DNA of 64,000 nt from Tunturibacter gelidoferens (GTDB taxonomy: Bacteria > Acidobacteriota > Terriglobia > Terriglobales > Acidobacteriaceae), in contig NZ_CP132938.1 of assembly GCF_040358255.1 (NCBI RefSeq), positions 3,286,001-3,350,000 on the forward strand. The letters run 5' to 3'. The translations under genes were made by a program, and so were the position numbers. The notes beneath the pieces are model-generated. The model worked only from the letters and a program-made list of their open reading frames with translations, was not told the DNA's origin and did not search any database. Positions 1 to 64,000 of this stretch are shown here, one piece after another (position 1 is the first letter of the stretch; each line of letters starts with the position of its first letter).

Positions 1-300
1 AGGAATACCCAGCCGGTCAATACCCGCCATATACCCCGCGGCGAAGTTCGATTTCGCCGGCACCGGGTCGCCCGCGCGCAGAACACCCCAACCCGTTCCG
101 TGAACCATCTCAATTTTTTCATCAAGAGTCATCTGTCCGAGCACCATGCTGGCGCGCTCATCGGGCGAGAGAGCCTTATTCATCCACGGCATCTTCGAGA
201 TATCGGGTGTGGTCTGGGCCTGTGCTGCCGGAGAGCTAAACGAAACCACTGTAACCAAAGCAAAGATCGACAAAACGCTGAACCGTTGAAAAGATAACAT
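1..300 (-). CDS. Glycoside hydrolase family 3 (beta-glucosidase-like), N-terminal part
   Basis: The gene runs off the left edge, so only the first 100 residues are seen. The start is the ATG at 300-298, preceded by AGGAG with 5 nt spacing; a second ATG 4 nt upstream is in another frame and hits a stop. The product begins with a signal peptide (LSIFALVTVV core, cut near AQA-QT) and continues with LSPDERASMVLGQMTLDEK and IEMVHG. That is the usual N-terminus of exported GH3 glucosidases and xylosidases, followed by the GIDRLGIP segment that opens the TIM barrel. It probably acts in the periplasm on beta-linked oligosaccharides. The nucleophile region lies outside the window, so substrate and integrity cannot be judged. 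Confidence 0.85.
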   Translation of the reverse strand, partial: MLSFQRFSVLSIFALVTVVSFSSPAAQAQTTPDISKMPWMNKALSPDERASMVLGQMTLDEKIEMVHGTGWGVLRAGDPVPAKSNFAAGYMAGIDRLGIP

Positions 301-488
301 CCATGCTCCTTCAAGCTGAGTGGCGACGGTCTCCCAATAACAGACCGTCGCTTGTTTACTGACCGTTAGAGAGTCTATATGAACTAAAACGTTATAGGTA
401 AGGGCTTTCGCGCTTTTTGGGGCCAACGCCACCCAACTGCCAGGCAAACAGGAACTTCTCAGTGTTTCGCGCGAAGCTGTCCGATTGA

Positions 489-926
489 TCACTTCGCAAA
501 GAGTTGTCCAATGTCCGCGAATGCCTTGAACTCAAGCGCATTGCCTGCAGGGTCTAGAAAGAACATCGTAGCCTGCTCTCCCACTTCCCCTTTAAAGCGT
601 ATGTACGGTTCAATCACAAACGTGACCCCCGCACGCCGAAGCCGCTCAGCAAGGGTCTCCCACGTCTCCATCGGAAGCACCACACCGAAGTGAGGAACTG
701 GAACGTCGTGTCCGTCGACGGGATTGTGGTGAGCCTTGCCGTTCGAGGAGCCGGGCTTCAGATGCGCGACGATCTGGTGGCCGAAGAGATCGAAGTCGAT
801 CCACTGCGCCGAACTGCGGCCCTCCGCACAGCCAAGGGTGATTCCATAAAAACTACGGGCAGCGTCCAGGTCGTCGACTGGAAAGGCAATGTGAAAAGGT
901 GTCAGCGTCAAGGTGGTCTCCTGCAT
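489..926 (-). CDS. VOC (glyoxalase/dioxygenase superfamily) protein
   Basis: A 145-residue protein of vicinal-oxygen-chelate type. It has an N-terminal [18 protein letters not shown] strand-helix unit with a likely metal-ligand His at residue 12. The C-terminal half ends in [15 protein letters not shown], where the Glu is the usual last metal ligand. The first ten residues before the fold are short and the length fits a single two-module VOC domain. The exact reaction cannot be read from sequence; stand-alone relatives are often annotated as glyoxalase, and many bind small electrophiles. It is monocistronic here. The 188 bases between it and the GH3 gene hold no other coding signal. Confidence 0.85.
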
Positions 927-947
927 CGATCATACGACTCGAGCAGA

Positions 948-1310
948 TCACCCGTCGCACGCGGCTACCCGCGATGGAATCCCTGGTCGTAGCCGCGCAG
1001 GTAGGCTCTCTGGAACGCATCGCGAATAAGGCTCAAAGGGTCCGAGCGCGGAGTCGTAACCAGGAGTGGTGTGAAACTTCCGATCATGCTGCGGATGGTA
1101 GCCGAAGCCGTTGTAAGAGTCGCGCGCTCCGTCCTCGTTGCCCGAGCGAAACCCCACCTGATCTGCCCTTGCGATCAGCGGAGGAACGCTGGTGTAGCCG
1201 GCTGGCGGCGGAGGTGGTGGCGGGGCGTAGTAGGCGGTGTGTGACGCGCAGCCAGCCGTCAGCAGACAGGCGGCGGTGACAACAGGTAGAGCAAAATAAG
1301 AGAGCTTCAT
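948..1310 (-). CDS. Small secreted lipoprotein with apparent C-terminal frameshift
   Basis: The start is set at the ATG at 1310, with GAGGA about 5 nt upstream; an in-frame ATG at 1355 would bury the signal. The product opens with a lipoprotein signal ending LLTAGC, so Cys is probably lipidated. A Pro-rich linker (PPPPPPPAGY) follows, then a short domain containing DQVGFRSGNEDGARD. After FEPY the reading frame gives a Ser/Arg/Pro tail. One base out of step, the DNA instead encodes RDAFQRAYLRGYDQGFHRG and a stop at 967-965, which looks like the natural continuation of the repeat-like GxxxGxxD pattern. A one-base gain in the AA at 1025-1026 explains this. The function is unknown. Confidence 0.65.
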   Translation of the reverse strand: MKLSYFALPVVTAACLLTAGCASHTAYYAPPPPPPPAGYTSVPPLIARADQVGFRSGNEDGARDSYNGFGYHPQHDRKFHTTPGYDSALGPFEPYSRCVPESLPARLRPGIPSRVAACDG

Positions 1311-1425
1311 AGCGTCCTCACAATTCTGTTCGCGCGCAACCATCGGTGGGCGCACGTTCGAAGGAGTAAACGCTACTCAATGAAAAATGTTGTCGTCGTC
1401 GACGGATCTTAACCAGCAGCGATTT

Positions 1426-2892
1426 CTATTCGTTATCGCTCGGAAGTCGCACAACAAACTCTGTATTGCCGGGTTCGGAGCTGAAGCGGATGACCCCATG
1501 GTACTGGTCGACGATGCGCTGTACGATGCCCAGACCGATCCCTGTTCCCACGCCCACCGGCTTGGTTGTGTAGAAGGGATCGAAGATGTGTTCCTGGCTC
1601 TCCAGCGGAATGCCCGAGCCGTTGTCGCTCACGCTAATGCAGAGATCCATGTGTGGATTCTTCGCGTCCGTCTTCGAATTCTCCGCCCAGGTATGCACGC
1701 TGATCCGTCCGTGCTGCGGCACCGCGTCGATCGCATTGTCCAGTAGATTCGTCCAGATCTGGTTCAGTCCCGTGCACTCGCTATGCAGCGGAGGAAGATC
1801 CGTGGCGAAGTTCTTCTCGAGCACAATCTCCTTTTCGCGCAGCTTATGTCCGAGAATGATTAGCGTCGCGTGAATGCTGTTGTTGATGTCGATCGTCTGC
1901 TTCTGGCCCTTGCCTTCATAGGCGTACGACTTGACGGCGTGCACCAGGTCCGTAACTCGCCCGATACTCTCCTCGATGGTGCCTACCAACTGCATGCTTG
2001 AGGCCATCGCCTCCAGCCAGCCCAGTGCCTCTCCCAGCAACGGTCCGTCAAAGTCGTTCTTCACGCGCTCCAACTCAGCCGCGTTCATGCCGATCGAGAC
2101 CAGCGTAGGAGCCATCTTCCACGCGTTTTCGATGTTGGCTGACTCCATCCACTCCGCCAACGCCTCTTCGGCATCGCTCTGGTCCAGCGAGTTCATCATC
2201 AACGGTTGCTTCATGGCAAGCGCCTGCTTCTGCATATCGAACATGCAGTGCTTCTGCTCTTTCGAGAGATCGCGCTCTTTGAACTTGAGAGACAGCTCAT
2301 GCATTCGCATTAGATTGTCGCGCAGCTGAGACGCGGCACGGCGCGCGGCAGAGCCGGGATTATTCAACTCATGCATCAAACCCGCAGCGAGCGTCCCCAG
2401 CGACGCCATCTTCTCCTGCTGTACCGTCGTACTCTGAAGCTTTTGAAAGCGATATGCCATGTTGCCCAGAATTGCCTTCCGAACCTGCGGGCAACTGGTC
2501 ATCAAACCCCAGAACTGCTCTTCGTCGAGCTCCAGCAGGTGACTTGGCGTCGTCGCCTCGACGCTCCCGAGGTTCGGAACGTTGGTCAACAGTGCCATCT
2601 CTCCAAAGGCGCTGCCGGCTTCGATCTTGGCCACAGTGAATTCATTTTGTTCGGCTGTCTTCTGACTCACTCGAAGCTCGCCGTCAAGCAGTATCCAGAA
2701 GGAGTGCGCCAGCTCACCCTGCCGTGTGACGACTTCGCCCTTACCGATGTGGAAGTCCCGCACGCCGTCAAGACAATGCAGCTCGTCATCTCGCAACGAG
2801 GACAGAATGGGAACCTTGCGCAGAAGCGCGACTAGATCCTCACTGACTTTTTCCATGACGTGACTTTGGACGATTTGGGTTTGTTCGCTCAT
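1426..2892 (-). CDS. Sensor histidine kinase with N-terminal cyclic-nucleotide-binding domain
   Basis: A 488-residue soluble kinase with no membrane segment. Residues about 27-140 form a cNMP-binding (CAP-type) beta roll, with GSAFGEMALL as the phosphate-binding cassette. The dimerisation/phosphoacceptor helix follows, with LMHELNNP and His174. The C-terminal HATPase domain shows NLLDNAIDAVP (N box), DNGSGIP (G1) and GTGIGLGIVQRIV (G2). It lies 22 nt downstream of the receiver/reductase fusion gene and is certainly co-transcribed, so the receiver there is the likely phosphorylation partner. The sensor input is probably a cyclic nucleotide or another small ligand rather than a periplasmic signal. 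Confidence 0.92.
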   Translation of the reverse strand: MSEQTQIVQSHVMEKVSEDLVALLRKVPILSSLRDDELHCLDGVRDFHIGKGEVVTRQGELAHSFWILLDGELRVSQKTAEQNEFTVAKIEAGSAFGEMALLTNVPNLGSVEATTPSHLLELDEEQFWGLMTSCPQVRKAILGNMAYRFQKLQSTTVQQEKMASLGTLAAGLMHELNNPGSAARRAASQLRDNLMRMHELSLKFKERDLSKEQKHCMFDMQKQALAMKQPLMMNSLDQSDAEEALAEWMESANIENAWKMAPTLVSIGMNAAELERVKNDFDGPLLGEALGWLEAMASSMQLVGTIEESIGRVTDLVHAVKSYAYEGKGQKQTIDINNSIHATLIILGHKLREKEIVLEKNFATDLPPLHSECTGLNQIWTNLLDNAIDAVPQHGRISVHTWAENSKTDAKNPHMDLCISVSDNGSGIPLESQEHIFDPFYTTKPVGVGTGIGLGIVQRIVDQYHGVIRFSSEPGNTEFVVRLPSDNE

Positions 2893-2914
2893 CGGGTTAT
2901 TGGTTGGTTGCCTT

Positions 2915-4561
2915 TCAAAGCGTAGCTAAATACTGATGCACAAACTGGATTGCGATCGAACCTTCGCCTACGGCGGATGCGCATCGTTTGACCGAGTTGA
3001 ATCGTACATCGCCCGCGACAAAGATGCCGGGAACGCTCGTCTCCAGCAAATAAGGGTCGCGCTCCAACTTCCACGACTTGGGCGACTGCGCCTTCAAATC
3101 AGGACCGGCAAGAATGAATCCCTTGCTGTCGCGGCACAGCTCCGCTGGCATCCAGTCCGTCTTCGGCGCCGCCCCGATAAAGATAAACAGGGAGCTGGCC
3201 TGTCGAGCCTCTTCTCCGCGAGGTGTCTTGAGAGTCAGGCACTCCAGGTGAGTCTCTCCCCCCATCGCAACGACCTCTGTACCGGTCTCGACCGTGATAT
3301 TCGGGGTCGCCTCGATCTGGTCGATCAGGTACTTCGACATGCTGCTTTCGAGCGACTTCCCGCGGACCAGCATGTGAACATGATCGGCATAACGGGAGAA
3401 ATGCATAGCAGCCTGCCCGGCCGAGTTTGCCCCACCAACAATGTAGACTGCCTCTTCCTTGCACGACATCGCCTCAGTCAGCGCCGCGCCGTAATAGACC
3501 CCCGCTCCGCTCAACTTGTCTGCTCCCGGCACATCCAGCTTGCAGTAGTCGACACCTGTAGCCAGCAGGCACACATGGCAGGTCACCTCCTGCCCATCCG
3601 CCATCGTAAGAATGCGGTACTGATTCTCGGCGCGGATGCAGGAGACCTTCTGCGTAAGGAACTCGGCTCCGAGCCGATTCGCCTGCAGAAAGGCTCGCTT
3701 GGCCAACTCCTCGCCGCTGAGTCCCTCCGGAAAGCCCAGGTAGTTCTCGATCTTCGAGCTGGAGCCGGCCTGTCCGCCAGGCGCCGCTGCCTCGATCACC
3801 AGCGTCCGCAGCCCCTCAGAGGCCCCATACACGCCCGCCGCAAGCCCCGCAGGACCCGCGCCTACCACGACCACATCGTAGAACTCCTGCTGAGCCTGGG
3901 TGCGAAGCCCGACCTTATTGGCCATCTCCGTCGAAGTCGGCTGCACCAGCGCCGTGCCATCTCCAAACAAGATGACCGGCAGTTTGGTATCGTCGATGCC
4001 CTTTTCCTTCAGCAGCGCAAGCGCGTCCGGATTCGTCTCCGGGTTCAACCACTGGTAGGGAATACGGTTGCGCGAAAGGAAGTCACGGACCGCATGGTCC
4101 ATCGCCGACCAACGCACCCCTACGACTCGAATCCCCTCAAACGGCGGCCTGTAGCCTTCCTTCCAGCTTCCCAGCAGATCGTCGAGCACCGGATAGAGCT
4201 TCTCCTCCGGCGGATCCCAGGGCTTGTTCAGGTAGTAATGAATCTTGGCCGAATTAATGGCTCGAATTGCCGCTTCCGTGTCGGCATAGGCCGTCAGCAG
4301 AACGCGTTTTGCGTTGGGATAGATGCACAGCGCCTGCTGGAGAAAGTCAACCCCGGTCATTCCCGGCATACGCTGGTCGGAGAGAAACAGCGCGACCGTG
4401 TCTTTTCTTTCCTTTAGCTGGTGGCAGATATCCAGGGCAGCAGCGCCGGAGGCAGCACGGACGATGCGATAGTCCTGACCGTAGTGACGGCGCAGGTCCT
4501 GGACCACCGCTTCCAGCACGCTGGTGTCGTCATCGATAGCTAGCAAAATAGGCTTAGGCAT
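2915..4561 (-). CDS. Fused response regulator / thioredoxin-reductase-like flavoprotein
   Basis: A 548-residue three-part protein. Residues about 1-120 are a canonical receiver: acidic pair DDD near the start, phosphoacceptor Asp in LSDQRMPGMTG, LLTAYAD, and Lys in LNKPW. Residues about 140-215 look like a glutaredoxin-fold segment, but its active site reads WSAMD without cysteines. The rest is a thioredoxin-reductase-type flavoprotein with FAD motif VVVVGAGPAGLAAG, NADPH motif VYIVGGANSAGQAA and C-terminal GDVRFNSVKRCASAVGEG. The CxxC disulfide expected after GxGV is missing (GAGVYYGAALTEAMSC). It probably couples phosphorylation to NADPH oxidation without disulfide exchange. It is first in an operon with the cNMP kinase gene. 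Confidence 0.9.
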   Translation of the reverse strand: MPKPILLAIDDDTSVLEAVVQDLRRHYGQDYRIVRAASGAAALDICHQLKERKDTVALFLSDQRMPGMTGVDFLQQALCIYPNAKRVLLTAYADTEAAIRAINSAKIHYYLNKPWDPPEEKLYPVLDDLLGSWKEGYRPPFEGIRVVGVRWSAMDHAVRDFLSRNRIPYQWLNPETNPDALALLKEKGIDDTKLPVILFGDGTALVQPTSTEMANKVGLRTQAQQEFYDVVVVGAGPAGLAAGVYGASEGLRTLVIEAAAPGGQAGSSSKIENYLGFPEGLSGEELAKRAFLQANRLGAEFLTQKVSCIRAENQYRILTMADGQEVTCHVCLLATGVDYCKLDVPGADKLSGAGVYYGAALTEAMSCKEEAVYIVGGANSAGQAAMHFSRYADHVHMLVRGKSLESSMSKYLIDQIEATPNITVETGTEVVAMGGETHLECLTLKTPRGEEARQASSLFIFIGAAPKTDWMPAELCRDSKGFILAGPDLKAQSPKSWKLERDPYLLETSVPGIFVAGDVRFNSVKRCASAVGEGSIAIQFVHQYLATL

Positions 4562-4801
4562 ATCCCTTTATACTTCGTTGACGAGCTTTGAGACACTCCA
4601 CGTATGATTCGATTGTGGTTAATGCCCGCAAGGTTCAGAAAGTTACTTGCCCGGATGGCAGAGTTTCTCCCTCCAAAGTGGCATCGACGGCCCAAGTTGT
4701 CCGAATTGAAGACATTGCCTCTTCTCCGCTGCAATCCACCGATAAGGGAATAGCCAGAGGGATTGCGGGTCGTTTGCGCCCGGCAGGAGATTACGACACT
4801 T

Positions 4802-5458
4802 ATGAACCGAATTATTCTCGCTGATAACCAGGCAATCTTCCGCGCAGGCGCAGCCAGAATGCTGTCGCTCGAGGAAGACATGCGGATCGTCGCCCAGTGC
4901 GAGGACGCGCCCAAGCTCTTCGCCGCCGTCGACGGGCTGCGCGGCTCGGTCGTGCTCCTCTCCTCCAGCCTGCGTCTGGAACTGAAGGATCTTCTCGCCC
5001 GCACCCAGGCGGCAGGCAGCCGGACCGTTCTGATCGCCGAGAACGCCGAACTCGTGCCCGAAGAGATCGCTGTGCTCTTCGACGGGATTCTCCACCGCAA
5101 CGTCGCCGGCAGCGTGTTGGTCGACTGTATCCGCCGCGTCGCTCGCGGCCAGCGCTTTGTGCAGCGCGCCAACGTCACCACCATGCAAAGCTCCGACAGC
5201 GTCGGTACGCGCGTCCGCGACCGGCTGACTCCGAAAGAGATGCAGATCGTCGCGCTGATCGTTCAGGGCTGCAAGAATAAAGACATCGCCCAACAGCTCG
5301 GCACCAAAGAGCAGGTCATCAAGAACTATCTCCGCAGCATCTACGACAAGTCAGGCGTCTCCGACCGGCTCGAACTGGCCCTCTTCACCATCCACCACCG
5401 CGTCCTCGCCGAAGCTGCGGCCAAGGCCGGCCATCTCATCCAGATGAAGTCTGCCTGA
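4802..5458 (+). CDS. LuxR-family response regulator with degenerate receiver
   Basis: The ATG at 4802 starts directly at the receiver (RIILADNQAIFRAG); a TTG start at 4763 would add 13 residues and cannot be excluded. The receiver keeps Asp8, but the phosphoacceptor position in SVVLLSSSL (residue 54) is Ser and the late Lys is absent, so normal phosphorylation is unlikely. The C-terminal helix-turn-helix is good: LTPKEMQIVALIVQGCKNKDIA, then TKEQVIKNYLRSIYDKSGVSDR. It is divergent from the receiver/reductase operon across 240 bp. A paralogue at 14761-15546 has a nearly identical recognition helix, so the two may bind similar DNA. Confidence 0.88.
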   Translation: MNRIILADNQAIFRAGAARMLSLEEDMRIVAQCEDAPKLFAAVDGLRGSVVLLSSSLRLELKDLLARTQAAGSRTVLIAENAELVPEEIAVLFDGILHRNVAGSVLVDCIRRVARGQRFVQRANVTTMQSSDSVGTRVRDRLTPKEMQIVALIVQGCKNKDIAQQLGTKEQVIKNYLRSIYDKSGVSDRLELALFTIHHRVLAEAAAKAGHLIQMKSA

Positions 5459-5515
5459 CAGCCGCAGGATAATCAGCAGAACAGCGTCAAGTTGTAGCAG
5501 TAGGCTTTGCAAAGC

Positions 5516-5944
5516 CTAATTGCCTTTTTCTTGTTCTTCAATTCGTTTTTTGAACTCATCAATATCTAGGCGCGTTTGACTATGAAACGGCTTGTCCTTA
5601 GATACAGACCAGAGTTCATTATTAGCTTGGTCGCGTACAGAGAAAACTACGGGGGTAGGCGATACGTCTATATCATTGCCTGGTGGGGTGGGTCTGCCAT
5701 TGGTGTTTGCTGTGAACCGAAGGACCAAATCGGCGTCCTTTGCGTCCTTCAAGATTTTGAATCGCCCCCACTTACTTAATGCATCGTAGGCACGGTCTGT
5801 AATCTCTGAGTGGCCCGTTTGATTGTCAATGTACACGGTTTTTGCAGCTATCACGCTGGCCGGGAGCGGAGGACGTTTGTCCTTCGCATGAATCGGGGAC
5901 ACGATGAGAACGAGGGCAAGTGCTACTTTGCTTGCTGCTTTCAT
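5516..5944 (-). CDS. Secreted hypothetical protein
   Basis: The ATG at 5944 has AAGGAGA about 7 nt upstream and gives a clear signal peptide (VALALVLIVSPIHA-KD); the longer in-frame version would place this signal internally. The mature part of about 120 residues contains PPLPASVIAAKTVYIDNQTG, an alpha/beta segment with DAYDALSKWGRF-like spacing, and a Glu/Lys-rich C-terminal helix. The layout (bacterial outer-compartment protein, repeated AKTVYIDN motif type) is familiar from acidobacterial genomes, but no function is known to me. It is transcribed alone, in the same direction as pruA 237 bp upstream. Confidence 0.7.
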   Translation of the reverse strand: MKAASKVALALVLIVSPIHAKDKRPPLPASVIAAKTVYIDNQTGHSEITDRAYDALSKWGRFKILKDAKDADLVLRFTANTNGRPTPPGNDIDVSPTPVVFSVRDQANNELWSVSKDKPFHSQTRLDIDEFKKRIEEQEKGN

Positions 5945-6080
5945 GCGATCTCTCCTTAGAGAACTATAATCCACAGATTTGTGCAGCACACTCACTGCAA
6001 CCACATAGCAGGCGATATCATTGGGGCCCGCCATGACCAAGGCACAGATACCAGACTCGATTCCGTACACCGCGCCACAG

Positions 6081-6112
6081 TGCGGACAGCGGGAACAATG
6101 CGGACAGCGGGA
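6081..6112. repeat. Two 14-bp direct repeats, 18-bp period
   Basis: TGCGGACAGCGGGA occurs at 6081-6094 and 6099-6112. The 18-bp period keeps frame on the minus strand, where the segment would read CPHC-SR-CPHC, a doubled zinc-knuckle-like pair. No start codon fits it, so it may be a gene remnant rather than a regulatory repeat. Confidence 0.6.
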
Positions 6113-6181
6113 GTAGTCGCGGTCTAACCGGACGTGTTCTCGCGGGTGGATTTCCTTCTCACAGGTCCGAGGCCCCCGTCT

Positions 6182-7822
6182 TTACATCCCCATCTGCTCG
6201 CTCTGTTTCTCATCCGCCGCACTCGCATGCCCAATCTTCTCCGCAATACTCTTGGCCTGCGTAAACAGCAGCAGATAATCGGGACCACCTGCCTTCGAAT
6301 CAGTCCCGCTCATATTGAACCCACCGAACGGGTGAGCACCAACCATGGCACCGGTGCACTTCCGGTTGAAGTACAAATTGCCAACGTGGAACTCCTCGCG
6401 CGCCCGATCCAGCTTCTCCCGCGAACCCGTGTAGATAGCCCCCGTAAGCCCATACTCCGTGTTGTTCGCAATCCCCAGCGCATCGTCGAAGCTCTTCGAC
6501 TTGATCACCGCCAGCACCGGCCCAAAGATCTCTTCAAGCGCAATCCGCGCCGTCGGAGCCACATCCGCAATCACCGTTGGAGCGATGTAATACCCGCCCT
6601 CCGGCGTTTCGATCGCGTGACCACCGTTCAGTACAGTGCCTTCTTTCTTGCCGATCTCGATGTAATCCAGCGTCTTGCGGTACGCCTTCTCACTGATCAC
6701 CGGCCCGGTATAAACGTTCTCCGCGGGATCGCCCGTCTTGATCTTCGCCACCCGCTCCTGCAGCCGATCGCAGAACACGTCATAGATATCCGCCGCAACG
6801 ATCGCCCGCGAGCACGCCGAGCACTTCTGCCCATTGAACCCAAACGCGCTGGCCACCACACCATCCACCGCGGCGTCCAGATCGCAGTCCGCCTCAACGA
6901 TAATCGAGTCCTTCCCGCCCATCTCCAGAATCGTTCGCTTGATGAACACCTGTCCTGGCTGTGTCTTCGCCGCCCGCTCATGAATCTCCAGCCCCACGGC
7001 CTTCGATCCCGTAAACGCAATAAACCGCGTCTGCGGATGCGCCACCACCTCACTGCCAAACTCCGGCCCTTCGCCCGGGCAAAGATTCACAACGCCATCC
7101 GGTAGCCCCGCCTCTTCCAGTAGTTCAAAAAACTTCGCAGCAATCGTCGGAGCATCCACCGAGGGCTTCAAGATCACCGTGTTCCCAGTCACAATCGAAG
7201 CCGCCGTCATCCCAGCCATGATCGCAAAAGGGAAGTTCCACGGCGGAATCACCGCACCCACGCCCAGCGGAATGTACCGCAACTGGTTGCGCTCACCCGG
7301 AAACTGGATCGGCGTCTTCGCCTCACTCAGCCGCAGGGCCTCGCGTCCATAGAACTCCAGAAAGTCGATCGTCTCGCCCACATCGGCGTCTGCCTCGCCC
7401 CAGTTCTTACCCACCTCGAACGTCAGCCAGGCGCAAAACTCAAAGCTCCGCTCGCGAATCAGCTCCGCCGCCCGAAACAGCAGCGCAGCCCGCTCAGCCA
7501 GAGGCACCTTGCTCCAGCTCAGGAATGCCGTCTGCGCAGCCTTCATCGCACCTTCCACATGCTCGGCAGCGGCGCGTTGATGAATCCCAATCACCTCAGC
7601 CGGCCGCGCCGGATTCTTCGAGACGATCTTGCCCGCAGTCTTCAAGCGCTTTCCGCCGATGACAATGTCATACTCGCGGCCAAGCTCGCTCTCGACCTGT
7701 GTCAGCGCCTCCTGCATCCTGCGCTTGTTTTCTGCCGTCGAAAAGTCGACAAACGGCTCGTTGGAAAATGGTGTCTTCGGCGAGGTCGCCGGGGCGGAGT
7801 GCGTGAGATTCATAGTAGCCAT
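6182..7822 (-). CDS. pruA: L-glutamate gamma-semialdehyde (1-pyrroline-5-carboxylate) dehydrogenase
   Basis: A 546-residue aldehyde dehydrogenase of the PruA/RocA group, oxidising glutamate semialdehyde from proline or arginine breakdown to glutamate with NAD+. Visible signatures are PWNFPFAIMAGM, FTGSKAVG (nucleotide binding), the catalytic Glu in LEMGGKDSIIVEAD, and the nucleophile region FGFNGQKCSACSRAIV. The C-terminal GGFNMSGTDSKAGGPDYLLLF substrate loop is typical for this enzyme. The length fits a stand-alone dehydrogenase, so the proline dehydrogenase half must be encoded elsewhere. The gene is monocistronic; the stop at 6182 is followed by the remnant repeat region. Confidence 0.95.
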   Translation of the reverse strand: MATMNLTHSAPATSPKTPFSNEPFVDFSTAENKRRMQEALTQVESELGREYDIVIGGKRLKTAGKIVSKNPARPAEVIGIHQRAAAEHVEGAMKAAQTAFLSWSKVPLAERAALLFRAAELIRERSFEFCAWLTFEVGKNWGEADADVGETIDFLEFYGREALRLSEAKTPIQFPGERNQLRYIPLGVGAVIPPWNFPFAIMAGMTAASIVTGNTVILKPSVDAPTIAAKFFELLEEAGLPDGVVNLCPGEGPEFGSEVVAHPQTRFIAFTGSKAVGLEIHERAAKTQPGQVFIKRTILEMGGKDSIIVEADCDLDAAVDGVVASAFGFNGQKCSACSRAIVAADIYDVFCDRLQERVAKIKTGDPAENVYTGPVISEKAYRKTLDYIEIGKKEGTVLNGGHAIETPEGGYYIAPTVIADVAPTARIALEEIFGPVLAVIKSKSFDDALGIANNTEYGLTGAIYTGSREKLDRAREEFHVGNLYFNRKCTGAMVGAHPFGGFNMSGTDSKAGGPDYLLLFTQAKSIAEKIGHASAADEKQSEQMGM

Positions 7823-7940
7823 AACGCGTCGATTCTAGCGCGAGTCTTACTCCCTCGTCGCTCGTGAGATAGGGATAATCACAGTGCGTCTCCTATTGGA
7901 TGCACTGCACAAAGACTTCGATGGAACCGCTCAAAATCAG

Positions 7941-10900
7941 CTAAGCGCCTTCCGTAAGCTTCTCCGTTGCCTTCGACATCTGCGCCGTCCGTTCCAGTTT
8001 GTCCCAATTAAACGGCTTTCCGTCGATCGCGCGCTTCACCGTCTTGAACAACACCACTGAAAACAGCTGCCGATAGGTAAACCGCTGAATCCAGATATGG
8101 AACAGCAGCCACCCATCGCCCTTGCTCGCCGGATGCTTCCGCTCCAGCGCAAACGCCAGCGCCGAAGCCGCAAAATCGATCACCAGAAACGCAGCAAAGA
8201 AGGCCAGAAGTTTGTAAAAGCTATCCGTCGAGGCCGTCTCCGGATGAAAGTGTTTATCGATGATGTAGTGAAAGACGCCAACCACAAACATCAAATCAAT
8301 CAGCGGCGACACCAGCGGCAGAACAATCTGGAAGATCAGAATATTCGGCAACGCAAACAGTCCCATCGCCCTGTGTTTGCTGATAGCGCCCTTGTGTTTA
8401 TAGATTGCCTGCAAGATCCCGAACGACCACCGGAATCGCTGCCGAATCAGTCCATCTGCATTCACGGGAGCCTCAGTAAACGCCAGTGCCTGATCCTCGT
8501 AGATCACGCAGTACCCCTGCTCGAGCAGGTTCATCGTAAGGTCGGCGTCCTCTGCCACAGTGTTTGAGTGGTACCCTCCGCCAGCCCTCACCGGCGCAGT
8601 CCGCCACGCTCCAATCGCACCCGGAACCACCATAACGACATCAAACAAATCCAGCGCGCGCCGCTCGAAGTTCTGGCTCGTGATGTACTCAAGCGCCTGC
8701 CACCGGGTCCACAGATTCACCCGATTGCCGACCTTCGCATTGCCCGCCACCGCCCCGATCTTCGGATTCGCAAAGTGCGGCACCAGCCTCGCAATCGCAT
8801 CATGCGCAATCACTCCATCCGCATCGATCCCGACGTAAATCTCCTCGTCGAGCCGCTCCAGCGCATAGTTCAGCGCATCCGCCTTACCCCCGTTCGGTTT
8901 GCTCATCACCGTCAGCCGACCCGAGGCGATATCTGCCGGATAAGCTTCGCGCGCCACATCAAACGTATTGTCCTTAGAACCATCGTCAATCACGATAATG
9001 CGAATGTTCTTGTAGGTCGACATCATCACCGAGCGAATCGTCCGAACGATCACCTTCTCTTCGTTGTACGCAGGAATCAGCACCGCAACCCTCGGCTGAT
9101 ACTCCGGCGTCGCAAAGTTCTTTCTCTTCCGAAAACGGTCGATGATCGCGAATACGCCGATGATGATCAACCGCGCACTCATCAGAATGTCGCCGACGAA
9201 GAACACACCCACCACAAAATAGTGGAAGAAACTATAAAAAAAGAATGTGAGCGAATCGGCGCGAGCCTGCCAGCGCTGATGCGGCGTCAACTCCGGCATT
9301 ACCTCAGCACGCGTCTTACCCACCAGTTCCGACACCGGAACGATCTGGTATCCCTTAGCCTTCAGGGCTTCGATCAGCACAGGCAATGCTGCAATCGTTG
9401 CCGAACGGTCCCCTCCGCCATCATGCAACAGAATCACCGAGCCCCGATTCCACGGCTTCGTCTTCATGTCCTCGATCTGTTGAAAGACGCTATCGGTAAT
9501 CTCCTGCGGAGACTTCCGCGGATGTTCATCCCAATCATTCGTGTCGATCTTGTTGCCGACGATCACATAGCCCAGGCCCTGAATCTTCTCCACCGGCGCA
9601 GCCTGATCATTGGTATCCGGTTCCTGGTCGATTGAATAAGGAGGACGGAAGTAAAGCGGCTGCACCCCAAGCTTCGACGCAAATAACCGCTCCGTCAGGT
9701 TCAACTCCAGATCCACCTGCCGGTTCGAAATCTCGCTGATGTCCGGATGCGACCATGTGTGATTGCCGATCTCATGGCCCTCGCGAAAGACACGCTGCAT
9801 CACACCTACATAGTCTTCGGCCACCTCGCCAATCATGAAGAACGTACCCTTCACGTTGTACTTCTTCAGGATGTCCAGAATCTTCGGCGTCCACTCCGGA
9901 TCAGGCCCGTCGTCGAAGCTAAGCGCAACCTTCTTGTCGTTATAGCCATACTGCTCGACCGTGTACGAGAGCGGGTACGACTGCATCGACTCCTGCGTGA
10001 CCATCCGGTACTCCAGTGGCACGGAGTCATCATCATCCAGCGTCACCACGCGATCCCCAACCTGCGGCTTACGCGTCACGCGAAGAATGTCGCCCTGACC
10101 CTCCGTATCGACGTCGTACCCAGGCTCAACCTGCGCCAGATCCTTCACCGGATCCGAATGCTGCGGATGATCCCAGATCTTCCACATGGAGTTGTCTTCC
10201 GAGCCCAGGCGCCACAGCGCATACGTCTGGATGCCCAACTCGCGCGCCGCCCTCATCTGGTTCAACATCGTGACAGAGTCGAGAAACCACACCTGATGAC
10301 GAACCTGGGCATCCTCGTCGTCGTACGCAAAGTGCACGTTCATCGAGTCGTCGTCGAGGTCAATCTGCGAGTCGGAGTCCGATGCCGCTTGCCACGCATC
10401 CTGCGTCGAAAGGTCGTGCGCAGACAAAATCTTTTCAGGAGCCGCCTTCTTCTTCGGCGCTACCTTCTTCGCTCCCGGCTTGCCTACAGGCTCCGGCGGA
10501 GGCAGCGCTGTCGTCCAGTCATAGCCGTAGCTACCCAGCGCGCAGATGATCTTCTCCTTAGGAACCGTCTTGAGCACGTTCTTCAGGTTGTCGATGAACC
10601 AGTCCTGCGAAGCGATCGGCCCTGGCCCGCTGTCGGTCTGGTGCTCGTCATAGTTCATCAGCAGCAAACCATCGGAGTGGTCCGCCATGAACTTCAAATC
10701 CCAATCATCATCGCCTACAGGTGTGTTCACGTAGAGCCGCAGATTACGCGGATGAAAGTCCTCGTACAACGCCGCGATCAAAGCTCTGAAGCCGGGCTGC
10801 GCGTTCGTAGGAATCTCTTCGAAGTCAAGCGACAGCCCGCGATAGCTGGGGTTTCCCGCCAGAAAATTATGAATCTGTTGAACGAAGGATGCTCGAGCCG

Positions 10901-11507
10901 TGTCGCTTGAAAGAAATCCTCCGACCTCCGGCACCCACAGTCCTCGTCTCGGGTCGTAGTTATTCACCAGCGGAAAGATATCAAGGTTTACATGGTTGGC
11001 CGCTACCGTTCGCGCAACCTTGCCCTCGCGATCGACTTGATGCACTCCAGTCTTATCCACCACATCGTACGCACGATTGTCCTGGGTATAAGAGACCACC
11101 TCGCCGCTCGTCGTAACCACATGCAGCCACTCAGGAAACAGCAGGTCCACCTGGGCAATGTGCTGCTTTAATGAGGAGTAGCTCGCCGGATCATCCTCCA
11201 CGTAGTAGGCCGCGCGCAGACCTTCGCCCGAGTTCAACGGAACGTCGCCCGGCTTCAAATCGGTCTTCCGATGGGCGGATCGGTGCAGCTTCTGCCCCGG
11301 CTTCAACAGTGGAGTCGTCTGGTTCGCCAGCGCCCGGTAGTTTCGCTTCTGCGCCTGCAGAAACAGCTCCGGCAGAGGCTTCATCCTCAGTAGGCCGATG
11401 ACAAAGACAGTCCCCAGCACCAGTCCCAACAGGGCAAGTACGTCAAAAATTCGGCGCAGCCGCTTCCAGCGCTTGCGTTGTGGATCGTAGAAGACTTGTC
11501 TATTCAT
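7941..11507 (-). CDS. GH18-like / NodB deacetylase / GT2 glycosyltransferase fusion
   Basis: An 1188-residue membrane protein joining three enzymes. One membrane segment lies at about 21-42. A GH18-type barrel follows (about 95-480) with GLSLDFEEIP around residue 229, where Glu would be catalytic. Next is a NodB polysaccharide deacetylase (about 520-735; VALSFDDGPDPEW, EIGNHTWSHPDIS, RPPYSID). Two or more membrane segments then lead into a GT2 processive synthase domain (about 800-1040; VAVLIPAYNEE, DADG, EDADL, RQRFRW) with further C-terminal membrane helices. Together this resembles the poly-N-acetylglucosamine machinery (PgaB plus PgaC) on one chain: synthesis inside, modification outside. 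The substrate is inferred, not shown. Confidence 0.88.
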   Translation of the reverse strand: MNRQVFYDPQRKRWKRLRRIFDVLALLGLVLGTVFVIGLLRMKPLPELFLQAQKRNYRALANQTTPLLKPGQKLHRSAHRKTDLKPGDVPLNSGEGLRAAYYVEDDPASYSSLKQHIAQVDLLFPEWLHVVTTSGEVVSYTQDNRAYDVVDKTGVHQVDREGKVARTVAANHVNLDIFPLVNNYDPRRGLWVPEVGGFLSSDTARASFVQQIHNFLAGNPSYRGLSLDFEEIPTNAQPGFRALIAALYEDFHPRNLRLYVNTPVGDDDWDLKFMADHSDGLLLMNYDEHQTDSGPGPIASQDWFIDNLKNVLKTVPKEKIICALGSYGYDWTTALPPPEPVGKPGAKKVAPKKKAAPEKILSAHDLSTQDAWQAASDSDSQIDLDDDSMNVHFAYDDEDAQVRHQVWFLDSVTMLNQMRAARELGIQTYALWRLGSEDNSMWKIWDHPQHSDPVKDLAQVEPGYDVDTEGQGDILRVTRKPQVGDRVVTLDDDDSVPLEYRMVTQESMQSYPLSYTVEQYGYNDKKVALSFDDGPDPEWTPKILDILKKYNVKGTFFMIGEVAEDYVGVMQRVFREGHEIGNHTWSHPDISEISNRQVDLELNLTERLFASKLGVQPLYFRPPYSIDQEPDTNDQAAPVEKIQGLGYVIVGNKIDTNDWDEHPRKSPQEITDSVFQQIEDMKTKPWNRGSVILLHDGGGDRSATIAALPVLIEALKAKGYQIVPVSELVGKTRAEVMPELTPHQRWQARADSLTFFFYSFFHYFVVGVFFVGDILMSARLIIIGVFAIIDRFRKRKNFATPEYQPRVAVLIPAYNEEKVIVRTIRSVMMSTYKNIRIIVIDDGSKDNTFDVAREAYPADIASGRLTVMSKPNGGKADALNYALERLDEEIYVGIDADGVIAHDAIARLVPHFANPKIGAVAGNAKVGNRVNLWTRWQALEYITSQNFERRALDLFDVVMVVPGAIGAWRTAPVRAGGGYHSNTVAEDADLTMNLLEQGYCVIYEDQALAFTEAPVNADGLIRQRFRWSFGILQAIYKHKGAISKHRAMGLFALPNILIFQIVLPLVSPLIDLMFVVGVFHYIIDKHFHPETASTDSFYKLLAFFAAFLVIDFAASALAFALERKHPASKGDGWLLFHIWIQRFTYRQLFSVVLFKTVKRAIDGKPFNWDKLERTAQMSKATEKLTEGA

Positions 11508-11621
11508 TGAGTAGTACTGGCGACTCTGCGCATGCGGCTGTGTCCCATCGTATGCAGGTCAAACCCCCGAGTCAACGCATCCAGCGAGAACCTCCTCCCG
11601 CAGCAGTATGATGCAAAAGAC

Positions 11622-13025
11622 ATGATCAAAGGAAAGCTGAGGACAGTTCTCTGGGCTGCGCTCCCGCTCGCAGCAGGGCTCACCCTGCGCCTTTGGTATG
11701 TGCTGCATGCAGGCCGCGTCGAAGGCGACACACTCATCTACGGAAGCATCGCCAAAAACTGGCTCCAATACGGCATCTATGGATTCACCCTTGGGCAGGA
11801 CATCCCCAAGCCGACGCTGATCCGCCTCCCAGGCTACCCACTCTTTCTCGCCGTCTGCTTTCGTCTCTTCGGCTTCGACCGCTACGTCGCCATCATGTAC
11901 CTTCAATGCGCGATCGATCTCTGCACCTGCCTCTTGATCTCCGCGCTCTCAGGCAGACTCTTCGGACATCGCTCCGCCAAAGCCGCACTGTGGCTCGCCG
12001 TCTTATGTCCCTTCACCGCGATCTACGCAGCAGCCCCTCTCACTGAAACCCTCACCCTCTTCACCATCGCCCTCACCTGGTACAGCCTCGAGCGCTGGCA
12101 AAGCACTGGCGCAGCGTTCAACCGGTGGCTCCTCGCGATTACCGTCGCCATGGCCTACTCCGTTCTACTCCGTCCCGAGCAGGGCCTCCTTCCCGCCACA
12201 GTCGTCCCGGCGATGATCTGGATCGTCTGGCAAAAGTCCGCACGCCGTCTCTCCCTCCGAAGCCTGCGCCCCATCGCAATCTCAGCCATCTGCGTAGTGC
12301 TCCCGTTAGCGCCCTGGGCCATCCGAAACTGGCGCACCTTCCACGTCGTCCAACCGCTGGCCCCACGCAACGCGACCGATCCCGGCGAAAGCGTCCCAAC
12401 CGGCTTTCAGCACTGGTATCGCACCTGGGCCATCGACTTCGCCTCCACCGAGCAGTTCTACTGGAACTACGACAGCACGGACCTCCGCATCGACGACCTC
12501 CCCACGAGGGCCTTCGACTCCGAAGACCAATACGAACGAACCGCCGCTCTCTTATCCGACTACAACCAGAAAAACAACGCCACCCCCGCCTTCGATCAGC
12601 GCTTCGAGGCCCTCGCCGAACAGCGCACTCACACCCACCCCCTCCGTTACTACATCGCCCTTCCCGTCGCTCGTCTTACGAACATGCTCTTCCGTCCGCG
12701 CCCCGAGATGATGCAGATTGGCCTCGACTGGTGGAACTGGCATGAATACCGCGGCAAAACCCTCCTAGCCTACGCCTCCGCAGTGCTAAACCTCGCCTAC
12801 TTTCTTCTGGGCGGCATCGGACTCTGGCTCTGGCGAAAGAACCCAGGGACCTACCACGCACTCGCCTGTGCGATGACAGCCTTCTTCGTTCTGCGCTGCG
12901 CCTTGCTCCTCACCCTCGACAACTCCGAACCCCGCTATACCCTGGAGTTCTTCCCCCTGCTAATCGTCTGGGCAAGCTGCATCTTCCGCGAGGCCGACTC
13001 CAGGCAGCCGGCAACGCCCAGCTGA
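11622..13025 (+). CDS. Multi-spanning membrane glycosyltransferase (GT39/ArnT-like)
   Basis: The ATG at 11622 puts the first hydrophobic segment (VLWAALPLAAGLTLRLWYVL) at the N-terminus, as in this fold; an in-frame ATG at 11532 would add 30 polar residues with no better ribosome site. About 467 residues with roughly ten membrane helices. The first periplasmic loop carries EGDTLIYGSIAKNW, the acidic motif position used by GT-C enzymes that take sugar from polyprenyl phosphate. The large soluble loop has repeated WxxW-like aromatic positions. It is likely to glycosylate a lipid or protein outside the membrane. It is divergent from the three-domain fusion gene, so a shared envelope-polysaccharide role is plausible. 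Confidence 0.78.
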   Translation: MIKGKLRTVLWAALPLAAGLTLRLWYVLHAGRVEGDTLIYGSIAKNWLQYGIYGFTLGQDIPKPTLIRLPGYPLFLAVCFRLFGFDRYVAIMYLQCAIDLCTCLLISALSGRLFGHRSAKAALWLAVLCPFTAIYAAAPLTETLTLFTIALTWYSLERWQSTGAAFNRWLLAITVAMAYSVLLRPEQGLLPATVVPAMIWIVWQKSARRLSLRSLRPIAISAICVVLPLAPWAIRNWRTFHVVQPLAPRNATDPGESVPTGFQHWYRTWAIDFASTEQFYWNYDSTDLRIDDLPTRAFDSEDQYERTAALLSDYNQKNNATPAFDQRFEALAEQRTHTHPLRYYIALPVARLTNMLFRPRPEMMQIGLDWWNWHEYRGKTLLAYASAVLNLAYFLLGGIGLWLWRKNPGTYHALACAMTAFFVLRCALLLTLDNSEPRYTLEFFPLLIVWASCIFREADSRQPATPS

Positions 13026-13097
13026 AATCGCAGCCCGACTCAGCCAAACCCTCAATCCCTGCACCTTACAATCCGAACAGCGGCTACACTAGCTCCC

Positions 13098-14312
13098 ATG
13101 CTTCAGCCCTATCGCGACCGCTTCAACGCGCAGTTCACGTCGTCCAAATACGAAGAACTCCTCGCCCACCTCAACCGCCGCACCCGAACCAGCGTAGACT
13201 TCCGCGTGGCCGAAACGCCCTGCTTCTTACCAAACTCCCTCATGGAAGAGTTCTCGCAAACCGGAGCCCAGCTCACCCATCAGCTTCTCGACAACCCCGC
13301 CTACCTGCAGGCCTCCGAGCAGTGCGTCCCCGCGCGATACCGCATGCCCAACGAGAACCCGCAGCCCAACTTCATGACCGTAGACTTCGGCCTCGTCCGC
13401 AACTCCGACGGCACTTTAAGCCCGAAGCTCGTCGAACTCCAGGCCTTCCCGTCCATCTTCGGCTATCAGGACATCCTCTGCCGCCAGTACATCGAAACCT
13501 ACAACCTCGACCCCACCTTCAGCTGGCACCTCGGCGGCCTCAACGAGCAGACCTACTGGCAGCTTCTCAGCAAAGTAATCCTCAACAACCACGCCCCCGA
13601 AAACGTAATCCTCCTCGAGATCGACCCCGACCACCAGAAGACTCTCCCTGACTTCCACATCTACGAGGACAAACTCGGAATCGCCACCGTCGACATCACC
13701 ACCCTCATCAAACGCGGCAATCGTCTCTTCTACCATCGCGACGGCCGCGAGATCCCCATTCATCGTATCTACAACCGCGCCATCGTCGACGAGCTCGAGC
13801 GCAACAACATCAAGCTCCCCTTCGACTACCGCGACGAGCTCGACGTCGAGTGGGCCGGCCATCCCAACTGGTACTTCCGCATCAGCAAGTTCTCGCTCCC
13901 GTACCTCGACCACCCCTCCGTCCCCAAAGCCGTATTCCTCGACGACTGGTACGCCCGCCCATCTCTCTCAGGCCTCCCCAAAGACCGCGATCAGCTCCTC
14001 CTCAAACCTCTTTACTCCTTCGCAGGGAAGGGAATTCAGTTCGCTCCAACCGACGACGACCTCAACGCCATTCCACCCGACCAGCGTCACCTCTACCTCT
14101 TACAGCAACGCGTCTCCTTCGAACCCGTCATCGACACTCCCCACGGCCCCACCCAGGCCGAGATCCGCATCATGTACCTCTGGCCCGACGGCGGAGCCCT
14201 CCAGCCGGCCATCGCCCTCGTCCGCCTCGGACGCGGTCTGATGATGGGCGTAGACCACAACCGCGACCGGCTTTGGGTAGGAGGCTCTGCCGCGCTGTGC
14301 CCATTGGGGTAA
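13098..14312 (+). CDS. ATP-grasp-like protein of unknown function
   Basis: A 404-residue soluble protein with no signal. Its C-terminal half has features of an ATP-grasp fold: LLLKPLYSFAGKGIQF (glycine-rich loop with an ATP-binding Lys), LLQQRVSFEPVID and TQAEIRIMYLWPDG (a Glu/Arg strand for metal-nucleotide), ending in DRLWVGGSAALCPLG. The N-terminal half contains FMTVDFGLVRNSDG and KLVELQAFPSIFGYQ. The arrangement resembles glutathionylspermidine-synthase-like or uncharacterised ATP-grasp ligases that join an amine to a carboxylate. The substrate is unknown. It starts 72 nt after the membrane glycosyltransferase gene, same strand, so co-transcription is possible; the ribosome site is weak. 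Confidence 0.65.
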   Translation: MLQPYRDRFNAQFTSSKYEELLAHLNRRTRTSVDFRVAETPCFLPNSLMEEFSQTGAQLTHQLLDNPAYLQASEQCVPARYRMPNENPQPNFMTVDFGLVRNSDGTLSPKLVELQAFPSIFGYQDILCRQYIETYNLDPTFSWHLGGLNEQTYWQLLSKVILNNHAPENVILLEIDPDHQKTLPDFHIYEDKLGIATVDITTLIKRGNRLFYHRDGREIPIHRIYNRAIVDELERNNIKLPFDYRDELDVEWAGHPNWYFRISKFSLPYLDHPSVPKAVFLDDWYARPSLSGLPKDRDQLLLKPLYSFAGKGIQFAPTDDDLNAIPPDQRHLYLLQQRVSFEPVIDTPHGPTQAEIRIMYLWPDGGALQPAIALVRLGRGLMMGVDHNRDRLWVGGSAALCPLG

Positions 14313-14430
14313 CCTTCCATTCATAAAAATGCTGCCGCTTGGGAAAAGCTGGGGTAAACTCCACAGTGTCAGTCATTGGCGGGTTTGCGCGTTTATGTCC
14401 TATCTGCAATTCAGGTCCGGAGGAGGTCGA

Positions 14431-14757
14431 GTGGCTCAGTGGCAGATGCCAAATGGGGAAAATCCAGTTCGTACCGCAGTACGTTTCCCTATGAGACTCC
14501 CGATTAGGGTACAGACGGAGAACGGCGAACTGGACGCGATGACCGAGAACATCTCGGCCAATGGGCTGCTTTTTGTAAGTGATCAGTTGCCGCGGGTGGA
14601 TAGCAGAATTGAGTTCACGATAGCAATGCCCGCTGCAGTCATGGGCGCCGCAAACGATGTCACCATTCATTGCATTGGCCGCGTCGTACGCCACTATTTG
14701 CAGAATGGAACGAAAAAAGCCGCCGCTGTGATCGACGAATATTCTTTAAAGGCTTGA
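14431..14757 (+). CDS. PilZ domain protein
   Basis: The GTG at 14431 is chosen because GGAGGAGG lies 4 nt upstream, far better than the ATGs at 14329 or 14395. The resulting 108-residue protein is almost only a PilZ domain: an RTAVRFPMRLPIRV segment with the Arg-rich c-di-GMP contact, then MTENISANGLLFVSD as the D/NxSxxG half of the motif. It may therefore bind c-di-GMP, although RxxxR is only partly conserved, and some short PilZ proteins do not bind it. It ends 3 nt before the LuxR-type regulator gene, so the two are translated from one message. Output could be exopolysaccharide control. Confidence 0.82.
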   Translation: MAQWQMPNGENPVRTAVRFPMRLPIRVQTENGELDAMTENISANGLLFVSDQLPRVDSRIEFTIAMPAAVMGAANDVTIHCIGRVVRHYLQNGTKKAAAVIDEYSLKA

Positions 14758-14760
14758 TCT

Positions 14761-15546
14761 ATGACCGTAGTTAATTTTGACCCAATCCGAAGCAACGATG
14801 ACCTTCCAGAAGAGGAGTCCACTCCTACCGCGGGAATTCGTGTCATCCTCGCAGACTCGCAGGCGATCTATCGCGTGGGAATGAAGAAGGTCTTTGCGCT
14901 CGAAGACGACATCCGCGTCGTCGCCCAGGTGGAAACGCTCCAGAACCTCTACGCCGCTCTCCAGCGCTACCCCACCGACGTCGTTCTCCTCGAGGGCCAG
15001 CTCATCTCCGGCACCATCGACGCCATCCCCGAGCTCGTCCGTCAGGCCCCCGAAGCCAAGCTCATCGTTCAGGTCACCGAGTCCGACGAGTCCAACACCG
15101 TCGAGCTCTACCGCCGCGGCGTTCGCGGAGTCGTGCCCCGCTCCATCTCCCCCGATCTCCTCGTCAAATGCGTCCGCAAGATCGCCGAGGGCGAGACCTG
15201 GATCGACAACCAGTCCATCAGCTGGGTCATCGAGGCCTACCGCTCCCAGGCCACCAGCCTCACCGACCCCAAGGTCCAGCCCAAGCTCTCCAAAAAAGAG
15301 CTGGCCATCATCAGCTGCATCACCCGCGGCATGCGTAACAAAGAGATCGCCTACCAGATCGGCACCACCGAGCAGGTCATCAAGAACTATCTGCGCAAGG
15401 TCTACGACAAGCTCGGCGTCTCCGACAGACTCGAGTTGGCCCTCTACTGCCTGCACCACGAGCTGCTCAAGAAGTATCTGGGCGATGCCGAAGGGCAGAT
15501 GGCGCCCCACACGGAGCCCTCGCAACCCCTCCGCGCCAAGATGTAA
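14761..15546 (+). CDS. LuxR-family response regulator with Glu at phosphoacceptor site
   Basis: A 261-residue regulator. After a 25-residue N-terminal extension comes a receiver (RVILADSQAIYRVGMKKVF). The phosphoacceptor position in DVVLLEGQL, residue 78, is Glu, and the late Lys is Arg (GVVPRS), so the domain may be locked in an active-like state or sense something else. The helix-turn-helix is LSKKELAIISCITRGMRNKEIA followed by TTEQVIKNYLRKVYDKLGVSDR, nearly the same as in the regulator at 4802-5458. It sits 3 nt after the PilZ gene with no clear ribosome site, so translational coupling is likely. Confidence 0.88.
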   Translation: MTVVNFDPIRSNDDLPEEESTPTAGIRVILADSQAIYRVGMKKVFALEDDIRVVAQVETLQNLYAALQRYPTDVVLLEGQLISGTIDAIPELVRQAPEAKLIVQVTESDESNTVELYRRGVRGVVPRSISPDLLVKCVRKIAEGETWIDNQSISWVIEAYRSQATSLTDPKVQPKLSKKELAIISCITRGMRNKEIAYQIGTTEQVIKNYLRKVYDKLGVSDRLELALYCLHHELLKKYLGDAEGQMAPHTEPSQPLRAKM

Positions 15547-15771
15547 ACCAATCACCGGCCCTGTTCGGACCGGGCACTCCTAAGGTCGGTTCGCGGAAGA
15601 AATTGTCCGCGCGCGTTTCTCGGCACCAACCATCATCTGCGGCAACGCTGTTCAGGTTAGGGGGAAATCCCTGAAAATCTTCGCCACCTTGCCCGGCTTC
15701 TCGAGACACTCCTCTACGAAAAAGCAGAACTCGGGTCAGCTAAACTAGAACTTCCCCTCACGGGAAGCCGC

Positions 15772-16554
15772 ATGCCAGCCGAAATCATTCTCCAGCAAAC
15801 CCCGGAAGACGCCGCCCTCCTCGACAAACGAGAGCAACTTGCCATCGTTCGCACCACGCTCGCCGAGCGCGAATCCGAGCTTGCCCAAATCCGAGCCCAG
15901 CTCAAGACCTTCGAAGGTCGATACCTCCGCCAGGTCGGCATCCTCTACGCCGAACTCGACGACCTGGAAGCGCGCATCGCCGAGCGCGAAGTCGACCTCT
16001 ACGACTCCGACTCCGCCCGCCGCCACGCCGAAGAAACCCGCCAGCGCGCGCAGGAAACCCACGATGCCGCATTTGGCGATGCCCGCGAAGCCGAAGAGTT
16101 CGACCCACCGCCCAGCCTCAAGACCCTCTTCCGCGATGTCGCTAAACGCATCCACCCCGACTTCGCGCGCGACGACGCCGAGCAGAACCACTTCACCCTG
16201 CTGATGGCTCGCGCCAATCAGGCGTACAGCCGTGGCGACACCGAAACCCTGCAGCGTCTGCTCGACGATCACCGCGAAATCAACGCCTCCATCGCCGGCG
16301 AAGGCGCCGCCGCAGAGCTTCTCCGCATCACGCGCCAGCTCCAGCACGCCGAGCGCGACATCGCCACCTTGGACGCCGAGAGGCGGACGCTGCTCGCCAG
16401 CGAAATCGCTCAACTTCACCTCGACGCCGAAGCCGCCGCCCGCGAGCACCGCGACTTCCTCACTGAGCTAGCCACCAGCCTTCGTGAACAGATCGCCGAT
16501 GCCCAGCGCCGCTTCGAGCTTATCGACCGCCAGATCAGCGCTCATGGAAGATAG
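15772..16554 (+). CDS. Coiled-coil protein with embedded J-domain
   Basis: A 260-residue charged protein. Residues about 15-110 and 180-255 are heptad-rich helices (ERESELAQIRAQLKTFEGRY; LEARIAEREVDLYDSD). Between them is a J-like module with LFRDVAKRIHPDFARD, where HPD is the Hsp70-stimulating tripeptide, followed by the helix III type stretch FTLLMARANQAYSRGDTETL. The domain order suggests a dedicated Hsp70 co-chaperone or adaptor; no client is known. It is 5 nt upstream of the Sel1-repeat gene, so the two form an operon and probably work together as scaffolding proteins. No signal peptide, hence cytoplasmic. Confidence 0.75.
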   Translation: MPAEIILQQTPEDAALLDKREQLAIVRTTLAERESELAQIRAQLKTFEGRYLRQVGILYAELDDLEARIAEREVDLYDSDSARRHAEETRQRAQETHDAAFGDAREAEEFDPPPSLKTLFRDVAKRIHPDFARDDAEQNHFTLLMARANQAYSRGDTETLQRLLDDHREINASIAGEGAAAELLRITRQLQHAERDIATLDAERRTLLASEIAQLHLDAEAAAREHRDFLTELATSLREQIADAQRRFELIDRQISAHGR

Positions 16555-16559
16555 CGGCC

Positions 16560-17348
16560 ATGGACGATAGACCCAAGGCCGGCCTGCAGCACATCCCTAC
16601 CGGAGCCGCGTTGTCGCTCCATTCCACGCGTTCCAGCATCATCGCGCGCGGCCGCCGCGACGCTGCCAACGCGGCCTCCAACCCGCACTATCGGCAGGCC
16701 GTCACCGACTTCAACGCCGGCAACTTCACCGCAGCCGCAGCCGGCTTCCAACTCGCTGCGGAGCAGAGCCACGCCGAGTCGCAGTACCTCCTCAGCACCA
16801 TGTACGACGCGGGTCAGGGCCTCCCGCAAGACAACACCCAGGCCGCCTACTGGGAGCGCAAAGCCGCCGAGCAGGGACATGCCTACGCGCAGGCCAACCT
16901 CAGCTTCCGTTTCTACGCCGCCGCCAACTTCCCGGAAGCTTTCGCATGGTGCGAGCGCGCCGCCCACAGCAACCTCGCCTGGGCCCAATACAACCTCGGC
17001 CTCATGTATCGCAAGGGTGAAGGGGTCCAGCAAAGCGATCGTGAAGCCGCCCACTGGTATCGCCTGGCAGCCACCCAGAACTTTCCCGAAGCCCAGCAGA
17101 AGCTGGCCGACCTCTACTACACCGGCCAGGGACTCCCACTCAGCCACACGCAGGCCGCCGCGTGGTATCGCAAGGCCGCCGATCACGGAAACGCTGAAGC
17201 CCAGTTTCAGCTTGGCCACCTCTACGCCATCGGCCAGGGCGTTGAGCACGACTACACTCAGTCCCGCCATTGGATTCGTCAGGCCGCGCTTCAAGGCCAC
17301 GAACAGGCTCTGCGCGAACTCAAGCGCCGCGAATACCGCGACCCATAA
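16560..17348 (+). CDS. Sel1-repeat (TPR-like) protein
   Basis: A 262-residue protein made mostly of five to six Sel1 repeats of about 36 residues, each with the G-x-G-V/L-P and A-x-x-W-Y/x-R-K-A-A pattern, for example YDAGQGLPQDNTQAAYWERK and YTGQGLPLSHTQAAAWYRKA. Such solenoids mediate protein-protein contacts. There is no signal peptide. The start at 16560 follows the J-domain gene by 5 nt. An N-terminal Ser/Arg-rich region precedes the repeats. It is likely a partner or scaffold for the J-domain protein. Confidence 0.85.
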   Translation: MDDRPKAGLQHIPTGAALSLHSTRSSIIARGRRDAANAASNPHYRQAVTDFNAGNFTAAAAGFQLAAEQSHAESQYLLSTMYDAGQGLPQDNTQAAYWERKAAEQGHAYAQANLSFRFYAAANFPEAFAWCERAAHSNLAWAQYNLGLMYRKGEGVQQSDREAAHWYRLAATQNFPEAQQKLADLYYTGQGLPLSHTQAAAWYRKAADHGNAEAQFQLGHLYAIGQGVEHDYTQSRHWIRQAALQGHEQALRELKRREYRDP

Positions 17349-17481
17349 CTCTCGCTTCAACACTCGATGATCTTCACCGCCGTCCGCCCACCCGCAGTAG
17401 TCAGGCGTCCTAATTTGACGCGGCTTCTGCAGCGTTCCTATACTTCATCACGCTCGAAACGGCGGTTCAAGGAGGAAGTCT

Positions 17482-18600
17482 ATGTCAAAGCGTTTGCTGT
17501 TGGTCATTCTCTTGATTGCCGCCGCTACTGGCGGGTATGCACAAGACGCATGGAAGAAAGGTCATCAACCCACTCTCGTTCCGCAACAGAGCGGCACGAC
17601 GCAGCTGCTGATTGCCGTCAGTCCGGTGAACTCCCGCGTCGTCTGGGCAGCCGGGACCGGCGGTACGTACGTGGTAACGACCGACGGCGGTTCGACCTGG
17701 AGATCCGGCGTAGTGCCGGGAGCCGAAAGTCTGCAATTTCGCGATGTGCAGGGCGTAAGCGATCGCGTCGCTTATCTCATGTCGATCGGGAACAACACCG
17801 GAGATTTTCGCATCTACAAGACGGAAGACGCCGGCGCGAACTGGACCATTCAGTTTACGAATAAGACGGCGAACGCCTTCTATGACTGCTTCGCCTTCTG
17901 GGGGCCTGATCGCGGCGTCGCGCACAGCGACTCAGTCAACGGAGTATTTCCCGACATTCGCACCAACGATGGCACGACCTGGCTCTCCATCGCCCGCGCT
18001 ATGCCACTTGCCTTGCCAGGCGAAGCTTCGTTCTCCTCCAGCGGAACCTGCATCACTACGGAAGGATGGCAAAACGCCTGGATCGCCACCGGCGGCTCAA
18101 CCATCGCTAGAATCCTGGCGACTCGGGATGGCGGCTACACCTGGAATGCGTATGACACTCCGTTCGTGAGCAACGCCAATGCTGGCGCCTTCTCGGTAGC
18201 TTTCCGCGATCCATGGCGCGGCATTGTAGGTGGCGGCGACTTGACCAACGACAGCGCCACGCAGGCGGCCACCTCGGATAATGGCGGCCAAAAATGGACC
18301 CTCACCACCAAACCGCCCATTTCGGGAGCGATCTTCTGTCTCGCCTATGTGCGCGGCGTTGAACACAACGACGATTGGCGTCATCGCGACGACTTCGACC
18401 ATGAACACGACCGCAGTGTGGTGATCACAACTGAGACTCAGCCGAACTTCTCCTCCGGCGCAGCCGCCTGGAGTCCGGATGAAGGACAAACCTGGATCGC
18501 ACTGCCGACCGTGAGCGGATATTGGGCAGTCGCTTTTGCGAATCCCGAATCCGGATGGTTCGTCGGTAACAACGGCCAGATTTTGAAGATCAGTTTCTAG
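17482..18600 (+). CDS. Secreted BNR/Ycf48-like beta-propeller protein
   Basis: Start supported by AAGGAGGAAG 3-5 nt upstream. The 372-residue product has a signal peptide (LLLVILLIAAATGGYA-QD) and repeated TTDGGSTWR, KTEDAGANWT, ATRDGGYTWN, TSDNGGQKWT and SPDEGQTWI Asp-box units spaced about 50-60 residues, the mark of BNR or photosystem assembly-factor-like propellers. Relatives are often loosely called oxidoreductases, with no cofactor seen here. A His/Asp-rich loop (HNDDWRHRDDFDHEHD, around residues 295-310) is unusual and might bind metal. It is probably periplasmic or extracellular. The function is unknown. Confidence 0.8.
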   Translation: MSKRLLLVILLIAAATGGYAQDAWKKGHQPTLVPQQSGTTQLLIAVSPVNSRVVWAAGTGGTYVVTTDGGSTWRSGVVPGAESLQFRDVQGVSDRVAYLMSIGNNTGDFRIYKTEDAGANWTIQFTNKTANAFYDCFAFWGPDRGVAHSDSVNGVFPDIRTNDGTTWLSIARAMPLALPGEASFSSSGTCITTEGWQNAWIATGGSTIARILATRDGGYTWNAYDTPFVSNANAGAFSVAFRDPWRGIVGGGDLTNDSATQAATSDNGGQKWTLTTKPPISGAIFCLAYVRGVEHNDDWRHRDDFDHEHDRSVVITTETQPNFSSGAAAWSPDEGQTWIALPTVSGYWAVAFANPESGWFVGNNGQILKISF

Positions 18601-19108
18601 TGCCCTGGTCTCTTTCACACGAGACAACAATGCGTTGCATTAGCGTGATCTCTTCGCACGAGGGTGATCCCGTCTGTCAAGTCTCAAAACATCCTAACTC
18701 GTTGACACTAAAGGATATCCACGTGGCGCATGAGTTTCTCTCCGCCAGCTATACTTAAAAACAGAAGAAGAATGCGAGCGAAATTTGGGATTTTGATTTG
18801 TGCCAATGATGGGCATCGCTAAGTAGCTCAAACAAAGTATTTTAGCCGCAACCTCTTTATAATGAATATTTTGCACGGATGCACCCCTCGTAAGCTGCTG
18901 AAAAGAAGTATTTTACGCGCAAAATAAATGATTATATGTTTCACGTAGGACATTGAAACTAAATCAGATAAATACTACGAATAGTTTTTGACCCTGCTTA
19001 AACCACTTATCTGAAAGGGTTTCCTGTGTCCAAAAACGATTTCCTGAAACTCGAAAATATTACTTTGCCCCCATCCAGCAGGTTTTTTGGCCACATACTG
19101 GTGGGAGG
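18601..19108. other. AT-richer intergenic segment at island edge
   Basis: About 500 bp without a credible gene. Base composition drops here compared with the flanking DNA. It contains the left copy of the 23-bp inverted repeat and poly-A/T stretches; the two short reading frames in it have no ribosome site or recognisable content. Confidence 0.6.
18927..18949 (+). repeat. Left copy of 23-bp imperfect inverted repeat (island boundary)
   Basis: Begins AATGATTATATG and ends ACGTAGG. It matches, inverted, the segment at 21336-21358 at 21 of 23 positions, mismatching at positions 13 and 16. The two copies bracket the low-GC island with the transposase. Confidence 0.75.
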
Positions 19109-19552
19109 ATGCCTTCTTTCAAGTTCCCTTATTCTGAATGGTCCCTCGATATCACTCCAGCCTTTCCAGAAGGACAAACCGTTTTCAGACCAATCGTCGG
19201 AGCGAAGCTGAGGAACGAGTCCAAAGAAACAGATGCGTTCTTTGGTTTGGTGGACACAGGTGCGGATTATTGCATGTTTCCTTCGGAGTTCTTAGAGTCG
19301 CTGGGGCTTAATAAAGATAAGTTGCCATCAGGCACCGCATCGGGAGTTGCTACCGACCGTACTATAAGATTCGCGACTATCACGCTTGAGATTGACCAAT
19401 TAGGACTTCTCCGCGTGTACGCAGGTTTTTCCGATAATTTGAACGGACAAGGTCTAGGAATGTTGGGCCACGTGGGGTTTCTGGATCGTTTCAGACTGAC
19501 ATCCGACCCTCAGTCACGGGTATTTGAACTTGAGGAATTGCCCAATGTCTGA
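19109..19552 (+). CDS. Retropepsin-like aspartyl protease domain protein
   Basis: A 147-residue single-domain protein of the clan AA (retropepsin) fold. It has FFGLVDTGADYCMFP with the catalytic DTG-A, a middle strand-turn region TASGVATDRTIRFATI, and the second signature GLGMLGHVGFLDRFRLT, where the hydrophobic-hydrophobic-Gly motif packs against the active site. One domain implies a homodimer. It has no signal, so it is cytoplasmic. The ATG abuts GGGAGG with almost no spacing, so initiation may be weak or the true start may differ slightly. It overlaps the next gene by 8 nt. It lies in the lower-GC island, consistent with transfer. Confidence 0.75.
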   Translation: MPSFKFPYSEWSLDITPAFPEGQTVFRPIVGAKLRNESKETDAFFGLVDTGADYCMFPSEFLESLGLNKDKLPSGTASGVATDRTIRFATITLEIDQLGLLRVYAGFSDNLNGQGLGMLGHVGFLDRFRLTSDPQSRVFELEELPNV

Positions 19553-19733
19553 AGACATTATGTTCGACAAAGACAAGTTTGAAGCCGTTCTCAAACGGAT
19601 GATTGACGCGAAGCCGACCACGTTCAAAGAGGCAGTTGCAAAGCCTAAATTGAACAAAGATGGATCGCCGCGCAAGAAGAGATTTGTCCAGAAAATGGAC
19701 AAACCCCTCCCTAGAGATGCAGACAAGGTTTAG
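19545..19733 (+). CDS. Small basic protein overlapping the retropepsin gene
   Basis: A 62-residue protein starting at ATG 19545, inside the last codons of the retropepsin gene (8-nt overlap), with GAGGAA about 7 nt upstream. The N-terminal half is an amphipathic helix (FDKDKFEAVLKRMIDAKP) and the C-terminal half is Lys/Arg-rich (PKLNKDGSPRKKRF). Co-translation with the protease-like protein suggests a partner, substrate or modulator, in a two-gene module reminiscent of toxin-antitoxin or processing pairs, but there is no direct evidence. The family is not recognised. Confidence 0.6.
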   Translation: MSEDIMFDKDKFEAVLKRMIDAKPTTFKEAVAKPKLNKDGSPRKKRFVQKMDKPLPRDADKV

Positions 19734-19747
19734 AGGAGGATGAGTCT

Positions 19748-19927
19748 TTAGGTTGAAAGCTTCAGGGAAGTAGGCGGGAATGTGTCGCTAAATTTTTTAT
19801 TGGCCTCAATCCAGTCACACCACACCATACGACGCTGGAACTGATCGTCTCCGATTTGGTCAACAGTCATTTTTGGCCCACCAGATTTCAAAACAACCAC
19901 GTCTCCAGGTTGAAATTCTTCACTCAT
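19748..19927 (-). CDS. YodC-like (DUF2158) small protein
   Basis: A 59-residue gene. The ATG at 19927 has GGAG about 9 nt upstream, and the stop is TAA at 19750-19748. The product begins MSEEFQPGDVVVLKSGGPKM followed by TV, the signature of the YodC/DUF2158 family: a small SH3-like beta barrel that starts with GDxVxLKSGGPxMTV. A second block, RMVWCDWIEANKKFSDTF, holds the conserved V-x-C/W-W region. The function of the family is unknown; its genes are common on plasmids, phages and islands. It is divergent, 39 nt away, from a second YodC-like gene. Confidence 0.78.
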   Translation of the reverse strand: MSEEFQPGDVVVLKSGGPKMTVDQIGDDQFQRRMVWCDWIEANKKFSDTFPPTSLKLST

Positions 19928-19966
19928 TTAGATTTCTCCGCAATTAGAAGGATTAGGGAACAACAC

Positions 19967-20134
19967 ATGATAAACACGCCAAACGAGTTCAGCATAGGGC
20001 AAAAAGTAAGGCTCAACAGCGGCAGTCCAGATCTCACTGTGATTGAAACAGGCGAACGAACGAAGGTTGAATGGCTAGATGGACCAAACAAGCAGACGAG
20101 TACATTCCTGCCAGTTTGTCTCACTGCACTCTAA
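19967..20134 (+). CDS. Second YodC-like small protein
   Basis: A 55-residue protein beginning MINTPNEFSIGQKVRLNSGS and continuing PDLTV, then KVEWLDGPNKQTSTFLPVCL. The G-x-x-V-x-L-x-S-G-x-P-x-x-T-V spacing and the following V-x-W segment match the YodC-type barrel, though more loosely than the gene it faces. A weak ribosome site (AGGG about 8 nt upstream) precedes the ATG. The two genes are back to back with only 39 nt between starts, so they share one promoter region. Longer in-frame openings exist upstream but run through the neighbour's gene. Confidence 0.6.
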   Translation: MINTPNEFSIGQKVRLNSGSPDLTVIETGERTKVEWLDGPNKQTSTFLPVCLTAL

Positions 20135-20146
20135 GGCGCAATCCGT

Positions 20147-21058
20147 TTAGAAGATCAGGTCTTTGTATGGCAATGGCTTTCTAGTTGCCATGTTCTCAAG
20201 CGTCATGTTGAACAACCAAGGTTGTAGGCCGCGACGGTTATAACGCCAGCAGAACTCACCAAGGTATCTATCAAGGTGATCGGCTGATAGCTGGTGATAG
20301 TTGCCGACCAAACCCCGTTTGAACAACGAAAACGCATTCTCTACCGTTTGTGTTGAAGTCCAGTTCTTCTTGTAGAGTTCGTGCTTGTGGATGCCGACCA
20401 CATGCCGATCTTTAGGAAACATCGACTTGTACTTGCTATCCCCGTCGGTCACAACCTTCTCAGTTTTCTTGTCTAGTTTGTCCCTGAGAACATGTCGTAC
20501 ATGCCAGTCTTTGGAAGACTTCACACGCTGTAGATGAATGCTCCCGTCACGTTCCGCGATACCCACAACAACGGTTTTAGCTTTCTTGCCACCCTTTACG
20601 CCTTGACCACGTCTACGGCCACCCACATAAGTCTCGTCAATCTCTACTGTGACCGACTCACCACCAAGTTTCATTGATTTAGGCTCTTGCATGGCTTCTC
20701 GGATTCGGTGGCAAAGATGCCACGCTGTCTTGTAGGTAATCCCGAGATGCCGTGCCACCTGACTAGCAGAGATACCTTTCTTAGCCTCAGTCATTAGGGT
20801 GATCGCCATGAACCATTTAGTAAGCGGAAGATGTGAGTCATGAAAGATCGTATTGGCTGTCGGGCTAAAGTGAAGGCCACAATCAGCGCATTCAAACTTT
20901 CGGTATACCTTGCGTGTTGTGCCTTTGGTTTCAATCAAATAGCACTTGTCATGATCGCAAGCTAAACACCGCACCCCATTCGGCCATCTTGTCTTGATCC
21001 AGAACGCAAGGGCCATCTCTTCATTAGGAAAAGTCTTAGCAAGGGAGTAGAGATTCAT
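20147..21058 (-). CDS. IS1595-family (ISXO2-like) transposase
   Basis: About 303 residues from the ATG at 21058; an ATG at 21070 adds four. There is an N-terminal zinc ribbon (CLACDHDK and CADCGLHFS), a helix-turn-helix with GISASQVARHLGITYKTAWH, and a DDE-type nuclease core with VEIDETYVGG, VTDGDSKYK and TVENAFSLFKRG. The YNRR end is typical of the ISXO2 subgroup. It cuts and rejoins DNA at its element's ends. No convincing terminal inverted repeats were found right next to the gene; the only clear repeats are the 23-bp pair that brackets the whole island. It appears intact. Confidence 0.9.
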   Translation of the reverse strand: MNLYSLAKTFPNEEMALAFWIKTRWPNGVRCLACDHDKCYLIETKGTTRKVYRKFECADCGLHFSPTANTIFHDSHLPLTKWFMAITLMTEAKKGISASQVARHLGITYKTAWHLCHRIREAMQEPKSMKLGGESVTVEIDETYVGGRRRGQGVKGGKKAKTVVVGIAERDGSIHLQRVKSSKDWHVRHVLRDKLDKKTEKVVTDGDSKYKSMFPKDRHVVGIHKHELYKKNWTSTQTVENAFSLFKRGLVGNYHQLSADHLDRYLGEFCWRYNRRGLQPWLFNMTLENMATRKPLPYKDLIF

Positions 21059-21108
21059 GATGCGCCTCATCAGTGACAGCAACGGAGAAATTGATTGGAA
21101 AGAGACGA

Positions 21109-21291
21109 TTATTGCCAGTCTTCTTTTAGAGCGGCAGCAAATTGCTTGTTCGCTTCCACGCGACATTGCAAGAAAGTCTGGGATGGCTTCTGACCCTGAA
21201 TTATGTTGGCAAGGATTAGATTCGTACTGATACGGATCAACTGGGCGAGTGCATCGGTATCTTGAACGGTTGCAAGTTTCGGTGCCTTCAT
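21109..21291 (-). CDS. Small hypothetical protein
   Basis: A 60-residue protein from the ATG at 21291, ending 50 nt before the transposase gene on the same strand. It is helix-rich (DTDALAQLIRISTNLILANI; CRVEANKQFAAALKEDW), without signal or known motif. It might be a co-transcribed accessory of the transposase or an independent island gene. The ribosome site is weak (GAGACGACC). The family is not recognised. Confidence 0.45.
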   Translation of the reverse strand: MKAPKLATVQDTDALAQLIRISTNLILANIIQGQKPSQTFLQCRVEANKQFAAALKEDWQ

Positions 21292-21335
21292 TCGGTCGTC
21301 TCTAAAAGACAAAACAATTATGTGCTCTGACTCAA

Positions 21336-21358
21336 CCTACGTCAAGCATATAATCATT
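21336..21358 (-). repeat. Right copy of 23-bp imperfect inverted repeat (island boundary)
   Basis: Read on the minus strand it begins AATGATTATATG and ends ACGTAGG, matching the copy at 18927-18949 except at two positions. It directly adjoins a TTTTGC and G-run segment on its outer side. Confidence 0.75.
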
Positions 21359-21364
21359 GCAAAA

Positions 21365-21386
21365 TACCCCACCCCCCCAGGGGGTA
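21365..21386. repeat. C-run/G-run palindromic element
   Basis: A TACCCC-A-C7-A-G5-TA type sequence: a run of C followed by a run of G, able to fold into a hairpin or four-stranded DNA. A sister copy lies at 44461-44479. Acidobacterial genomes carry dispersed elements of this form, from memory; their role is unknown. Confidence 0.55.
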
Positions 21387-21464
21387 CTCGGGTACCCAAG
21401 CTGACACAATCATCGTCATAAAGATGTATTCTTCTGCTGGCAGAAGGAGTCGATAACACAACCC

Positions 21465-22232
21465 ATGGGAATCGCAACCTCAACGCTGAATCTGGCACAA
21501 GGCAAGCTGAACGTCGCCGCACCCTACCTCATCGAACAAACCTGGGCGGGCTATACCCCGGAGCAGCACGCCGTCTGGAGCGAACTCGTAACGCGCCGCA
21601 TGCCCCAGCTTCGCGAGCACGCCTGCCAGGAGTATCTCGACGGCTTCCAGCAGATTGGACTCCGCGAAGACCAGCTGCCCAACCTCTCCGAGGTTAGCGC
21701 GCTCCTCCAGCCTCGCACCGGCTGGCAGTCCACCCCGGTCAGCGGCTTCCTCCCCGCCGCCGCCTTCTTCGAGATGCTGGCCGCCCGTATGTTCCCCACC
21801 ACCACCTGGCTCCGCTCGCGCGACTCCATGGAGTACACCCCAGAGCCGGACATCTTTCACGACGTCTTCGGCCACGTCCCCATGCACGCCCACCCCGTCT
21901 TCGCCGACTTCCTCGAACACTACGGCAAGGTCTGCGCCCGCCTCACCGACCCGCAAGCGCTTGAGCGCATGGGCCGCCTCTTCTGGTTCACCGTCGAGTT
22001 CGGCCTCATCCGCCAGAACGGCGAGATCAAGGTCTACGGCAGCGGCCTCATCTCCTCCCACGGCGAGTGCTCCCGTGTGCTCGCCGGAGGATGCGAGGTC
22101 AAGGACTTCAACCTCGACGCCGTACTCAACCAGGAGTTCCAGACCAGCGAGATGCAGCCCGTCCTCTACGCCGTCGAGTCCTTCGATCAGATCTACGAGG
22201 CAACCAAGCAGGCCGAAAGCAGGCTGGCCTGA
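21465..22232 (+). CDS. phhA: Phenylalanine 4-monooxygenase (phenylalanine hydroxylase)
   Basis: A 255-residue non-haem iron hydroxylase of the bacterial PhhA type. It turns phenylalanine into tyrosine with oxygen and a pterin cofactor. The iron site is visible as EPDIFHDVFGHVP (two His) plus Glu in FWFTVEFGL, with TPEPD and SGLISSHGE around the pterin pocket. The N-terminus starts directly at the catalytic domain without the ACT regulatory domain of eukaryotic enzymes. Start at ATG 21465 with GAAGGAGTC about 15 nt upstream, which is longer spacing than usual. No pterin carbinolamine dehydratase gene is adjacent in this window. Confidence 0.93.
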   Translation: MGIATSTLNLAQGKLNVAAPYLIEQTWAGYTPEQHAVWSELVTRRMPQLREHACQEYLDGFQQIGLREDQLPNLSEVSALLQPRTGWQSTPVSGFLPAAAFFEMLAARMFPTTTWLRSRDSMEYTPEPDIFHDVFGHVPMHAHPVFADFLEHYGKVCARLTDPQALERMGRLFWFTVEFGLIRQNGEIKVYGSGLISSHGECSRVLAGGCEVKDFNLDAVLNQEFQTSEMQPVLYAVESFDQIYEATKQAESRLA

Positions 22233-22363
22233 GACCATTGAGATCATATTGGTGTAATTGACGGGGAGCGTCCGGAAGACATGCGGTCCTTCATCATTCA
22301 AACAAAGAGAAGCGGCTGGGGCATATAGCCCAAGCCGCTTTTTATGTATCAACGTACCAACCG

Positions 22364-22882
22364 TTACCGGTGTCCACCACCACCGTGACCGCCTCCGCCA
22401 CCGTGGAATCCGCCACCACCACCACCGCCATGGAAGCCTCCTCCGCCTCCACCACCGTGGTATCCGCCAACGGAGGCGCCACGATATCCGCCGCCATAGC
22501 CGCCACCGTGGTATCCACCGCCGTAGCCGCCACGGTATCCGTAGCCTCCGCGGTATCCAACACCGCCACGATAACCGTAACCGTAACCGCCGCGATATCC
22601 GTATCCATAGCCGCCACGATATCCGTAGTAGCCACCCCGATACCACGGACCGGCACCGATGAAGAATCCGCCGCTAAACCACGAGGGGCCATAGTAGCCG
22701 TAAGGAGCGCAGGCATAGGGGTAGTAGCCGTAGTATCCGTACGAGCATACCGGCGCGGCATAGCCGTAGCCTCCATATACGGGGCCACCGATGCCGACAC
22801 CAACTGAGACTTGGGCGTGGGAGTAAGCCGCTGCCGGAACGATCAGAATAGCGAGCAAAGCGAGGTAGCGTAGAAAGCGCAT
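22364..22882 (-). CDS. Secreted Gly/Tyr/His-rich repetitive protein
   Basis: The ATG at 22882 has AGGAGA 7 nt upstream and opens a clean signal peptide (LALLAILIVPAAAYSHA-QV). The mature 150 residues are low complexity: GYGYGYRGGYGYGYRGG blocks, then GGYHGGGYGGGYRG, then GGGGGGGFHGGGGG and a terminal HGGGGHR. Such Gly/Tyr/His-rich exported proteins may act in surface films or metal binding, but none is firmly assigned. It is divergent from the PEP-CTERM gene across about 490 bp. Confidence 0.75.
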   Translation of the reverse strand: MRFLRYLALLAILIVPAAAYSHAQVSVGVGIGGPVYGGYGYAAPVCSYGYYGYYPYACAPYGYYGPSWFSGGFFIGAGPWYRGGYYGYRGGYGYGYRGGYGYGYRGGVGYRGGYGYRGGYGGGYHGGGYGGGYRGASVGGYHGGGGGGGFHGGGGGGGFHGGGGGHGGGGHR

Positions 22883-23369
22883 TTCAATCTCCTGAGCGAA
22901 GCCCAGTACGCCGTCAGGCGTCAGTGGCCTTGCGGGATCCGGTACTTTGAAGACGGCCCGGCATCCTGATCTATAAGAACGCAAAACTGGAGAAAATGTT
23001 GTGTTCAAGCGCAATTTGGTGGCCGGCGTGCAATCAGGGGTGCAAACAGTTGCGGAACCACCACGCACCGTTCTTTTTCAAATCGGCCGAGGTCAACTGG
23101 TGGTCCAACACAACTACGCCGTGACCCGATCTATGAAGAATGAGGATCGGTCTTGATGGAATTCTCCCATTTGATAAATAAAAAGAGAGAAAAAGAGAAA
23201 ACAATTCCCTAGTACAGGGTAATATATTCCCAACTGTGCAAAGGTTTTACTGGAATACTGCAATATCTAGCAGGTTGAACGAATCCATCTGCTTTGGCCC
23301 ACTGATTGCACTAGCATCAACGTTCGTCCAAGCCTTATTACAAGGACGAGAACTTCCCTAGGGTGAACT
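22883..23369. other. Divergent intergenic region
   Basis: About 490 bp between the Gly/Tyr-rich gene and the PEP-CTERM gene. No coding or RNA signal was recognised. It probably holds promoters in both directions; an AT-rich block at about 23155-23230 is the only clear compositional feature. Confidence 0.5.
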
Positions 23370-24131
23370 ATGCGTCGCTTTGCCTATCTTCTGCTTCTGG
23401 TGATCTTTGTCAGTGTATCTGCATCATGCGTAAGCGCATCGACCGACTGCGAGCGGTGGTTTGTCGCTTATCGCCACGAACTGGCGCACTCCCGTCAGCT
23501 CCAGCGCATCGCTGCTGCAAAGCGTCGCGCCAAGCTGTACGCCCAGGGCAAGATCCAGGTTCAGCCGAAGCCGAAGCTTGTTCCTGCCGTCGCAAGTGGT
23601 CCCCGCATGACCCGCCCGCAGACGCTCCACCGCATCAACCTGGCGTGCGGCGTTCTACCCGACGGTGGCGGCGATGAGCCTCTCGTGGCAGAGGAGACAC
23701 CTGCTCCCTTCCACTCCAAACTCCGTCCCAACGACGGTATAGATCTGCTGCCATCCGGTCTCGGCGAGATGGTTGCCGCCAATGACGTTCCACCTCCTCC
23801 TTCCTATGAAGGTGTCTCCCCGGAGACTCCATCGCAAGGCGGCCCACCCGTCTACTTCCCAGGCTTCGGCGGCGGTGGAGTCGGACCCGGCACTCCCGGA
23901 AAAGGGGTGACGGTTCCTCCCGGTACCACCGGAACTCCCGGTACACCCGGAACACCAGGAACCCCCGGAACCCCCGGAACACCAGGCACACCCGGGCTGC
24001 CTGGAACTCCCGGTACCCCGAGTGCGCCTCCTCCGACGATTCCGGTTGTTCCAGAGCCTTCCAGCTACGTCCTCGTGCTGACCGGAGTAGTCGGCGCAGC
24101 CGGTGCGATTCGCCGCAGATTCAAAGCCTAA
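23370..24131 (+). CDS. PEP-CTERM sorted protein with collagen-like Gly-Thr-Pro repeats
   Basis: A 253-residue exported protein: a signal peptide (LLLVIFVSVSASCVSA-ST), then a mostly polar domain, then residues about 185-215 with a run of GTPGTP triplets (collagen-like), and a C-terminal sorting signal VPEPSSYVLVLTG followed by a hydrophobic span and RRRFKA. This is the PEP-CTERM tag recognised by exosortase-type enzymes, placing the protein at the cell surface. No exosortase gene is in this window. The tandem DNA repeat that encodes the triplets, around 23925-24010, is likely to vary in length between strains. Confidence 0.85.
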   Translation: MRRFAYLLLLVIFVSVSASCVSASTDCERWFVAYRHELAHSRQLQRIAAAKRRAKLYAQGKIQVQPKPKLVPAVASGPRMTRPQTLHRINLACGVLPDGGGDEPLVAEETPAPFHSKLRPNDGIDLLPSGLGEMVAANDVPPPPSYEGVSPETPSQGGPPVYFPGFGGGGVGPGTPGKGVTVPPGTTGTPGTPGTPGTPGTPGTPGTPGLPGTPGTPSAPPPTIPVVPEPSSYVLVLTGVVGAAGAIRRRFKA

Positions 24132-24158
24132 GATTGTCTCTCAACTGCCTGTGACCTG

Positions 24159-24887
24159 CTACGGTACCTGAATGGCATTGCCAATCAGCAGGATTACCGG
24201 CGCTGGACCAACAGCCCCATCGTCGAGTCGGGCAAGGGTCGTACTGTAAACATGCTCATCGAGAGTGGTCGCCTTGCTGATCGCAACACACGGTGTCTCG
24301 CCAGCGATCCCGGAGGAGATAAGATCCTCAGCCAACGCGCGAAATCTGCGGCCCGGCATATAGATCACCAAAGTAGCGTCCTCAGGGAGAGCTCCCGCCC
24401 ACTTCGGCGTCAACTCCAACTTCTCCGCTGCATGGTGCGCCGTAGCTAGAATCAACTTTGAAGCTGCGCTACGATCCGTCAACGGCGTCTTTAGCCTTGC
24501 GGCAGCAGCAAACGCAGTCGTAATGCCGGGGACGATCTCGAACGGAATCTTCGCCCCACGCAGCGCACCAATCTCCTCACCCGCCCGCCCGAAGATCAGC
24601 GGATCCCCTGACTTGAGTCGCAGCACGGACCTGCCACTCCGCGCCGCTTCCAGCATAAGAACGTGAATCTCAGCCTGCGTAATACGCGGCTGCCCGCACC
24701 GCTTCCCGACCGGTATAACCTCAGCCCGCGCATGAGCCAGGGACAAGATCTCAGCAGAGACTAGATCGTCAGGCAGTATCAGATCTGCGGTTTCAAGCAG
24801 CCGAAGGACCCGAAGTGTAAGCAGGTTCGGATCACCGGGTCCTGCACCTGCTAAGTAGACGGTTCCAGGCTGGGCAGCAACATTCAC
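24159..24887 (-). CDS. cobA: Uroporphyrinogen-III C-methyltransferase
   Basis: A 242-residue SAM-dependent methyltransferase making precorrin-2 from uroporphyrinogen III, the first step to siroheme and cobalamin. Signatures: VYLAGAGPGDPNLLTLRVLR near the start, LRLKSGDPLIFGRAGEE, and the IVPGITTAFAAAARL loop. Its start overlaps the stop of the upstream dehydrogenase gene by 4 nt, so translation is coupled. It is the last gene of the three-gene operon with the reductase gene, which fits siroheme supply for that reductase. Confidence 0.94.
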   Translation of the reverse strand: MNVAAQPGTVYLAGAGPGDPNLLTLRVLRLLETADLILPDDLVSAEILSLAHARAEVIPVGKRCGQPRITQAEIHVLMLEAARSGRSVLRLKSGDPLIFGRAGEEIGALRGAKIPFEIVPGITTAFAAAARLKTPLTDRSAASKLILATAHHAAEKLELTPKWAGALPEDATLVIYMPGRRFRALAEDLISSGIAGETPCVAISKATTLDEHVYSTTLARLDDGAVGPAPVILLIGNAIQVP

Positions 24888-25525
24888 GATTTCTTCTCAG
24901 GTAATGGATTCTTCAAAGCATGTTCGCGGGCAATCAAACGAGACGGGCAGGCCTCATAACCGCATACCTCACGCTGCGCGAGTTGGTGAAGCAGCAACTT
25001 CCGTTCTTCATTTAGCGGCTCTACCTGTGTCACCTCGCGCCGCAGATTACCGAGGTCGGTAAGCCAGTCGCCAACGTCGAGCGGTAGTTGCGCATTGATC
25101 TCTTTGCGCAGCCTCTGGGCCAGCGCGGGACTCGCCCCGGCGGTCGAAATAGCGATTTGCAGATCGCCTCGCCGCACCACAGAAGGAAAATAAAAATCGC
25201 AGAACGGTGGATCGTCCACTGCGTTGCAGAGGATGTCGTTCTCGATCGCCTCCTCAAAGACAGCTCTGTTTACCGCAGGATTATCGGTCGCGGCGACCAC
25301 AAGGAACTGCCCCGATAGGTCGCCTGCAATGTAATCTCGGCGCAGCCATTCGATCTCGCCTGCTGCCGCCATCTCAACGACGCGAGGACGGGCTCCCGGC
25401 GCAATCACCGTCACCTTGGCGTGAGCTGCCAGCAGTGAGTCGATCTTGGCTTCAGCAAGATTTCCGGCCCCAACCACGACGCACGGCCGGGCAGCAATCT
25501 TCAGAAAGATAGGAAAAAGATCCAT
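24884..25525 (-). CDS. Precorrin-2 dehydrogenase / sirohydrochlorin ferrochelatase (Met8/CysG-N type)
   Basis: A 213-residue bifunctional enzyme of the Met8 or CysG N-terminal type. The NAD-binding motif VVVGAGNLAEAKIDSLLA opens the Rossmann fold; VVAATDNPAVNRAVFEEA and NAVDDPPFCDFYFPSVV follow, and ISTAGASPALAQRLRKEI is the family signature. With the methyltransferase it completes siroheme synthesis (oxidation of precorrin-2, then iron insertion). It sits 9 nt after the reductase gene and overlaps cobA. It is separate from the methyltransferase, whereas enterobacterial CysG carries both on one chain. Confidence 0.93.
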   Translation of the reverse strand: MDLFPIFLKIAARPCVVVGAGNLAEAKIDSLLAAHAKVTVIAPGARPRVVEMAAAGEIEWLRRDYIAGDLSGQFLVVAATDNPAVNRAVFEEAIENDILCNAVDDPPFCDFYFPSVVRRGDLQIAISTAGASPALAQRLRKEINAQLPLDVGDWLTDLGNLRREVTQVEPLNEERKLLLHQLAQREVCGYEACPSRLIAREHALKNPLPEKKS

Positions 25526-25534
25526 GGAACTAGG

Positions 25535-27259
25535 CTACTCCCCCGGCGCGTGACGGCCCGCACCGACCGGCGGAGCGTCGCGTTCCACTGGATCGACAAC
25601 CGTACCCGCAAGTTGAGCGCGAAGGCTGTCGTCATCTGTGCGGGCAAAGTAAGCTCGCAGATCTTCTTCCGGCCGACGAGCCTCAAGATATCCGCGTAAC
25701 AACCGCTCGATAGCGTCCGGAACATCTTCCGCGGCAGCGCGATAGCCTAAGGGTCGAGCGGTCCGGGCAAACTTACCGACCGCTCCACCGACGCAGAAAT
25801 AGAAGGCATCCACCGATCTCCCGTCTTTCTTGATCTTCTTGCCCTCAAGCCCAATATCAGCAATCCAGTGCTGTCCGCAGCTGTTGGTGCAACCGGTCAC
25901 GTGGAGCTTGATCTGTTGGTCGAAGCCGGGAAGTCGCTCTTCCATCTCACTGACCAGCCATTGCGAAAAGCCCTTCGTCTCCGCAATCGCCAGCTTGCAA
26001 AATTCGGTGCCGGTGCAGGCTATCGCTCCCCGCCAAAAGGCTGAAACATCCACGTGTAGTTCCATCCCATTCAATGCCAGTACCAGAGCCGCCGCTTTCT
26101 CGTTCGGCACATTGATGATGAGGATGTTTTGCATGATCGTCGTGCGAAGTTCTCCGCTGCCATACTGATCGGCCAACTCAGCCAGTTGATGAAGTTGCTC
26201 ACCCGAGATGCGACCACGCAATACACTGGCTCCCACCGACGACAAACCAGCCTGACGCTGTGGCGCGATGCCAATGTGATCGCGATAGACATCATCAGGG
26301 ATCACATCTTCAGTGACAGGACTAGGATCCAATTTATAACCCAGCTTGGCCTCTAATGCGTCCAGGAAGGACGCCGCAGTCCAGCCATGCCACATAAAAA
26401 GATACTTGATGCGAGCTCGAGTGCGGTTTTCACGAAGCTCCTGCTGCTCACGGAAGATCTCAGCCGTAGCATGCACAGCCGCGTAGGCCTGATCTTGCTG
26501 GATAAACGCCGGAATACGTACTGCAAGATGCGGCTCTGTCGACAGGCCTCCCCCCACCCGCAACGTGTAGCCAATCTCTTCCTTGCCATTGACAGTACGC
26601 TTGATTGCGGTCAGCGCAACGTCATTGATCTCCGGGTACGAGCACCACAGTGGGCAGCCGGTCACAGAGATTTTGAACTTGCGTGGCAGGTTGTAGAAGT
26701 CAGGATTCGCCGTGAGCTTGTGCGCAATCTCCACAGCTAGCGGTGAAGCGTCGATAAGCTCGTGTCCATCGATTCCGGCGAGCGGGCAGCCGGTCACGTT
26801 GCGAACTACATCACCACACGCACCCTTTGGGCTGAGCCCAACTGCAGTAAGCGCATCAACCACCTCAGGTAATGCCTCAATGGTCAGCCAGTGCAGTTGT
26901 ATATTTTGCCGCGTCGTAATATCCGCTAGATCTCGTGCGTACTTCTTCGTAAGGTCTGCAATGACACGCAACTGAGCACTGGTCAGAATGCCGTTCGGCA
27001 GGCCGATGCGCATCATGAAGTACTCGGTGGCCTTACCCTCGCCGCCGACACCTCCAGTAACTCCCACACCATCACCCTGTGTATAAATCCCCCACCATTT
27101 GAAGTAGAGGTTCGCCCACTCCGGAAGCACCGATTCTCTGCCTTCTTTGGCAAACCGGCGAACCTCCTCCCACGCCTCCCACGGATTTTTCTCCAGCTTC
27201 AGACGTTCGGACTTTTGTGCTTTGGTCTCTTTGGCGGCGGGTATACCGGCGGTGCTCAT
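25535..27259 (-). CDS. Ferredoxin-type nitrite/sulfite reductase (siroheme, 4Fe-4S)
   Basis: About 574 residues from the ATG at 27259 (AGGA about 8 nt upstream; a longer in-frame start at 27301 would run into the leader hairpin). It has the two-fold repeat of this family: RNVTGCPLAG in the first half, the cluster/siroheme ligands CTGTEFC and TGCTNSC in the second, and TTRQNIQLHWL for substrate. Siroheme genes lie directly downstream. Nitrite or sulfite as substrate cannot be told apart by eye; both use ferredoxin electrons in assimilation. No NADPH flavoprotein partner lies beside it, consistent with ferredoxin. Confidence 0.92.
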   Translation of the reverse strand: MSTAGIPAAKETKAQKSERLKLEKNPWEAWEEVRRFAKEGRESVLPEWANLYFKWWGIYTQGDGVGVTGGVGGEGKATEYFMMRIGLPNGILTSAQLRVIADLTKKYARDLADITTRQNIQLHWLTIEALPEVVDALTAVGLSPKGACGDVVRNVTGCPLAGIDGHELIDASPLAVEIAHKLTANPDFYNLPRKFKISVTGCPLWCSYPEINDVALTAIKRTVNGKEEIGYTLRVGGGLSTEPHLAVRIPAFIQQDQAYAAVHATAEIFREQQELRENRTRARIKYLFMWHGWTAASFLDALEAKLGYKLDPSPVTEDVIPDDVYRDHIGIAPQRQAGLSSVGASVLRGRISGEQLHQLAELADQYGSGELRTTIMQNILIINVPNEKAAALVLALNGMELHVDVSAFWRGAIACTGTEFCKLAIAETKGFSQWLVSEMEERLPGFDQQIKLHVTGCTNSCGQHWIADIGLEGKKIKKDGRSVDAFYFCVGGAVGKFARTARPLGYRAAAEDVPDAIERLLRGYLEARRPEEDLRAYFARTDDDSLRAQLAGTVVDPVERDAPPVGAGRHAPGE

Positions 27260-27287
27260 GATGAATGTCCTTTGTTGGGGGGCAGAA

Positions 27288-27359
27288 ACAAGAAAGCCCA
27301 CTGTGTCAGTGGGCGCTGGTGGCTTTGCTAAGAAAAGTGGGGACTTATCAGCTAAGTCC
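27288..27359 (-). promoter_or_regulatory. Structured leader with terminator-like hairpin ahead of the reductase operon
   Basis: In the untranslated leader, 27296-27314 is a perfect 8-bp hairpin (GCCCACTG/CAGTGGGC on a 3-nt loop) followed on the minus strand by a broken T run (TTTCTTGTTT), so it could end transcription early. Just upstream lies a second hairpin at 27341-27359 (7-bp stem GGACTTA/TAAGTCC). Two hairpins before the start codon suggest attenuation, but the T run is weak and the controlling ligand is unknown. Confidence 0.5.
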
Positions 27360-27550
27360 GCCGCTCAGGCAAAGACAACAACGCACGCGGTCGCGACAAC
27401 ATGCCCGACAAGCGACTGATACATGCGGAGTCAAACTCACCATAACTCTAAGGTTAGTTGTCATAGAACCACACGTCAAGCAGGCGACCACATATCAGCC
27501 TGCGATCGCTTGGGAGCGCCCCTGCTGCAAATTTCAGCCGGGCTCAGAAC

Positions 27551-28225
27551 CTAGTCTGCTTCCGCGAGTGAAAGCTTGTGCCGGACATCCGAACCACGAA
27601 TCCAGAAAATTACATCCTCGGCGATGTTGGTGGCGTGGTCTGCTGCGCGCTCCAGGTTACGCGAGATGATGATCGCATTCAAAGCCTGTCCACTGACCAC
27701 CGGATGCTGTTGCATCACCTCGATCAACTCATTCTGAACGTCGCGGTTCATATCGTCGATCTCATCGTCCATTGCCAGCACAGACTCCGCAAGCCTGGCG
27801 TCCGCCTCCAGCAGCGATTGAATCGCCCGGCGGATCATAACTCCAACTTTCTCGCCCATATCGGGGATATCGATCGGCAGGGAGATCTTCGGCGAGTCAT
27901 GCAGGTACTGGGTACGAGAAGCAATGTTGGTCGCCTGGTCCCCGATTCGTTCCAGGTCGCCGTTGATCTTAATCACTGACAGAATGAAGCGAAGGTCGAT
28001 CGCCATAGGCTGCTCTTTAGCCAGCAGGTCATACGCCATCTCATCCACGTCACGTTCCGCCGCGTTGATCGCCGCTTCGATCTCCTTCACATGGTCGCAA
28101 AGGCTCAGATCTCCGGTCAGATAAGCCTCTAACGACAAGGAGAGAGCCTGCTGCGAGAGCGCCGCCATGGCGAGAAGCTTGTCTTTGAGAGCTACCAATT
28201 GCTGTTGAAAATTTATGCGGGGCAT
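27551..28225 (-). CDS. phoU: Phosphate transport system regulator PhoU
   Basis: The ATG at 28225 (GAGGGA about 6 nt upstream) starts the 225-residue protein correctly at MPRINFQQQLVALKDKLLAM. It has two helical-bundle PhoU repeats with the metal-binding E/D-rich motifs DLERIGDQATNIA and NLERAADHATNIAEDVIFWI. PhoU damps phosphate uptake and PhoR signalling when phosphate is plentiful. No pst transporter genes lie next to it in this window, so it is separated from the usual operon. Confidence 0.93.
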   Translation of the reverse strand: MPRINFQQQLVALKDKLLAMAALSQQALSLSLEAYLTGDLSLCDHVKEIEAAINAAERDVDEMAYDLLAKEQPMAIDLRFILSVIKINGDLERIGDQATNIASRTQYLHDSPKISLPIDIPDMGEKVGVMIRRAIQSLLEADARLAESVLAMDDEIDDMNRDVQNELIEVMQQHPVVSGQALNAIIISRNLERAADHATNIAEDVIFWIRGSDVRHKLSLAEAD

Positions 28226-28340
28226 CGGGGTCCCTCGATCTAAGGCCGTTCTACTATTGTGACGTAAATAAAGCGAAGAGACCAATGAATATTGCGACTT
28301 CCGGTTGCGCGCGTGGTACACAATTCGTGTCACGAGCGGA

Positions 28341-31300
28341 CTACTTGTAAAGCAAGTAGCTTTGGCGATGGCGCTCAAAAGTAGCCAGGTCCGCCGCCCA
28401 TCCAGCTGCGATCTTACTTGGATCGTCCATGTTCGTCAGCGCCTGCATCGTATCCACGTTCGTCACCAGATACGCAGCCTTTGCCAGCTGAAACTCTGGA
28501 TAGAGGTGATGCAACGCGCTGATCAGTTCGATTCCCATCTCAGGCGAGTTGAACGCACTTCGGTCGGTTACGGTAAATGCGATCCCAGAGATAGTCTTCC
28601 CATGAGATGGATAGTGGTTGGAATCCTCCGCAACCGCAAAGTTAGTCGGCGTGAAACTCACACCTGGAATCTTTCGCGCGGTCAGGTAAGCTGCCAACTC
28701 TGGCGCATTGATGTACGGTGCGCCAATATGCTCATACGGTTTGTCCGTTCCGCGACCAACAGAGATGTTGGTCATCTCAGCCAAACCCACGGCGGGATAC
28801 AGTATAGCCGCCGTCGGACTGCGTAGATTTGGGCTCGGATTTGTCCACTTCAGCCCGGTCTCATCGAAGTACTGTGCCCGAGACCAGTTCTGCATTGGCA
28901 CAACGATGAGCTGCGCATGAATGGGGAGCAAAATGTTTGGAGAAGTTGGACCCGGGATTCGTCGTTCGCTGTTGAAGTAGAGAGCAAGCTCCCCGAGAGT
29001 CATGCCATTACGAACGGGCATCGGCATGTAGTTGTTATAGGACTCCGCCCCCGCATCAGACACCGGTCCCTGTACCGCTATACCGCCGTTTGGATTCGGA
29101 CGATCGAGCAAAATAATCTCGATATGAGCCTGCGCCGCCGCCTCGAGAAAGTATCCAACCAACGTTTCATAGGTAAAGAACCGAACTCCCACGTCCTGCA
29201 GATCAATCACCACAGCATCAAGATCTCTCAGGGACTCGAGGCTCGGGCGGCGTTGTTCAGGCTTCGCGCCATACAGACTTAGTATCGGAAGCCTGGTTGC
29301 AGGGTCCACATCATTGGCGATCTTCACAATATCCTTGGTCCCCAGAAGGCCATGCTCAGGAGAGAACAACGTCTTCAGCTCAACCTCCGGCAGACTGTGC
29401 TGCAGGATGTCGATTGTCCGTCTGCCTTCGCGGTCGAGTCCGGTCTGGTTCGTCAGCAACCCCAGCCTCAGGTGATCGCCATGACGTTTCGCAGCCTGTG
29501 CCAAAACCTCGAAGTGACTGGCCTCAAGCACATCAACTCCGGTCAGCGTCTGGGTGCTTGCAATCGTGGTCGGACTTTCCACGCCAACTCGCAACGCCCG
29601 AGCCGCAGCAGAAGCCACTTGTCCCCGCAGCACCGAGATTGGCGGCTCCCCACGCGGATGAATCGCATTCGACAGAATGACGACGAAGCTGTCGCTCTCC
29701 GGATCCATCCAAAGAGATGTCCCCGTAAACCCCGTATGCCCGAAGCTCCCAATCGGAAACACCTCGCCCCGCGGCCGCGAAAACGCCGAGTTGATGTCCC
29801 AGCCAAATCCCCGCGCCGCTACACCGGTTGTAGTCTTTCCATCTGGCGTAAAGATCGTTGCCCCAGTCACCGCGGTAGACGGCTGCTCCGGCTGCGTCAT
29901 CAGCTTGAGTGTCGCCTGACTCAAGGGAAAGTTGCTCGCCCTCCCCGCAAGCCGGTCCAACAGAGCCTGCGCAAACAACGAAACATCCGCCGCCGTAGAA
30001 AAAACTCCCGCATGCCCCGCAACTCCACCCATCCGCCGAGTCGTCGGATCATGCACAGTCCCGCGCAACATTCTGCCAAAGTCAGGATTCGTAGCCGCCG
30101 TACCCTGATCGTCATAAGCCGTAGGTGCTGTCCTTGGAATCTCCACTCCAGCTATCCATGGCGCAGGAGATTGATTGTAGCAGTCTAGAAGGGCGGGTTG
30201 AGCCTTCGGCATCAACACCGCAGCTCCAAGTATTTCTCCATGACCACACATCGCAGAGAAGGCATGAAACCGGGTATGAGTCATCCCGAGTGGAGAAAAG
30301 ATATGCTCCTGCGCATACTCTTCGAGCGGTCGCCCACTGATCCTCTCTACCAGCGCCCCTAAAGTAATGAAGTTAATATCCGAATACTTGAAGTGCGTTC
30401 CCGGCACAGTCTCCAGCGCGGCATTCATCGCCCGCCGAATCCCCTCCGCTTTATCCGGAGCAGCCAACCCCCACGCATCCTTCAGCTCGATATCCTCCGG
30501 CAAACCCGAGTAGTGCGTCAGCAACTCCCGAATCGTAACCGCCTGCTTCCCATTAACCGCGAACTCCGGTAGATACTTCGCCACCGGATCGTCGAACTGA
30601 AGCTTATGCGCCTCATAAAGCTGCATCACCGCCGTCGCCGTAGCCAGACACTTCGTCAGCGAAGCCATATCGAAGACCGTATCTTCCGTCATCGGCTCCA
30701 CAGCAGGTTCAAGCGCACGATTCCCATAAGCCTTCTCGAACACAGTTCTTCCATCGTGATTGACGAGCACCACTGCACCCGGCAGCTTCTTCGCTGTGAT
30801 CGCCTCATTCACAAGCGTCGAAACCGCGCTGAACTCGTAGGTTTCGTGCGCAGCAGTCTCCTGAGCGTCATCGGCGGCTGCGCGCGAACAAAATAAAAAC
30901 GGAATGAAACACGCGAGCACCAAGCCGGCAACCTTCGCGATGCGCGTTCTTCGCCCCTCTGCGGTCCTGCCTCCCTTAAACAAAACGCTGCCAATCGAAC
31001 CAACCACGAACGTAACGATCGAGCCGATCAGGACATACCAGGTAAACGCGATATGCGGAATCGTGATCGGTCCAACCTTGATCACGCCCGGAGAGAGCCA
31101 CAGCAAAAGATTCAGCGCGAACCCGCAGATCATTCCTAGAATCGCTCCCGTCTGCGTAGCGTAGCGAGTCAATGTACCCAGCAAGAACACGCCGAGCAAA
31201 GCACCATAGGCTACAGAAGCAATCGACAATCCCACCTCCACCACGTGGCCCTTCCCACCAGCGAACACGCTATACATCGCGACTCCAAACAGCACCAACG

Positions 31301-32465
31301 CCCATACAACAGTGCTGGAGCGCGAGATCATCATCCGTTCGCGGTCATCCGCCGCCGGCCGCCAGTGCATATAGAAATCCACCACCGTCGTCGAGGAGAG
31401 TGAGTTCAACGCCGCGCTCAAGTTCGACATCGCAGCCGCAAGAATCGCCGCCACCAGCAGCCCCGCAATCCCAAGCGGCATCTCCCGCACGATGAAAGTA
31501 GGGAAGATTCGATCTGCCGAAGCGAACACTGCCGGATGCAGCCCGTAGAAGACATACAACCCCACGCCAATCAGCAGAAAAAGCGTGAACTGCAAAAAGA
31601 TCACAGCTCCGCTCGCAAGTAGCGCCAGCCGTGACTCGCGCAGGTTCCTCGCCGCCAACATCCGCTGCACCATCAACTGATCGGTGCCATGCGACGCCAT
31701 CGTCAGAAACGTTCCCCCCAGTACACCGGCCCAAAAGGTATAGCTCTGCGTCAGGTTCAGCGCGAAGTGAAAGAGTCGAAACTTGCCTGCCGCGGCTGCA
31801 ACTTCGTGGATCTGCGACCATCCCCCCGGTACATGCGTCCCCAGCGTAAAGATCGCAACGATCGTTCCCCCAATGTAGATTGCCATCTGCACCACATCGG
31901 TCCAGATCACCGCCGCCATTCCGCCCTCGAACGTATACAGCAGCGTAAGCGCAGAGATAATCCCGATCGACAGCACATCCCGCGTCCCAATCGCGATCCC
32001 CACCACGATGCTCACCGCGAACACCCGCACTCCCTCTGCCGCTGCTCGCGTCAATAGAAACAATCCTGCCGTTACCTTGTGCAACGTATGCCCGAAGCGT
32101 TGATCGATCAGCTGATATGCGGTTAGCATTCGCCCTTCAAAATACTTCGGCAGAAAGATCAACGCCACCACCACGCGGCCCAGCATATAACCGATAACAA
32201 TCTGCAGAAATCCGAAGTCCCCTGCAAACGCCACACCCGGGATACTGATGATCGTCAGCGTACTCGTCTCCGCAGAGACGATCGACAGCGCAATCGCCCA
32301 CCATGGAATCGTCTGGTCAGCCAGAAAATAACTGCGCAGCGATCTCGCATTCGGATCTTTACTACTCCGAAAGCGAAGCCCAAACAGCGTGATACCAATC
32401 AGGTAGACGACAATCAGACCGAGGTCGAAGGGATGAAGGCGCGTTGGAAGTGCGGCAGCATGCAT
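28341..32465 (-). CDS. Sodium:solute symporter / SxxK serine hydrolase / NamZ (DUF1343) fusion
   Basis: About 1374 residues from the ATG at 32465. Residues 1-510 form a 12-13-helix sodium:solute symporter (LRSYFLADQTIPWWAIALS, LNSLSSTTVVDFY). A further hydrophobic span at about 510-530 (VAGLVLACFIPFLFCSRAAA) looks like an old signal peptide now used as a membrane anchor. Residues 540-925 are a beta-lactamase-fold hydrolase with SLTK, YSD and HTG. Residues about 970-1374 are a NamZ/GH171 exo-N-acetylmuramidase (LRLGLLTNQTGLDREG, VVIDLQDVGVRFFTYE, LDRPNPNGG). The hydrolase and muramidase pair resembles the AmiE and NamZ steps of muropeptide rescue, as I recall, here joined to the uptake transporter. 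It is divergent from an amino-sugar kinase gene. Confidence 0.88.
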   Translation of the reverse strand: MHAAALPTRLHPFDLGLIVVYLIGITLFGLRFRSSKDPNARSLRSYFLADQTIPWWAIALSIVSAETSTLTIISIPGVAFAGDFGFLQIVIGYMLGRVVVALIFLPKYFEGRMLTAYQLIDQRFGHTLHKVTAGLFLLTRAAAEGVRVFAVSIVVGIAIGTRDVLSIGIISALTLLYTFEGGMAAVIWTDVVQMAIYIGGTIVAIFTLGTHVPGGWSQIHEVAAAAGKFRLFHFALNLTQSYTFWAGVLGGTFLTMASHGTDQLMVQRMLAARNLRESRLALLASGAVIFLQFTLFLLIGVGLYVFYGLHPAVFASADRIFPTFIVREMPLGIAGLLVAAILAAAMSNLSAALNSLSSTTVVDFYMHWRPAADDRERMMISRSSTVVWALVLFGVAMYSVFAGGKGHVVEVGLSIASVAYGALLGVFLLGTLTRYATQTGAILGMICGFALNLLLWLSPGVIKVGPITIPHIAFTWYVLIGSIVTFVVGSIGSVLFKGGRTAEGRRTRIAKVAGLVLACFIPFLFCSRAAADDAQETAAHETYEFSAVSTLVNEAITAKKLPGAVVLVNHDGRTVFEKAYGNRALEPAVEPMTEDTVFDMASLTKCLATATAVMQLYEAHKLQFDDPVAKYLPEFAVNGKQAVTIRELLTHYSGLPEDIELKDAWGLAAPDKAEGIRRAMNAALETVPGTHFKYSDINFITLGALVERISGRPLEEYAQEHIFSPLGMTHTRFHAFSAMCGHGEILGAAVLMPKAQPALLDCYNQSPAPWIAGVEIPRTAPTAYDDQGTAATNPDFGRMLRGTVHDPTTRRMGGVAGHAGVFSTAADVSLFAQALLDRLAGRASNFPLSQATLKLMTQPEQPSTAVTGATIFTPDGKTTTGVAARGFGWDINSAFSRPRGEVFPIGSFGHTGFTGTSLWMDPESDSFVVILSNAIHPRGEPPISVLRGQVASAAARALRVGVESPTTIASTQTLTGVDVLEASHFEVLAQAAKRHGDHLRLGLLTNQTGLDREGRRTIDILQHSLPEVELKTLFSPEHGLLGTKDIVKIANDVDPATRLPILSLYGAKPEQRRPSLESLRDLDAVVIDLQDVGVRFFTYETLVGYFLEAAAQAHIEIILLDRPNPNGGIAVQGPVSDAGAESYNNYMPMPVRNGMTLGELALYFNSERRIPGPTSPNILLPIHAQLIVVPMQNWSRAQYFDETGLKWTNPSPNLRSPTAAILYPAVGLAEMTNISVGRGTDKPYEHIGAPYINAPELAAYLTARKIPGVSFTPTNFAVAEDSNHYPSHGKTISGIAFTVTDRSAFNSPEMGIELISALHHLYPEFQLAKAAYLVTNVDTMQALTNMDDPSKIAAGWAADLATFERHRQSYLLYK

Positions 32466-32587
32466 TCGTGCAAGTGTATAGCGACGGCGCGCCCGCACGC
32501 AGCATGCCTCTTCCATCGGATGCTCCGAACGAAGGTTGCACCCGGAGAGGCGTCGGCGGCCCGGAACCTGACATATCATTTCAGGCT

Positions 32588-33508
32588 ATGGCTCTGTTTC
32601 TGGCGATCGATGCAGGCGGTACCAAGACACGATGTCTCCTGGCAGATGAGACGAAGATCCTGGGCCGCGCCGCCACCGGAAGCGTTAAGCTCATGCGCGT
32701 CAGCGAAGCCGAAGCCTCTTCTCGACTTCGAGCGATGCTGGCAGAGATCTCTCAGGTAGCCAGCCTAAGCCTGGGCGAAGTCTCGCACACCTGTGTCGGA
32801 CTCGCTGGTCTATCCATCGACGCCGTTCGCGAGTGGGCCGAACGTGAGATCGGAGCCCTCGTCGGAGGCGACCTGCATCTCGTAGGGGATGAAGAAATCG
32901 CCCTCTACGGCGCCTTTCGCGGCGGTCCTGGCATTCTCATCATCGCCGGCACAGGCTCCAACATCATGGGTCGCGCGGCGGACGGAGCCATCTATCAGGC
33001 TGGCGGGTGGGGACCGGCCCTTGGCGACGAAGGCTCCGGTTTTTGGATCGGGCAGGAGGCTCTGCGCGCCGGATTTTGGGCCAAGGATCGCGGCATCGCG
33101 ACCACCCTGCTCGCCGACATCGGTGAATTCTGGGGACTCAAATCTCTCGGCGAAATAGTAGAGATGGCCAATGTCCGCCCCGGTCCAGATCTTCCAGCGC
33201 TCGTTCCGGTCATCGTACGATGTGCGGAGGCCGGGGATGAACTCGCCATCGCCATCCTCGAGCGCGCAGGCGTAGAGCTTGCGGAGCAGGTAGCTCTTGT
33301 CGCCTTGAAGATGAAGGAGTCCGGTGGCAGACGCAAGATCGAAGCAGCCTACACCGGAAGCATCCTCGAGCACATCGCACTTGTTCGCGCAGCGATGATA
33401 GCGGCCCTCAAAACATCCTCGCCCAGTGTCAAAGTCATGGAAGGCGTTGTCGATTCTCTGGAAGGCGCGCTCTGGCGGGCAAGGGAAGCAGGGAAGCTGG
33501 TTTCCTAG
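32588..33508 (+). CDS. BadF/BadG-type N-acetylglucosamine/N-acetylmuramic acid kinase
   Basis: The ATG at 32588 starts exactly at the ASKHA phosphate-1 loop (LAIDAGGTKTRCL). The 306-residue protein has the connect/phosphate-2 region IIAGTGSNIMGRA, GPALGDEGSGFWIG and an adenosine motif near YTGSILEHIALV. The BadF/BadG group includes GlcNAc kinases and MurNAc kinase MurK. It faces the symporter-hydrolase-NamZ fusion across 122 bp, so the likely role is to phosphorylate the MurNAc or GlcNAc released and imported there. No MurQ etherase gene is nearby. Confidence 0.85.
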   Translation: MALFLAIDAGGTKTRCLLADETKILGRAATGSVKLMRVSEAEASSRLRAMLAEISQVASLSLGEVSHTCVGLAGLSIDAVREWAEREIGALVGGDLHLVGDEEIALYGAFRGGPGILIIAGTGSNIMGRAADGAIYQAGGWGPALGDEGSGFWIGQEALRAGFWAKDRGIATTLLADIGEFWGLKSLGEIVEMANVRPGPDLPALVPVIVRCAEAGDELAIAILERAGVELAEQVALVALKMKESGGRRKIEAAYTGSILEHIALVRAAMIAALKTSSPSVKVMEGVVDSLEGALWRAREAGKLVS

Positions 33509-33546
33509 TGCCTTTTCCCAAGTAGCGACCCGTCTCAGCAACAGCA

Positions 33547-34890
33547 TTAGAGTGCCGTTAGACGAACCTCCTCAGCTCGCAGCGCTAGCCCCCGCGCGAC
33601 TGACGTAAACTCATTCCCACTTCGCACACGCGATGCACCAAACCGTGATTCGAAGATGCGACGAACCGCAGGCACGAAGCTGGTTCCTCCAGTCAGGAAT
33701 ACTCGGTCTACCTCGAGCGCAGCAATGTTGCTGGTCGCCAGGAGCGTATCGACGCACCGCTCAATCGACTGCAGGTCTTCCGCAATCCAGCCTTCAAATT
33801 CCGTGCGCTCTACCGTCGCAACAAGATCCATGCTGCCATCGCGAAAACGAAACTCAGCAGATTCATGATGCGACAGATCAACCTTCAAACGTTGGACAGC
33901 CTGATGAAGCTGGTATCCAAGATCCTCTTCGATCAGATTGATGAGCGCTTCGATCTTCTTTGGCTCCTGCGCCCGGGCGCGTGCACTCTTTAGGATCTCC
34001 GCCACGTTTCGCGTCTTCAGAAATGAAAGATAATGCCACCGCTCGAGGTTGGCGTAGATCCAGGCCGGCGCCGCCGGAATGATGCTTGCCGGACGGTCCG
34101 GAGCCTGCGCGTAGGACCGTTCAAAGCTGTCTGATCCCAACGCTGGAGACACTAGCTTGCGAACAATTCGTGCATCGAAGCTATCGCCCGCGAGTCCCAA
34201 TCCACTGTTACCCAGAAGATCCTTCGCCGTTCGACCTCGCGCGCGAACGCCTGGCCCAACATGGAGCAACGAGAAATCGCTCGTACCCCCGCCGAAGTCT
34301 CCAATCAGAATCAGCTCATCGTGATCTAGCGTGGACTCGTACGCGTAAGCCGCCGCAATCGGCTCCATCTCGAACTCGACCGACTCAAAACCAGCATGAA
34401 CAAACGCTTTTCTAAGTCGCTGCACGGCAAAATCGTCATCTTCCACACTCTCCGCACCGACGAACCGAACCGGCCGACCCACGGTGGCCTGGCGCACAGG
34501 ACGCCCGAACTGCCGTTCGGCAGACAATCTAAGATCGGTGAGGATGCGAGCGATCAGGTCTTCAATGGTATAACGCCGTCCAAAAACTTCAGTCGCAGTC
34601 AACGTTCGGCTGGTGAGATAGGACTTGAGAGATTGAATCAGCCGGCCCTTATGCTCGGCATGAAGATAGTGCTCGATCGCCTGCGGCCCGGTGAATCCTT
34701 TAATCTGCGTGCGACTCGCATGTCTCTGTTGCTCCAAATACAGTACGGAGCGGAATGACTCCGTTGTGGCGGCTCCCGAAGGGAAGGAGACCAGCTCCAC
34801 CTCGCTACTGTCGCAAGTAAACGCAATGGAGCTGTTCGTAGTGCCGAAATCAATACCGAGTGAGGGGCCGATGGAGTCCGTCGAAAGCAT
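33547..34890 (-). CDS. Short Hsp70-family protein (YegD-like)
   Basis: A 447-residue ASKHA ATPase beginning LGIDFGTTNSSIAF (phosphate-1), then ILIGDFGGGTSDFSLLHV (phosphate-2) and VFLTGGTSFVPAVRRIF (adenosine motif). It is much shorter than DnaK, about 640 residues, and ends after the ATPase domain, so there is no substrate-binding domain. This matches YegD-type Hsp70s. It is convergent with the kinase gene. A functional tie to the cell-wall sugar cluster is possible but unproven; the J-domain protein at 15772-16554 is the only J-protein in the window. Confidence 0.88.
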   Translation of the reverse strand: MLSTDSIGPSLGIDFGTTNSSIAFTCDSSEVELVSFPSGAATTESFRSVLYLEQQRHASRTQIKGFTGPQAIEHYLHAEHKGRLIQSLKSYLTSRTLTATEVFGRRYTIEDLIARILTDLRLSAERQFGRPVRQATVGRPVRFVGAESVEDDDFAVQRLRKAFVHAGFESVEFEMEPIAAAYAYESTLDHDELILIGDFGGGTSDFSLLHVGPGVRARGRTAKDLLGNSGLGLAGDSFDARIVRKLVSPALGSDSFERSYAQAPDRPASIIPAAPAWIYANLERWHYLSFLKTRNVAEILKSARARAQEPKKIEALINLIEEDLGYQLHQAVQRLKVDLSHHESAEFRFRDGSMDLVATVERTEFEGWIAEDLQSIERCVDTLLATSNIAALEVDRVFLTGGTSFVPAVRRIFESRFGASRVRSGNEFTSVARGLALRAEEVRLTAL

Positions 34891-34944
34891 GATCTTCTAG
34901 ATTGCCAGATATTCCGACCTCAGCGCTACCGCCTCCACAGATAC

Positions 34945-37104
34945 TTACTTTGCAGCAGGAGCTGGTGGAGGTATACCCAGATCGGCGGCCGGCGGAAGCG
35001 TGTGAGTGTCCGACCACTGACGTTGCGCACTCCGAAGTCTGTCACTGCGGCCTTCCCAGATTCCAACCGTATAGTCGTAGTGCTCCAGCACGGGCCGCAA
35101 CGCATACGCGCGATTTGAGCGATACCAAGCCTGCTCGTACAAATCCCGCAGCAAGGAATAGGCGTCAATGAAATCCTGAATCCGGCCATTCACCCCGTTG
35201 ATATCCGAGAGTTCACGACTTACGTTCAAGCGCTGCTTCTTGTCCGTCGTGTTCTGCATTGCATAAGCGCGTTCATAACCCTCCGCAATCTCCTCAGACA
35301 GCTGAAACTTCAACCCGATCAGATCCATGCGCCGAGCGCCGAATTCAAGCGCGTCGATCGCTGCAGTCTCCCGGAGCGTCGTAGCCGCGCTGGGATAAGA
35401 GTCCGCAGGATCATAAGTCTTGGGCCCCGTCGAAACTCCTGGCGCCGCGGGCGCGGCTGCTCTCGCCTGTGCAATCAGAGTCAGCGCTCGTTCCGCATGC
35501 AGCCGCAGCTCATGCGCAAACGGAAGCACCTGCGCCCCAATCCTCAACCCATCCTTCGACATCGGGTCCAGCCAGAAGATGCTGTTGGTTCCATCCCCCT
35601 CCTTCGCCTGGTCCTTCAACACAGAGTGCGCCAGCATCATCTCCTTCTGCGCCTCATTCAGATCCCCCGTCGCGTCTCCATGAAACACCTGGGCGTAAGC
35701 GTTCTGAAAGTCAGGGATGGAAGACTCTCCCTTCTGCCACGCCGCCGCCGCGCCGAACAGAATCCCATACCAATCCTGATTGAAGAGCCCCTCCCCGTCA
35801 TCATTCCAGATCGTGTTCAGCTGTCCCGTCGACCCCAGCCGCTGCCCATCGGCCGTAAACCGCTGAATATTCGCCAGCGCATAGTTGTTGTTCGGATACA
35901 CCTTGCGAAAGTTGTTCACACTCGGAGCCACCCAGGTCTCCATCCCCGCATTCGTAAACGGAGTCAAAAACCGGTCATAGCCACGAGCCTCCGGGCTGTA
36001 CACCCACGCAACCGCAATCGTGGAATCCTTGAACGACTGCGGCAGATCCTTCAGCAGATCGGGCGAATCCTGCGCGATATCCCCCCAGAACAGGAACCTG
36101 CGATTCAGCGGTTTCAACTCGGCCACAATCCGCTGCAGAAAATCCAGATAAACTGCTCCAAGCCCCCGAGAATCCACGTCCGCCTTAGTCTGCCCCAGTC
36201 CCAGATCAACTGTCTCATCCGCGCCGATATGCAAAAACGGCCCCGGATACAGTGCCGCTAGCTCGGTGAACATCTGCTTGATCAGCTCAATCGACCCCGG
36301 CTGTCCCGGCGCCAACACTGCACCATGGGGAGTCTCCGCCAGCGGCTGATACTGCTCCCACGTCAAATTATGGTGCAGATGCCCGAACGCCTCCTGCTCC
36401 GGCACCACGTCGATGTGGTAAAGTCGCGCATACTCCACCAGCTCTCGAGCCTCCGCCGCCGAAACACTCCCACCCGGCGGGGCCATCAGCGGATTCGAAG
36501 CATACTGCTGCGTATGTTCAAAGTAACGCGAGTACAAATTCACCTTATAAGCCGCCAGCGTCCGAATCAGATGCTTCTGAAACTCCAGCGTCGTCACCGG
36601 CCCTCGCGACAAATCATCATCCAGCCCGCGATACTTCATCGCCGGCCAATCCCTCACGTTGGCCCCATGCAGCACCGCGCTCTCCCCATTCCCCTCGATC
36701 AGCTGCTTGACCGTCTGCGCCCCATAAAACACCCCCGCCGCCGAGTCCCCAATCACCGTCAGCGTCTTCCCGATCTTGGTGATCACATACCCTTCGGCCC
36801 TCATCTCATCGGTGAACTTCACCTCCGGGTGAGCGCTCGCCCGCGCCAGCTCGATCACAACCGCGCCCGGCGAACCCACAATACCCCGCGCCAAAAGCGA
36901 CGCCGTTAGATCGTCCGCTGCGAAACGGTCTTCCACAGCACAAGGAGCTGTGCAAAAAACGCCCACGCCATGAGTCAGCGCCTCCTCCCCCGTCGCATGA
37001 ATCTCGCGCGGCATCGGAATCAACTTAATAGAAGACTGTGCCGAAGCGACAGCAGCAAAAAGGCCAAAGCCCACCAGTAGAGCGCCAAGACGGGAGAAGT
37101 GCAT
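34945..37104 (-). CDS. GH20 beta-N-acetylhexosaminidase
   Basis: A 719-residue exported enzyme with signal peptide (GALLVGFGLFAAVASA-QS). A chitobiase-type N-terminal domain precedes the catalytic barrel, with MKYRGLDDDLSRGPVTTL and the acid pair in LHIGADETVDLG (Asp-Glu about residues 296-297), typical of GH20 enzymes with substrate-assisted catalysis. It removes terminal GlcNAc or GalNAc. Next to the NamZ fusion and the amino-sugar kinase, it fits stepwise breakdown of peptidoglycan or chitin-type sugars in the periplasm. The C-terminal 250 residues are a helical region of unknown role. Confidence 0.9.
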   Translation of the reverse strand: MHFSRLGALLVGFGLFAAVASAQSSIKLIPMPREIHATGEEALTHGVGVFCTAPCAVEDRFAADDLTASLLARGIVGSPGAVVIELARASAHPEVKFTDEMRAEGYVITKIGKTLTVIGDSAAGVFYGAQTVKQLIEGNGESAVLHGANVRDWPAMKYRGLDDDLSRGPVTTLEFQKHLIRTLAAYKVNLYSRYFEHTQQYASNPLMAPPGGSVSAAEARELVEYARLYHIDVVPEQEAFGHLHHNLTWEQYQPLAETPHGAVLAPGQPGSIELIKQMFTELAALYPGPFLHIGADETVDLGLGQTKADVDSRGLGAVYLDFLQRIVAELKPLNRRFLFWGDIAQDSPDLLKDLPQSFKDSTIAVAWVYSPEARGYDRFLTPFTNAGMETWVAPSVNNFRKVYPNNNYALANIQRFTADGQRLGSTGQLNTIWNDDGEGLFNQDWYGILFGAAAAWQKGESSIPDFQNAYAQVFHGDATGDLNEAQKEMMLAHSVLKDQAKEGDGTNSIFWLDPMSKDGLRIGAQVLPFAHELRLHAERALTLIAQARAAAPAAPGVSTGPKTYDPADSYPSAATTLRETAAIDALEFGARRMDLIGLKFQLSEEIAEGYERAYAMQNTTDKKQRLNVSRELSDINGVNGRIQDFIDAYSLLRDLYEQAWYRSNRAYALRPVLEHYDYTVGIWEGRSDRLRSAQRQWSDTHTLPPAADLGIPPPAPAAK

Positions 37105-37358
37105 GAAGATAACGGTAAATCAGTTCTGCCACCCCCGTGGTTTACCTATCCAGTTCAACCAAAAACAAAAAATCACCAAAGTTCATGAAATATCCACAGA
37201 GAAACGTATTTTCTCCGTGAATACCGCACAAATTATTCCTCTGTTCACACGACTTTGTGAGCATTACTCAAAGAGCAAAGGAAGAATGTGGAGTGGGCTG
37301 AAACGCCCCGCACCCTTTCTTGTTGTCCTTACGCCTTTTCATACTTTTGCGAGGTTCC

Positions 37359-39218
37359 ATGACGAAGCAACTACGAGCGACTATGGCGGCGATATTGGTT
37401 ATCAGTTCAATATCTCTCCAGGCGCAAACCAGCACGGCAACGAAAAAGACGACCAGCAAGACGCCAGTTCACAAAAAGGCGCCCGTCGAGACCCCGCTGG
37501 CACGCCAGATCCGCGAGCTGCGCGAGCAGATGCTGAGCCAGCAGGCCCAGATCGATGCTCTCAAACAGCAGAATGCCGATAAGGACGCGAAGCTTGCGGC
37601 CGCTCAGCAATCCGCTCAGGATGCCCAGACAGCCGCCGCTAGCGCTTCAGCCAAGGCTGACAGCCTCAGCTCCAGCCTCTCGACCAACACCGAAGCCGTC
37701 TCCAGCCTCAACAGCACCGTGACCGACCTCAAGACCACCAACGTCGGCCTCGCTCAGACCATTAGCGACACGAAGAAGCAGATGACAGACGCCATCGAGT
37801 CGCCTCTGGCAATTCACTACAAGGGAGTCGAAATCACTCCGGTTGCCTTCTTCGCGATTGAAAGTGTCTACCGTCAGCGTTCACTCAACTCCGACGTCAA
37901 CACCCCTTTCAACGCCACCCCGTACCCCGGCGCAGCCCAGGCCCACACCAGTGAGTTCAACTTCTCTGGTCGTCAAAGCCGCGTCGGTGCACTCTTCGTC
38001 GGAAACCCCGGCCCCTTCAAGCTGTCAGGCTACGTAGAGGCTGACTTCCTCTCGGCCGGCGCCACCAGCAACGAAAATCAGAGCAACAGCTACACCCTGC
38101 GCCAGCGCCAGATCTGGGGCCAGGTAGCCACCAACAAGGGCTTCACCCTCACCGGCGGTCAGATGTGGTCGCTCGTCACCGAAACCAAAAAAGGAACGGA
38201 TAACCGCACCGAGGTTCTGCCCGCGACCGTCGACTCTCAGTACCATGTCGGCTTCAGCTGGGAGCGTCAGCCCGGCGTAAGGTTCCAGCAGAAGATCGGT
38301 GGACTTACCGCCGCAGTCGCCGTCGAACAGGCTGAGATCATCTACTCCGCAACCAACGCCAATGCGAACTTCTTCATCGGCAACGCAGGCGCAGGCGGCG
38401 GTCTCTACAACCTCACTGCCAACTACTCCAACAACGTCGCACCGGATGTCATCGTCAAGTTTGCCTATGACGCGAAGTACGGTCACTTTGAGGCCGGTGG
38501 CTTGGCTCGCTGGTTCCGCGACCGCTACTACCCCAACCAGACCCTCACCGTCCCATCTGCTGTAGGTGGCAATAACAACACCAAGGTTGGTGGCGGCTTC
38601 TTCGCCAACGCCCGCACGCCCATCACTCACTATGCGGACTTCGGCCTTCACTTCCTTGGCGGCACCGGAGTAGGCCGCTACGGTACCTCTACCTTGCCCG
38701 ATGTCACCGTGCACCCCGACGGAACTCTGGCTCCCATCAAGAACTACCAGTTCCTGGGATCGCTCGAGCTTCACCCGCAGAAGAAGCTCGATCTCGACCT
38801 CTACTATGGTACTGAGTACGCGCAGCGCACCACCTACCTCAGCACCGTGGGTGCAGATGCCGGCAAGCTCGTCGGTTACGCACCCATCAGCAGCTCCAAT
38901 GCAGGTTGCGGCATCGAGACACTGCCTACCTCTACCGGCAATGGACTCGCCGGTGCCGCTCCCTACAACCCTGGTACGCCTGCAAGCTGCCTGGGCGCAA
39001 CCCGTCAGGTCTCCGAACTTACCGGAGAGTTCGTCTACCGCTTCTACAACAGCCCCAAGTACGGCCGTCTGCAGTACACCGTGCAGTACAGCTACCTCCA
39101 AAGGGTCGGCTGGGCCGGTTTGACCAGCGGTACCTTCGGTTCTTCCACCGCAACCTACGGCGCTCCCAAGGCCAACAACAACATGGTCTTCACCGGCCTC
39201 CGTTACTACATCCCGTAA
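37359..39218 (+). CDS. Outer-membrane porin-like protein with N-terminal coiled coil
   Basis: The ATG at 37359 has GAGG 5 nt upstream; an in-frame start at 37320 would precede the signal. The 619-residue protein has a signal peptide (MAAILVISSISLQA-QT) and a Lys-rich stretch. A coiled coil follows (about residues 47-145; REQMLSQQAQIDALKQQNAD), which probably trimerises and may bind peptidoglycan. Then comes a long beta-strand-rich barrel with alternating aromatic and polar residues, ending GLRYYIP. It resembles acidobacterial porins. The solute is unknown. It ends 18 nt before a strong terminator. Confidence 0.8.
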   Translation: MTKQLRATMAAILVISSISLQAQTSTATKKTTSKTPVHKKAPVETPLARQIRELREQMLSQQAQIDALKQQNADKDAKLAAAQQSAQDAQTAAASASAKADSLSSSLSTNTEAVSSLNSTVTDLKTTNVGLAQTISDTKKQMTDAIESPLAIHYKGVEITPVAFFAIESVYRQRSLNSDVNTPFNATPYPGAAQAHTSEFNFSGRQSRVGALFVGNPGPFKLSGYVEADFLSAGATSNENQSNSYTLRQRQIWGQVATNKGFTLTGGQMWSLVTETKKGTDNRTEVLPATVDSQYHVGFSWERQPGVRFQQKIGGLTAAVAVEQAEIIYSATNANANFFIGNAGAGGGLYNLTANYSNNVAPDVIVKFAYDAKYGHFEAGGLARWFRDRYYPNQTLTVPSAVGGNNNTKVGGGFFANARTPITHYADFGLHFLGGTGVGRYGTSTLPDVTVHPDGTLAPIKNYQFLGSLELHPQKKLDLDLYYGTEYAQRTTYLSTVGADAGKLVGYAPISSSNAGCGIETLPTSTGNGLAGAAPYNPGTPASCLGATRQVSELTGEFVYRFYNSPKYGRLQYTVQYSYLQRVGWAGLTSGTFGSSTATYGAPKANNNMVFTGLRYYIP

Positions 39219-39236
39219 CGGCTGCCGATTCACGAG

Positions 39237-39264
39237 AAAGGCACCCCTCGGGGTGCCTTTTTTT
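39237..39264 (+). terminator. Rho-independent terminator of the porin gene
   Basis: Stem AAAGGCACCCC/GGGGTGCCTTT (39237-39247 with 39250-39260) followed by a T run. It lies directly downstream of the porin stop codon. Confidence 0.9.
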
Positions 39265-39298
39265 CGTTCGCAACCTGTAGCGACAATCGACCGCCAAT

Positions 39299-39904
39299 TC
39301 AAGCTTTCATAAACTTCATCGAAGCCGAGTTCATGCAATACCGCAGTCCCGTCGGTGCCGGGCCATCGTCGAAGACGTGCCCTAAATGCCCCTCGCAACG
39401 CATGCACTTTACCTCGGTACGATCTATGCCCAGCGAGCGATCCGCCACCTCCGCGATATTCTCTTTCGCAATCGGCGCCCAGAAGCTCGGCCAGCCGGTG
39501 CCGGATTCGAACTTCGTCTGCGAGTCGAACAACGCGGTGTCACAGCAGATGCAACGAAAGACACCTTTTCCATGCTCGTTCAGGCTGACGCCCGAATAGG
39601 GCATCTCGGTATCCGCCTCCCGCGCGATCTCAAATGAGTTCTTGCCCAACTGTCGAAGCCACTCTCCGTCGGGCTTCACAATCTTTGCAACCGTCTGCTT
39701 CCCAAGGTTCTTCCCGTCATTGCCAAAGTTGACGATCGTGACCTCACCCGGTGTCCCATGCACCGCCACGCTCGCCTCGACTCCGGGAGCCCTCCGCATC
39801 ACAAGCACAGCATAAGAGGCCGCAACCGCAGCGCCGCCGGCCACAAACACTCGTCTTGTCATCTTCCTGGAACCATCGTCGCGGCTGACATCCGAATCAA
39901 ACAT
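39299..39904 (-). CDS. msrB: Peptide-methionine (R)-S-oxide reductase, Tat-type signal
   Basis: Start at ATG 39904, which lies about 25 nt downstream of the -10 of a candidate promoter; an ATG at 39862 is possible but its ribosome site is too close. About 201 residues: MTRRVFVAGGAAVAASYAVL is a twin-arginine-type signal, so the enzyme is probably periplasmic. The MsrB fold shows zinc cysteines (CICC and CMRC), EGHLGHVFDDGP, and the active-site RYCMNS near the end. It repairs methionine R-sulfoxide. The promoter motif links it to the oxidative/metal-stress genes at 58-61 kb. Confidence 0.9.
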   Translation of the reverse strand: MFDSDVSRDDGSRKMTRRVFVAGGAAVAASYAVLVMRRAPGVEASVAVHGTPGEVTIVNFGNDGKNLGKQTVAKIVKPDGEWLRQLGKNSFEIAREADTEMPYSGVSLNEHGKGVFRCICCDTALFDSQTKFESGTGWPSFWAPIAKENIAEVADRSLGIDRTEVKCMRCEGHLGHVFDDGPAPTGLRYCMNSASMKFMKA

Positions 39905-39928
39905 AAGGAGACCCCAGGCTTCTACTAT

Positions 39929-39956
39929 GCGACGGGAGCAATCAAAAAAGGTTACA
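39929..39956 (-). promoter_or_regulatory. Candidate ECF-type promoter of msrB
   Basis: TGTAACC at 39956-39950, 15 nt spacer, CGTC at 39934-39931, reading toward msrB, which starts 25 nt further on. CCTGTAACC precedes a T-rich spacer. It is the same motif as at three other sites near 58-60 kb. Confidence 0.6.
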
Positions 39957-40060
39957 GGCGACCGATTCCTACCTTTTGTTCGAGCTACGGCTAAATCTTT
40001 GGTACGCTTCAATGTGCCGGTATCTTCGGATGCCTGGAGCTTCTGAAGAGGTGATGAAGG

Positions 40061-41464
40061 ATGATTCTCGATCCAAACCGGCTTTTCCCTGCGGACAGCG
40101 AGGCGCGGTCAGTCGCCGCAAGATTGTATGAAACAGTTCGCGACCTGCCAATCATCTCCCCGCACGGTCACACCGACCCGCGCTGGTTCGCCGAGAACGA
40201 ACCCTTTGCCAATCCCACGGCCCTCTTCATTCAGCCTGACCACTACATCTTTCGCATGCTGTACTCGCAGGGAATCTCGCTGGAGTCGCTAGGCATCCCT
40301 CCGCTCGACGGCACCGCCGCTCCGGTCGATCCGAAAGAGGTCTGGCGTATCTTCGCCAGAAACTACTATTTCTTTCGTGGTACTCCCACTCGTCTATGGC
40401 TCGACTACTCGTTTGAAAATCAATTCGGCCTGACCAAACGTCTTAGCCCGGAAAATGCGGATGAATACTACGAAATCATCGCCAGGAAACTCCAGACGCC
40501 TGAGTTCCGTCCGCGCGCACTCTACGAGCGGTTCAATATCGAGGTCCTCTCCACCACCGACACCCCCCTCGACACCCTCGAATACCACAAGGCCATAAAG
40601 GAGTCTGGCTGGAAGGGCCGCATACTGCCAACCTTTCGTCCGGATCCTGTGATCGACGCCGACTACACCGGCTTCCTCGCCAACATCCAGAAGCTCGGCG
40701 AGATCACTGGAGAAGATACCGCCACATGGAAGGGCTATCTCAACGCACTCCGCAACCGCCGCGCCTTCTTCAAGTCCATGGGAGCCACCGCAACCGATCA
40801 CGGCCACCCCACAGCCTTCACAGCAGACCTGGACCCTGACACCGCCGCCTCGCTCTTTGGTCGCATCATCTCCGGCCGCTCCGTACCCCAGGAGCAGGAG
40901 TACTTCCGCGGCCAGATGCTCACCGAGATGGCCGGCATGAGCGTCGAAGATGGCCTCACCATGCAACTCCATCCCGGCTCGGTCCGCAACCACAACCGCC
41001 AGCTCTACGAGAGATTCGGCCGCGACAAAGGCGCCGACATCCCCTCCCAGACCGAGTACGTCCGCGGTCTTCAGCCCCTGCTGAACCGCTACGGAAACGA
41101 CCAGCGGCTGACCTTTATTCTCTTCACCCTCGACGAATCCACCTTCTCCCGCGAACTGGCTCCCCTGGCCGGACACTACCCCGCGCTCAAGCTCGGTCCT
41201 CCCTGGTGGTTCCACGACTCCGCCGAGGGCATGATGCGCTTCCGCGAGCAAGCCACCGAAACCGCCGGCTTCTACAACACCGTCGGCTTCAACGACGACA
41301 CCCGTGCCCTCCTCTCTATCCCCTCTCGTCACGACGTAGCCCGTCGCATCGACTGCGCCTTCCTTGGACGTCTCGTAGTCGAACACCGCCTCGACGAAGA
41401 CGAAGCCTTCGAGGTAATAAAAGACCTCACCGTAAACCTGGTTAGAAAAGCCTACAAACTATAA
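40061..41464 (+). CDS. uxaC: Glucuronate (uronate) isomerase
   Basis: A 467-residue UxaC: turns D-glucuronate and D-galacturonate into fructuronate and tagaturonate. Signatures include LPIISPHGHTDPRWFAENEP (metal-site HGHTDP), ERFNIEVLSTTDTPLDTLEYH, MQLHPGSVRNHNRQLYERFG and GPPWWFHDSAEGMMRF. The start ATG at 40061 follows GAGGTGATGAAGG. It opens the sugar-acid block; the neighbour downstream is LarA-like, then gluconokinase and an SDR, all on the same strand. Confidence 0.95.
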   Translation: MILDPNRLFPADSEARSVAARLYETVRDLPIISPHGHTDPRWFAENEPFANPTALFIQPDHYIFRMLYSQGISLESLGIPPLDGTAAPVDPKEVWRIFARNYYFFRGTPTRLWLDYSFENQFGLTKRLSPENADEYYEIIARKLQTPEFRPRALYERFNIEVLSTTDTPLDTLEYHKAIKESGWKGRILPTFRPDPVIDADYTGFLANIQKLGEITGEDTATWKGYLNALRNRRAFFKSMGATATDHGHPTAFTADLDPDTAASLFGRIISGRSVPQEQEYFRGQMLTEMAGMSVEDGLTMQLHPGSVRNHNRQLYERFGRDKGADIPSQTEYVRGLQPLLNRYGNDQRLTFILFTLDESTFSRELAPLAGHYPALKLGPPWWFHDSAEGMMRFREQATETAGFYNTVGFNDDTRALLSIPSRHDVARRIDCAFLGRLVVEHRLDEDEAFEVIKDLTVNLVRKAYKL

Positions 41465-41809
41465 AAATTCGCCGGAACAAGAGGGAGGGATAACGCAGCC
41501 GCAAAATCTGGATAGCCCTGGCCAACCAATGAAAAAATAATTCAAAATCTTGGCGTATTTTTTGTGGTCCAAATCAACGCTGTTTTTTCTCCACATCAGC
41601 CACACATCTCACCACGTTCTCACCAGCAAAACACCACTACAAACTCACCCATTTTCCATCAACCCCTACAAAAAAACGCAGCAAAACCAACAAAAAGTAC
41701 CCCATGCAGACCGTCCAGATTTTTTTTCACGACACCAGCAAATTTTCGACTTCGTGCATCCCATCGACTCAACGAATTCGCACCAGTACCGGGAGTAAGA
41801 TCAAAGCCC
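41465..41809. other. AT-rich leader before the LarA-like gene
   Basis: A 345-bp region, markedly A/T-rich, with several A and T runs. An open frame runs through it into the LarA-like gene, but the residues look like untranslated DNA and the true start is taken as 41810. It could hold a promoter or leader; no clear hairpin terminator was seen. Confidence 0.5.
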
Positions 41810-43084
41810 ATGAGCCTATTTTTCGCCGGTGGCAGCGCGACAACGGAGATGTCCCTCCAGGAAGTGCAAACAAACCTCTTCCAGGCCCTGGACAAGCTGG
41901 GCCCACGCAGGAAAGTCCTCGCAATCCCACCAGATTTCACGCGCATGCACTCCCAAAGCGGCGTCCTGACTGAACTTGCGTGGCAGTACTACGGAGATAA
42001 ACTCACCGACATCCTCCCCGCCCTCGGCACTCATAAGCCGATGTCCGATCAGGAGATTGCAACAATGTACGGCGCTACTCCGCGAACTCTCTTTCGCGTG
42101 CACGATTGGCGCAACGACGTCGTCACTCTAGGAGAAGTTCCCAGAGAATTCATGTACGAAGTAAGCGAAGGAAAGCTCGACTACACATGGCCCGCACAAG
42201 TAAACAAACTGCTACGCGACGGGGGACATGATCTCATCCTCTCGATCGGCCAGGTCGTTCCCCATGAGGTTGTCGGCATGGCGAACTACAACAAAAACAT
42301 CTTCGTAGGCACTGGTGGCTCCATAGGAATTCACCGCAGCCACTTTCTCGGCGCTGTGTACGGTATGGAGCGCATGATGGGACGCGCCGATACTCCTGTT
42401 CGCCGCGTACTCAACTACGCGAGCGAGCACTTCGCCAGTCAGATGCCGATCGTTTATGTGCAGACGGTAGTAGGGAAAAACGTCGACGGAAAGCTAGTCA
42501 TTCGCGGCCTCTACATTGGAGATGACGCAGAGTGCTTCAAACTCGCCGCAGCTCTTAGCCTGAAGGTCAATTTCAAGATGATGGATCGCGAAATCAAGAG
42601 GGCAGTCGTCTTCCTCGATCCCCACGAGTTCAAAAGTACGTGGCTCGGTAACAAAAGCATCTATCGCACACGCATGGCTCTCGCGGATAACGCTGAACTT
42701 GTCGTCCTTGCTCCAGGCGTCCACGAATTTGGCGAAGACGCTGCCATCGATGCTCTAATCCGCAAGTACGGCTACTGCGGAACTCCTAAAACACTTGAAG
42801 CTGCTAAGGAAGATGCACAGCTTGCTGGAAATTTGAGTGCTGCCGCCCACCTCATCCATGGGTCTAGCGAAGGTCGCTTTACTATCCGTTACTGCCCGGG
42901 CCACTTGACCCGCGAGGAGATCGAAGGCGTTCACTTTGAGTATGGCGATCTCGCCGAGATGACCTCGAAGTACAATCCTGCCACGCTGGAAGACGGTTGG
43001 AACACAGTGGATGGTGAGGAGATCTTCTACATCTCCAATCCTGGTCTTGGGCTTTGGGCCTATCGTGGTCGCTTCGGGAGCTAG
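41810..43084 (+). CDS. LarA-like nickel-pincer racemase/epimerase (DUF2088)
   Basis: About 424 residues from ATG 41810 (a longer in-frame extension to 41564 is untypical). It belongs to the LarA superfamily that uses the nickel-pincer nucleotide. The cofactor ligands of LarA are present with the same spacing: His75 in LGTHKPMS, His152 in VVPHEVVG, Lys162 in MANYNKN (10 residues on), and His178 in IHRSHF (16 residues further). The cofactor genes larB, larC and larE lie 2-7 kb downstream. As it sits between uxaC and gluconokinase, it may racemise or epimerise a hexuronate or aldonate rather than lactate. Confidence 0.85.
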   Translation: MSLFFAGGSATTEMSLQEVQTNLFQALDKLGPRRKVLAIPPDFTRMHSQSGVLTELAWQYYGDKLTDILPALGTHKPMSDQEIATMYGATPRTLFRVHDWRNDVVTLGEVPREFMYEVSEGKLDYTWPAQVNKLLRDGGHDLILSIGQVVPHEVVGMANYNKNIFVGTGGSIGIHRSHFLGAVYGMERMMGRADTPVRRVLNYASEHFASQMPIVYVQTVVGKNVDGKLVIRGLYIGDDAECFKLAAALSLKVNFKMMDREIKRAVVFLDPHEFKSTWLGNKSIYRTRMALADNAELVVLAPGVHEFGEDAAIDALIRKYGYCGTPKTLEAAKEDAQLAGNLSAAAHLIHGSSEGRFTIRYCPGHLTREEIEGVHFEYGDLAEMTSKYNPATLEDGWNTVDGEEIFYISNPGLGLWAYRGRFGS

Positions 43085-43130
43085 TTACAGGAATACTGTC
43101 TGTGTCGGTCGGTTGAGAGGATGTTGCTGG

Positions 43131-43631
43131 ATGGTTGTTGTGTTGATGGGAGTGAGCGGATCGGGCAAGACGACGATCGGGACGTTGCTGGCTGAGCGCT
43201 TGGGCGCTGTGTTTGCCGATGGCGATAACTATCACCCGCTGGCGAACAGGGAGAAGATGGCTGCTGGACATCCCCTCGATGATCGAGATCGTCAACCGTG
43301 GCTTGAGGCGCTGAATCGGCTGCTGCGGAACTGGCTTGCAGAGGGGAAGAGCGGTGTGATGGCGTGCTCTGCGTTGAAGGCGCGTTATCGGGCTACGTTG
43401 CAGGCGGGAATGCCGAAGGGTGCGGTGAGCTTCGTTATGCTGGAGGCGTCTAAGGAGATGCTTGCAGCTCGTCTGGCGGAACGAAAACATGAGTTTATGA
43501 ATCCTGGGCTTTTGGACAGTCAGCTTGCTACGCTCGAGATGCCGAGCGATGCTGTCCGAATCGTGAACGATCGAGCGCCGGAAGAGATCGTGAGTCAGAT
43601 TCTGGCTCAGATTTCGTCAAGGAAGAACTGA
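43131..43631 (+). CDS. gntK: Gluconokinase
   Basis: A 166-residue kinase starting MVVVLMGVSGSGKTTIGTLLA (P-loop). The ATG at 43131 has GAGAGG 10 nt upstream; an upstream in-frame start runs inside the LarA-like gene. ADGDNYHPLANREKMAAGHPLDDRDR is the GntK signature binding gluconate and metal, and ACSALKARYRATLQ follows. It phosphorylates gluconate to 6-phosphogluconate. It lies 46 nt after the LarA-like gene, same strand. Confidence 0.93.
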   Translation: MVVVLMGVSGSGKTTIGTLLAERLGAVFADGDNYHPLANREKMAAGHPLDDRDRQPWLEALNRLLRNWLAEGKSGVMACSALKARYRATLQAGMPKGAVSFVMLEASKEMLAARLAERKHEFMNPGLLDSQLATLEMPSDAVRIVNDRAPEEIVSQILAQISSRKN

Positions 43632-43670
43632 ATTTTTGAGAAGATGTTGAAGCGGGAAAGAGGACGTTTG

Positions 43671-44447
43671 ATGGGGCATCCGTTGTTTGATTTGAGTGGG
43701 AAGTCGGCTGTGGTGGTGGGGGGTACCTCGGGTATCGGGTTGGCCATGGCGGTTGGGCTGGCGGAGGCGGGTGCTGATGTGGTGGCGAGTTCGCGGCGGC
43801 TGGAGCAGGTGGATGAGGCGGCGAAGGCGATCGAGGCGACGGGGCGGAGGTCTCTGCGTCTGACTTCGGATGTGGCGGACCGGGCGAGTCTGCAGGCGCT
43901 TCTGGATGGGACGGTGAAGGCGTTCGGTAAGGTCGATATCCTGATCAACTGCGCGGGGAAGATCAAGCGGGAGCCTACGCTGACCGTCACGGAGGAGACC
44001 TGGGACGGGATCATGGATACGAACGTGACCGGAACGCTGCGGGCCTGCCAGATCTTCGGCAAGCACATGCTGGAGCGCGGTTACGGTCGCATCCTCAACA
44101 TCGCGTCGCTGAATACGTTCGTGAGCCTAAAGGAGGTCACGGCTTATGCGGCCAGCAAGGCGGCGGTTGGAGCGTTGACCAAGTCCCTGGCGGTGGAGTG
44201 GAGCGCGCAGGGTGTGACCGTGAATGCGATTGCTCCCGGTGTCTTTCGGACGGCGTTGAACCAGAAGCTGCTGGACGAGAGTGATCGGGGCAAAGAGTTG
44301 TTGATGCGGACCCCGATGGGGCGCTTCGGCAAGACTGCGGAACTGGTTGGCGCGGCGATCTTCTTAGCGAGTGATGCTTCAGCCTTCGTGACGGGTGAGA
44401 TTCTTGTGGTGGACGGGGGATTCCTGGCTAGCGGTGTGAATCAATAG
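43671..44447 (+). CDS. SDR oxidoreductase (gluconate 5-dehydrogenase / KduD-like)
   Basis: About 258 residues from the ATG at 43671 (AAAGAGGA 8 nt upstream). NAD(P)-binding VVVGGTSGIGLAMAVGLAEA, catalytic Ser near ILNIASLNT, and AYAASKAAV (Tyr-x-x-x-Lys). The C-terminus ends DGGFLASGVNQ. Neighbours make a sugar-acid dehydrogenase such as gluconate 5-dehydrogenase or 2-keto-3-deoxygluconate (KduD-type) oxidoreductase likely. The exact substrate is not fixed by sequence. Confidence 0.85.
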   Translation: MGHPLFDLSGKSAVVVGGTSGIGLAMAVGLAEAGADVVASSRRLEQVDEAAKAIEATGRRSLRLTSDVADRASLQALLDGTVKAFGKVDILINCAGKIKREPTLTVTEETWDGIMDTNVTGTLRACQIFGKHMLERGYGRILNIASLNTFVSLKEVTAYAASKAAVGALTKSLAVEWSAQGVTVNAIAPGVFRTALNQKLLDESDRGKELLMRTPMGRFGKTAELVGAAIFLASDASAFVTGEILVVDGGFLASGVNQ

Positions 44448-44460
44448 CTGTTCCATCCTC

Positions 44461-44479
44461 CCCCACCCCCCGGGGGGTA
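44461..44479. repeat. C-run/G-run palindromic element, second copy
   Basis: CCCC-A-CCCCCC-GGGGGG-TAT: a self-complementary C6/G6 core. It resembles the element at 21365-21386. It is followed by an AT-rich tail with GCAAAATCTTCATAATAAAG. Confidence 0.55.
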
Positions 44480-44608
44480 TCTTCGTGTAAGTCATTTATT
44501 TGCTTTAACTTGCTAAAATTGGTCTCTCGCAAAATCTTCATAATAAAGCGGTTACGGGCAAAAACGTCTAAACAAACGACTTAGCAGCTTTTGCGTCATT
44601 TCGCATGC

Positions 44609-44637
44609 AAAAACCCGGTTTCGGCCGGGTTTTTTTA
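44609..44637. terminator. Bidirectional Rho-independent terminator
   Basis: Stem AAAAACCCGG (44609-44618), loop TTTCGG, stem CCGGGTTTTT (44625-44634), then T. It has A/T tracts on both sides, so it can stop transcription from either direction, between the SDR gene (+) and the gene at 44981 (-). Confidence 0.85.
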
Positions 44638-44863
44638 TGCTTGTACTCATTATATCGGTTTCGTCATAACTAATACGCCAACGGTATGTTGTTGTCACTG
44701 CGCGGTTTACCCGGTTTGGGGGCTTGACAGGTTTGCGGGGGGTCGTGCTCGAGGGCGGAAGCGAAGCTGGCTTCGAGGGGTTTTGACGTGGGATGGCGAA
44801 GTGCGTCGCTTTTGGGTGACCGGATTTGAGTGTGTGGAGAGGCTAACAACAGATTCCTCCCCC

Positions 44864-44881
44864 TTCGACTACGCTCAGGGT
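44864..44881 (+). repeat. Dispersed repeat copy (TTCGACTACGCTCAGGGT)
   Basis: A near-identical copy lies at 56440-56457. The core is TTCGACTxCGCTCAGGGT, and both are followed shortly by a GGAATGA or GGATGA type sequence. Short elements of this type are scattered in many bacterial genomes. Confidence 0.6.
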
Positions 44882-44980
44882 GCGGAATGACAACAAAAGA
44901 ACAAACAACGGCAATGACGGACAAGAGGCAGTGACAACAAACCGAAGAGGCCGCTTCTCAGGTGCTGGTAGGCGAGGGGT

Positions 44981-45232
44981 CTATCGAACGGTGGATTTGG
45001 TGGCGCGGTTACTGTTGGATTCGTGGTGGGTTGGGAGAATCCAGGGGTAGAGTACGGCCAGGTTGGGTGGGACGATGGTCAGGAAAAGAAGGAAGATGCC
45101 GACCATCTCTGGGATGTGAAGCATGTTGCGGCTGTCGAGGAACAGCGCCAGGCAGACCAGGGCAACAATTGTCAGACAGATGACGGTTCGTGCAAGGGTC
45201 TTTGCCCAGGGTTTGTCGTCGTGCGGGAGCAT
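44981..45232 (-). CDS. Small two-span membrane protein
   Basis: An 83-residue protein from the ATG at 45232 (AAAGG about 9 nt upstream; a GTG at 45253 is possible). Two hydrophobic segments: LARTVICLTIVALVCLALFL and MVGIFLLFLTIVPPNLAVLY, with a short loop between, then a polar C-terminus with a His/Ser/Asn-rich tail. No family is recognised. It is downstream of larB on the same strand, separated by 58 nt, and could be co-transcribed with the nickel-pincer genes. Confidence 0.55.
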   Translation of the reverse strand: MLPHDDKPWAKTLARTVICLTIVALVCLALFLDSRNMLHIPEMVGIFLLFLTIVPPNLAVLYPWILPTHHESNSNRATKSTVR

Positions 45233-45290
45233 TTTGGGGCCGCCTTTCGTCACGCTTTGATAGCGAATTTGCTAGCAATGCTCCGTTCCT

Positions 45291-46052
45291 TCAACTACGA
45301 GGGACAGAGGCACGTGCGATTAATACGGCAGTGTAGGCTGCGCCGAAGCCGTTGTCTATATTTACTACGGTAACGTTGGGGGAACACGAGTTGAGCATTC
45401 CCAAAAGGGCTGCGGCGCCGTCAAAACTGGCTCCGTAGCCGACCGAGGTGGGGACTGCGATGACGGGGACGCCGACCAGGCCGCCGACGACAGAGGGGAG
45501 GGCGCCTTCCATTCCGGCGCAGACGATGACGACGTCTGCCCGGGTGAGTTGATCGCGGACCGAGAGGAGTCGGTGGAGTCCGGCTACGCCTACGTCGTAG
45601 AGTCGGGTGACCTTTGCGTTGAAGAGTTCGGCGGTAACGGCGGCTTCTTCTGCGGTGGGCTGGTCGCTGGTGCCGGCGCTGAGGATGGCGATGTGGCCTT
45701 TGGGGTCTGCGGGTGGTGATTGTTTGAGGGTGATGGCTCGAGCTGAGGGGTGATGGGTGGCTTTTGGGTGGGCCGCCAGAACCAGGGCGGCGGTGGCTTC
45801 GTCGGCGCGGGTGGCCAGGACGTCGGTGCCAGCGGCGGCCATGCGAGAGAAGATCTCGGTGGTTTGTTGCGGGGATTTTCCCTGGGCGTAGATGACCTCA
45901 GGGAGGCCGGTGCGGAGGGTGCGGTGGTGGTCGATGCGGGCGTGGCCGATGTCCTCGTAGGGCATGTCGGCGAGGCGCTGGGAGGCGGCGGCTGGGGTGA
46001 TGGCTCCGGTCTGGACGGCGGCGAGGAGTTCGAGCAGCTTGGTGGGGTTCAT
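45291..46052 (-). CDS. larB: Nickel-pincer cofactor biosynthesis protein LarB
   Basis: A 253-residue AIR-carboxylase-like enzyme. LarB carboxylates nicotinic acid adenine dinucleotide, the first step to the pincer cofactor. Signatures: YEDIGHARIDHHRTLRTGLP near the start, IAILSAGTSDQPTAEEAAVT, YDVGVAGLHRLL, VVIVCAGMEGALPSVVGGLV and VPTSVGYGASFDG. The larC and larE genes lie upstream on the same strand, with an aldo/keto reductase gene between. Together with the LarA-like enzyme this gives a complete pathway in the window. Confidence 0.95.
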   Translation of the reverse strand: MNPTKLLELLAAVQTGAITPAAASQRLADMPYEDIGHARIDHHRTLRTGLPEVIYAQGKSPQQTTEIFSRMAAAGTDVLATRADEATAALVLAAHPKATHHPSARAITLKQSPPADPKGHIAILSAGTSDQPTAEEAAVTAELFNAKVTRLYDVGVAGLHRLLSVRDQLTRADVVIVCAGMEGALPSVVGGLVGVPVIAVPTSVGYGASFDGAAALLGMLNSCSPNVTVVNIDNGFGAAYTAVLIARASVPRS

Positions 46053-46371
46053 GAAATTATTCGGCGTTCCTTGATTGGGCCGTGTGTATCGGCTAACCCA
46101 TGCTTCGAGATTTGCATGTTTGCGGTATTTGTCGAGGAGCTCAAGAGAAAATACGGGGGTCTCTCCACTACGCGGTTCACGATGAGGCTGTGAACCGCTT
46201 CGGTCGAGATGACGATATTGGTGGTCGGACTGATGATGATTAGTGGTTCTTTCGTGGTGGATTGGTGGTTGCTTGTGGTGATTTTGCGGTCATTTGATGG
46301 ACTGCTCGTGGTTCTTCGCAGTCACTCGGAACAGCGTGGTTCAAACGCGAACGTCGCTCCCCCTGCTTTTC
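46053..46371. other. Intergenic region upstream of larB
   Basis: About 320 bp; no gene, repeat or RNA seen. Probably holds larB regulatory DNA, as larB starts at 46052. Confidence 0.45.
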
Positions 46372-47388
46372 CTATCCTAGCCACTTTGGGTTTTGTGCGG
46401 TGCCGTCGTAGTGGTTGGTGGTTTTGAAGAGTTCGAATTTACCTTCGCTGGCGGCGGTGGCGGTGCGGGCCAGCAGGGAGCTGATCTGGGCCTGGTCGAG
46501 GGGTTTGAAGGTGCGTGTGGCTTCGAAGGCCTGGTCGAGAGTCTGGGTGTTGTCGATGCCGGTGATGACGACCGAGACCGGCTGGGTGAGGCCGTAGTGG
46601 AGGGCTTCGATGGGCTGGACCGTGTTGCTCTTCAGGATGAAGGGATCGCCGAAGGTCTTCATGGCGAGGATGCCGATGCCTTGTTTGAGCGCGACGGGCA
46701 TGACCTCTTTTTCGAAGGAGCGGAAGTGTGCATCCATGACGTTGATGGGCATCTGTACGGTGTCGAAGTGGAAGCTGTGTTTTTGTGCGACCTCAAGCAT
46801 GCGGAGGTGGACGGCGGGATCTTTGTGTCCGGTGAAGCCGATGTAGCGGATCTTTCCTGCGCTGCGGGCGGCGACGGCGGCTTCGATGGCTCCGCCGGGG
46901 GCGAAGATGCGGTCGGGGTCCTCCATGCGGATGACCTCGTGGAACTGGACGAGGTCGATCACGTCGGTCTGGAGGCGGCCGAGGGATTGTTCGAGCTGCT
47001 TGTTGTACTCGTCGGCGGTTCGGCCGTCCATCTTTGTCATGAGGAAGACTTTTTGACGGTAGCCGTTGCGCAGGGCCTGACCCATGCGGACTTCGGAGAT
47101 GCCGTCGTTGTAGTCCCAGCAGTTGTCCATGAAGGTGATGCCGCGGTCGATGCCGGCGTGGAGGAGCTGGATGCTCTCGGCGGGGTCCTTCTGTTTGCCG
47201 AGGTGATAGCCGCCCATGCCGATGGCGGAGACGCGCTCGCCGGTAGTGCCGAGTTCGCGGTAGATCATGTCGGGGGATTCGGGGCGTTTGATGGGCTGGC
47301 TGGCGGTGGGAGGGGTTTGCGCGTTGAGCGGGATGGCTGCGCTCACGCCGGCGACGGTTGCGGTTTTTAGAAAGTCTCTACGCTCCAT
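46372..47388 (-). CDS. Aldo/keto reductase with twin-arginine-type signal
   Basis: A 338-residue AKR. It starts MERRDFLKTATVAGVSAAIP, a Tat-like leader, so it may be exported folded with cofactor. The barrel shows IGMGGYHLG, TFMDNCWDYNDGISE (Asp/Tyr active site), VFLMTKMDGR (Lys), DLVQFHEV (His) and the NADPH part YIGFTGHKDP. The substrate is unknown. It lies between larC (73 nt upstream) and larB on the same strand, so a part in the sugar-acid chemistry is possible. Confidence 0.88.
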   Translation of the reverse strand: MERRDFLKTATVAGVSAAIPLNAQTPPTASQPIKRPESPDMIYRELGTTGERVSAIGMGGYHLGKQKDPAESIQLLHAGIDRGITFMDNCWDYNDGISEVRMGQALRNGYRQKVFLMTKMDGRTADEYNKQLEQSLGRLQTDVIDLVQFHEVIRMEDPDRIFAPGGAIEAAVAARSAGKIRYIGFTGHKDPAVHLRMLEVAQKHSFHFDTVQMPINVMDAHFRSFEKEVMPVALKQGIGILAMKTFGDPFILKSNTVQPIEALHYGLTQPVSVVITGIDNTQTLDQAFEATRTFKPLDQAQISSLLARTATAASEGKFELFKTTNHYDGTAQNPKWLG

Positions 47389-47460
47389 GCTGTGCTCCTC
47401 GGGTGAGAGAGTTGACTTGTCGATTTGATGCAGGTTTGTGGGCTATGGGCGGGGTGCGGA

Positions 47461-48849
47461 TTATTTGAGGTAGGCTGCGATGGCGGTTTGTTGAACCAGC
47501 TTCAAGGGGACGTTGTGTTTTGTGGCGGCGGTGCGGCAGTCTTCAAACTCAGGGGCGATGTTGCACTGCTCACCGTTGAGGGTGCCGATCTTTACGCGGA
47601 TGTCGCCGTAGGGGGTGGTGACGGTGGTGTGGTGGCGGTCGACGCAGACGCGGGTGTCCTGACGGATGCGGAGGCCGAGGGTGCTGGTCTCGCGCAGGAT
47701 GAGTTGCTGGAGGGCGAGGCTGTCGGATGGATTGCAGAGGATGGTGAGGAGGGTGCCGGGGCGGCCTTTTTTCATGATGACGGGAGTGAGCATGACGTCG
47801 AGTGCGCCTTGTGCCAAGGCGATCTCGGAGACGTAGGCGAGGATCTGGGGGGAGAGATCGTCGAGGGCGGCTTCGAGGACGGTGACGGTCTGTGAGTCGT
47901 GATCGTGATGGGTGTGGGGTAGTTCAGTTGGAGATGGGATGGAGTGTGTGGAGTTGTCGGCTTCGCCGATGCTGAGGCGGAGGACGTTGGGGAAGTTCTT
48001 CGGGTTGCGGGTGCCGGCGCCGTAGCCGATGTGCTCGACTCGCATGCCTGGTTGGGGCCCGAAGGTTGGGGCGAGGGCTCGGATGAGTGCTGCGCCGGTG
48101 GGGGTGACGAGCTCTTTTTCGATGTGCGCGGAGTAGGTGGGAAGGCCGCGGAGGAGGTCGGCAGTGGCGGGGGCGGGGACGGGGAAGCGGCCGTGGGCGC
48201 AGTCAACCATGCCGCCGCCGACGTTGATGGGGGAGGAGAACCACTTTACGGGATGGCCGGTTTCGGCGAGCGCCGAGGCGTTGAGGGCGTGGATGCCGGC
48301 GGAGGAGGCGACGATATCGACGATGGCGTCGACTGCTCCTACTTCGTGGAAGTGAATTTTTTCTACGCGGACGTTGTGGCTTTTGGCTTCGGAGGCGCCG
48401 AGGAGTTCGAAGGTTTGGATGGCGGTTTGTTTGATGGCGGGTGGGAGGGATGCGGCGGTGATGAGGTCGCGGATGACGGTGAGAGAGCGGTTGTGGGCGT
48501 GTTCTTGGTCGTGCGTGTGGGGATGGCCGGTCTTGTGCTGGTGCTGGGTTTTGGGATGGTGCTGGTGGGTGTGTGTGTGTTGGTGGGTGGGGTCTGCTTC
48601 TTCGTCTTCGTGGCGATGTGCTTGCTCGGGGAGTTGAGTGCTCTCGGCGAGGTTTGCGCCTTCGTAGACGTGGACCTTGGTGGAGGAGATTCCGCTGCGG
48701 TCTACTTTTTCGATTTGGAGGGTTGCGTTGAGGTTCAGGGCGGCTACGGCGTTGTGGAGGATCTTTGGGTCGACTCCGGCGTCGAGGAGGGCTCCGAGGA
48801 ACATGTCGCCACTGATGCCGGCGAAGCAGTCGAGGTAAGCGATACGCAT
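47461..48849 (-). CDS. larC: Nickel-pincer cofactor biosynthesis protein LarC
   Basis: A 462-residue protein that inserts nickel into the pincer nucleotide. It starts RIAYLDCFAGISGDMFLGAL; IHFHEVGAVDAIVDIV and VTPTGAALIRAL are family signatures. Residues about 80-120 form a His-rich loop (TGHPHTHDQEHAHN type, more than ten His) that likely binds nickel. In lactobacilli this gene needs a frameshift to make full LarC; here it is one open frame. It lies 32 nt after larE. Confidence 0.95.
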   Translation of the reverse strand: MRIAYLDCFAGISGDMFLGALLDAGVDPKILHNAVAALNLNATLQIEKVDRSGISSTKVHVYEGANLAESTQLPEQAHRHEDEEADPTHQHTHTHQHHPKTQHQHKTGHPHTHDQEHAHNRSLTVIRDLITAASLPPAIKQTAIQTFELLGASEAKSHNVRVEKIHFHEVGAVDAIVDIVASSAGIHALNASALAETGHPVKWFSSPINVGGGMVDCAHGRFPVPAPATADLLRGLPTYSAHIEKELVTPTGAALIRALAPTFGPQPGMRVEHIGYGAGTRNPKNFPNVLRLSIGEADNSTHSIPSPTELPHTHHDHDSQTVTVLEAALDDLSPQILAYVSEIALAQGALDVMLTPVIMKKGRPGTLLTILCNPSDSLALQQLILRETSTLGLRIRQDTRVCVDRHHTTVTTPYGDIRVKIGTLNGEQCNIAPEFEDCRTAATKHNVPLKLVQQTAIAAYLK

Positions 48850-48881
48850 GGGTTTATTGTTTCATGTTCGTGGTGCGGCGT

Positions 48882-49718
48882 TTATCGGGCGGCGGGAAGG
48901 ATGGAGGAGGCGGCGAGGAGGGTGTCGTTCATGGAGCCGGAGCGGTAGCCTTCGGTGTCGAGGGTGACGTAGAGGAAGCCGAGGGGCTTGATGGCGGCGG
49001 TGATGGCTTCGAGCGTGGGGAGGGAGAGGGCTCGGGGAAGATCTGCGCGGGCGATTTCGATGCGGGCGAGGTCGCCGTGGTGGCGGACGCGGACCTGGGG
49101 GAAGCCGAGGGCGTGGAGGGCTTCTTCGGCTTGCTCGACCTGGGAGAGATTCTCACGGGTGACGGGACGGCCGTACTCGATGCGCGAGGAGAGGCAGGCG
49201 CTGGCGGGTTTATCCCAGAGGTTGAGGCCGGATTGCTGGGCGAGGGTGCGGATCTCCTGCTTGGTGAGGCTGGCGGTGACGAGGGGGGCGACGGCGTGGT
49301 GCTGGGCGGCGGCTTGCTGGCCGGGGCGGAACTCGGCGCGGTCGTCGAGGTTCATGCCGTAGGCGATGTGGGCGAAGTTGCGGGTGGCGCGGGCTTGCTC
49401 CATTTGCTGGAAGAGCTCGTCTTTGCAGTGGAAGCAGCGGTGGGCGTCGTTGCGCTGGTATTCGGGGTTATCGAGCTCGTTGGTGCGGAGGATCTGGATG
49501 GGGATGTTGTGATCGGCGGCGAAGGCGAGGGCGGCGGCGAGTTCGGCGCGGGGGAGGGAGGCGGAGTCGGCGATGACGGCCTGCATGTTTTCGCCGAGGG
49601 CCTGGTGGGCGGCGTAGGCGAGGTAAGCGGAGTCGGTGCCGCCGGAGTAGGCGACCAGAACGCTGCCTAGTTGCTGCAGGGTTGAGTGGAGCTTCGCGGA
49701 TTTGGCGGCAAGGTCCAT
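48882..49718 (-). CDS. larE: Nickel-pincer cofactor sulfur insertase LarE
   Basis: About 278 residues from the ATG at 49718; the upstream in-frame extension has no ribosome site. PP-loop ATPase SVLVAYSGGTDSAYLAY, then AHRCFHCKDELF and RIEYGRPVTRENLSQ. LarE activates and thiolates the pyridinium carboxylates of the cofactor precursor. The first gene of the larE-larC-AKR-larB group on the minus strand. CFHC might hold a metal or supply sulfur. Confidence 0.94.
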   Translation of the reverse strand: MDLAAKSAKLHSTLQQLGSVLVAYSGGTDSAYLAYAAHQALGENMQAVIADSASLPRAELAAALAFAADHNIPIQILRTNELDNPEYQRNDAHRCFHCKDELFQQMEQARATRNFAHIAYGMNLDDRAEFRPGQQAAAQHHAVAPLVTASLTKQEIRTLAQQSGLNLWDKPASACLSSRIEYGRPVTRENLSQVEQAEEALHALGFPQVRVRHHGDLARIEIARADLPRALSLPTLEAITAAIKPLGFLYVTLDTEGYRSGSMNDTLLAASSILPAAR

Positions 49719-49963
49719 CAGCTTTATTGTAGGGCAGGTTGGACTGCTCTGGTATTTCGGAGGAACTGGGAGTGCGTTGGTTTCAGCTTCTAGTGGCTGG
49801 CCAGCCGCTTTAGGTCTGAGAAGAAGGGAGTTCTTTTGTTGCGACAGTTGCTGCCGTTTCGAAGGTGCGGCTAATCTTTGGAGATCTGGAAGCAAGATGA
49901 AATTGAATTTGATTTTTGACGTATTCCTCGTAACTACGGATCGTTGGCCGCATCGAAAGGGTT

Positions 49964-52105
49964 ATGAAACGCACACTTCTTCCTGGTCGACCGTATCCGC
50001 TTGGTGCGACTGTATCGAGCAAAGGCACAAATTTTGCTATTTTTTCAGAGGGTGCGACCCGGGTTGATCTTTGCTTCTTCGATGCTTCGGGGAAGCAGAC
50101 TGATTGTGTGACACTGCGTGAACGAACTGCTTTCGTGTGGCATGGACTTGTTCGTGACATCAAAGCCGGGCAGCTTTATGGGTACCGGATCGACGGGCCT
50201 TGGGAGCCTGAACGCGGTCATCGGTTCAACCCAAACAAGCTGCTGGTCGATCCCTATGCCGAGGCGCTTTCGGGACAGGTTGACTGGAAGAAGCCGATCT
50301 TCGCGCATGACGTTGCCTCTGGAGATGATCTGAAAATGGACACGCAGGACAGCGCCGACGGTGTTCCGAAGTGTGTCGTGGTCGATAGCAAATTTGACTG
50401 GGGGGATGACCGCCCACCTGAGACTCCGCTTGCTGACTCGGTTATCTACGAGATGCATGTGAAGGGCTTCAGCATTCGAAATCCCAGGGTTCCGGAGAAG
50501 CTTCGCGGGACCTACGCGGGGCTCGCGTGCGAGCCAGGCATCGACTACTTGAAGAAGCTTGGCGTGACCGCGGTGGAGTTGTTGCCGATTCATCATTTCA
50601 TCGATGAGGGGCCCCTGGTGGATAGGGGACTGGTGGACTACTGGGGATACAACACGCTTGGGTACTTCGCTCCGATGTCCCGCTACAGTTCGTGCGGGGA
50701 TACCGGTGGTCAGGTGAACGAGTTTAAACACATGGTGAAGGCGCTGCACGCCGCCGGCATCGAGGTGATCCTTGACGTGGTTTACAACCACACCTGCGAG
50801 GGCAATCAGCTTGGTCCGACTTTGTGCTGGAAGGGAGTTTGTAACACGACCTATTACAGAGTGAATGAGGAGAATCCTCGTTACTACGTGGACTACACGG
50901 GTACGGGTAACACCTTGAACGTGCGAAATCCGCAGGTGTTGAAGATGCTGATGGATTCGCTGCGCTACTGGGTTACAGAGATGCACGTCGATGGTTTTCG
51001 CTTTGATCTTGCGGCTACCCTTGCGCGGGAGCTTCATGATGTGAGCCGGTTGTCATCTTTTTTCGACACGATTCACCAGGACCCTACGCTCGCTGATGTG
51101 AAGCTAATCGCGGAGCCGTGGGATGTTGGCGAAGGGGGTTATCAGGTGGGGCAGTTTCCTGTTCTTTGGGCAGAGTGGAATGGGAAGTATCGCGATACGG
51201 TGCGCCGGTTCTGGAAGGGTGACGGGGGCCAGCTCTCGGATCTTGGAAACCGGCTTACCGGATCAAGCGATCTTTATCAATACGACGGACGGAAGCCATA
51301 TGCGAGCATCAACTTTGTCACGGCCCATGATGGATTTACGTTGTGCGATCTGGTGAGCTACAACCAGAAGCACAATGAGGCCAATGGAGAAGGCAACAAG
51401 GATGGCTCGGACAGCAACGACTCCTGGAACATGGGCGTGGAAGGCCCAACGGATGATGAAGGGATCAACCTGTTGCGAGAGAGGCAGACGCGAAATTTTA
51501 TGACTACGCTGATGCTCTCGCAGGGCGTGCCGATGCTGAGCGGAGGCGACGAGATTGCGCGGTCGCAGAGGGGAAATAACAACTGCTACTGCCAGGACAA
51601 CGAGCTTACCTGGCACGACTGGAATCTGGATGAACCACGTAAGCGGGTGCGTGACTTTACGAGTCAACTGATCCACTTCCGTTTGAAGCACCCGAATCTG
51701 CACCGGCGGAAATTTTTCCAGGACCGTGAGATTCGCAGGAAGGGCGAGGACCTGATTATCAAGGATGTCGCATGGTTTAATACCGACGGCAACCAGGTCT
51801 CCGACGAGGTTTGGAATACTGAGTGGAACCGCTCAGTGGCTGTGCTGCTGAACGGACAGACGCTGCAGGTGACCGATGAGGACGGCAACCCGGTCATCGA
51901 CGACAGTTTTTTTCTGGTTGTGAACGCGGCCGAGGGCGGCGTCGTCTATATGCTGCCCGCATCGCCTTCCGGGAAGCCGTGGTGTCAGGTGATCGATACC
52001 GAGAATATCGACAATCCTTTTGCCCGCATGGAGGTTGAGGAAAAGATCATCGTTGGAGGTCGAGCACTGAAGCTGTTCAGCGATGGGTCTATTTCAGCGA
52101 ACTAA
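49964..52105 (+). CDS. glgX: Glycogen debranching enzyme GlgX
   Basis: A 713-residue GH13 debrancher. It starts LPGRPYPLGATVSSKGTNFA (CBM48-type N-domain), with GYNTLGYFAP and the catalytic regions VILDVVYNHTCEG (I), GFRFDLAATLARE (II; Asp nucleophile), LIAEPWDVG (III; Glu acid) and FVTAHDGFTLCDLVSYN (IV). It hydrolyses alpha-1,6 branches, as in GlgX/TreX. Its stop overlaps by 4 bp the stop of the large GH13 gene on the other strand. It probably handles glycogen or maltodextrin. Confidence 0.94.
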   Translation: MKRTLLPGRPYPLGATVSSKGTNFAIFSEGATRVDLCFFDASGKQTDCVTLRERTAFVWHGLVRDIKAGQLYGYRIDGPWEPERGHRFNPNKLLVDPYAEALSGQVDWKKPIFAHDVASGDDLKMDTQDSADGVPKCVVVDSKFDWGDDRPPETPLADSVIYEMHVKGFSIRNPRVPEKLRGTYAGLACEPGIDYLKKLGVTAVELLPIHHFIDEGPLVDRGLVDYWGYNTLGYFAPMSRYSSCGDTGGQVNEFKHMVKALHAAGIEVILDVVYNHTCEGNQLGPTLCWKGVCNTTYYRVNEENPRYYVDYTGTGNTLNVRNPQVLKMLMDSLRYWVTEMHVDGFRFDLAATLARELHDVSRLSSFFDTIHQDPTLADVKLIAEPWDVGEGGYQVGQFPVLWAEWNGKYRDTVRRFWKGDGGQLSDLGNRLTGSSDLYQYDGRKPYASINFVTAHDGFTLCDLVSYNQKHNEANGEGNKDGSDSNDSWNMGVEGPTDDEGINLLRERQTRNFMTTLMLSQGVPMLSGGDEIARSQRGNNNCYCQDNELTWHDWNLDEPRKRVRDFTSQLIHFRLKHPNLHRRKFFQDREIRRKGEDLIIKDVAWFNTDGNQVSDEVWNTEWNRSVAVLLNGQTLQVTDEDGNPVIDDSFFLVVNAAEGGVVYMLPASPSGKPWCQVIDTENIDNPFARMEVEEKIIVGGRALKLFSDGSISAN

Positions 52106-55100
52106 GGTTTGGGCGTAGTGGGTTCGGGGCGTCTCTTTGGGGCAGCTTTCTTTTTAGCGGATGATTTTGTTTTGGGAGCTGACTTCTCATTCGGAGCGGG
52201 GGCCGGTGTCAGCTCGGGGGAGCTGGCTTGTATCTCTTCGCTCATTGCGATTGGTTCAGGACTGAGATAACGGTCCAGATTGTAACCAGCTTTCTTTGCG
52301 GAGACGCAGGAGTCTATAGCGGCGGCTTCCAGCTTCGCGAGCGAGTCGACAGAGACAGGGGTCTGTTGTGCAGTTTTTATTAGCGCGGGAAGTTGGAGCC
52401 AACCGAGTAGTTCTTCAAATCCTTCCTTGTTGAAGTAAGTAGCGCCAGAGGACTCGTTGACGCCTGTGAGCCATCGAACGTCTGGATCGGACCAGAATTT
52501 TTCGGTCTTGGCTGCGGCTGGAGAGATGTCAGTTTGAGACAGCAGAATTCTTACGCGAGCAGCAGCGCGCCAGGTGTTTTCTCCTTCCATCCCGATGGCG
52601 CTGAATGTCTCTGATAAAGCAGAACGCAGCTGGAGCTTGTCGAAGAGATCCGCCTGATCTTTATGAGGAAGACTACTCAGAGTGATCCAAGCCAGAATAG
52701 GAGCCCAGATTTGTTCCGTATGATTGGGTGCTTTGCTAGCGGGTAGAAAGCTGGTCACTGCAGGCGGCAGGGTAGATGAGAAGTCTTTGACGATTGAGAT
52801 GAGATGGAGGGCCGCTTTCGTCAAGCTCTCGCAGATGTCCTTATAGGTCAGGGGCGGAGGGGGTTCGGTTGTGAGGGAGGACTCGGCCTCGGCCTCGGCT
52901 GCGGAGGCGTGCGGGGTGGGATCTGCGTTTTCGACGGGTAGAGTGTGGAGCACATTTTCAAAGAAGCGCTGACTGCATTTCACGAATGGCTGCAATCGGG
53001 GGTCAAGGGCAAGTTGTTCGGGGTGCGTGGCAGAGGCACTGTTGACTTTTTCTGTGGGTGATTTGGCGTCAAGGAGTTGCTGTTGAGCTTTCTCCTTATG
53101 GTTTGCGAATGATCTCTCGCCTGCTTTCGGTGCAGCGGGCTTCGTCGCGATCGATACGGTCTCGTTAGCTGCAAGCTCCGAGGCAACGGTTGCGAATGCG
53201 CGAATGTGGCTTTCGCTGAGAGCCTGGCGGAAGGCTTCGTGCAACGGGCGCAGGCGAAGTTTGGAGAGCGCCTCTTCGACGCTGTAGACGCCGGCGCCGT
53301 TGAGTGCGTCGTAGAGCTGATCCCAGGGTTGATCGACTGTGGCGTGAAGCTCGCGCCAGTTGAGCAGGACTGCATATTGATATCCGCGGAGATCGACGGT
53401 GAGGCCGGTGTGGTGGAGATCGGTGCTGCGGCGGAGATATTCGAGACCGTGGGCGGTGTCGCGGTAGGCGAAGAAGGTGAAGTAGTTGTAGGGGAGGTCG
53501 AGTCCTTCGGAGAGACTTCTCTGGCGAAGGTGGCCGGTGGCTTTGTCGACCGAGGCTGCGGAGAAGTGGATGGTGCCGCGAGTGCTGCCGTAGCTGTTGT
53601 TGTAGAGGATGATGGCGCGCTGGCCGTGGGAGCGGTTGGAGTAGGCGAAGACGTTTTCGTCGACGGTGCCGTGGTCGGTCCAGAAGTCGTAGAGGACGAA
53701 GTTGGTGCTCTCGGCGAAGAGACGCCGATTTTTTAGCAGAGGTGCGATCTCATGTTGGTGGCGGGCTACGAGGTGGTCGTTGGGCCACTCTTCCATCTTG
53801 GCTTGTTTGAATTCCATGCCGTAGCGCTCGGTATAGCCTTCGATCTGGCCGTGACCGAACATGGGCAGGCCGGGGAGCGTGGCCAAGAGGGTGCAGACGC
53901 CGAAGTACTTGTCGCCGGAGCCGAACTGGTCGATGGCGGTGCGCTCGTCAGGATTGCTCATGAAGCTGACGTAGCGTTTGAGGATGTCGGGGTCGAACTC
54001 GATTGTCTTTTTTAAATAGGAGCGGTACTTTGCGTTCTCTTCATCGCGGAGCATGTTCATGAAGGCGCTGTTGTAGACACGATGCATGCCAAGGGTGCGG
54101 ACGAAGTAGCCTTCGAGGAGCCAGAAGGCTTCGGCGAGGAGGAGGGTGCCGGGGACCTCGACGGCGACTCGGTCGACGACCTCGCGCCAGAACTCGTGAG
54201 GCATGAGGGAGTCGAACTGTTCCTGGGTCATCGCGTTTTCGGCGCGTGAGGGGATGGAGCCGCCGGTGCCGGGAAGAGGGAACCAGAGGCGCTGGACGTG
54301 GCGTTTGGCGAGGACCATGGCGGCGTCGAAGCGGATGATGGGGAAGAGGCGAGCGACGTGAAGGATGACCTGGATGACGTGCTCGCGAACGGCGGCTTTG
54401 GAGTAGTCGAGTTGCGCGGTGTCGTTCCAGGCGAAGGTGGTGCCGTCGTTGCCGTGATACATGTAGCGGGTGGCTCCGTCGCGATGATGGCGGAGGCGGA
54501 AGACTACAGCGGCGTCGGACTGGTCGTAGTAGTGGTCTTCGATTTTGATTTCGACGCGGCTGTCGGTTGAGAGGTCGGGGCCTTCGAAGCGGTAGACGGG
54601 GAAGGGGCTCTCCCAGCGGTAGAGGAACCAGTCGGGATTCTCGATGACCCAGTTGGAGTCGATGCCCATGTGGTTGGGGACCATGTCGCTGGCGAGGCGG
54701 ATGCCGGTTCGGGCGGCACGGTCGCGGAGGTTTTCGTAGGCATAGTTTCCGCCGAGGTCTTCGGCGATCTGGTACTCCTTGAGGGAGTAGGCGGAGGCGA
54801 CGGCGTCGGTGTGTCCGCGCAGGCGCTTGATGGTTTGGGAGGCGACGCTGCGCTCCCACAGGCCGATGAGCCATAGGCCGGTGATGCCGCGGTCGGCGAG
54901 TAGGCGCAGCTCTTCGTCGGGGATCTGGTCGAGGCGGTGAATGTGGCGGAGGTATTTTTTTGAGAGCTGCTCGAGCCAGACGTAGGTGCTCTTGGCCATG
55001 AGGACGACGGTGGGCATCCAGGCCTGGTCGGCGCTGAAGGCTTCGTACTCGTTGAGGGGGGCCTGGTAGTCGTGGCCGTAACGGCGTTGTCGGGTGCCGT

Positions 55101-55974
55101 CGGGGCCGGTGATGTACTCGTCTTCAAAGCCGATGTACTCGTCGCCGACGAAGCCTTCGCCGCCGCGGCCGGGTGCTCCGTGGCGGTATTGGTCGGGGCC
55201 GGGGGGGTGGAAGCGCATCCAGATGGCGAGGTCTTCTTCGCGAAGGACGTCGATGGCGAGGAGGACGCGGCGGAGGTCTTCGCCGAGGTATTTTGGCCAG
55301 TGCTCGCGGATGTAGTCGAGTTGGCCGGTGAGGGAGTCGGGCGAGGCGAGCAAGGGAGCGCGGAGGGCGTCGAGGAGGCTCCCGGCTTCGGGCGAGATGG
55401 GTGGGCGGGTGGTGAAGTAGTTGGGGAAGGCGGCGGTGACGGTTTGGTAGATCGTCTGCTGCTTGAGGGGAGTGTCTTCGAAGAGTTCGCGGAAGGGAGT
55501 GAATGCGGGGTTGATGTTCGCCAGCCAGAGGAGGAGGAGCTCTTCGAGGGCTGCTTCGCGATTGGGCAGGCCGTCGGTTGTGCCGTTGAGCCATTGGGCC
55601 GGGGTGAGCTCGCCGCGATAGACGGCCACGTTGGGAAACTGGCTGGTGAAGGTGAGGAGGAGGCGTTCGATCTCGGCGGGAGTGGCGTGACCGGTGAACC
55701 AGTGTACGGCCTCGGCGAAGACTGCGGGATCGATCTCCTTGCGATAACGGGCGATCATCGCGTGGTTGAGCTCGTCGATCAGGCCCATCGCGAAGAGAGC
55801 GCCGGCGTTTACGACTCGAGTTGGATCAGTCTGTTGGGTGCGCAGATCCTGGAGCTGTTTTGCCAGTTTTCTGCTTGCAGCGACGTTGCCGAAGACGATG
55901 TTGCCCGTGAAGTTGAAGAGCAGATCGTCCATGTCCAGTTTTTCTCGGAGAGCGCGGGAGATGTGAAATTCCAT
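52102..55974 (-). CDS. Very large GH13 (alpha-amylase family) protein
   Basis: A 1290-residue protein. The N-terminal about 330 residues are helical and unlike known amylases. A GH13 barrel follows: region I IRLASDMVPNHMG (about residue 430), region II IRFDAAMVLAKRHV (about 553, Arg-x-Asp nucleophile), region III LLLAEAFWLLEG (about 615, Glu acid). Region IV reads FMSNPDERTA, so the usual His of NHD is Pro and may alter the specificity. It ends in a long low-complexity Ala/Pro/Ser part and a Lys-rich tail (KTKSSAKKKAAPKRR). No signal is seen. It faces glgX and may form or trim alpha-glucans. Exact activity unknown. Confidence 0.8.
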   Translation of the reverse strand: MEFHISRALREKLDMDDLLFNFTGNIVFGNVAASRKLAKQLQDLRTQQTDPTRVVNAGALFAMGLIDELNHAMIARYRKEIDPAVFAEAVHWFTGHATPAEIERLLLTFTSQFPNVAVYRGELTPAQWLNGTTDGLPNREAALEELLLLWLANINPAFTPFRELFEDTPLKQQTIYQTVTAAFPNYFTTRPPISPEAGSLLDALRAPLLASPDSLTGQLDYIREHWPKYLGEDLRRVLLAIDVLREEDLAIWMRFHPPGPDQYRHGAPGRGGEGFVGDEYIGFEDEYITGPDGTRQRRYGHDYQAPLNEYEAFSADQAWMPTVVLMAKSTYVWLEQLSKKYLRHIHRLDQIPDEELRLLADRGITGLWLIGLWERSVASQTIKRLRGHTDAVASAYSLKEYQIAEDLGGNYAYENLRDRAARTGIRLASDMVPNHMGIDSNWVIENPDWFLYRWESPFPVYRFEGPDLSTDSRVEIKIEDHYYDQSDAAVVFRLRHHRDGATRYMYHGNDGTTFAWNDTAQLDYSKAAVREHVIQVILHVARLFPIIRFDAAMVLAKRHVQRLWFPLPGTGGSIPSRAENAMTQEQFDSLMPHEFWREVVDRVAVEVPGTLLLAEAFWLLEGYFVRTLGMHRVYNSAFMNMLRDEENAKYRSYLKKTIEFDPDILKRYVSFMSNPDERTAIDQFGSGDKYFGVCTLLATLPGLPMFGHGQIEGYTERYGMEFKQAKMEEWPNDHLVARHQHEIAPLLKNRRLFAESTNFVLYDFWTDHGTVDENVFAYSNRSHGQRAIILYNNSYGSTRGTIHFSAASVDKATGHLRQRSLSEGLDLPYNYFTFFAYRDTAHGLEYLRRSTDLHHTGLTVDLRGYQYAVLLNWRELHATVDQPWDQLYDALNGAGVYSVEEALSKLRLRPLHEAFRQALSESHIRAFATVASELAANETVSIATKPAAPKAGERSFANHKEKAQQQLLDAKSPTEKVNSASATHPEQLALDPRLQPFVKCSQRFFENVLHTLPVENADPTPHASAAEAEAESSLTTEPPPPLTYKDICESLTKAALHLISIVKDFSSTLPPAVTSFLPASKAPNHTEQIWAPILAWITLSSLPHKDQADLFDKLQLRSALSETFSAIGMEGENTWRAAARVRILLSQTDISPAAAKTEKFWSDPDVRWLTGVNESSGATYFNKEGFEELLGWLQLPALIKTAQQTPVSVDSLAKLEAAAIDSCVSAKKAGYNLDRYLSPEPIAMSEEIQASSPELTPAPAPNEKSAPKTKSSAKKKAAPKRRPEPTTPKP

Positions 55975-56556
55975 GCAGGGTTCCTCGTGCAGATGCCTTA
56001 GTCGCGCTTCAATCCTAACGGACCGGTTTTTTGTTATTTAGAGAAAACGACGGCCACAAAGATTGGCCTGTATCGTCGGAAGCCAGCTGCGACGAAATGG
56101 ATGCCTCGTCAACAGTTTGGAATAAGGATGACAGGCTTCCTTACGTGTCGCAACCAGCGTAGGTTATTGGCACGGAATTCAGCGTCCGTATGATACGCGC
56201 TGGATGATGGAGATGGGTATTTCACGCAGTCTTCGGCTGTTAGATGCCGGAGAAGACGTCTCTCGCGGTTAGATTGCGAGCCTACTTGAGTGTTTGAATC
56301 TGAGCTCACAACGCACAAAATGAGTTCGGGTGCGGCAACGTCTTGCGAGGGCCGATTAAGAACAGACGACGGCTTGAAAGGCGTGGGTGAAAAGGGATGA
56401 GCGGTTTGGGCAGGACGGAGTTCGTCGGGTCCTTCCCCATTCGACTTCGCTCAGGGTCAGGATGACGGCAAAGGCTATGACGGGGGTTCGTCTCAAAGGC
56501 CTCCTACTGGGTTTCTCCGGCGAACAGCCTGTTAGGGGGCTTCGTCTGCAAAGAAC
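55975..56556. other. Intergenic region with dispersed repeat
   Basis: About 580 bp between the large GH13 gene and the bufC-like gene. It contains the second dispersed TTCGACTxCGCTCAGGG copy (56440-56457) and otherwise nothing recognisable; a short frame at 56109-56318 has no support. Confidence 0.5.
56440..56457 (+). repeat. Dispersed repeat copy (TTCGACTTCGCTCAGGGT)
   Basis: Matches 44864-44881 at 17 of 18 bases. It is in the spacer downstream of the bufferin operon. Confidence 0.6.
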
Positions 56557-57444
56557 TCATAGGTTGTTTGCGGGTGGTTTGCAGAACCAGCCGAGTTCCG
56601 AGGCGTGGGCGAAGTACTCCTGAATTTTCGCCGCCTGATCTTCGGGTGAGAGGGAGCTTCCGCGGAAGGCGGCTTCGAGTGCGTGGCCGAGCAGAGTACC
56701 GCTCTGAAGGGCGGAGAGAAGGCGGAAGGCCTCGTGGTCTATCCGCCGGTAGTAGACGGAGTTGTCGTAGCGATGGACTGCAAGGTGGATTTGAGAGCGG
56801 CGCATTGCGGGAAGACGGGTTCGCCTGGCTTGCTTGCGCTCCGTGACGGCGTTGCTCATGATGTCGCTGGGTGCGGTCTGGCGGTGAACGGCCAGGACGA
56901 GCTCGTCGACGGGATAGCGGAGGTCCAGCAGTTGGAGATGGGGCTGAAGGAAGAGAGGGGAGGCAGCGCCGAGATCTCCGAAGTCAGCAGCGGTGAGGGG
57001 AGCGAGGTCGGCTCCGTCGAAGGCTTCTACGTAGGCCCACTCCAGGCGGGCTATGTCGAGGAGGAGATCGTGACGCCGGGGAGAGAACTCGGGGTGCGAT
57101 TCGAGCCACTTCGGCAGCTTGGAGCCGAGATTGCGAAGGGTGAAGGAGGTGGATGGATTCTCGCGGAGATAGGCGAGGATCATCGTGTCAAACTTTTTGG
57201 CTCCGAGGATGGCGCCGATGGCGGGGAAGTCCTCCGAGACGGCTCCTATGACGCGGAACCAGTATTGGCGGTTGTAGATTTCGAGGCGATCGAAGGAGGA
57301 GAGGCGGTCGTTGGGTTTGATGTAGGTGCTGGCGAGGTCTTCGGTTGATTTGCCGTCGGAGGTTGCTGGCTGCATCTGAAAGTCGGGCGTGAGGGGACGC
57401 GTTACGTCTTCGGCCATGCGGCGTTGCAGTTCGAGAAGGTTCAC
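56557..57444 (-). CDS. HvfC/BufC-type peptide modification partner (DUF2063)
   Basis: The GTG at 57444 overlaps the upstream DUF692 stop as GTGA, so translation is coupled. The 295-residue product begins NLLELQRRMAEDVTRPLTP, the DUF2063 N-terminal helix pair; IYNRQYWFRVIGAVSEDFPA is the family signature, and DIARLEWAYVEAFDGAD opens the second domain. Relatives bind the precursor leader and assist the MNIO oxidase. It is the third gene of the operon precursor, oxidase, partner. Confidence 0.9.
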   Translation of the reverse strand: MNLLELQRRMAEDVTRPLTPDFQMQPATSDGKSTEDLASTYIKPNDRLSSFDRLEIYNRQYWFRVIGAVSEDFPAIGAILGAKKFDTMILAYLRENPSTSFTLRNLGSKLPKWLESHPEFSPRRHDLLLDIARLEWAYVEAFDGADLAPLTAADFGDLGAASPLFLQPHLQLLDLRYPVDELVLAVHRQTAPSDIMSNAVTERKQARRTRLPAMRRSQIHLAVHRYDNSVYYRRIDHEAFRLLSALQSGTLLGHALEAAFRGSSLSPEDQAAKIQEYFAHASELGWFCKPPANNL

Positions 57445-58334
57445 GAGTGAACCACCTCTCTGACGTCTGCTTCTGCTGCTCTCTCCGAGGGGATGAGAGA
57501 TTCTGCTGGTGTGAGATATTGCGTGGCCTTGAGGGCTTCGGAGTGAACCTCGTCGAAGGTCGGGATGTTGTCGTCCCATTCGAGGAGAGTTGCGGTGGGG
57601 CCGACACGCTCAATGGCCCGGGCGTAGAGATGCCATACCGGATCGAGTACGGGATGATCGTGGGTGTCGAGGATGTATTTCTCGAACTTCGAGTGACCGG
57701 CGATGTGAATTTGCGCTACACGCTCGGCGGGAACACTGTTGACGTAGTCGAAGGGGTTGAAGCCGTGATTCTGAGAGGAGACGTAGATATTGTTGACGTC
57801 GAGCAAGATGCCGCAGTCGGCGGCTTCGACGACTTCATTGAGGAACTCCCACTCGGTCATCTGGGACTCATGAAACTCGGCGTAGCTGCTGACGTTTTCG
57901 ACGGCGATGGGTATTTCGAGGAAGTCCTGGACCTCGCGGATGCGCGCGGCTGTGGCCTTCACCGCTTCGAAGGTGTACGGCATGGGGAGGAGGTCGTGGG
58001 TGTATCGGCCGTCTACGCTACCCCAGCAGAGGTGATCGGAGAGCCAGGGTGTTTTGGTGCGACGGGTGAGGGTCTTGAGGCGCTTGAGGTGCTCGCGGTC
58101 GGCTGGCTGGGCGGAGCCGAAGTACATTGAGACGCCGTGCTGGACCACGCGATAGCGTTCGAGGATCTGGTCGAGGATCTTTAGCGCGCGACCGCCGTCG
58201 ACCATGTAGTTTTCGGAGATGATCTCGAACCAGTCGACGACGGGCTTTTCGGCGAAGATGTGGTCGTAGTGCGGGACGCGAAGGCCGATCCCTACGCCGT
58301 AGTCGCTGAAACCGTTGAAGCGATTGGCTGGCAT
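57441..58334 (-). CDS. MNIO-family (DUF692) multinuclear iron peptide oxidase, bufferin maturase
   Basis: About 297 residues from the ATG at 58334 (GGGGAG just upstream). TIM barrel of the DUF692/MNIO family: WFEIISENYMVDGGRAL, VVQHGVSMYFGS, LSDHLCWG, LLPMPYT, AVENVSSYAEF, GILLDVNNIYVSSQNHGFNP and IHIAGH hold the iron-binding His, Asp, Glu and Asn. Members oxidise Cys in RiPP precursors, giving thiooxazole or oxazolone-type products that bind copper. It lies 78 nt after the precursor gene and overlaps the bufC gene. Confidence 0.94.
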   Translation of the reverse strand: MPANRFNGFSDYGVGIGLRVPHYDHIFAEKPVVDWFEIISENYMVDGGRALKILDQILERYRVVQHGVSMYFGSAQPADREHLKRLKTLTRRTKTPWLSDHLCWGSVDGRYTHDLLPMPYTFEAVKATAARIREVQDFLEIPIAVENVSSYAEFHESQMTEWEFLNEVVEAADCGILLDVNNIYVSSQNHGFNPFDYVNSVPAERVAQIHIAGHSKFEKYILDTHDHPVLDPVWHLYARAIERVGPTATLLEWDDNIPTFDEVHSEALKATQYLTPAESLIPSERAAEADVREVVHS

Positions 58335-58412
58335 GTCTCCCCTTTTGTTAAATGATAGTGAAGATGACTGGAGGCTTGAAGGGATAACCAAGCCTCCAGA
58401 CAGGGGAGGTGC

Positions 58413-58697
58413 TTAGGCGAGCGAAGGCTTGGAGCCGTCGGTGGCGCATCCGCCCTTGCCCTTGCAGTCGTTCTTGCCGGGGTGCTTTCCGCCGCCCTGG
58501 CCCTTACAGTCGTTCTTGCCCTTGCAGGAGTGCTTCGGAAGATCGGGCTTGTCCTGGGCGATGAGGACGCCGGCGTGAACGGTGGTCGTGGGGGTGTTGT
58601 TTGGCTGCGCGGTCTGGGCATTCATACGGACAGCGGTGCCGCCCAGCAGACCTGCGAACGCGGCGGCCAAAGCGAGAGATTGTGCTGAATTCTTCAT
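58413..58697 (-). CDS. Bufferin-type (BufA1-like) RiPP precursor
   Basis: Start at ATG 58697 (GGAAAGG about 10 nt upstream). A 94-residue peptide: signal or leader with ALAAAFAGLLGG, then a linker (VHAGVLIAQDKPDLPKH), then a Cys/Lys/Gly-rich core: SCKGKNDCKGQGG and NDCKGKGGCATDG. Four Cys occur in CKGxNxC-like pairs, as expected for copper-binding bufferins; the core Cys are the likely targets of the MNIO oxidase downstream. Being exported, it would chelate copper in the periplasm. It is the first gene of its operon. Confidence 0.85.
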   Translation of the reverse strand: MKNSAQSLALAAAFAGLLGGTAVRMNAQTAQPNNTPTTTVHAGVLIAQDKPDLPKHSCKGKNDCKGQGGGKHPGKNDCKGKGGCATDGSKPSLA

Positions 58698-58853
58698 ATT
58701 GATGAGCCTTTCCTGGTTGAGCCGCACGCGAGAACGCGCCGGACGTGGATGGTGGCTACGCTGATCGTAGCAAGAAGTTAACGGCGAAACTCCCTACTTC
58801 GGATTGCATTCGCGGCAAAGATCGTTCGCCGATTTTTTCCTTGCCGCTGATTC

Positions 58854-58879
58854 GACTACGTCAAGGCACAAAGGTTACA
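58854..58879 (-). promoter_or_regulatory. Candidate ECF-type promoter of the bufferin operon
   Basis: TGTAACC at 58879-58873, 15 nt spacer, AGTC at 58857-58854, pointing at the precursor gene. It is half of a divergent pair: the opposite arm starts the peroxiredoxin promoter, so an 11-bp inverted repeat (AAAGGTTACAG/CTGTAACCTTT) is formed at 58870-58880 and 58912-58922. Confidence 0.6.
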
Positions 58880-58922
58880 GCGACAGTGGAACATCGGAAG
58901 CCTATCACTCTCTGTAACCTTT
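58870..58922. repeat. 11-bp inverted repeat with 31-bp spacer
   Basis: AAAGGTTACAG at 58870-58880 and its exact reverse complement CTGTAACCTTT at 58912-58922. It comprises the two outward -35-like elements for the bufferin operon and the peroxiredoxin-like gene. Confidence 0.8.
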
Positions 58923-58938
58923 TGGCGCGAGGGTACTC
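58913..58938 (+). promoter_or_regulatory. Candidate ECF-type promoter of the peroxiredoxin-like gene
   Basis: TGTAACC at 58913-58919, 15 nt spacer, ACTC at 58935-58938, then the ATG at 59009. Same layout as at msrB and doxX. Confidence 0.55.
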
Positions 58939-59008
58939 AAACCGGGACACGTTGGATAAATCTGAAGGACGGCGACGCCAGAGCGTGGCGCGTCGTAGGA
59001 GTTGAAGA

Positions 59009-59587
59009 ATGATTGCCAGGAATTTCTTGGTATTGGCTTTAGGTGTATTGATGATTGGTATCGCACCGCTGGCGACTGCGGAGACGCCGGAGGTGGGACA
59101 GAAGGCGCCGGAGTTCAGCCTGTCGACTCCGGATGGACACCCTCTGAGCCTGTCGGAGTTTACTTCGAAGGGGACGGTGGTGCTGGTTGTGCTTCGGGGA
59201 TTTCCCGGTTACCAGTGCCCGTATTGCCAGAAGCAGGTGCATGACTTTGTGACGAACGGCGAGAAATTTGTGACGGCAGGCGCGGAGGTGATGCTGGTCT
59301 ATCCCGGACCTCCGGCCGCCCTCGATCAACATGCCAAGGAGTTCCTGGCGAAGGAAAATCCGCTACCGGCTAATGTGCACCTGGTCGTCGATCCCGACTA
59401 TGCTTTCACGAATCAGTATGGACTTCGCTGGGACGCGCCGCACGAGACTGCTTATCCTTCAACCTTTCTGATCGATCGTCAGGGCGCGGTTTTCTTCAAG
59501 AAGGTGAGTCACGAGCATGGTGACCGAACGACCGCGGCGGATGTGCTCGCTCAACTCGAGCACGAAAAGTCTGCCCACTCACATTAA
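59009..59587 (+). CDS. Periplasmic peroxiredoxin/thioredoxin-like protein
   Basis: A 192-residue exported protein. AGGAG lies about 7 nt before the ATG. A signal peptide (VLALGVLMIGIAPLATA-ET) is followed by an AhpC/TSA-type fold: VGQKAPEFSLSTPDGHPLSL, then GFPGYQCPYCQKQV with a CPYC dithiol, then VVDPDYAFTNQYGL and a His-rich C-terminus (HEHGDRTT, KSAHSH). It could reduce peroxides or disulfides in the periplasm. Divergent from the bufferin operon and sharing its promoter motif, it fits defence against copper or oxidative damage. Confidence 0.85.
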   Translation: MIARNFLVLALGVLMIGIAPLATAETPEVGQKAPEFSLSTPDGHPLSLSEFTSKGTVVLVVLRGFPGYQCPYCQKQVHDFVTNGEKFVTAGAEVMLVYPGPPAALDQHAKEFLAKENPLPANVHLVVDPDYAFTNQYGLRWDAPHETAYPSTFLIDRQGAVFFKKVSHEHGDRTTAADVLAQLEHEKSAHSH

Positions 59588-59670
59588 TGCTTTATTGACG
59601 GCTGATTCAAGACGCCCGGGGAGATATATTGTCGTTTTGAAGCGATCTCTCTTCGAGTTCCGGTGGAGAC

Positions 59671-59696
59671 TGTAACCAATTCCATCGTCGTGGTTC
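59671..59696 (+). promoter_or_regulatory. Candidate ECF-type promoter of doxX-sigma-anti-sigma
   Basis: TGTAACC at 59671-59677, 15 nt spacer, GTTC at 59693-59696. The doxX start follows at 59808. It would make the sigma factor autoregulated. Confidence 0.5.
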
Positions 59697-59807
59697 TAAG
59701 TACATGCAGGTCCCAACAGGTTCCTGGCCGAGCCTGCATTTATTGGGGGCCTGCGCAAGATTGCTCAGATTTATTCACGCTCGCTGGAGTGGAGAGAAGA
59801 GGTTGTG

Positions 59808-60281
59808 ATGAAAAAACTGCTTGAGGTGTATGCACGGTTTGCAGCATTGGCTTCTTATCTCCAGTCCCCATTTCTCTTGGTGGTGCGTCTCTACTGGGGA
59901 TGGCAGCTTGTCCAGAGCGGATGGGGGAAGCTGCATCATCTGGATAAGATCACCGACTACTTCACGAGCCTGAATATTCCGCTTCCTGCTATAAGTGCTC
60001 ACTTCGTGTCGGGGTTGGAGTTCGTTGGAGGACTGCTGCTGATTGTGGGGCTCGGCTCGCGGCTTATCGGATTGATGCTTACGGTGAATATGCTGGTGGC
60101 ATACTGGACTGCGGATCGAGAGGCGCTCTTTGCGGTCTTCTCAGATCCGGGCAAGTTCTATAACGCTGATCCATACACGTTCCTGTTCGCGGCGGCGATG
60201 GTTCTGGTGTTCGGTGCTGGGTTGTTCTCCTTAGATGCGTTGTTGAAGAGGCGTTATCGAGGATGGATCGAGAAGCAATGA
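59808..60281 (+). CDS. DoxX-family membrane protein
   Basis: A 157-residue protein with four hydrophobic segments: LLVVRLYWGWQLVQSGWGKL, FVSGLEFVGGLLLIVGLGSR, LIGLMLTVNMLVAYWTA and FLFAAAMVLVFGAGLFSLDA. The DoxX family is often found in MNIO bufferin loci (as GigD/BufD, from memory). ATG 59808 has AGAGG 5 nt upstream, and its TGA overlaps the sigma factor's ATG (ATGA). It is the head of a three-gene operon with regulator genes. Confidence 0.88.
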   Translation: MKKLLEVYARFAALASYLQSPFLLVVRLYWGWQLVQSGWGKLHHLDKITDYFTSLNIPLPAISAHFVSGLEFVGGLLLIVGLGSRLIGLMLTVNMLVAYWTADREALFAVFSDPGKFYNADPYTFLFAAAMVLVFGAGLFSLDALLKRRYRGWIEKQ

Positions 60282-60898
60282 CCGCAATCTCCGAGAACAG
60301 GAATGAAGCTCAGATGATCGCCTCCATCCTCGCAGGCAATACGCACGAGTTTCATGATCTGATCCAGCCGTATGAGCGAAGCGTCTACAGCATGGCGCTG
60401 TCGATGTTGCAGAACGAGGCGGATGCAGAGGATGCGGCGCAGGAGTCGTTCCTCAAGGCGTTCCGCAACCTTGAGAAGTTCCGCGGCGAGGCAAAGTTCA
60501 GCACATGGCTGATCAGCATTACGCTGAACGAGGCTCGGAGCCGGCTGCGGCGGAAGAAGACCGCGAAGACGGAGTCGCTGGATGAGTTGCAGGAAGGCGG
60601 GCATGTGTCGCCGGCGTTGCTGCGAGACTGGCGGGAGATTCCCTCCGAGGCCCTGGAGCGGCAGGAGGTGCGGCTGTTGCTACAGGATGCGATTGGCGAT
60701 CTGCCGCTGATCTATCGGGAGGTCTTTGTGCTGCGTGATATGGAGGATTTGAGCGTCAACCAGTCGGCGGCGGCGCTTGGTATTACTGTTGCAGCGGCAA
60801 AGGTGCGGTTGCATCGCGCGAGGCTGATGTTGCAGAAGCGGCTGGCTCCGCAGTTGAGACAGGTGCTGCCGAAGCGGAGGTGGTTCCCATGGTTCTAG
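60278..60898 (+). CDS. ECF-type RNA polymerase sigma factor
   Basis: About 206 residues starting at ATG 60278, which overlaps the doxX stop as ATGA; an in-frame ATG at 60263 is less likely. Sigma region 2 (LIQPYERSVYSMALSMLQNE, DAAQESFLKAFRNLEKF, STWLISITLNEARSRLRRKK) and region 4 (DLPLIYREVFVLRDMEDLSV, AAALGITVAAAKVRLHRARL) are intact with no region 3. The anti-sigma gene overlaps its end by 10 nt. It is probably the factor that reads the CTGTAACC promoters upstream of the four units. Confidence 0.92.
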   Translation: MTAISENRNEAQMIASILAGNTHEFHDLIQPYERSVYSMALSMLQNEADAEDAAQESFLKAFRNLEKFRGEAKFSTWLISITLNEARSRLRRKKTAKTESLDELQEGGHVSPALLRDWREIPSEALERQEVRLLLQDAIGDLPLIYREVFVLRDMEDLSVNQSAAALGITVAAAKVRLHRARLMLQKRLAPQLRQVLPKRRWFPWF

Positions 60899-61164
60899 AG
60901 TGCAAGCATGTGTGGGAGCATATCTCCGGCTATCTGGATGGGACGCTGGATGCAGCGGTGCTGGAAGAGGTGCAGAAGCATCTTGAACACTGCGAGATTT
61001 GTTCTGCGATTCTGGATTCGACGCGCAATATTCTGATTTTGACCGCAGATGAGCGTGTCTTTGAACTGCCGCTGGGTTTTAGTGAACGGCTTCATGCGAG
61101 GTTGGAGGCAGAGATGCGGGGTTTTACTTACAAGCCCTCCGGGTCGGGCGAGGGCGATACCTAG
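60889..61164 (+). CDS. Zinc-finger anti-sigma factor (zf-HC2)
   Basis: A 91-residue protein from the ATG at 60889 (GGAGG 8 nt upstream). CKHVWEHISGYLDGTLD then HLEHCEICSAIL: His-x3-Cys-x2-Cys zinc site of the zf-HC2 anti-sigma domain. No membrane span, so it is cytoplasmic and may sense redox or metal through the zinc. It overlaps the sigma gene by 10 nt. It probably holds the sigma factor inactive. Confidence 0.9.
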   Translation: MVLECKHVWEHISGYLDGTLDAAVLEEVQKHLEHCEICSAILDSTRNILILTADERVFELPLGFSERLHARLEAEMRGFTYKPSGSGEGDT

Positions 61165-61625
61165 GAACCGCGATGAATCATGGAGTGAGTGATCCACTCG
61201 GCCGCCACCAGGATGAGGGTGATGACGGCGAGCGCGATCTGGAGGTGTTCCGAGCGCCGTTGGCTGGGAGTAGCTGGCTGGGTGCGCCACTGCGAGGAAG
61301 GGCGGGTGCGCAGGGAGCGAATGCGCCAGATGACGTAGAGATTAACGAAGGAGCCAAGGGTCGCGGCTATCATCATGGGGATTCGGATAGCGTCGCGATG
61401 GAAGCCGGTAGGGGGTGGGTGGATGCCAAAGGTGGCCGACGCGAGGGCGCTGAGGCCGATGGCGACTCGAACTCCGCTGAGGGCGATGACGGCTGTGCAG
61501 GCACTCTGCAGAACGATGAAGACGAGGCTGGTGGCGGTGACGAGCCAGGTTTTTCTGCTCTCCGGTGGGGGAAGGGCCGACGGTGGCTGGGGCGAGACAG
61601 TTCGGGAGGTTGTCTGAAGGGCCAT
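61161..61625 (-). CDS. Three-span membrane protein of unknown function
   Basis: A 154-residue protein with a Pro/Ser-rich N-terminus and hydrophobic segments TWLVTATSLVFIVLQSACTA, AIRIPMMIAATLGSFVNLYV and HLQIALAVITLILVAAEWIT. The stop codons of this gene and the anti-sigma gene share the palindrome CTAG at 61161-61164. No family is recognised. It is possibly part of the sensing or envelope setting of the ECF block. Confidence 0.7.
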   Translation of the reverse strand: MALQTTSRTVSPQPPSALPPPESRKTWLVTATSLVFIVLQSACTAVIALSGVRVAIGLSALASATFGIHPPPTGFHRDAIRIPMMIAATLGSFVNLYVIWRIRSLRTRPSSQWRTQPATPSQRRSEHLQIALAVITLILVAAEWITHSMIHRGS

Positions 61626-61717
61626 CTGTTCCTCAAGTTATAGACGTATCAGCGTGGTTGTCGAGGGACCGGGAGATATAGTGTCGGTATCTTTTGTGCC
61701 TGGAGTCGGGACAGGGG

Positions 61718-62479
61718 TCACCACGGACGGCTTAGAGGGAAGATCAGCTGCCTGACTGGACAGTCGGGCGACTCGAGTGCGATTGCTCCCGCGGCCTCGA
61801 TCCCTAAGGATAAATCGCTGACGAAGAACAACTTCCCTTGATCATCTGGTGATTCGCTGATGCGAACAGGGTGCAGGCTTACTGATTCGAACGATATATC
61901 GAAGGAGGCCAGGGAGGCGATGAGGCCGCGGCCGTCCGCTTTGAGAACTGCTTCCTTGCGGGTCCAGTAGCGATAGAAGGTCTTGATACGAGCCTGTGGG
62001 TAGGAGATTGCAGCCAGGGAACGGCTTTCTTTCTCCGTGAAGTTATGGTGGGCGACCTCCATGATGTCGGTCGACCGGTCGAAGTACTCCACGTCCACTC
62101 CGACGGAGCCGCTACGGGTTAGCGCGATGAGGATTGTGTCTTTGGAATGAGCTACGTTGAAGGCGATACTGGGGCCGTTGCGATGGGAGAGCTGAGGTTT
62201 TCCGTGAACTCCGGTTGTGATCGATAGAGAGAGGGGATCAAGCCCCGAAGCGTTCCCGAGAAGGATTCTCAGACATGCCCGTCCGACGGAGAAATGTTCC
62301 TGGACCCGTCCCGTTCGGCGACGGCTGGCTTGGAGCTGTTCGGCGTGAGTGAGAAGCGGGGCGAAACGGTCGTGCAGTCCTGTGGCACCGGCCAGGTCGA
62401 TCCGCCAGAGTTGCACTTCGCCGGCCTCCAGTGGCGGGAGGGTATCGACCTGTTTCCAATCACTCGACATAAGAGACAA
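61718..62479 (-). CDS. 4'-Phosphopantetheinyl transferase (Sfp type)
   Basis: A 253-residue Sfp-type enzyme that loads phosphopantetheine onto carrier domains. VGRACLRILLG, SIAFNVAHSKDTILIAL, GVDVEYFDRSTDIME (Mg site) and FYRYWTRKEAVLKADGRGL are the family motifs. It is divergent from the NRPS gene, so it probably activates that synthetase's carrier domain. Confidence 0.94.
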   Translation of the reverse strand: MSLMSSDWKQVDTLPPLEAGEVQLWRIDLAGATGLHDRFAPLLTHAEQLQASRRRTGRVQEHFSVGRACLRILLGNASGLDPLSLSITTGVHGKPQLSHRNGPSIAFNVAHSKDTILIALTRSGSVGVDVEYFDRSTDIMEVAHHNFTEKESRSLAAISYPQARIKTFYRYWTRKEAVLKADGRGLIASLASFDISFESVSLHPVRISESPDDQGKLFFVSDLSLGIEAAGAIALESPDCPVRQLIFPLSRPW

Positions 62480-62810
62480 AAGGGGCGCGATGCAACCGTG
62501 TTGCCATCATAACCAGTCCGTTGGGTACTTTAGTTCTCGTGCGCCCGGGAAGACGGTGAAATACTGGGAAACATACAACTTTCAGGTATTTTCGAGCACG
62601 ATAGTCTTAATCGGTTTTTGGAATTATGCGTACAATTAGGCAACATGAGCGGGTTGACTTCGAGAGCTTCTGGCAGTACCTTTCGCTCCAGTTGCATCCT
62701 TTATTTAAGTATTGAGCGATGTCAGCGAATTAGCGATCGATTAGCCAATGCCGGTAGGGCACTCTGAGTCAATTTCGTTTCTGCTGCGTTTCTGATCTGC
62801 GTGGGGCTCG
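62480..62810. other. Divergent promoter region of the PPTase and NRPS genes
   Basis: About 330 bp, A/T-rich around 62560-62650. No genes or RNA were recognised. It must hold start signals for both genes. Confidence 0.5.
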
Positions 62811-64000
62811 ATGGAGAACGATGGACATGTTAAGAATTCGGCCACTGAGGGCGAGCGACTGATGGGTCTTTCCCAGACTCCCGAAGCTCCGGAGTTGAAC
62901 GGATTGGACGGGAGGGCTCTCGACACGATCGTGAGTGTCTTTGAGCGAGTGGCTGCGGCAAAATCCGACGCGATTGCGATCGTCTGCGGAGAGACTCGCT
63001 GGACTTACGGACTGCTGAACGCGAAGGCGAACCATCTCGCGAGGAGGTTACGAGAGCTCGGGGTTCGAACCGACTCCTTTGTTGCGATCTATCTCGACCG
63101 TTCGCCTGAGATGGTAGTGGCGATACTCGGCATCCTGAAGGCCGGGGGTGCCTATCTTCCCATCGACTTTGGGTATCCGAAGGCCAGAGTGCTAGAGATG
63201 CTGGAGGATGCGAGACCGGTTGCGATGCTGACGACTGCGGGTCTTGCTTCGGGGGTATCTGAGCAGTTAACTGCTTTAGCTGTGTCGGTTGTGGAGATGG
63301 ATGGGGCCGCGGCGGACTCTTCCAGAACGGACGATCCGCCACCTGCATCGACAGGGGAAGATTTAGCGTATCTGATGTACACCTCGGGTTCGACCGGGAA
63401 GCCGAAGGGCGTGATGGTGACGCACAGGAATGTACTGCGCCTTCTGGAGCAGACCGATGCGTGGTTTCACTTCGGAGCGAACGATGTGTGGACGATGTTT
63501 CACTCCATTGCGTTCGACTTTTCGGTGTGGGAGATTTGGGGACCGTTATTGACGGGTGGGAGACTGGTGATCGTACCGTTCGCCGTGAGCCGCTCGCCAA
63601 GGGATTTCTACGAGCTTCTCTCGATGGAGCGGGTGACGGTGCTCAATCAGACCCCATCGGCATTCTTCATGTTGATCCAGGTGGAGCAAGACAGTGCTGT
63701 TCTTCCGCTGTCACTGCGCGTTGTCATCTTCGGCGGTGAGGCTTTGCAGTACCGCAAGCTGGCTCCGTGGTTCCAGCGACACGGAGATACGGCCCCGCGG
63801 CTGGTGAACATGTACGGGATCACGGAGACGACGGTTCACGTGACGTACCGCCCTATCACTGCGGGAGAGGCGGAGTCGGTGCAAGAGAGTCTGATCGGGA
63901 CGCCGATACCCGATATGCAGCTTCATCTGCTCGATGAAGCGAAGAGGCCGGTGCAAGCGGGTGAGGTGGGTGAGCTTTATGTAGGCGGCGGCGGGGTTGC
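62811..64000 (+). CDS. Nonribosomal peptide synthetase, first adenylation domain (partial)
   Basis: Open at the right edge. Start at ATG 62811, after an in-frame TGA at 62793-62795; ATG 62862 is an alternative. Adenylation cores: LKAGGAYLPIDFGYP (A2), LMYTSGSTGKPKGVMV (A3), FDFSVWEIWG (A4), NMYGITETTVHVTYRPI (A5). Aligning to GrsA by eye, the pocket residues read D, F, W, N, I, G, M, V, H, matching the code known for threonine (the last Lys lies outside). No condensation domain precedes it, so it starts the assembly line by loading Thr. Confidence 0.93.
   Translation, partial: MENDGHVKNSATEGERLMGLSQTPEAPELNGLDGRALDTIVSVFERVAAAKSDAIAIVCGETRWTYGLLNAKANHLARRLRELGVRTDSFVAIYLDRSPEMVVAILGILKAGGAYLPIDFGYPKARVLEMLEDARPVAMLTTAGLASGVSEQLTALAVSVVEMDGAAADSSRTDDPPPASTGEDLAYLMYTSGSTGKPKGVMVTHRNVLRLLEQTDAWFHFGANDVWTMFHSIAFDFSVWEIWGPLLTGGRLVIVPFAVSRSPRDFYELLSMERVTVLNQTPSAFFMLIQVEQDSAVLPLSLRVVIFGGEALQYRKLAPWFQRHGDTAPRLVNMYGITETTVHVTYRPITAGEAESVQESLIGTPIPDMQLHLLDEAKRPVQAGEVGELYVGGGGV

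Follow-up and report, generated by a model that had tools for sequence, protein, structure and literature searches.

On its minus strand the window, a 64-kb stretch of the Tunturibacter gelidoferens chromosome, carries bufA, bufB and bufC; prx, doxX, an ECF sigma factor gene (ecf) and a gene for a zinc-type anti-sigma factor (ZAS) are oriented divergently to them (Table 1). The preliminary description of a bufferin-type MNIO locus was borne out, with all seven genes at the positions given there. The 4-nt overlap of bufB and bufC (GTGA) was confirmed; doxX and ecf overlap by 4 nt (ATGA), and ecf and the anti-sigma gene by 10 nt. The order bufA-bufB-bufC recurs in 13 loci of the genus (the window counted among them) and in 77 of 80 named loci, an arrangement beyond chance; of the three exceptions, two end before bufC (L078 and L093) and one has no bufA match (L114). 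The nearest named kin agree with the Acidobacteriota setting. The prx gene is accessory: it is linked in 2 of the 80 named loci, and the 20.9 kb examined of L042, the closest named relative, showed no prx. Two products scored below the cut-offs of further NCBIfam models, BufC with 44 bits against the HvfC model NF050145 (cut-off 142) and DoxX with 62.3 bits against NF050144 (cut-off 80).

Table 1. Positions of genes and candidate promoters in the window, with model scores in bits.
Feature	Position	Strand	Remarks
msrB, exported (twin-Arg-like) methionine sulfoxide reductase B	39299..39904	-	SelR 158; probable regulon member
Candidate ECF-type promoter of msrB	39928..39956	-	TGTAACC-N17-TCGCA; 23 nt upstream of the first ATG of the frame
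bufC, partner protein of PME type 1 (DUF2063 domain), 295 aa, starting with GTG	56557..57444	-	PF09836 55.6 (cut-off 27.2)
bufB, MNIO enzyme, 297 aa	57441..58334	-	NF050167 355.7 (cut-off 310); PF05114 364.8 (cut-off 25)
bufA, Buf2-like precursor, 94 aa	58413..58697	-	NF050166 19.4 (cut-off 60); N-terminus resembling a Sec signal peptide (by eye); 4 Cys
Candidate ECF-type promoter of bufABC	58851..58879	-	TGTAACC-N17-TCGAA
Candidate ECF-type promoter of prx	58913..58941	+	TGTAACC-N17-TCAAA
prx, peroxiredoxin-like/thioredoxin-fold protein, CPYC, exported by its look	59009..59587	+	AhpC-TSA PF00578 82.7 (cut-off 26)
Candidate ECF-type promoter of doxX-ecf-ZAS	59671..59699	+	TGTAACC-N17-TCTAA
doxX, HvfX-like membrane protein	59808..60281	+	DoxX PF07681 72.6 (cut-off 23.6)
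ecf, ECF sigma factor, 206 aa	60278..60898	+	passes Sigma70_r2 and Sigma70_r4_2; PDB kin SigW, RpoE
ZAS anti-sigma factor, 91 aa, soluble	60889..61164	+	zf-HC2 41.3 (cut-off 22.2); C5 + H31-x3-C35-x2-C38
Undescribed helical membrane protein	61161..61625	-	accompanies the ECF-ZAS pair in 28/29 loci

The BufA precursor contains both cysteine motifs reported before, SCKGKNDC and NDCKGKGGC, with the Cys-Lys motif typical of this subfamily on three of its four cysteines; the two thiooxazole sites proposed along with them lack direct support. The suspicion of an unusual precursor proved correct, as BufA has four cysteines rather than six and so departs from the 6 (or 12) conserved cysteines of BufA2. 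The suggested comparison with the BufA2 family gave a weak match. Four six-Cys congeners also stayed under the NF050166 cut-off of 60 (36–46 bits), with 14–21 bits for the four-Cys form. The cysteines missing are the third and fourth of the usual six; absence of this pair occurs at three places in the tree, and the two were probably lost jointly in three lineages. With two of six cysteines gone and the lower BufA2 score, the precursor could be a decaying bufferin heading for loss. We consider this very unlikely, since the four-Cys form is maintained in a supported clade (11 tree rows, SH-aLRT 99) with near-invariant Cys motifs and conserved bufB and promoters, and since the identical pair is absent in all three places. 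The BufB enzyme passed the NF050167 maturase cut-off and carries the signature of the Cys-Lys group: its EWDD aligns with ERDF of 3BWW, placing Asp instead of Phe after the catalytic Asp, and BufB enzymes of the Cys-Lys group are described as having Asp where Lys-Cys enzymes carry Phe (PMC13097082).

A shared promoter motif was found at the locus. TGTAACC-N17-TCnmA has exactly four matches in the 64 kb (0.225 expected), and these precede bufA, prx, doxX-ecf and, about 17 kb away, the exported msrB. The narrower TGTAACC-N17-TCnAA gave three matches genome-wide, all at this locus; the looser TGTAACy-N17-TCnAA gave six, three of them outside the locus, and its reversed control pattern gave five. 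Beyond the window, the motif was followed by pattern searches and in individual genome stretches. Across 77 named relatives, a widened motif lies upstream of bufA at 22 of the 29 loci that have a linked ECF-ZAS pair and at 3 of the remaining 48, an association inflated by the kinship of the loci and obtained with a consensus set after the relatives had been seen; the first, stricter consensus gave 8/30 linked versus 2/50 other loci. A spacer of 17 is preferred in the motif before bufA, and seven ECF-ZAS-linked loci have not even the widened form. Matches inside long reading frames, and those with palindromic arms (before an NAD(P)-binding-like gene in G001 and G023), were set aside as chance or as sites of another regulator. 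Matches were also seen at NDH-2-like genes (G000, G002 and G024) and at an ATP-grasp gene (G000).

The four promoters in the window and the tie of the motif to ECF-ZAS linkage make it most likely that a small regulon, comprising the bufferin, DoxX and envelope thiol/methionine repair, is under the control of this sigma factor. The earlier proposal of one co-regulated block that includes the ECF/anti-sigma pair thus gains a promoter common to its units. The motif might instead be read by a different sigma factor or by an activator, with the ECF gene merely adjoining, as the motif is present at three unlinked loci and stands before prx in a genome without a ZAS orthologue (G007). This is improbable, given that the motif tracks ECF-ZAS linkage and also precedes the ecf operon in G003 and G011, where ecf lies apart from the bufferin or the bufferin is absent.

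Further candidate members of the regulon were assessed in other genomes. The widened motif precedes 2 of 14 exported msrB genes and 1 of 16 non-exported MsrB paralogues (control), which makes the cross-species evidence for msrB weak; membership across species draws on the window, msrB in G024, the redoxin-msrB operons of G001, G002 and G018, which have the motif, and the linkage of msrB seen in G017. The redoxin-msrB operons of G012, G015, G017 and G023 have no motif upstream. The strict motif precedes 4 of 11 DUF1223 genes in ZAS-positive genomes versus 0 of 5 in ZAS-negative ones, and 4 of 11 versus 1 of 14 DinB_2 genes. Four of these rows, one for DUF1223 (L196) and three for DinB (L186, L174 and L194), had been found via the motif itself; without them the counts are 3/10 versus 0/5 and 2/9 versus 0/13, respectively. 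The DUF1223 gene of the window genome has a one-letter variant, CGTAACT-N17-TCTAA. For both families, membership is suggestive only.

The ZAS protein, encoded beside the ECF gene, has its ligands C5, H31, C35 and C38 kept in 30 of 30 sequences, at the spacing of the RsrA/MseR kind (C4, H30, C34 and C37 in MseR). It scored 32.5 bits against the RsrA equivalog model (cut-off 62.5), and a sequence search of the PDB returned chance sirtuin matches only. Over 41 genomes, BufB and ZAS orthologues are both present in 12, BufB alone in 1, ZAS alone in 2 and neither in 26. The ECF-ZAS pair also occurs without a bufferin (G011 and G020), and its linkage to bufferin genes was seen in 14 different arrangements. 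The membrane protein that accompanies the pair has conserved C43, H76 and H147; a fold search gave nothing at E < 0.001 (best 1.7) and a Pfam search no convincing family. The block should be extended to this gene and, as a probable regulon member, to msrB. More speculatively, and with considerable doubt, the ECF factor, the soluble ZAS and this membrane protein may form a hitherto undescribed three-part metal/thiol sensor coordinating a minimal bufferin class; the third and fourth cysteines of six-Cys Buf2 would be a dispensable disulfide staple that is now gone, and the Cys-Lys motifs would remain as the core that binds the metal.

Overall, the gene content, the common promoter, its tie to ECF-ZAS and the four-Cys core, as read from the DNA, point to a Buf2-like (Cys-Lys type) bufferin system, likely under its own ECF sigma/ZAS anti-sigma switch. 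MNIO clusters with DoxX and Msr are known elsewhere to be sigma-controlled, which counts in favor of this reading, and the precursor score far under the BufA2 cut-off counts against it. In the resting state the ECF factor would be held by the soluble ZAS protein. Metal or thiol stress, the signal we infer, would remove the zinc or oxidise the thiols of C5, C35 and C38, and the freed sigma factor, presumably by direct binding, would read TGTwACC-N17-TCnmA. It would thereby turn on its own doxX-ecf-ZAS operon and bufABC, together with envelope thiol/methionine repair (in the window prx and msrB; in some relatives DUF1223 and redoxin-msrB). BufBC is then predicted to oxidise the Cys-Lys cysteines of BufA, which would be exported and bind surplus copper or a comparable soft metal.

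The pair could also be a general regulator of envelope oxidative stress (hypochlorite, disulfide), with the bufferin serving mainly in thiol/redox stress or for another metal and copper being secondary. The RsrA/MseR character of the ZAS, the putative Msr, redoxin and DUF1223 co-targets and the cassettes that lack a bufferin are consistent with this, as is the H. influenzae RpoE2, which has a ZAS anti-sigma factor, responds to HOCl and is reported to influence the hvf cluster (PMC7907618). Against it, bufferins studied to date are described as binding copper and, with SigF, acting in copper tolerance (PMC12452194, PMC8224329), and peroxide and diamide gave no MseR response. We regard a general redox regulator as possible but rather doubtful.

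New here are the promoter common to bufA, prx, doxX-ecf and msrB, the probable joint loss of Cys3 and Cys4, and the membrane protein accompanying ECF-ZAS. Sigma-factor control would extend to Buf2-like bufferins of a phylum that is prominent in soil, and the natural four-Cys forms can serve as existing mutants for finding out which cysteines of Buf2 get modified. Like Buf2 (BufA2B2C2; Cys-Lys captophorins), the locus has a BufB-family MNIO, a DUF2063 partner, DoxX, CKGxNxCKG repeats and Asp replacing Phe at the substrate-contact site. It differs in its four cysteines versus 6 or 12, in the missed BufA2 cut-off and in the linked ECF and anti-sigma genes; PMC12452194 reports sigma genes in Buf1 clusters, not Buf2, and states the Buf2 modifications as not identified.

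ECF-ZAS control of related clusters is described for Neisseria (sigmaE-MseR) and H. influenzae (RpoE2-HrsE/hvf), where, as here, an ECF factor is paired with a small ZAS anti-sigma factor (with ligand spacing equal to that of MseR) and one sigma factor governs a DoxX/MNIO cluster and Msr genes. Their clusters make EGKCG-type precursors and belong to another phylum, and the available text on these systems does not mention a small membrane partner. The Caulobacter SigF-NrsF regulon (Buf1) shares ECF-controlled bufferin clusters, DoxX, a periplasmic methionine sulfoxide reductase and the −35 element GTAACC. NrsF, however, is a six-helix membrane anti-sigma factor whereas the window has a zf-HC2 protein, so that the locus falls outside SigF-NrsF; the precursors there are Buf1, the spacer and −10 element are given as N16-CGAA, and MsrPQ takes the place of MsrB. 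A true NrsF adjoins a Buf1 cluster in a congener (G023). Buf2-like bufferins are thus tied to envelope repair of the Msr/thioredoxin type, a tie also seen, with other parts, in Neisseria, Haemophilus and Caulobacter, which suggests a recurring design in which a metal is bound and its oxidative damage repaired together.

The block lies in a genome of 5.58 Mb on two contigs and comprises the genes from bufC to the anti-sigma gene in the table, to which a membrane-protein gene converging on the anti-sigma gene is now added. The coupling by overlaps claimed in the preliminary description was confirmed (4 nt for bufB/bufC, 4 nt for doxX/ecf and 10 nt for ecf/anti-sigma). Signal peptides were judged by eye. 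The Prx model, predicted from a four-row alignment, showed a peroxiredoxin/ResA-type fold (mean pLDDT 79.3). Over 275 columns, the MNIO enzyme shares 99% identity with its counterpart in Edaphobacter lichenicola M8UP22 (locus L042), a strain placed by the NCBI ranks in Tunturiibacter, Acidobacteriaceae.

Features of the block, its flanks and the distant msrB gene
Feature	Coordinates	Strand	Product (aa)	Remark
msrB	39299-39904	minus		39299-39956 with promoter site
flanking gene	52102-55974	minus	1290	alpha-amylase-type enzyme-like, by eye
bufC	56557-57444	minus	295	DUF2063 partner
bufB	57441-58334	minus	297	MNIO enzyme
bufA	58413-58697	minus	94	bufferin precursor
prx	59009-59587	plus	192	peroxiredoxin-like
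doxX	59808-60281	plus	157	DoxX
ecf	60278-60898	plus	206	ECF sigma
anti-sigma gene (ZAS)	60889-61164	plus	91	zinc-type zf-HC2
membrane-protein gene	61161-61625	minus		part of block
flanking gene	61718-62479	minus		phosphopantetheinyl-transferase-like (ACPS, 56.8 bits)

An ECF-type promoter motif common to three sites, TGTAACC-N17-TCnAA, was first noticed by eye. With one mismatch allowed, it matched four times in the window against 0.51 expected, a count that no shuffle out of 100 attained. Across the entire genome, TGTAACC-N15..19-TCnAA gave 11 matches, of which only three had spacer 17, all at this locus; the relaxed TGTAACy-N17-TCnAA gave six, three of them outside the locus, and its reversed control five. 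The consensus TGTwACy-N17/18-TCnmA, widened after inspection of relatives, matched the window exactly four times (before bufA, prx, doxX and msrB), against a mean of 0.225 and a maximum of 3 over 40 runs of first-order Markov sequences; seven other spacer ranges yielded one match altogether.

Conservation of the motif was assessed in 80 named loci, the best-scoring of 546 relatives, many of them metagenome-assembled, so that rates are not phylum-wide. Enough sequence before a recognised bufA was available in 77, and 29 of these were linked, that is, had an ECF-ZAS pair at most 4.5 kb away. The widened motif preceded bufA in 22/29 linked and 3/48 unlinked loci (Fisher p 2.4e-10, inflated by kinship). 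Spacing was 17 in 19 linked and the 3 unlinked loci and 18 in 3 linked ones, and every other spacing within 10–25 occurred in at most one locus. Four linked loci had a spacing-17 match on the opposite strand, which would fit the divergent genes' own site. By eye, the 7 linked loci lacking the widened motif carried TGTAAC or TGTGAC and a near −10. The stricter first pattern, counted under a laxer linkage rule, preceded bufA in 8/30 linked versus 2/50 unlinked loci. In genome G003 the pair lies on another contig, and the motif still precedes bufA, doxX and the distant ecf.

The fourth site lies 23 nt upstream of the first ATG of msrB, and the motif is at equal distance in G024. The product from a later ATG passed the SelR model with 158 bits and carries a twin-Arg segment. 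The gene lies outside 56557-61164 and is probably a regulon member; its product is predicted to be exported. In G001, G002 and G018 the motif stands upstream of a redoxin gene followed by msrB, the redoxin of G002 including a DipZ-like membrane part. On a single 7-kb contig, G017 (88% complete, 7% contaminated) combines ecf and doxX with a ZAS fragment, a DUF1223 gene that has the motif, msrB together with redoxin and DipZ-like genes, and an apparent bufA start with a motif variant. In G015 the DUF1223 gene is placed between doxX and bufA, and in G003 it adjoins ecf. Among seven prx orthologues examined, two of which (L017, L043) were drawn from bufferin loci, six had the motif and that of G010 did not; G007, one of the six, has no ZAS orthologue.

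Further motifs were seen elsewhere. TGTAACy-N17-TCCAA occurs shortly before the start of a DinB_2-like gene in five genomes (L231, L232, L186, L174, L194) with diverged spacers, and an ECF-type motif lies upstream of a methyltransferase-like gene in G003 and G002 (L166, L191). In G001, and with a changed spacer in G023, a TGTAACCaaTGGTTAC-type palindrome near position 1501 of L154 and L163 stands before an NAD(P)-binding-like gene; it is perhaps another regulator's operator.

C5, H31, C35 and C38 of ZAS were kept in 30/30 aligned sequences. Within the best 80 of 546 relatives, the ECF-ZAS pair was linked to bufferin in 29/63 acidobacterial and 0/17 verrucomicrobial loci, in 14 arrangements, some interrupted by contig ends. 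Among 41 genomes around the window (thresholds of at least 80% identity for BufB and 66% for ZAS), 12 had both and 26 neither (Fisher p 1.4e-7, inflated by kinship); BufB without ZAS was found in G018 only (74% complete), ZAS without BufB in G011 and G020. A distant MNIO of G020 (L029:9733-10245), with 30% identity, is encoded in a long open frame and carries additional sequence at its C-terminal end.

Orthologues of the membrane protein (at least 100 bits) were found in 28/29 ECF-ZAS loci and in none of the other 51 named loci within reach of their stretches. In 25 of these loci the gene is on the strand opposite to ZAS and downstream of it; in the others it shares the strand of ZAS, upstream in 2 and downstream in 1. 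S41, C43, H76, R81-P83, W113, R114, Q129, E143 and H147 were kept in 29/29; in a 23-row alignment, some rows of which start later, S41 and C43 were at 90% or more, not in all. AlphaFold2 predicted three long helices (mean pLDDT 79.8, but pTM 0.51); comparison with PDB folds gave no match, and Pfam no convincing family. Because the gene also accompanies ECF-ZAS in G011, which lacks bufferin, and in G003, where bufferin is distant, a role of the protein in the switch is likelier than one in making the peptide.

BufB scored above the NCBIfam BufB model cut-off, and EWDD in a profile of 13 genus sequences aligned to ERDF of 3BWW, the Histophilus somni MNIO. According to PMC13097082, Lys-Cys enzymes have Phe at the last position of this site, whereas Cys-Lys enzymes have Asp, for which a contact to the substrate Lys was modelled; the catalytic base directly precedes this position. 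Three of the four BufA cysteines have Lys next. These features assign BufB and BufA to the Cys-Lys class, with putative chemistry.

The suggestion that the precursor is unusual held: window BufA has a four-Cys core, whereas 90% of Buf2 cases are described with six Cys and the others with 12 (PMC12452194). The 13 genus loci with a precursor, window included, divide into eight four-Cys cores and five six-Cys cores with the pattern CKGxNxCKGxGGC...NGCKGKNSCKGKGGC. Among the 80 best of 546 relatives, some being the same records as genus loci, 79 gave a readable precursor (none for L114) and 13 had a four-Cys core (L042-L051, L061, L075, L111); for L047 and L048 the script counted 5 and 6 Cys, the extras sitting outside the core. 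By eye, all 13 lack Cys 3, the first unit's last, and Cys 4, the second unit's first. On a quick BufB tree (81 rows, 10 rows of other core types unlabelled) the four- or six-Cys state changed three times, presumably by loss and not gain. Joint loss fits a putative Cys 3–Cys 4 disulfide, but a linker deletion would also take out both, because they flank the inter-unit linker, and in L057 only Cys 4 is missing.

Control of an MNIO cluster, DoxX and Msr by one ECF factor is described for sigmaE of Neisseria, RpoE2 of H. influenzae and SigF of Caulobacter (PMC2893595, PMC7907618, PMC3511200 and PMC8224329). The SigF promoter, GTAACC-N16-CGAA (PMC3511200), has a −35 half identical to that of the window motif, and the ZAS residues resemble C4, H30, C34 and C37 of Neisseria MseR, which according to PMC2893595 match those of RsrA exactly. 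Six-Cys DUF692 clusters are reported from Antarctic soil Gammaproteobacteria (PMC8692599). The main text of PMC12452194 holds no word starting 'acidobact', and no description of an ECF-ZAS-controlled Buf2 cluster was found in the titles and displayed abstracts of the non-subscription papers searched. The congener G023 carries, in addition to its Buf2-like ECF-ZAS cluster, a canonical Buf1 cluster (L030:9102-13044; DUF2282, MNIO, DUF2063, DoxX, a further ECF and a true NrsF), so one genome can hold both kinds of switch. From this comparison with the literature, what is new here is a predicted Buf2-like bufferin whose precursor is shortened, together with a putative ZAS switch replacing that of NrsF, and an extra membrane protein.
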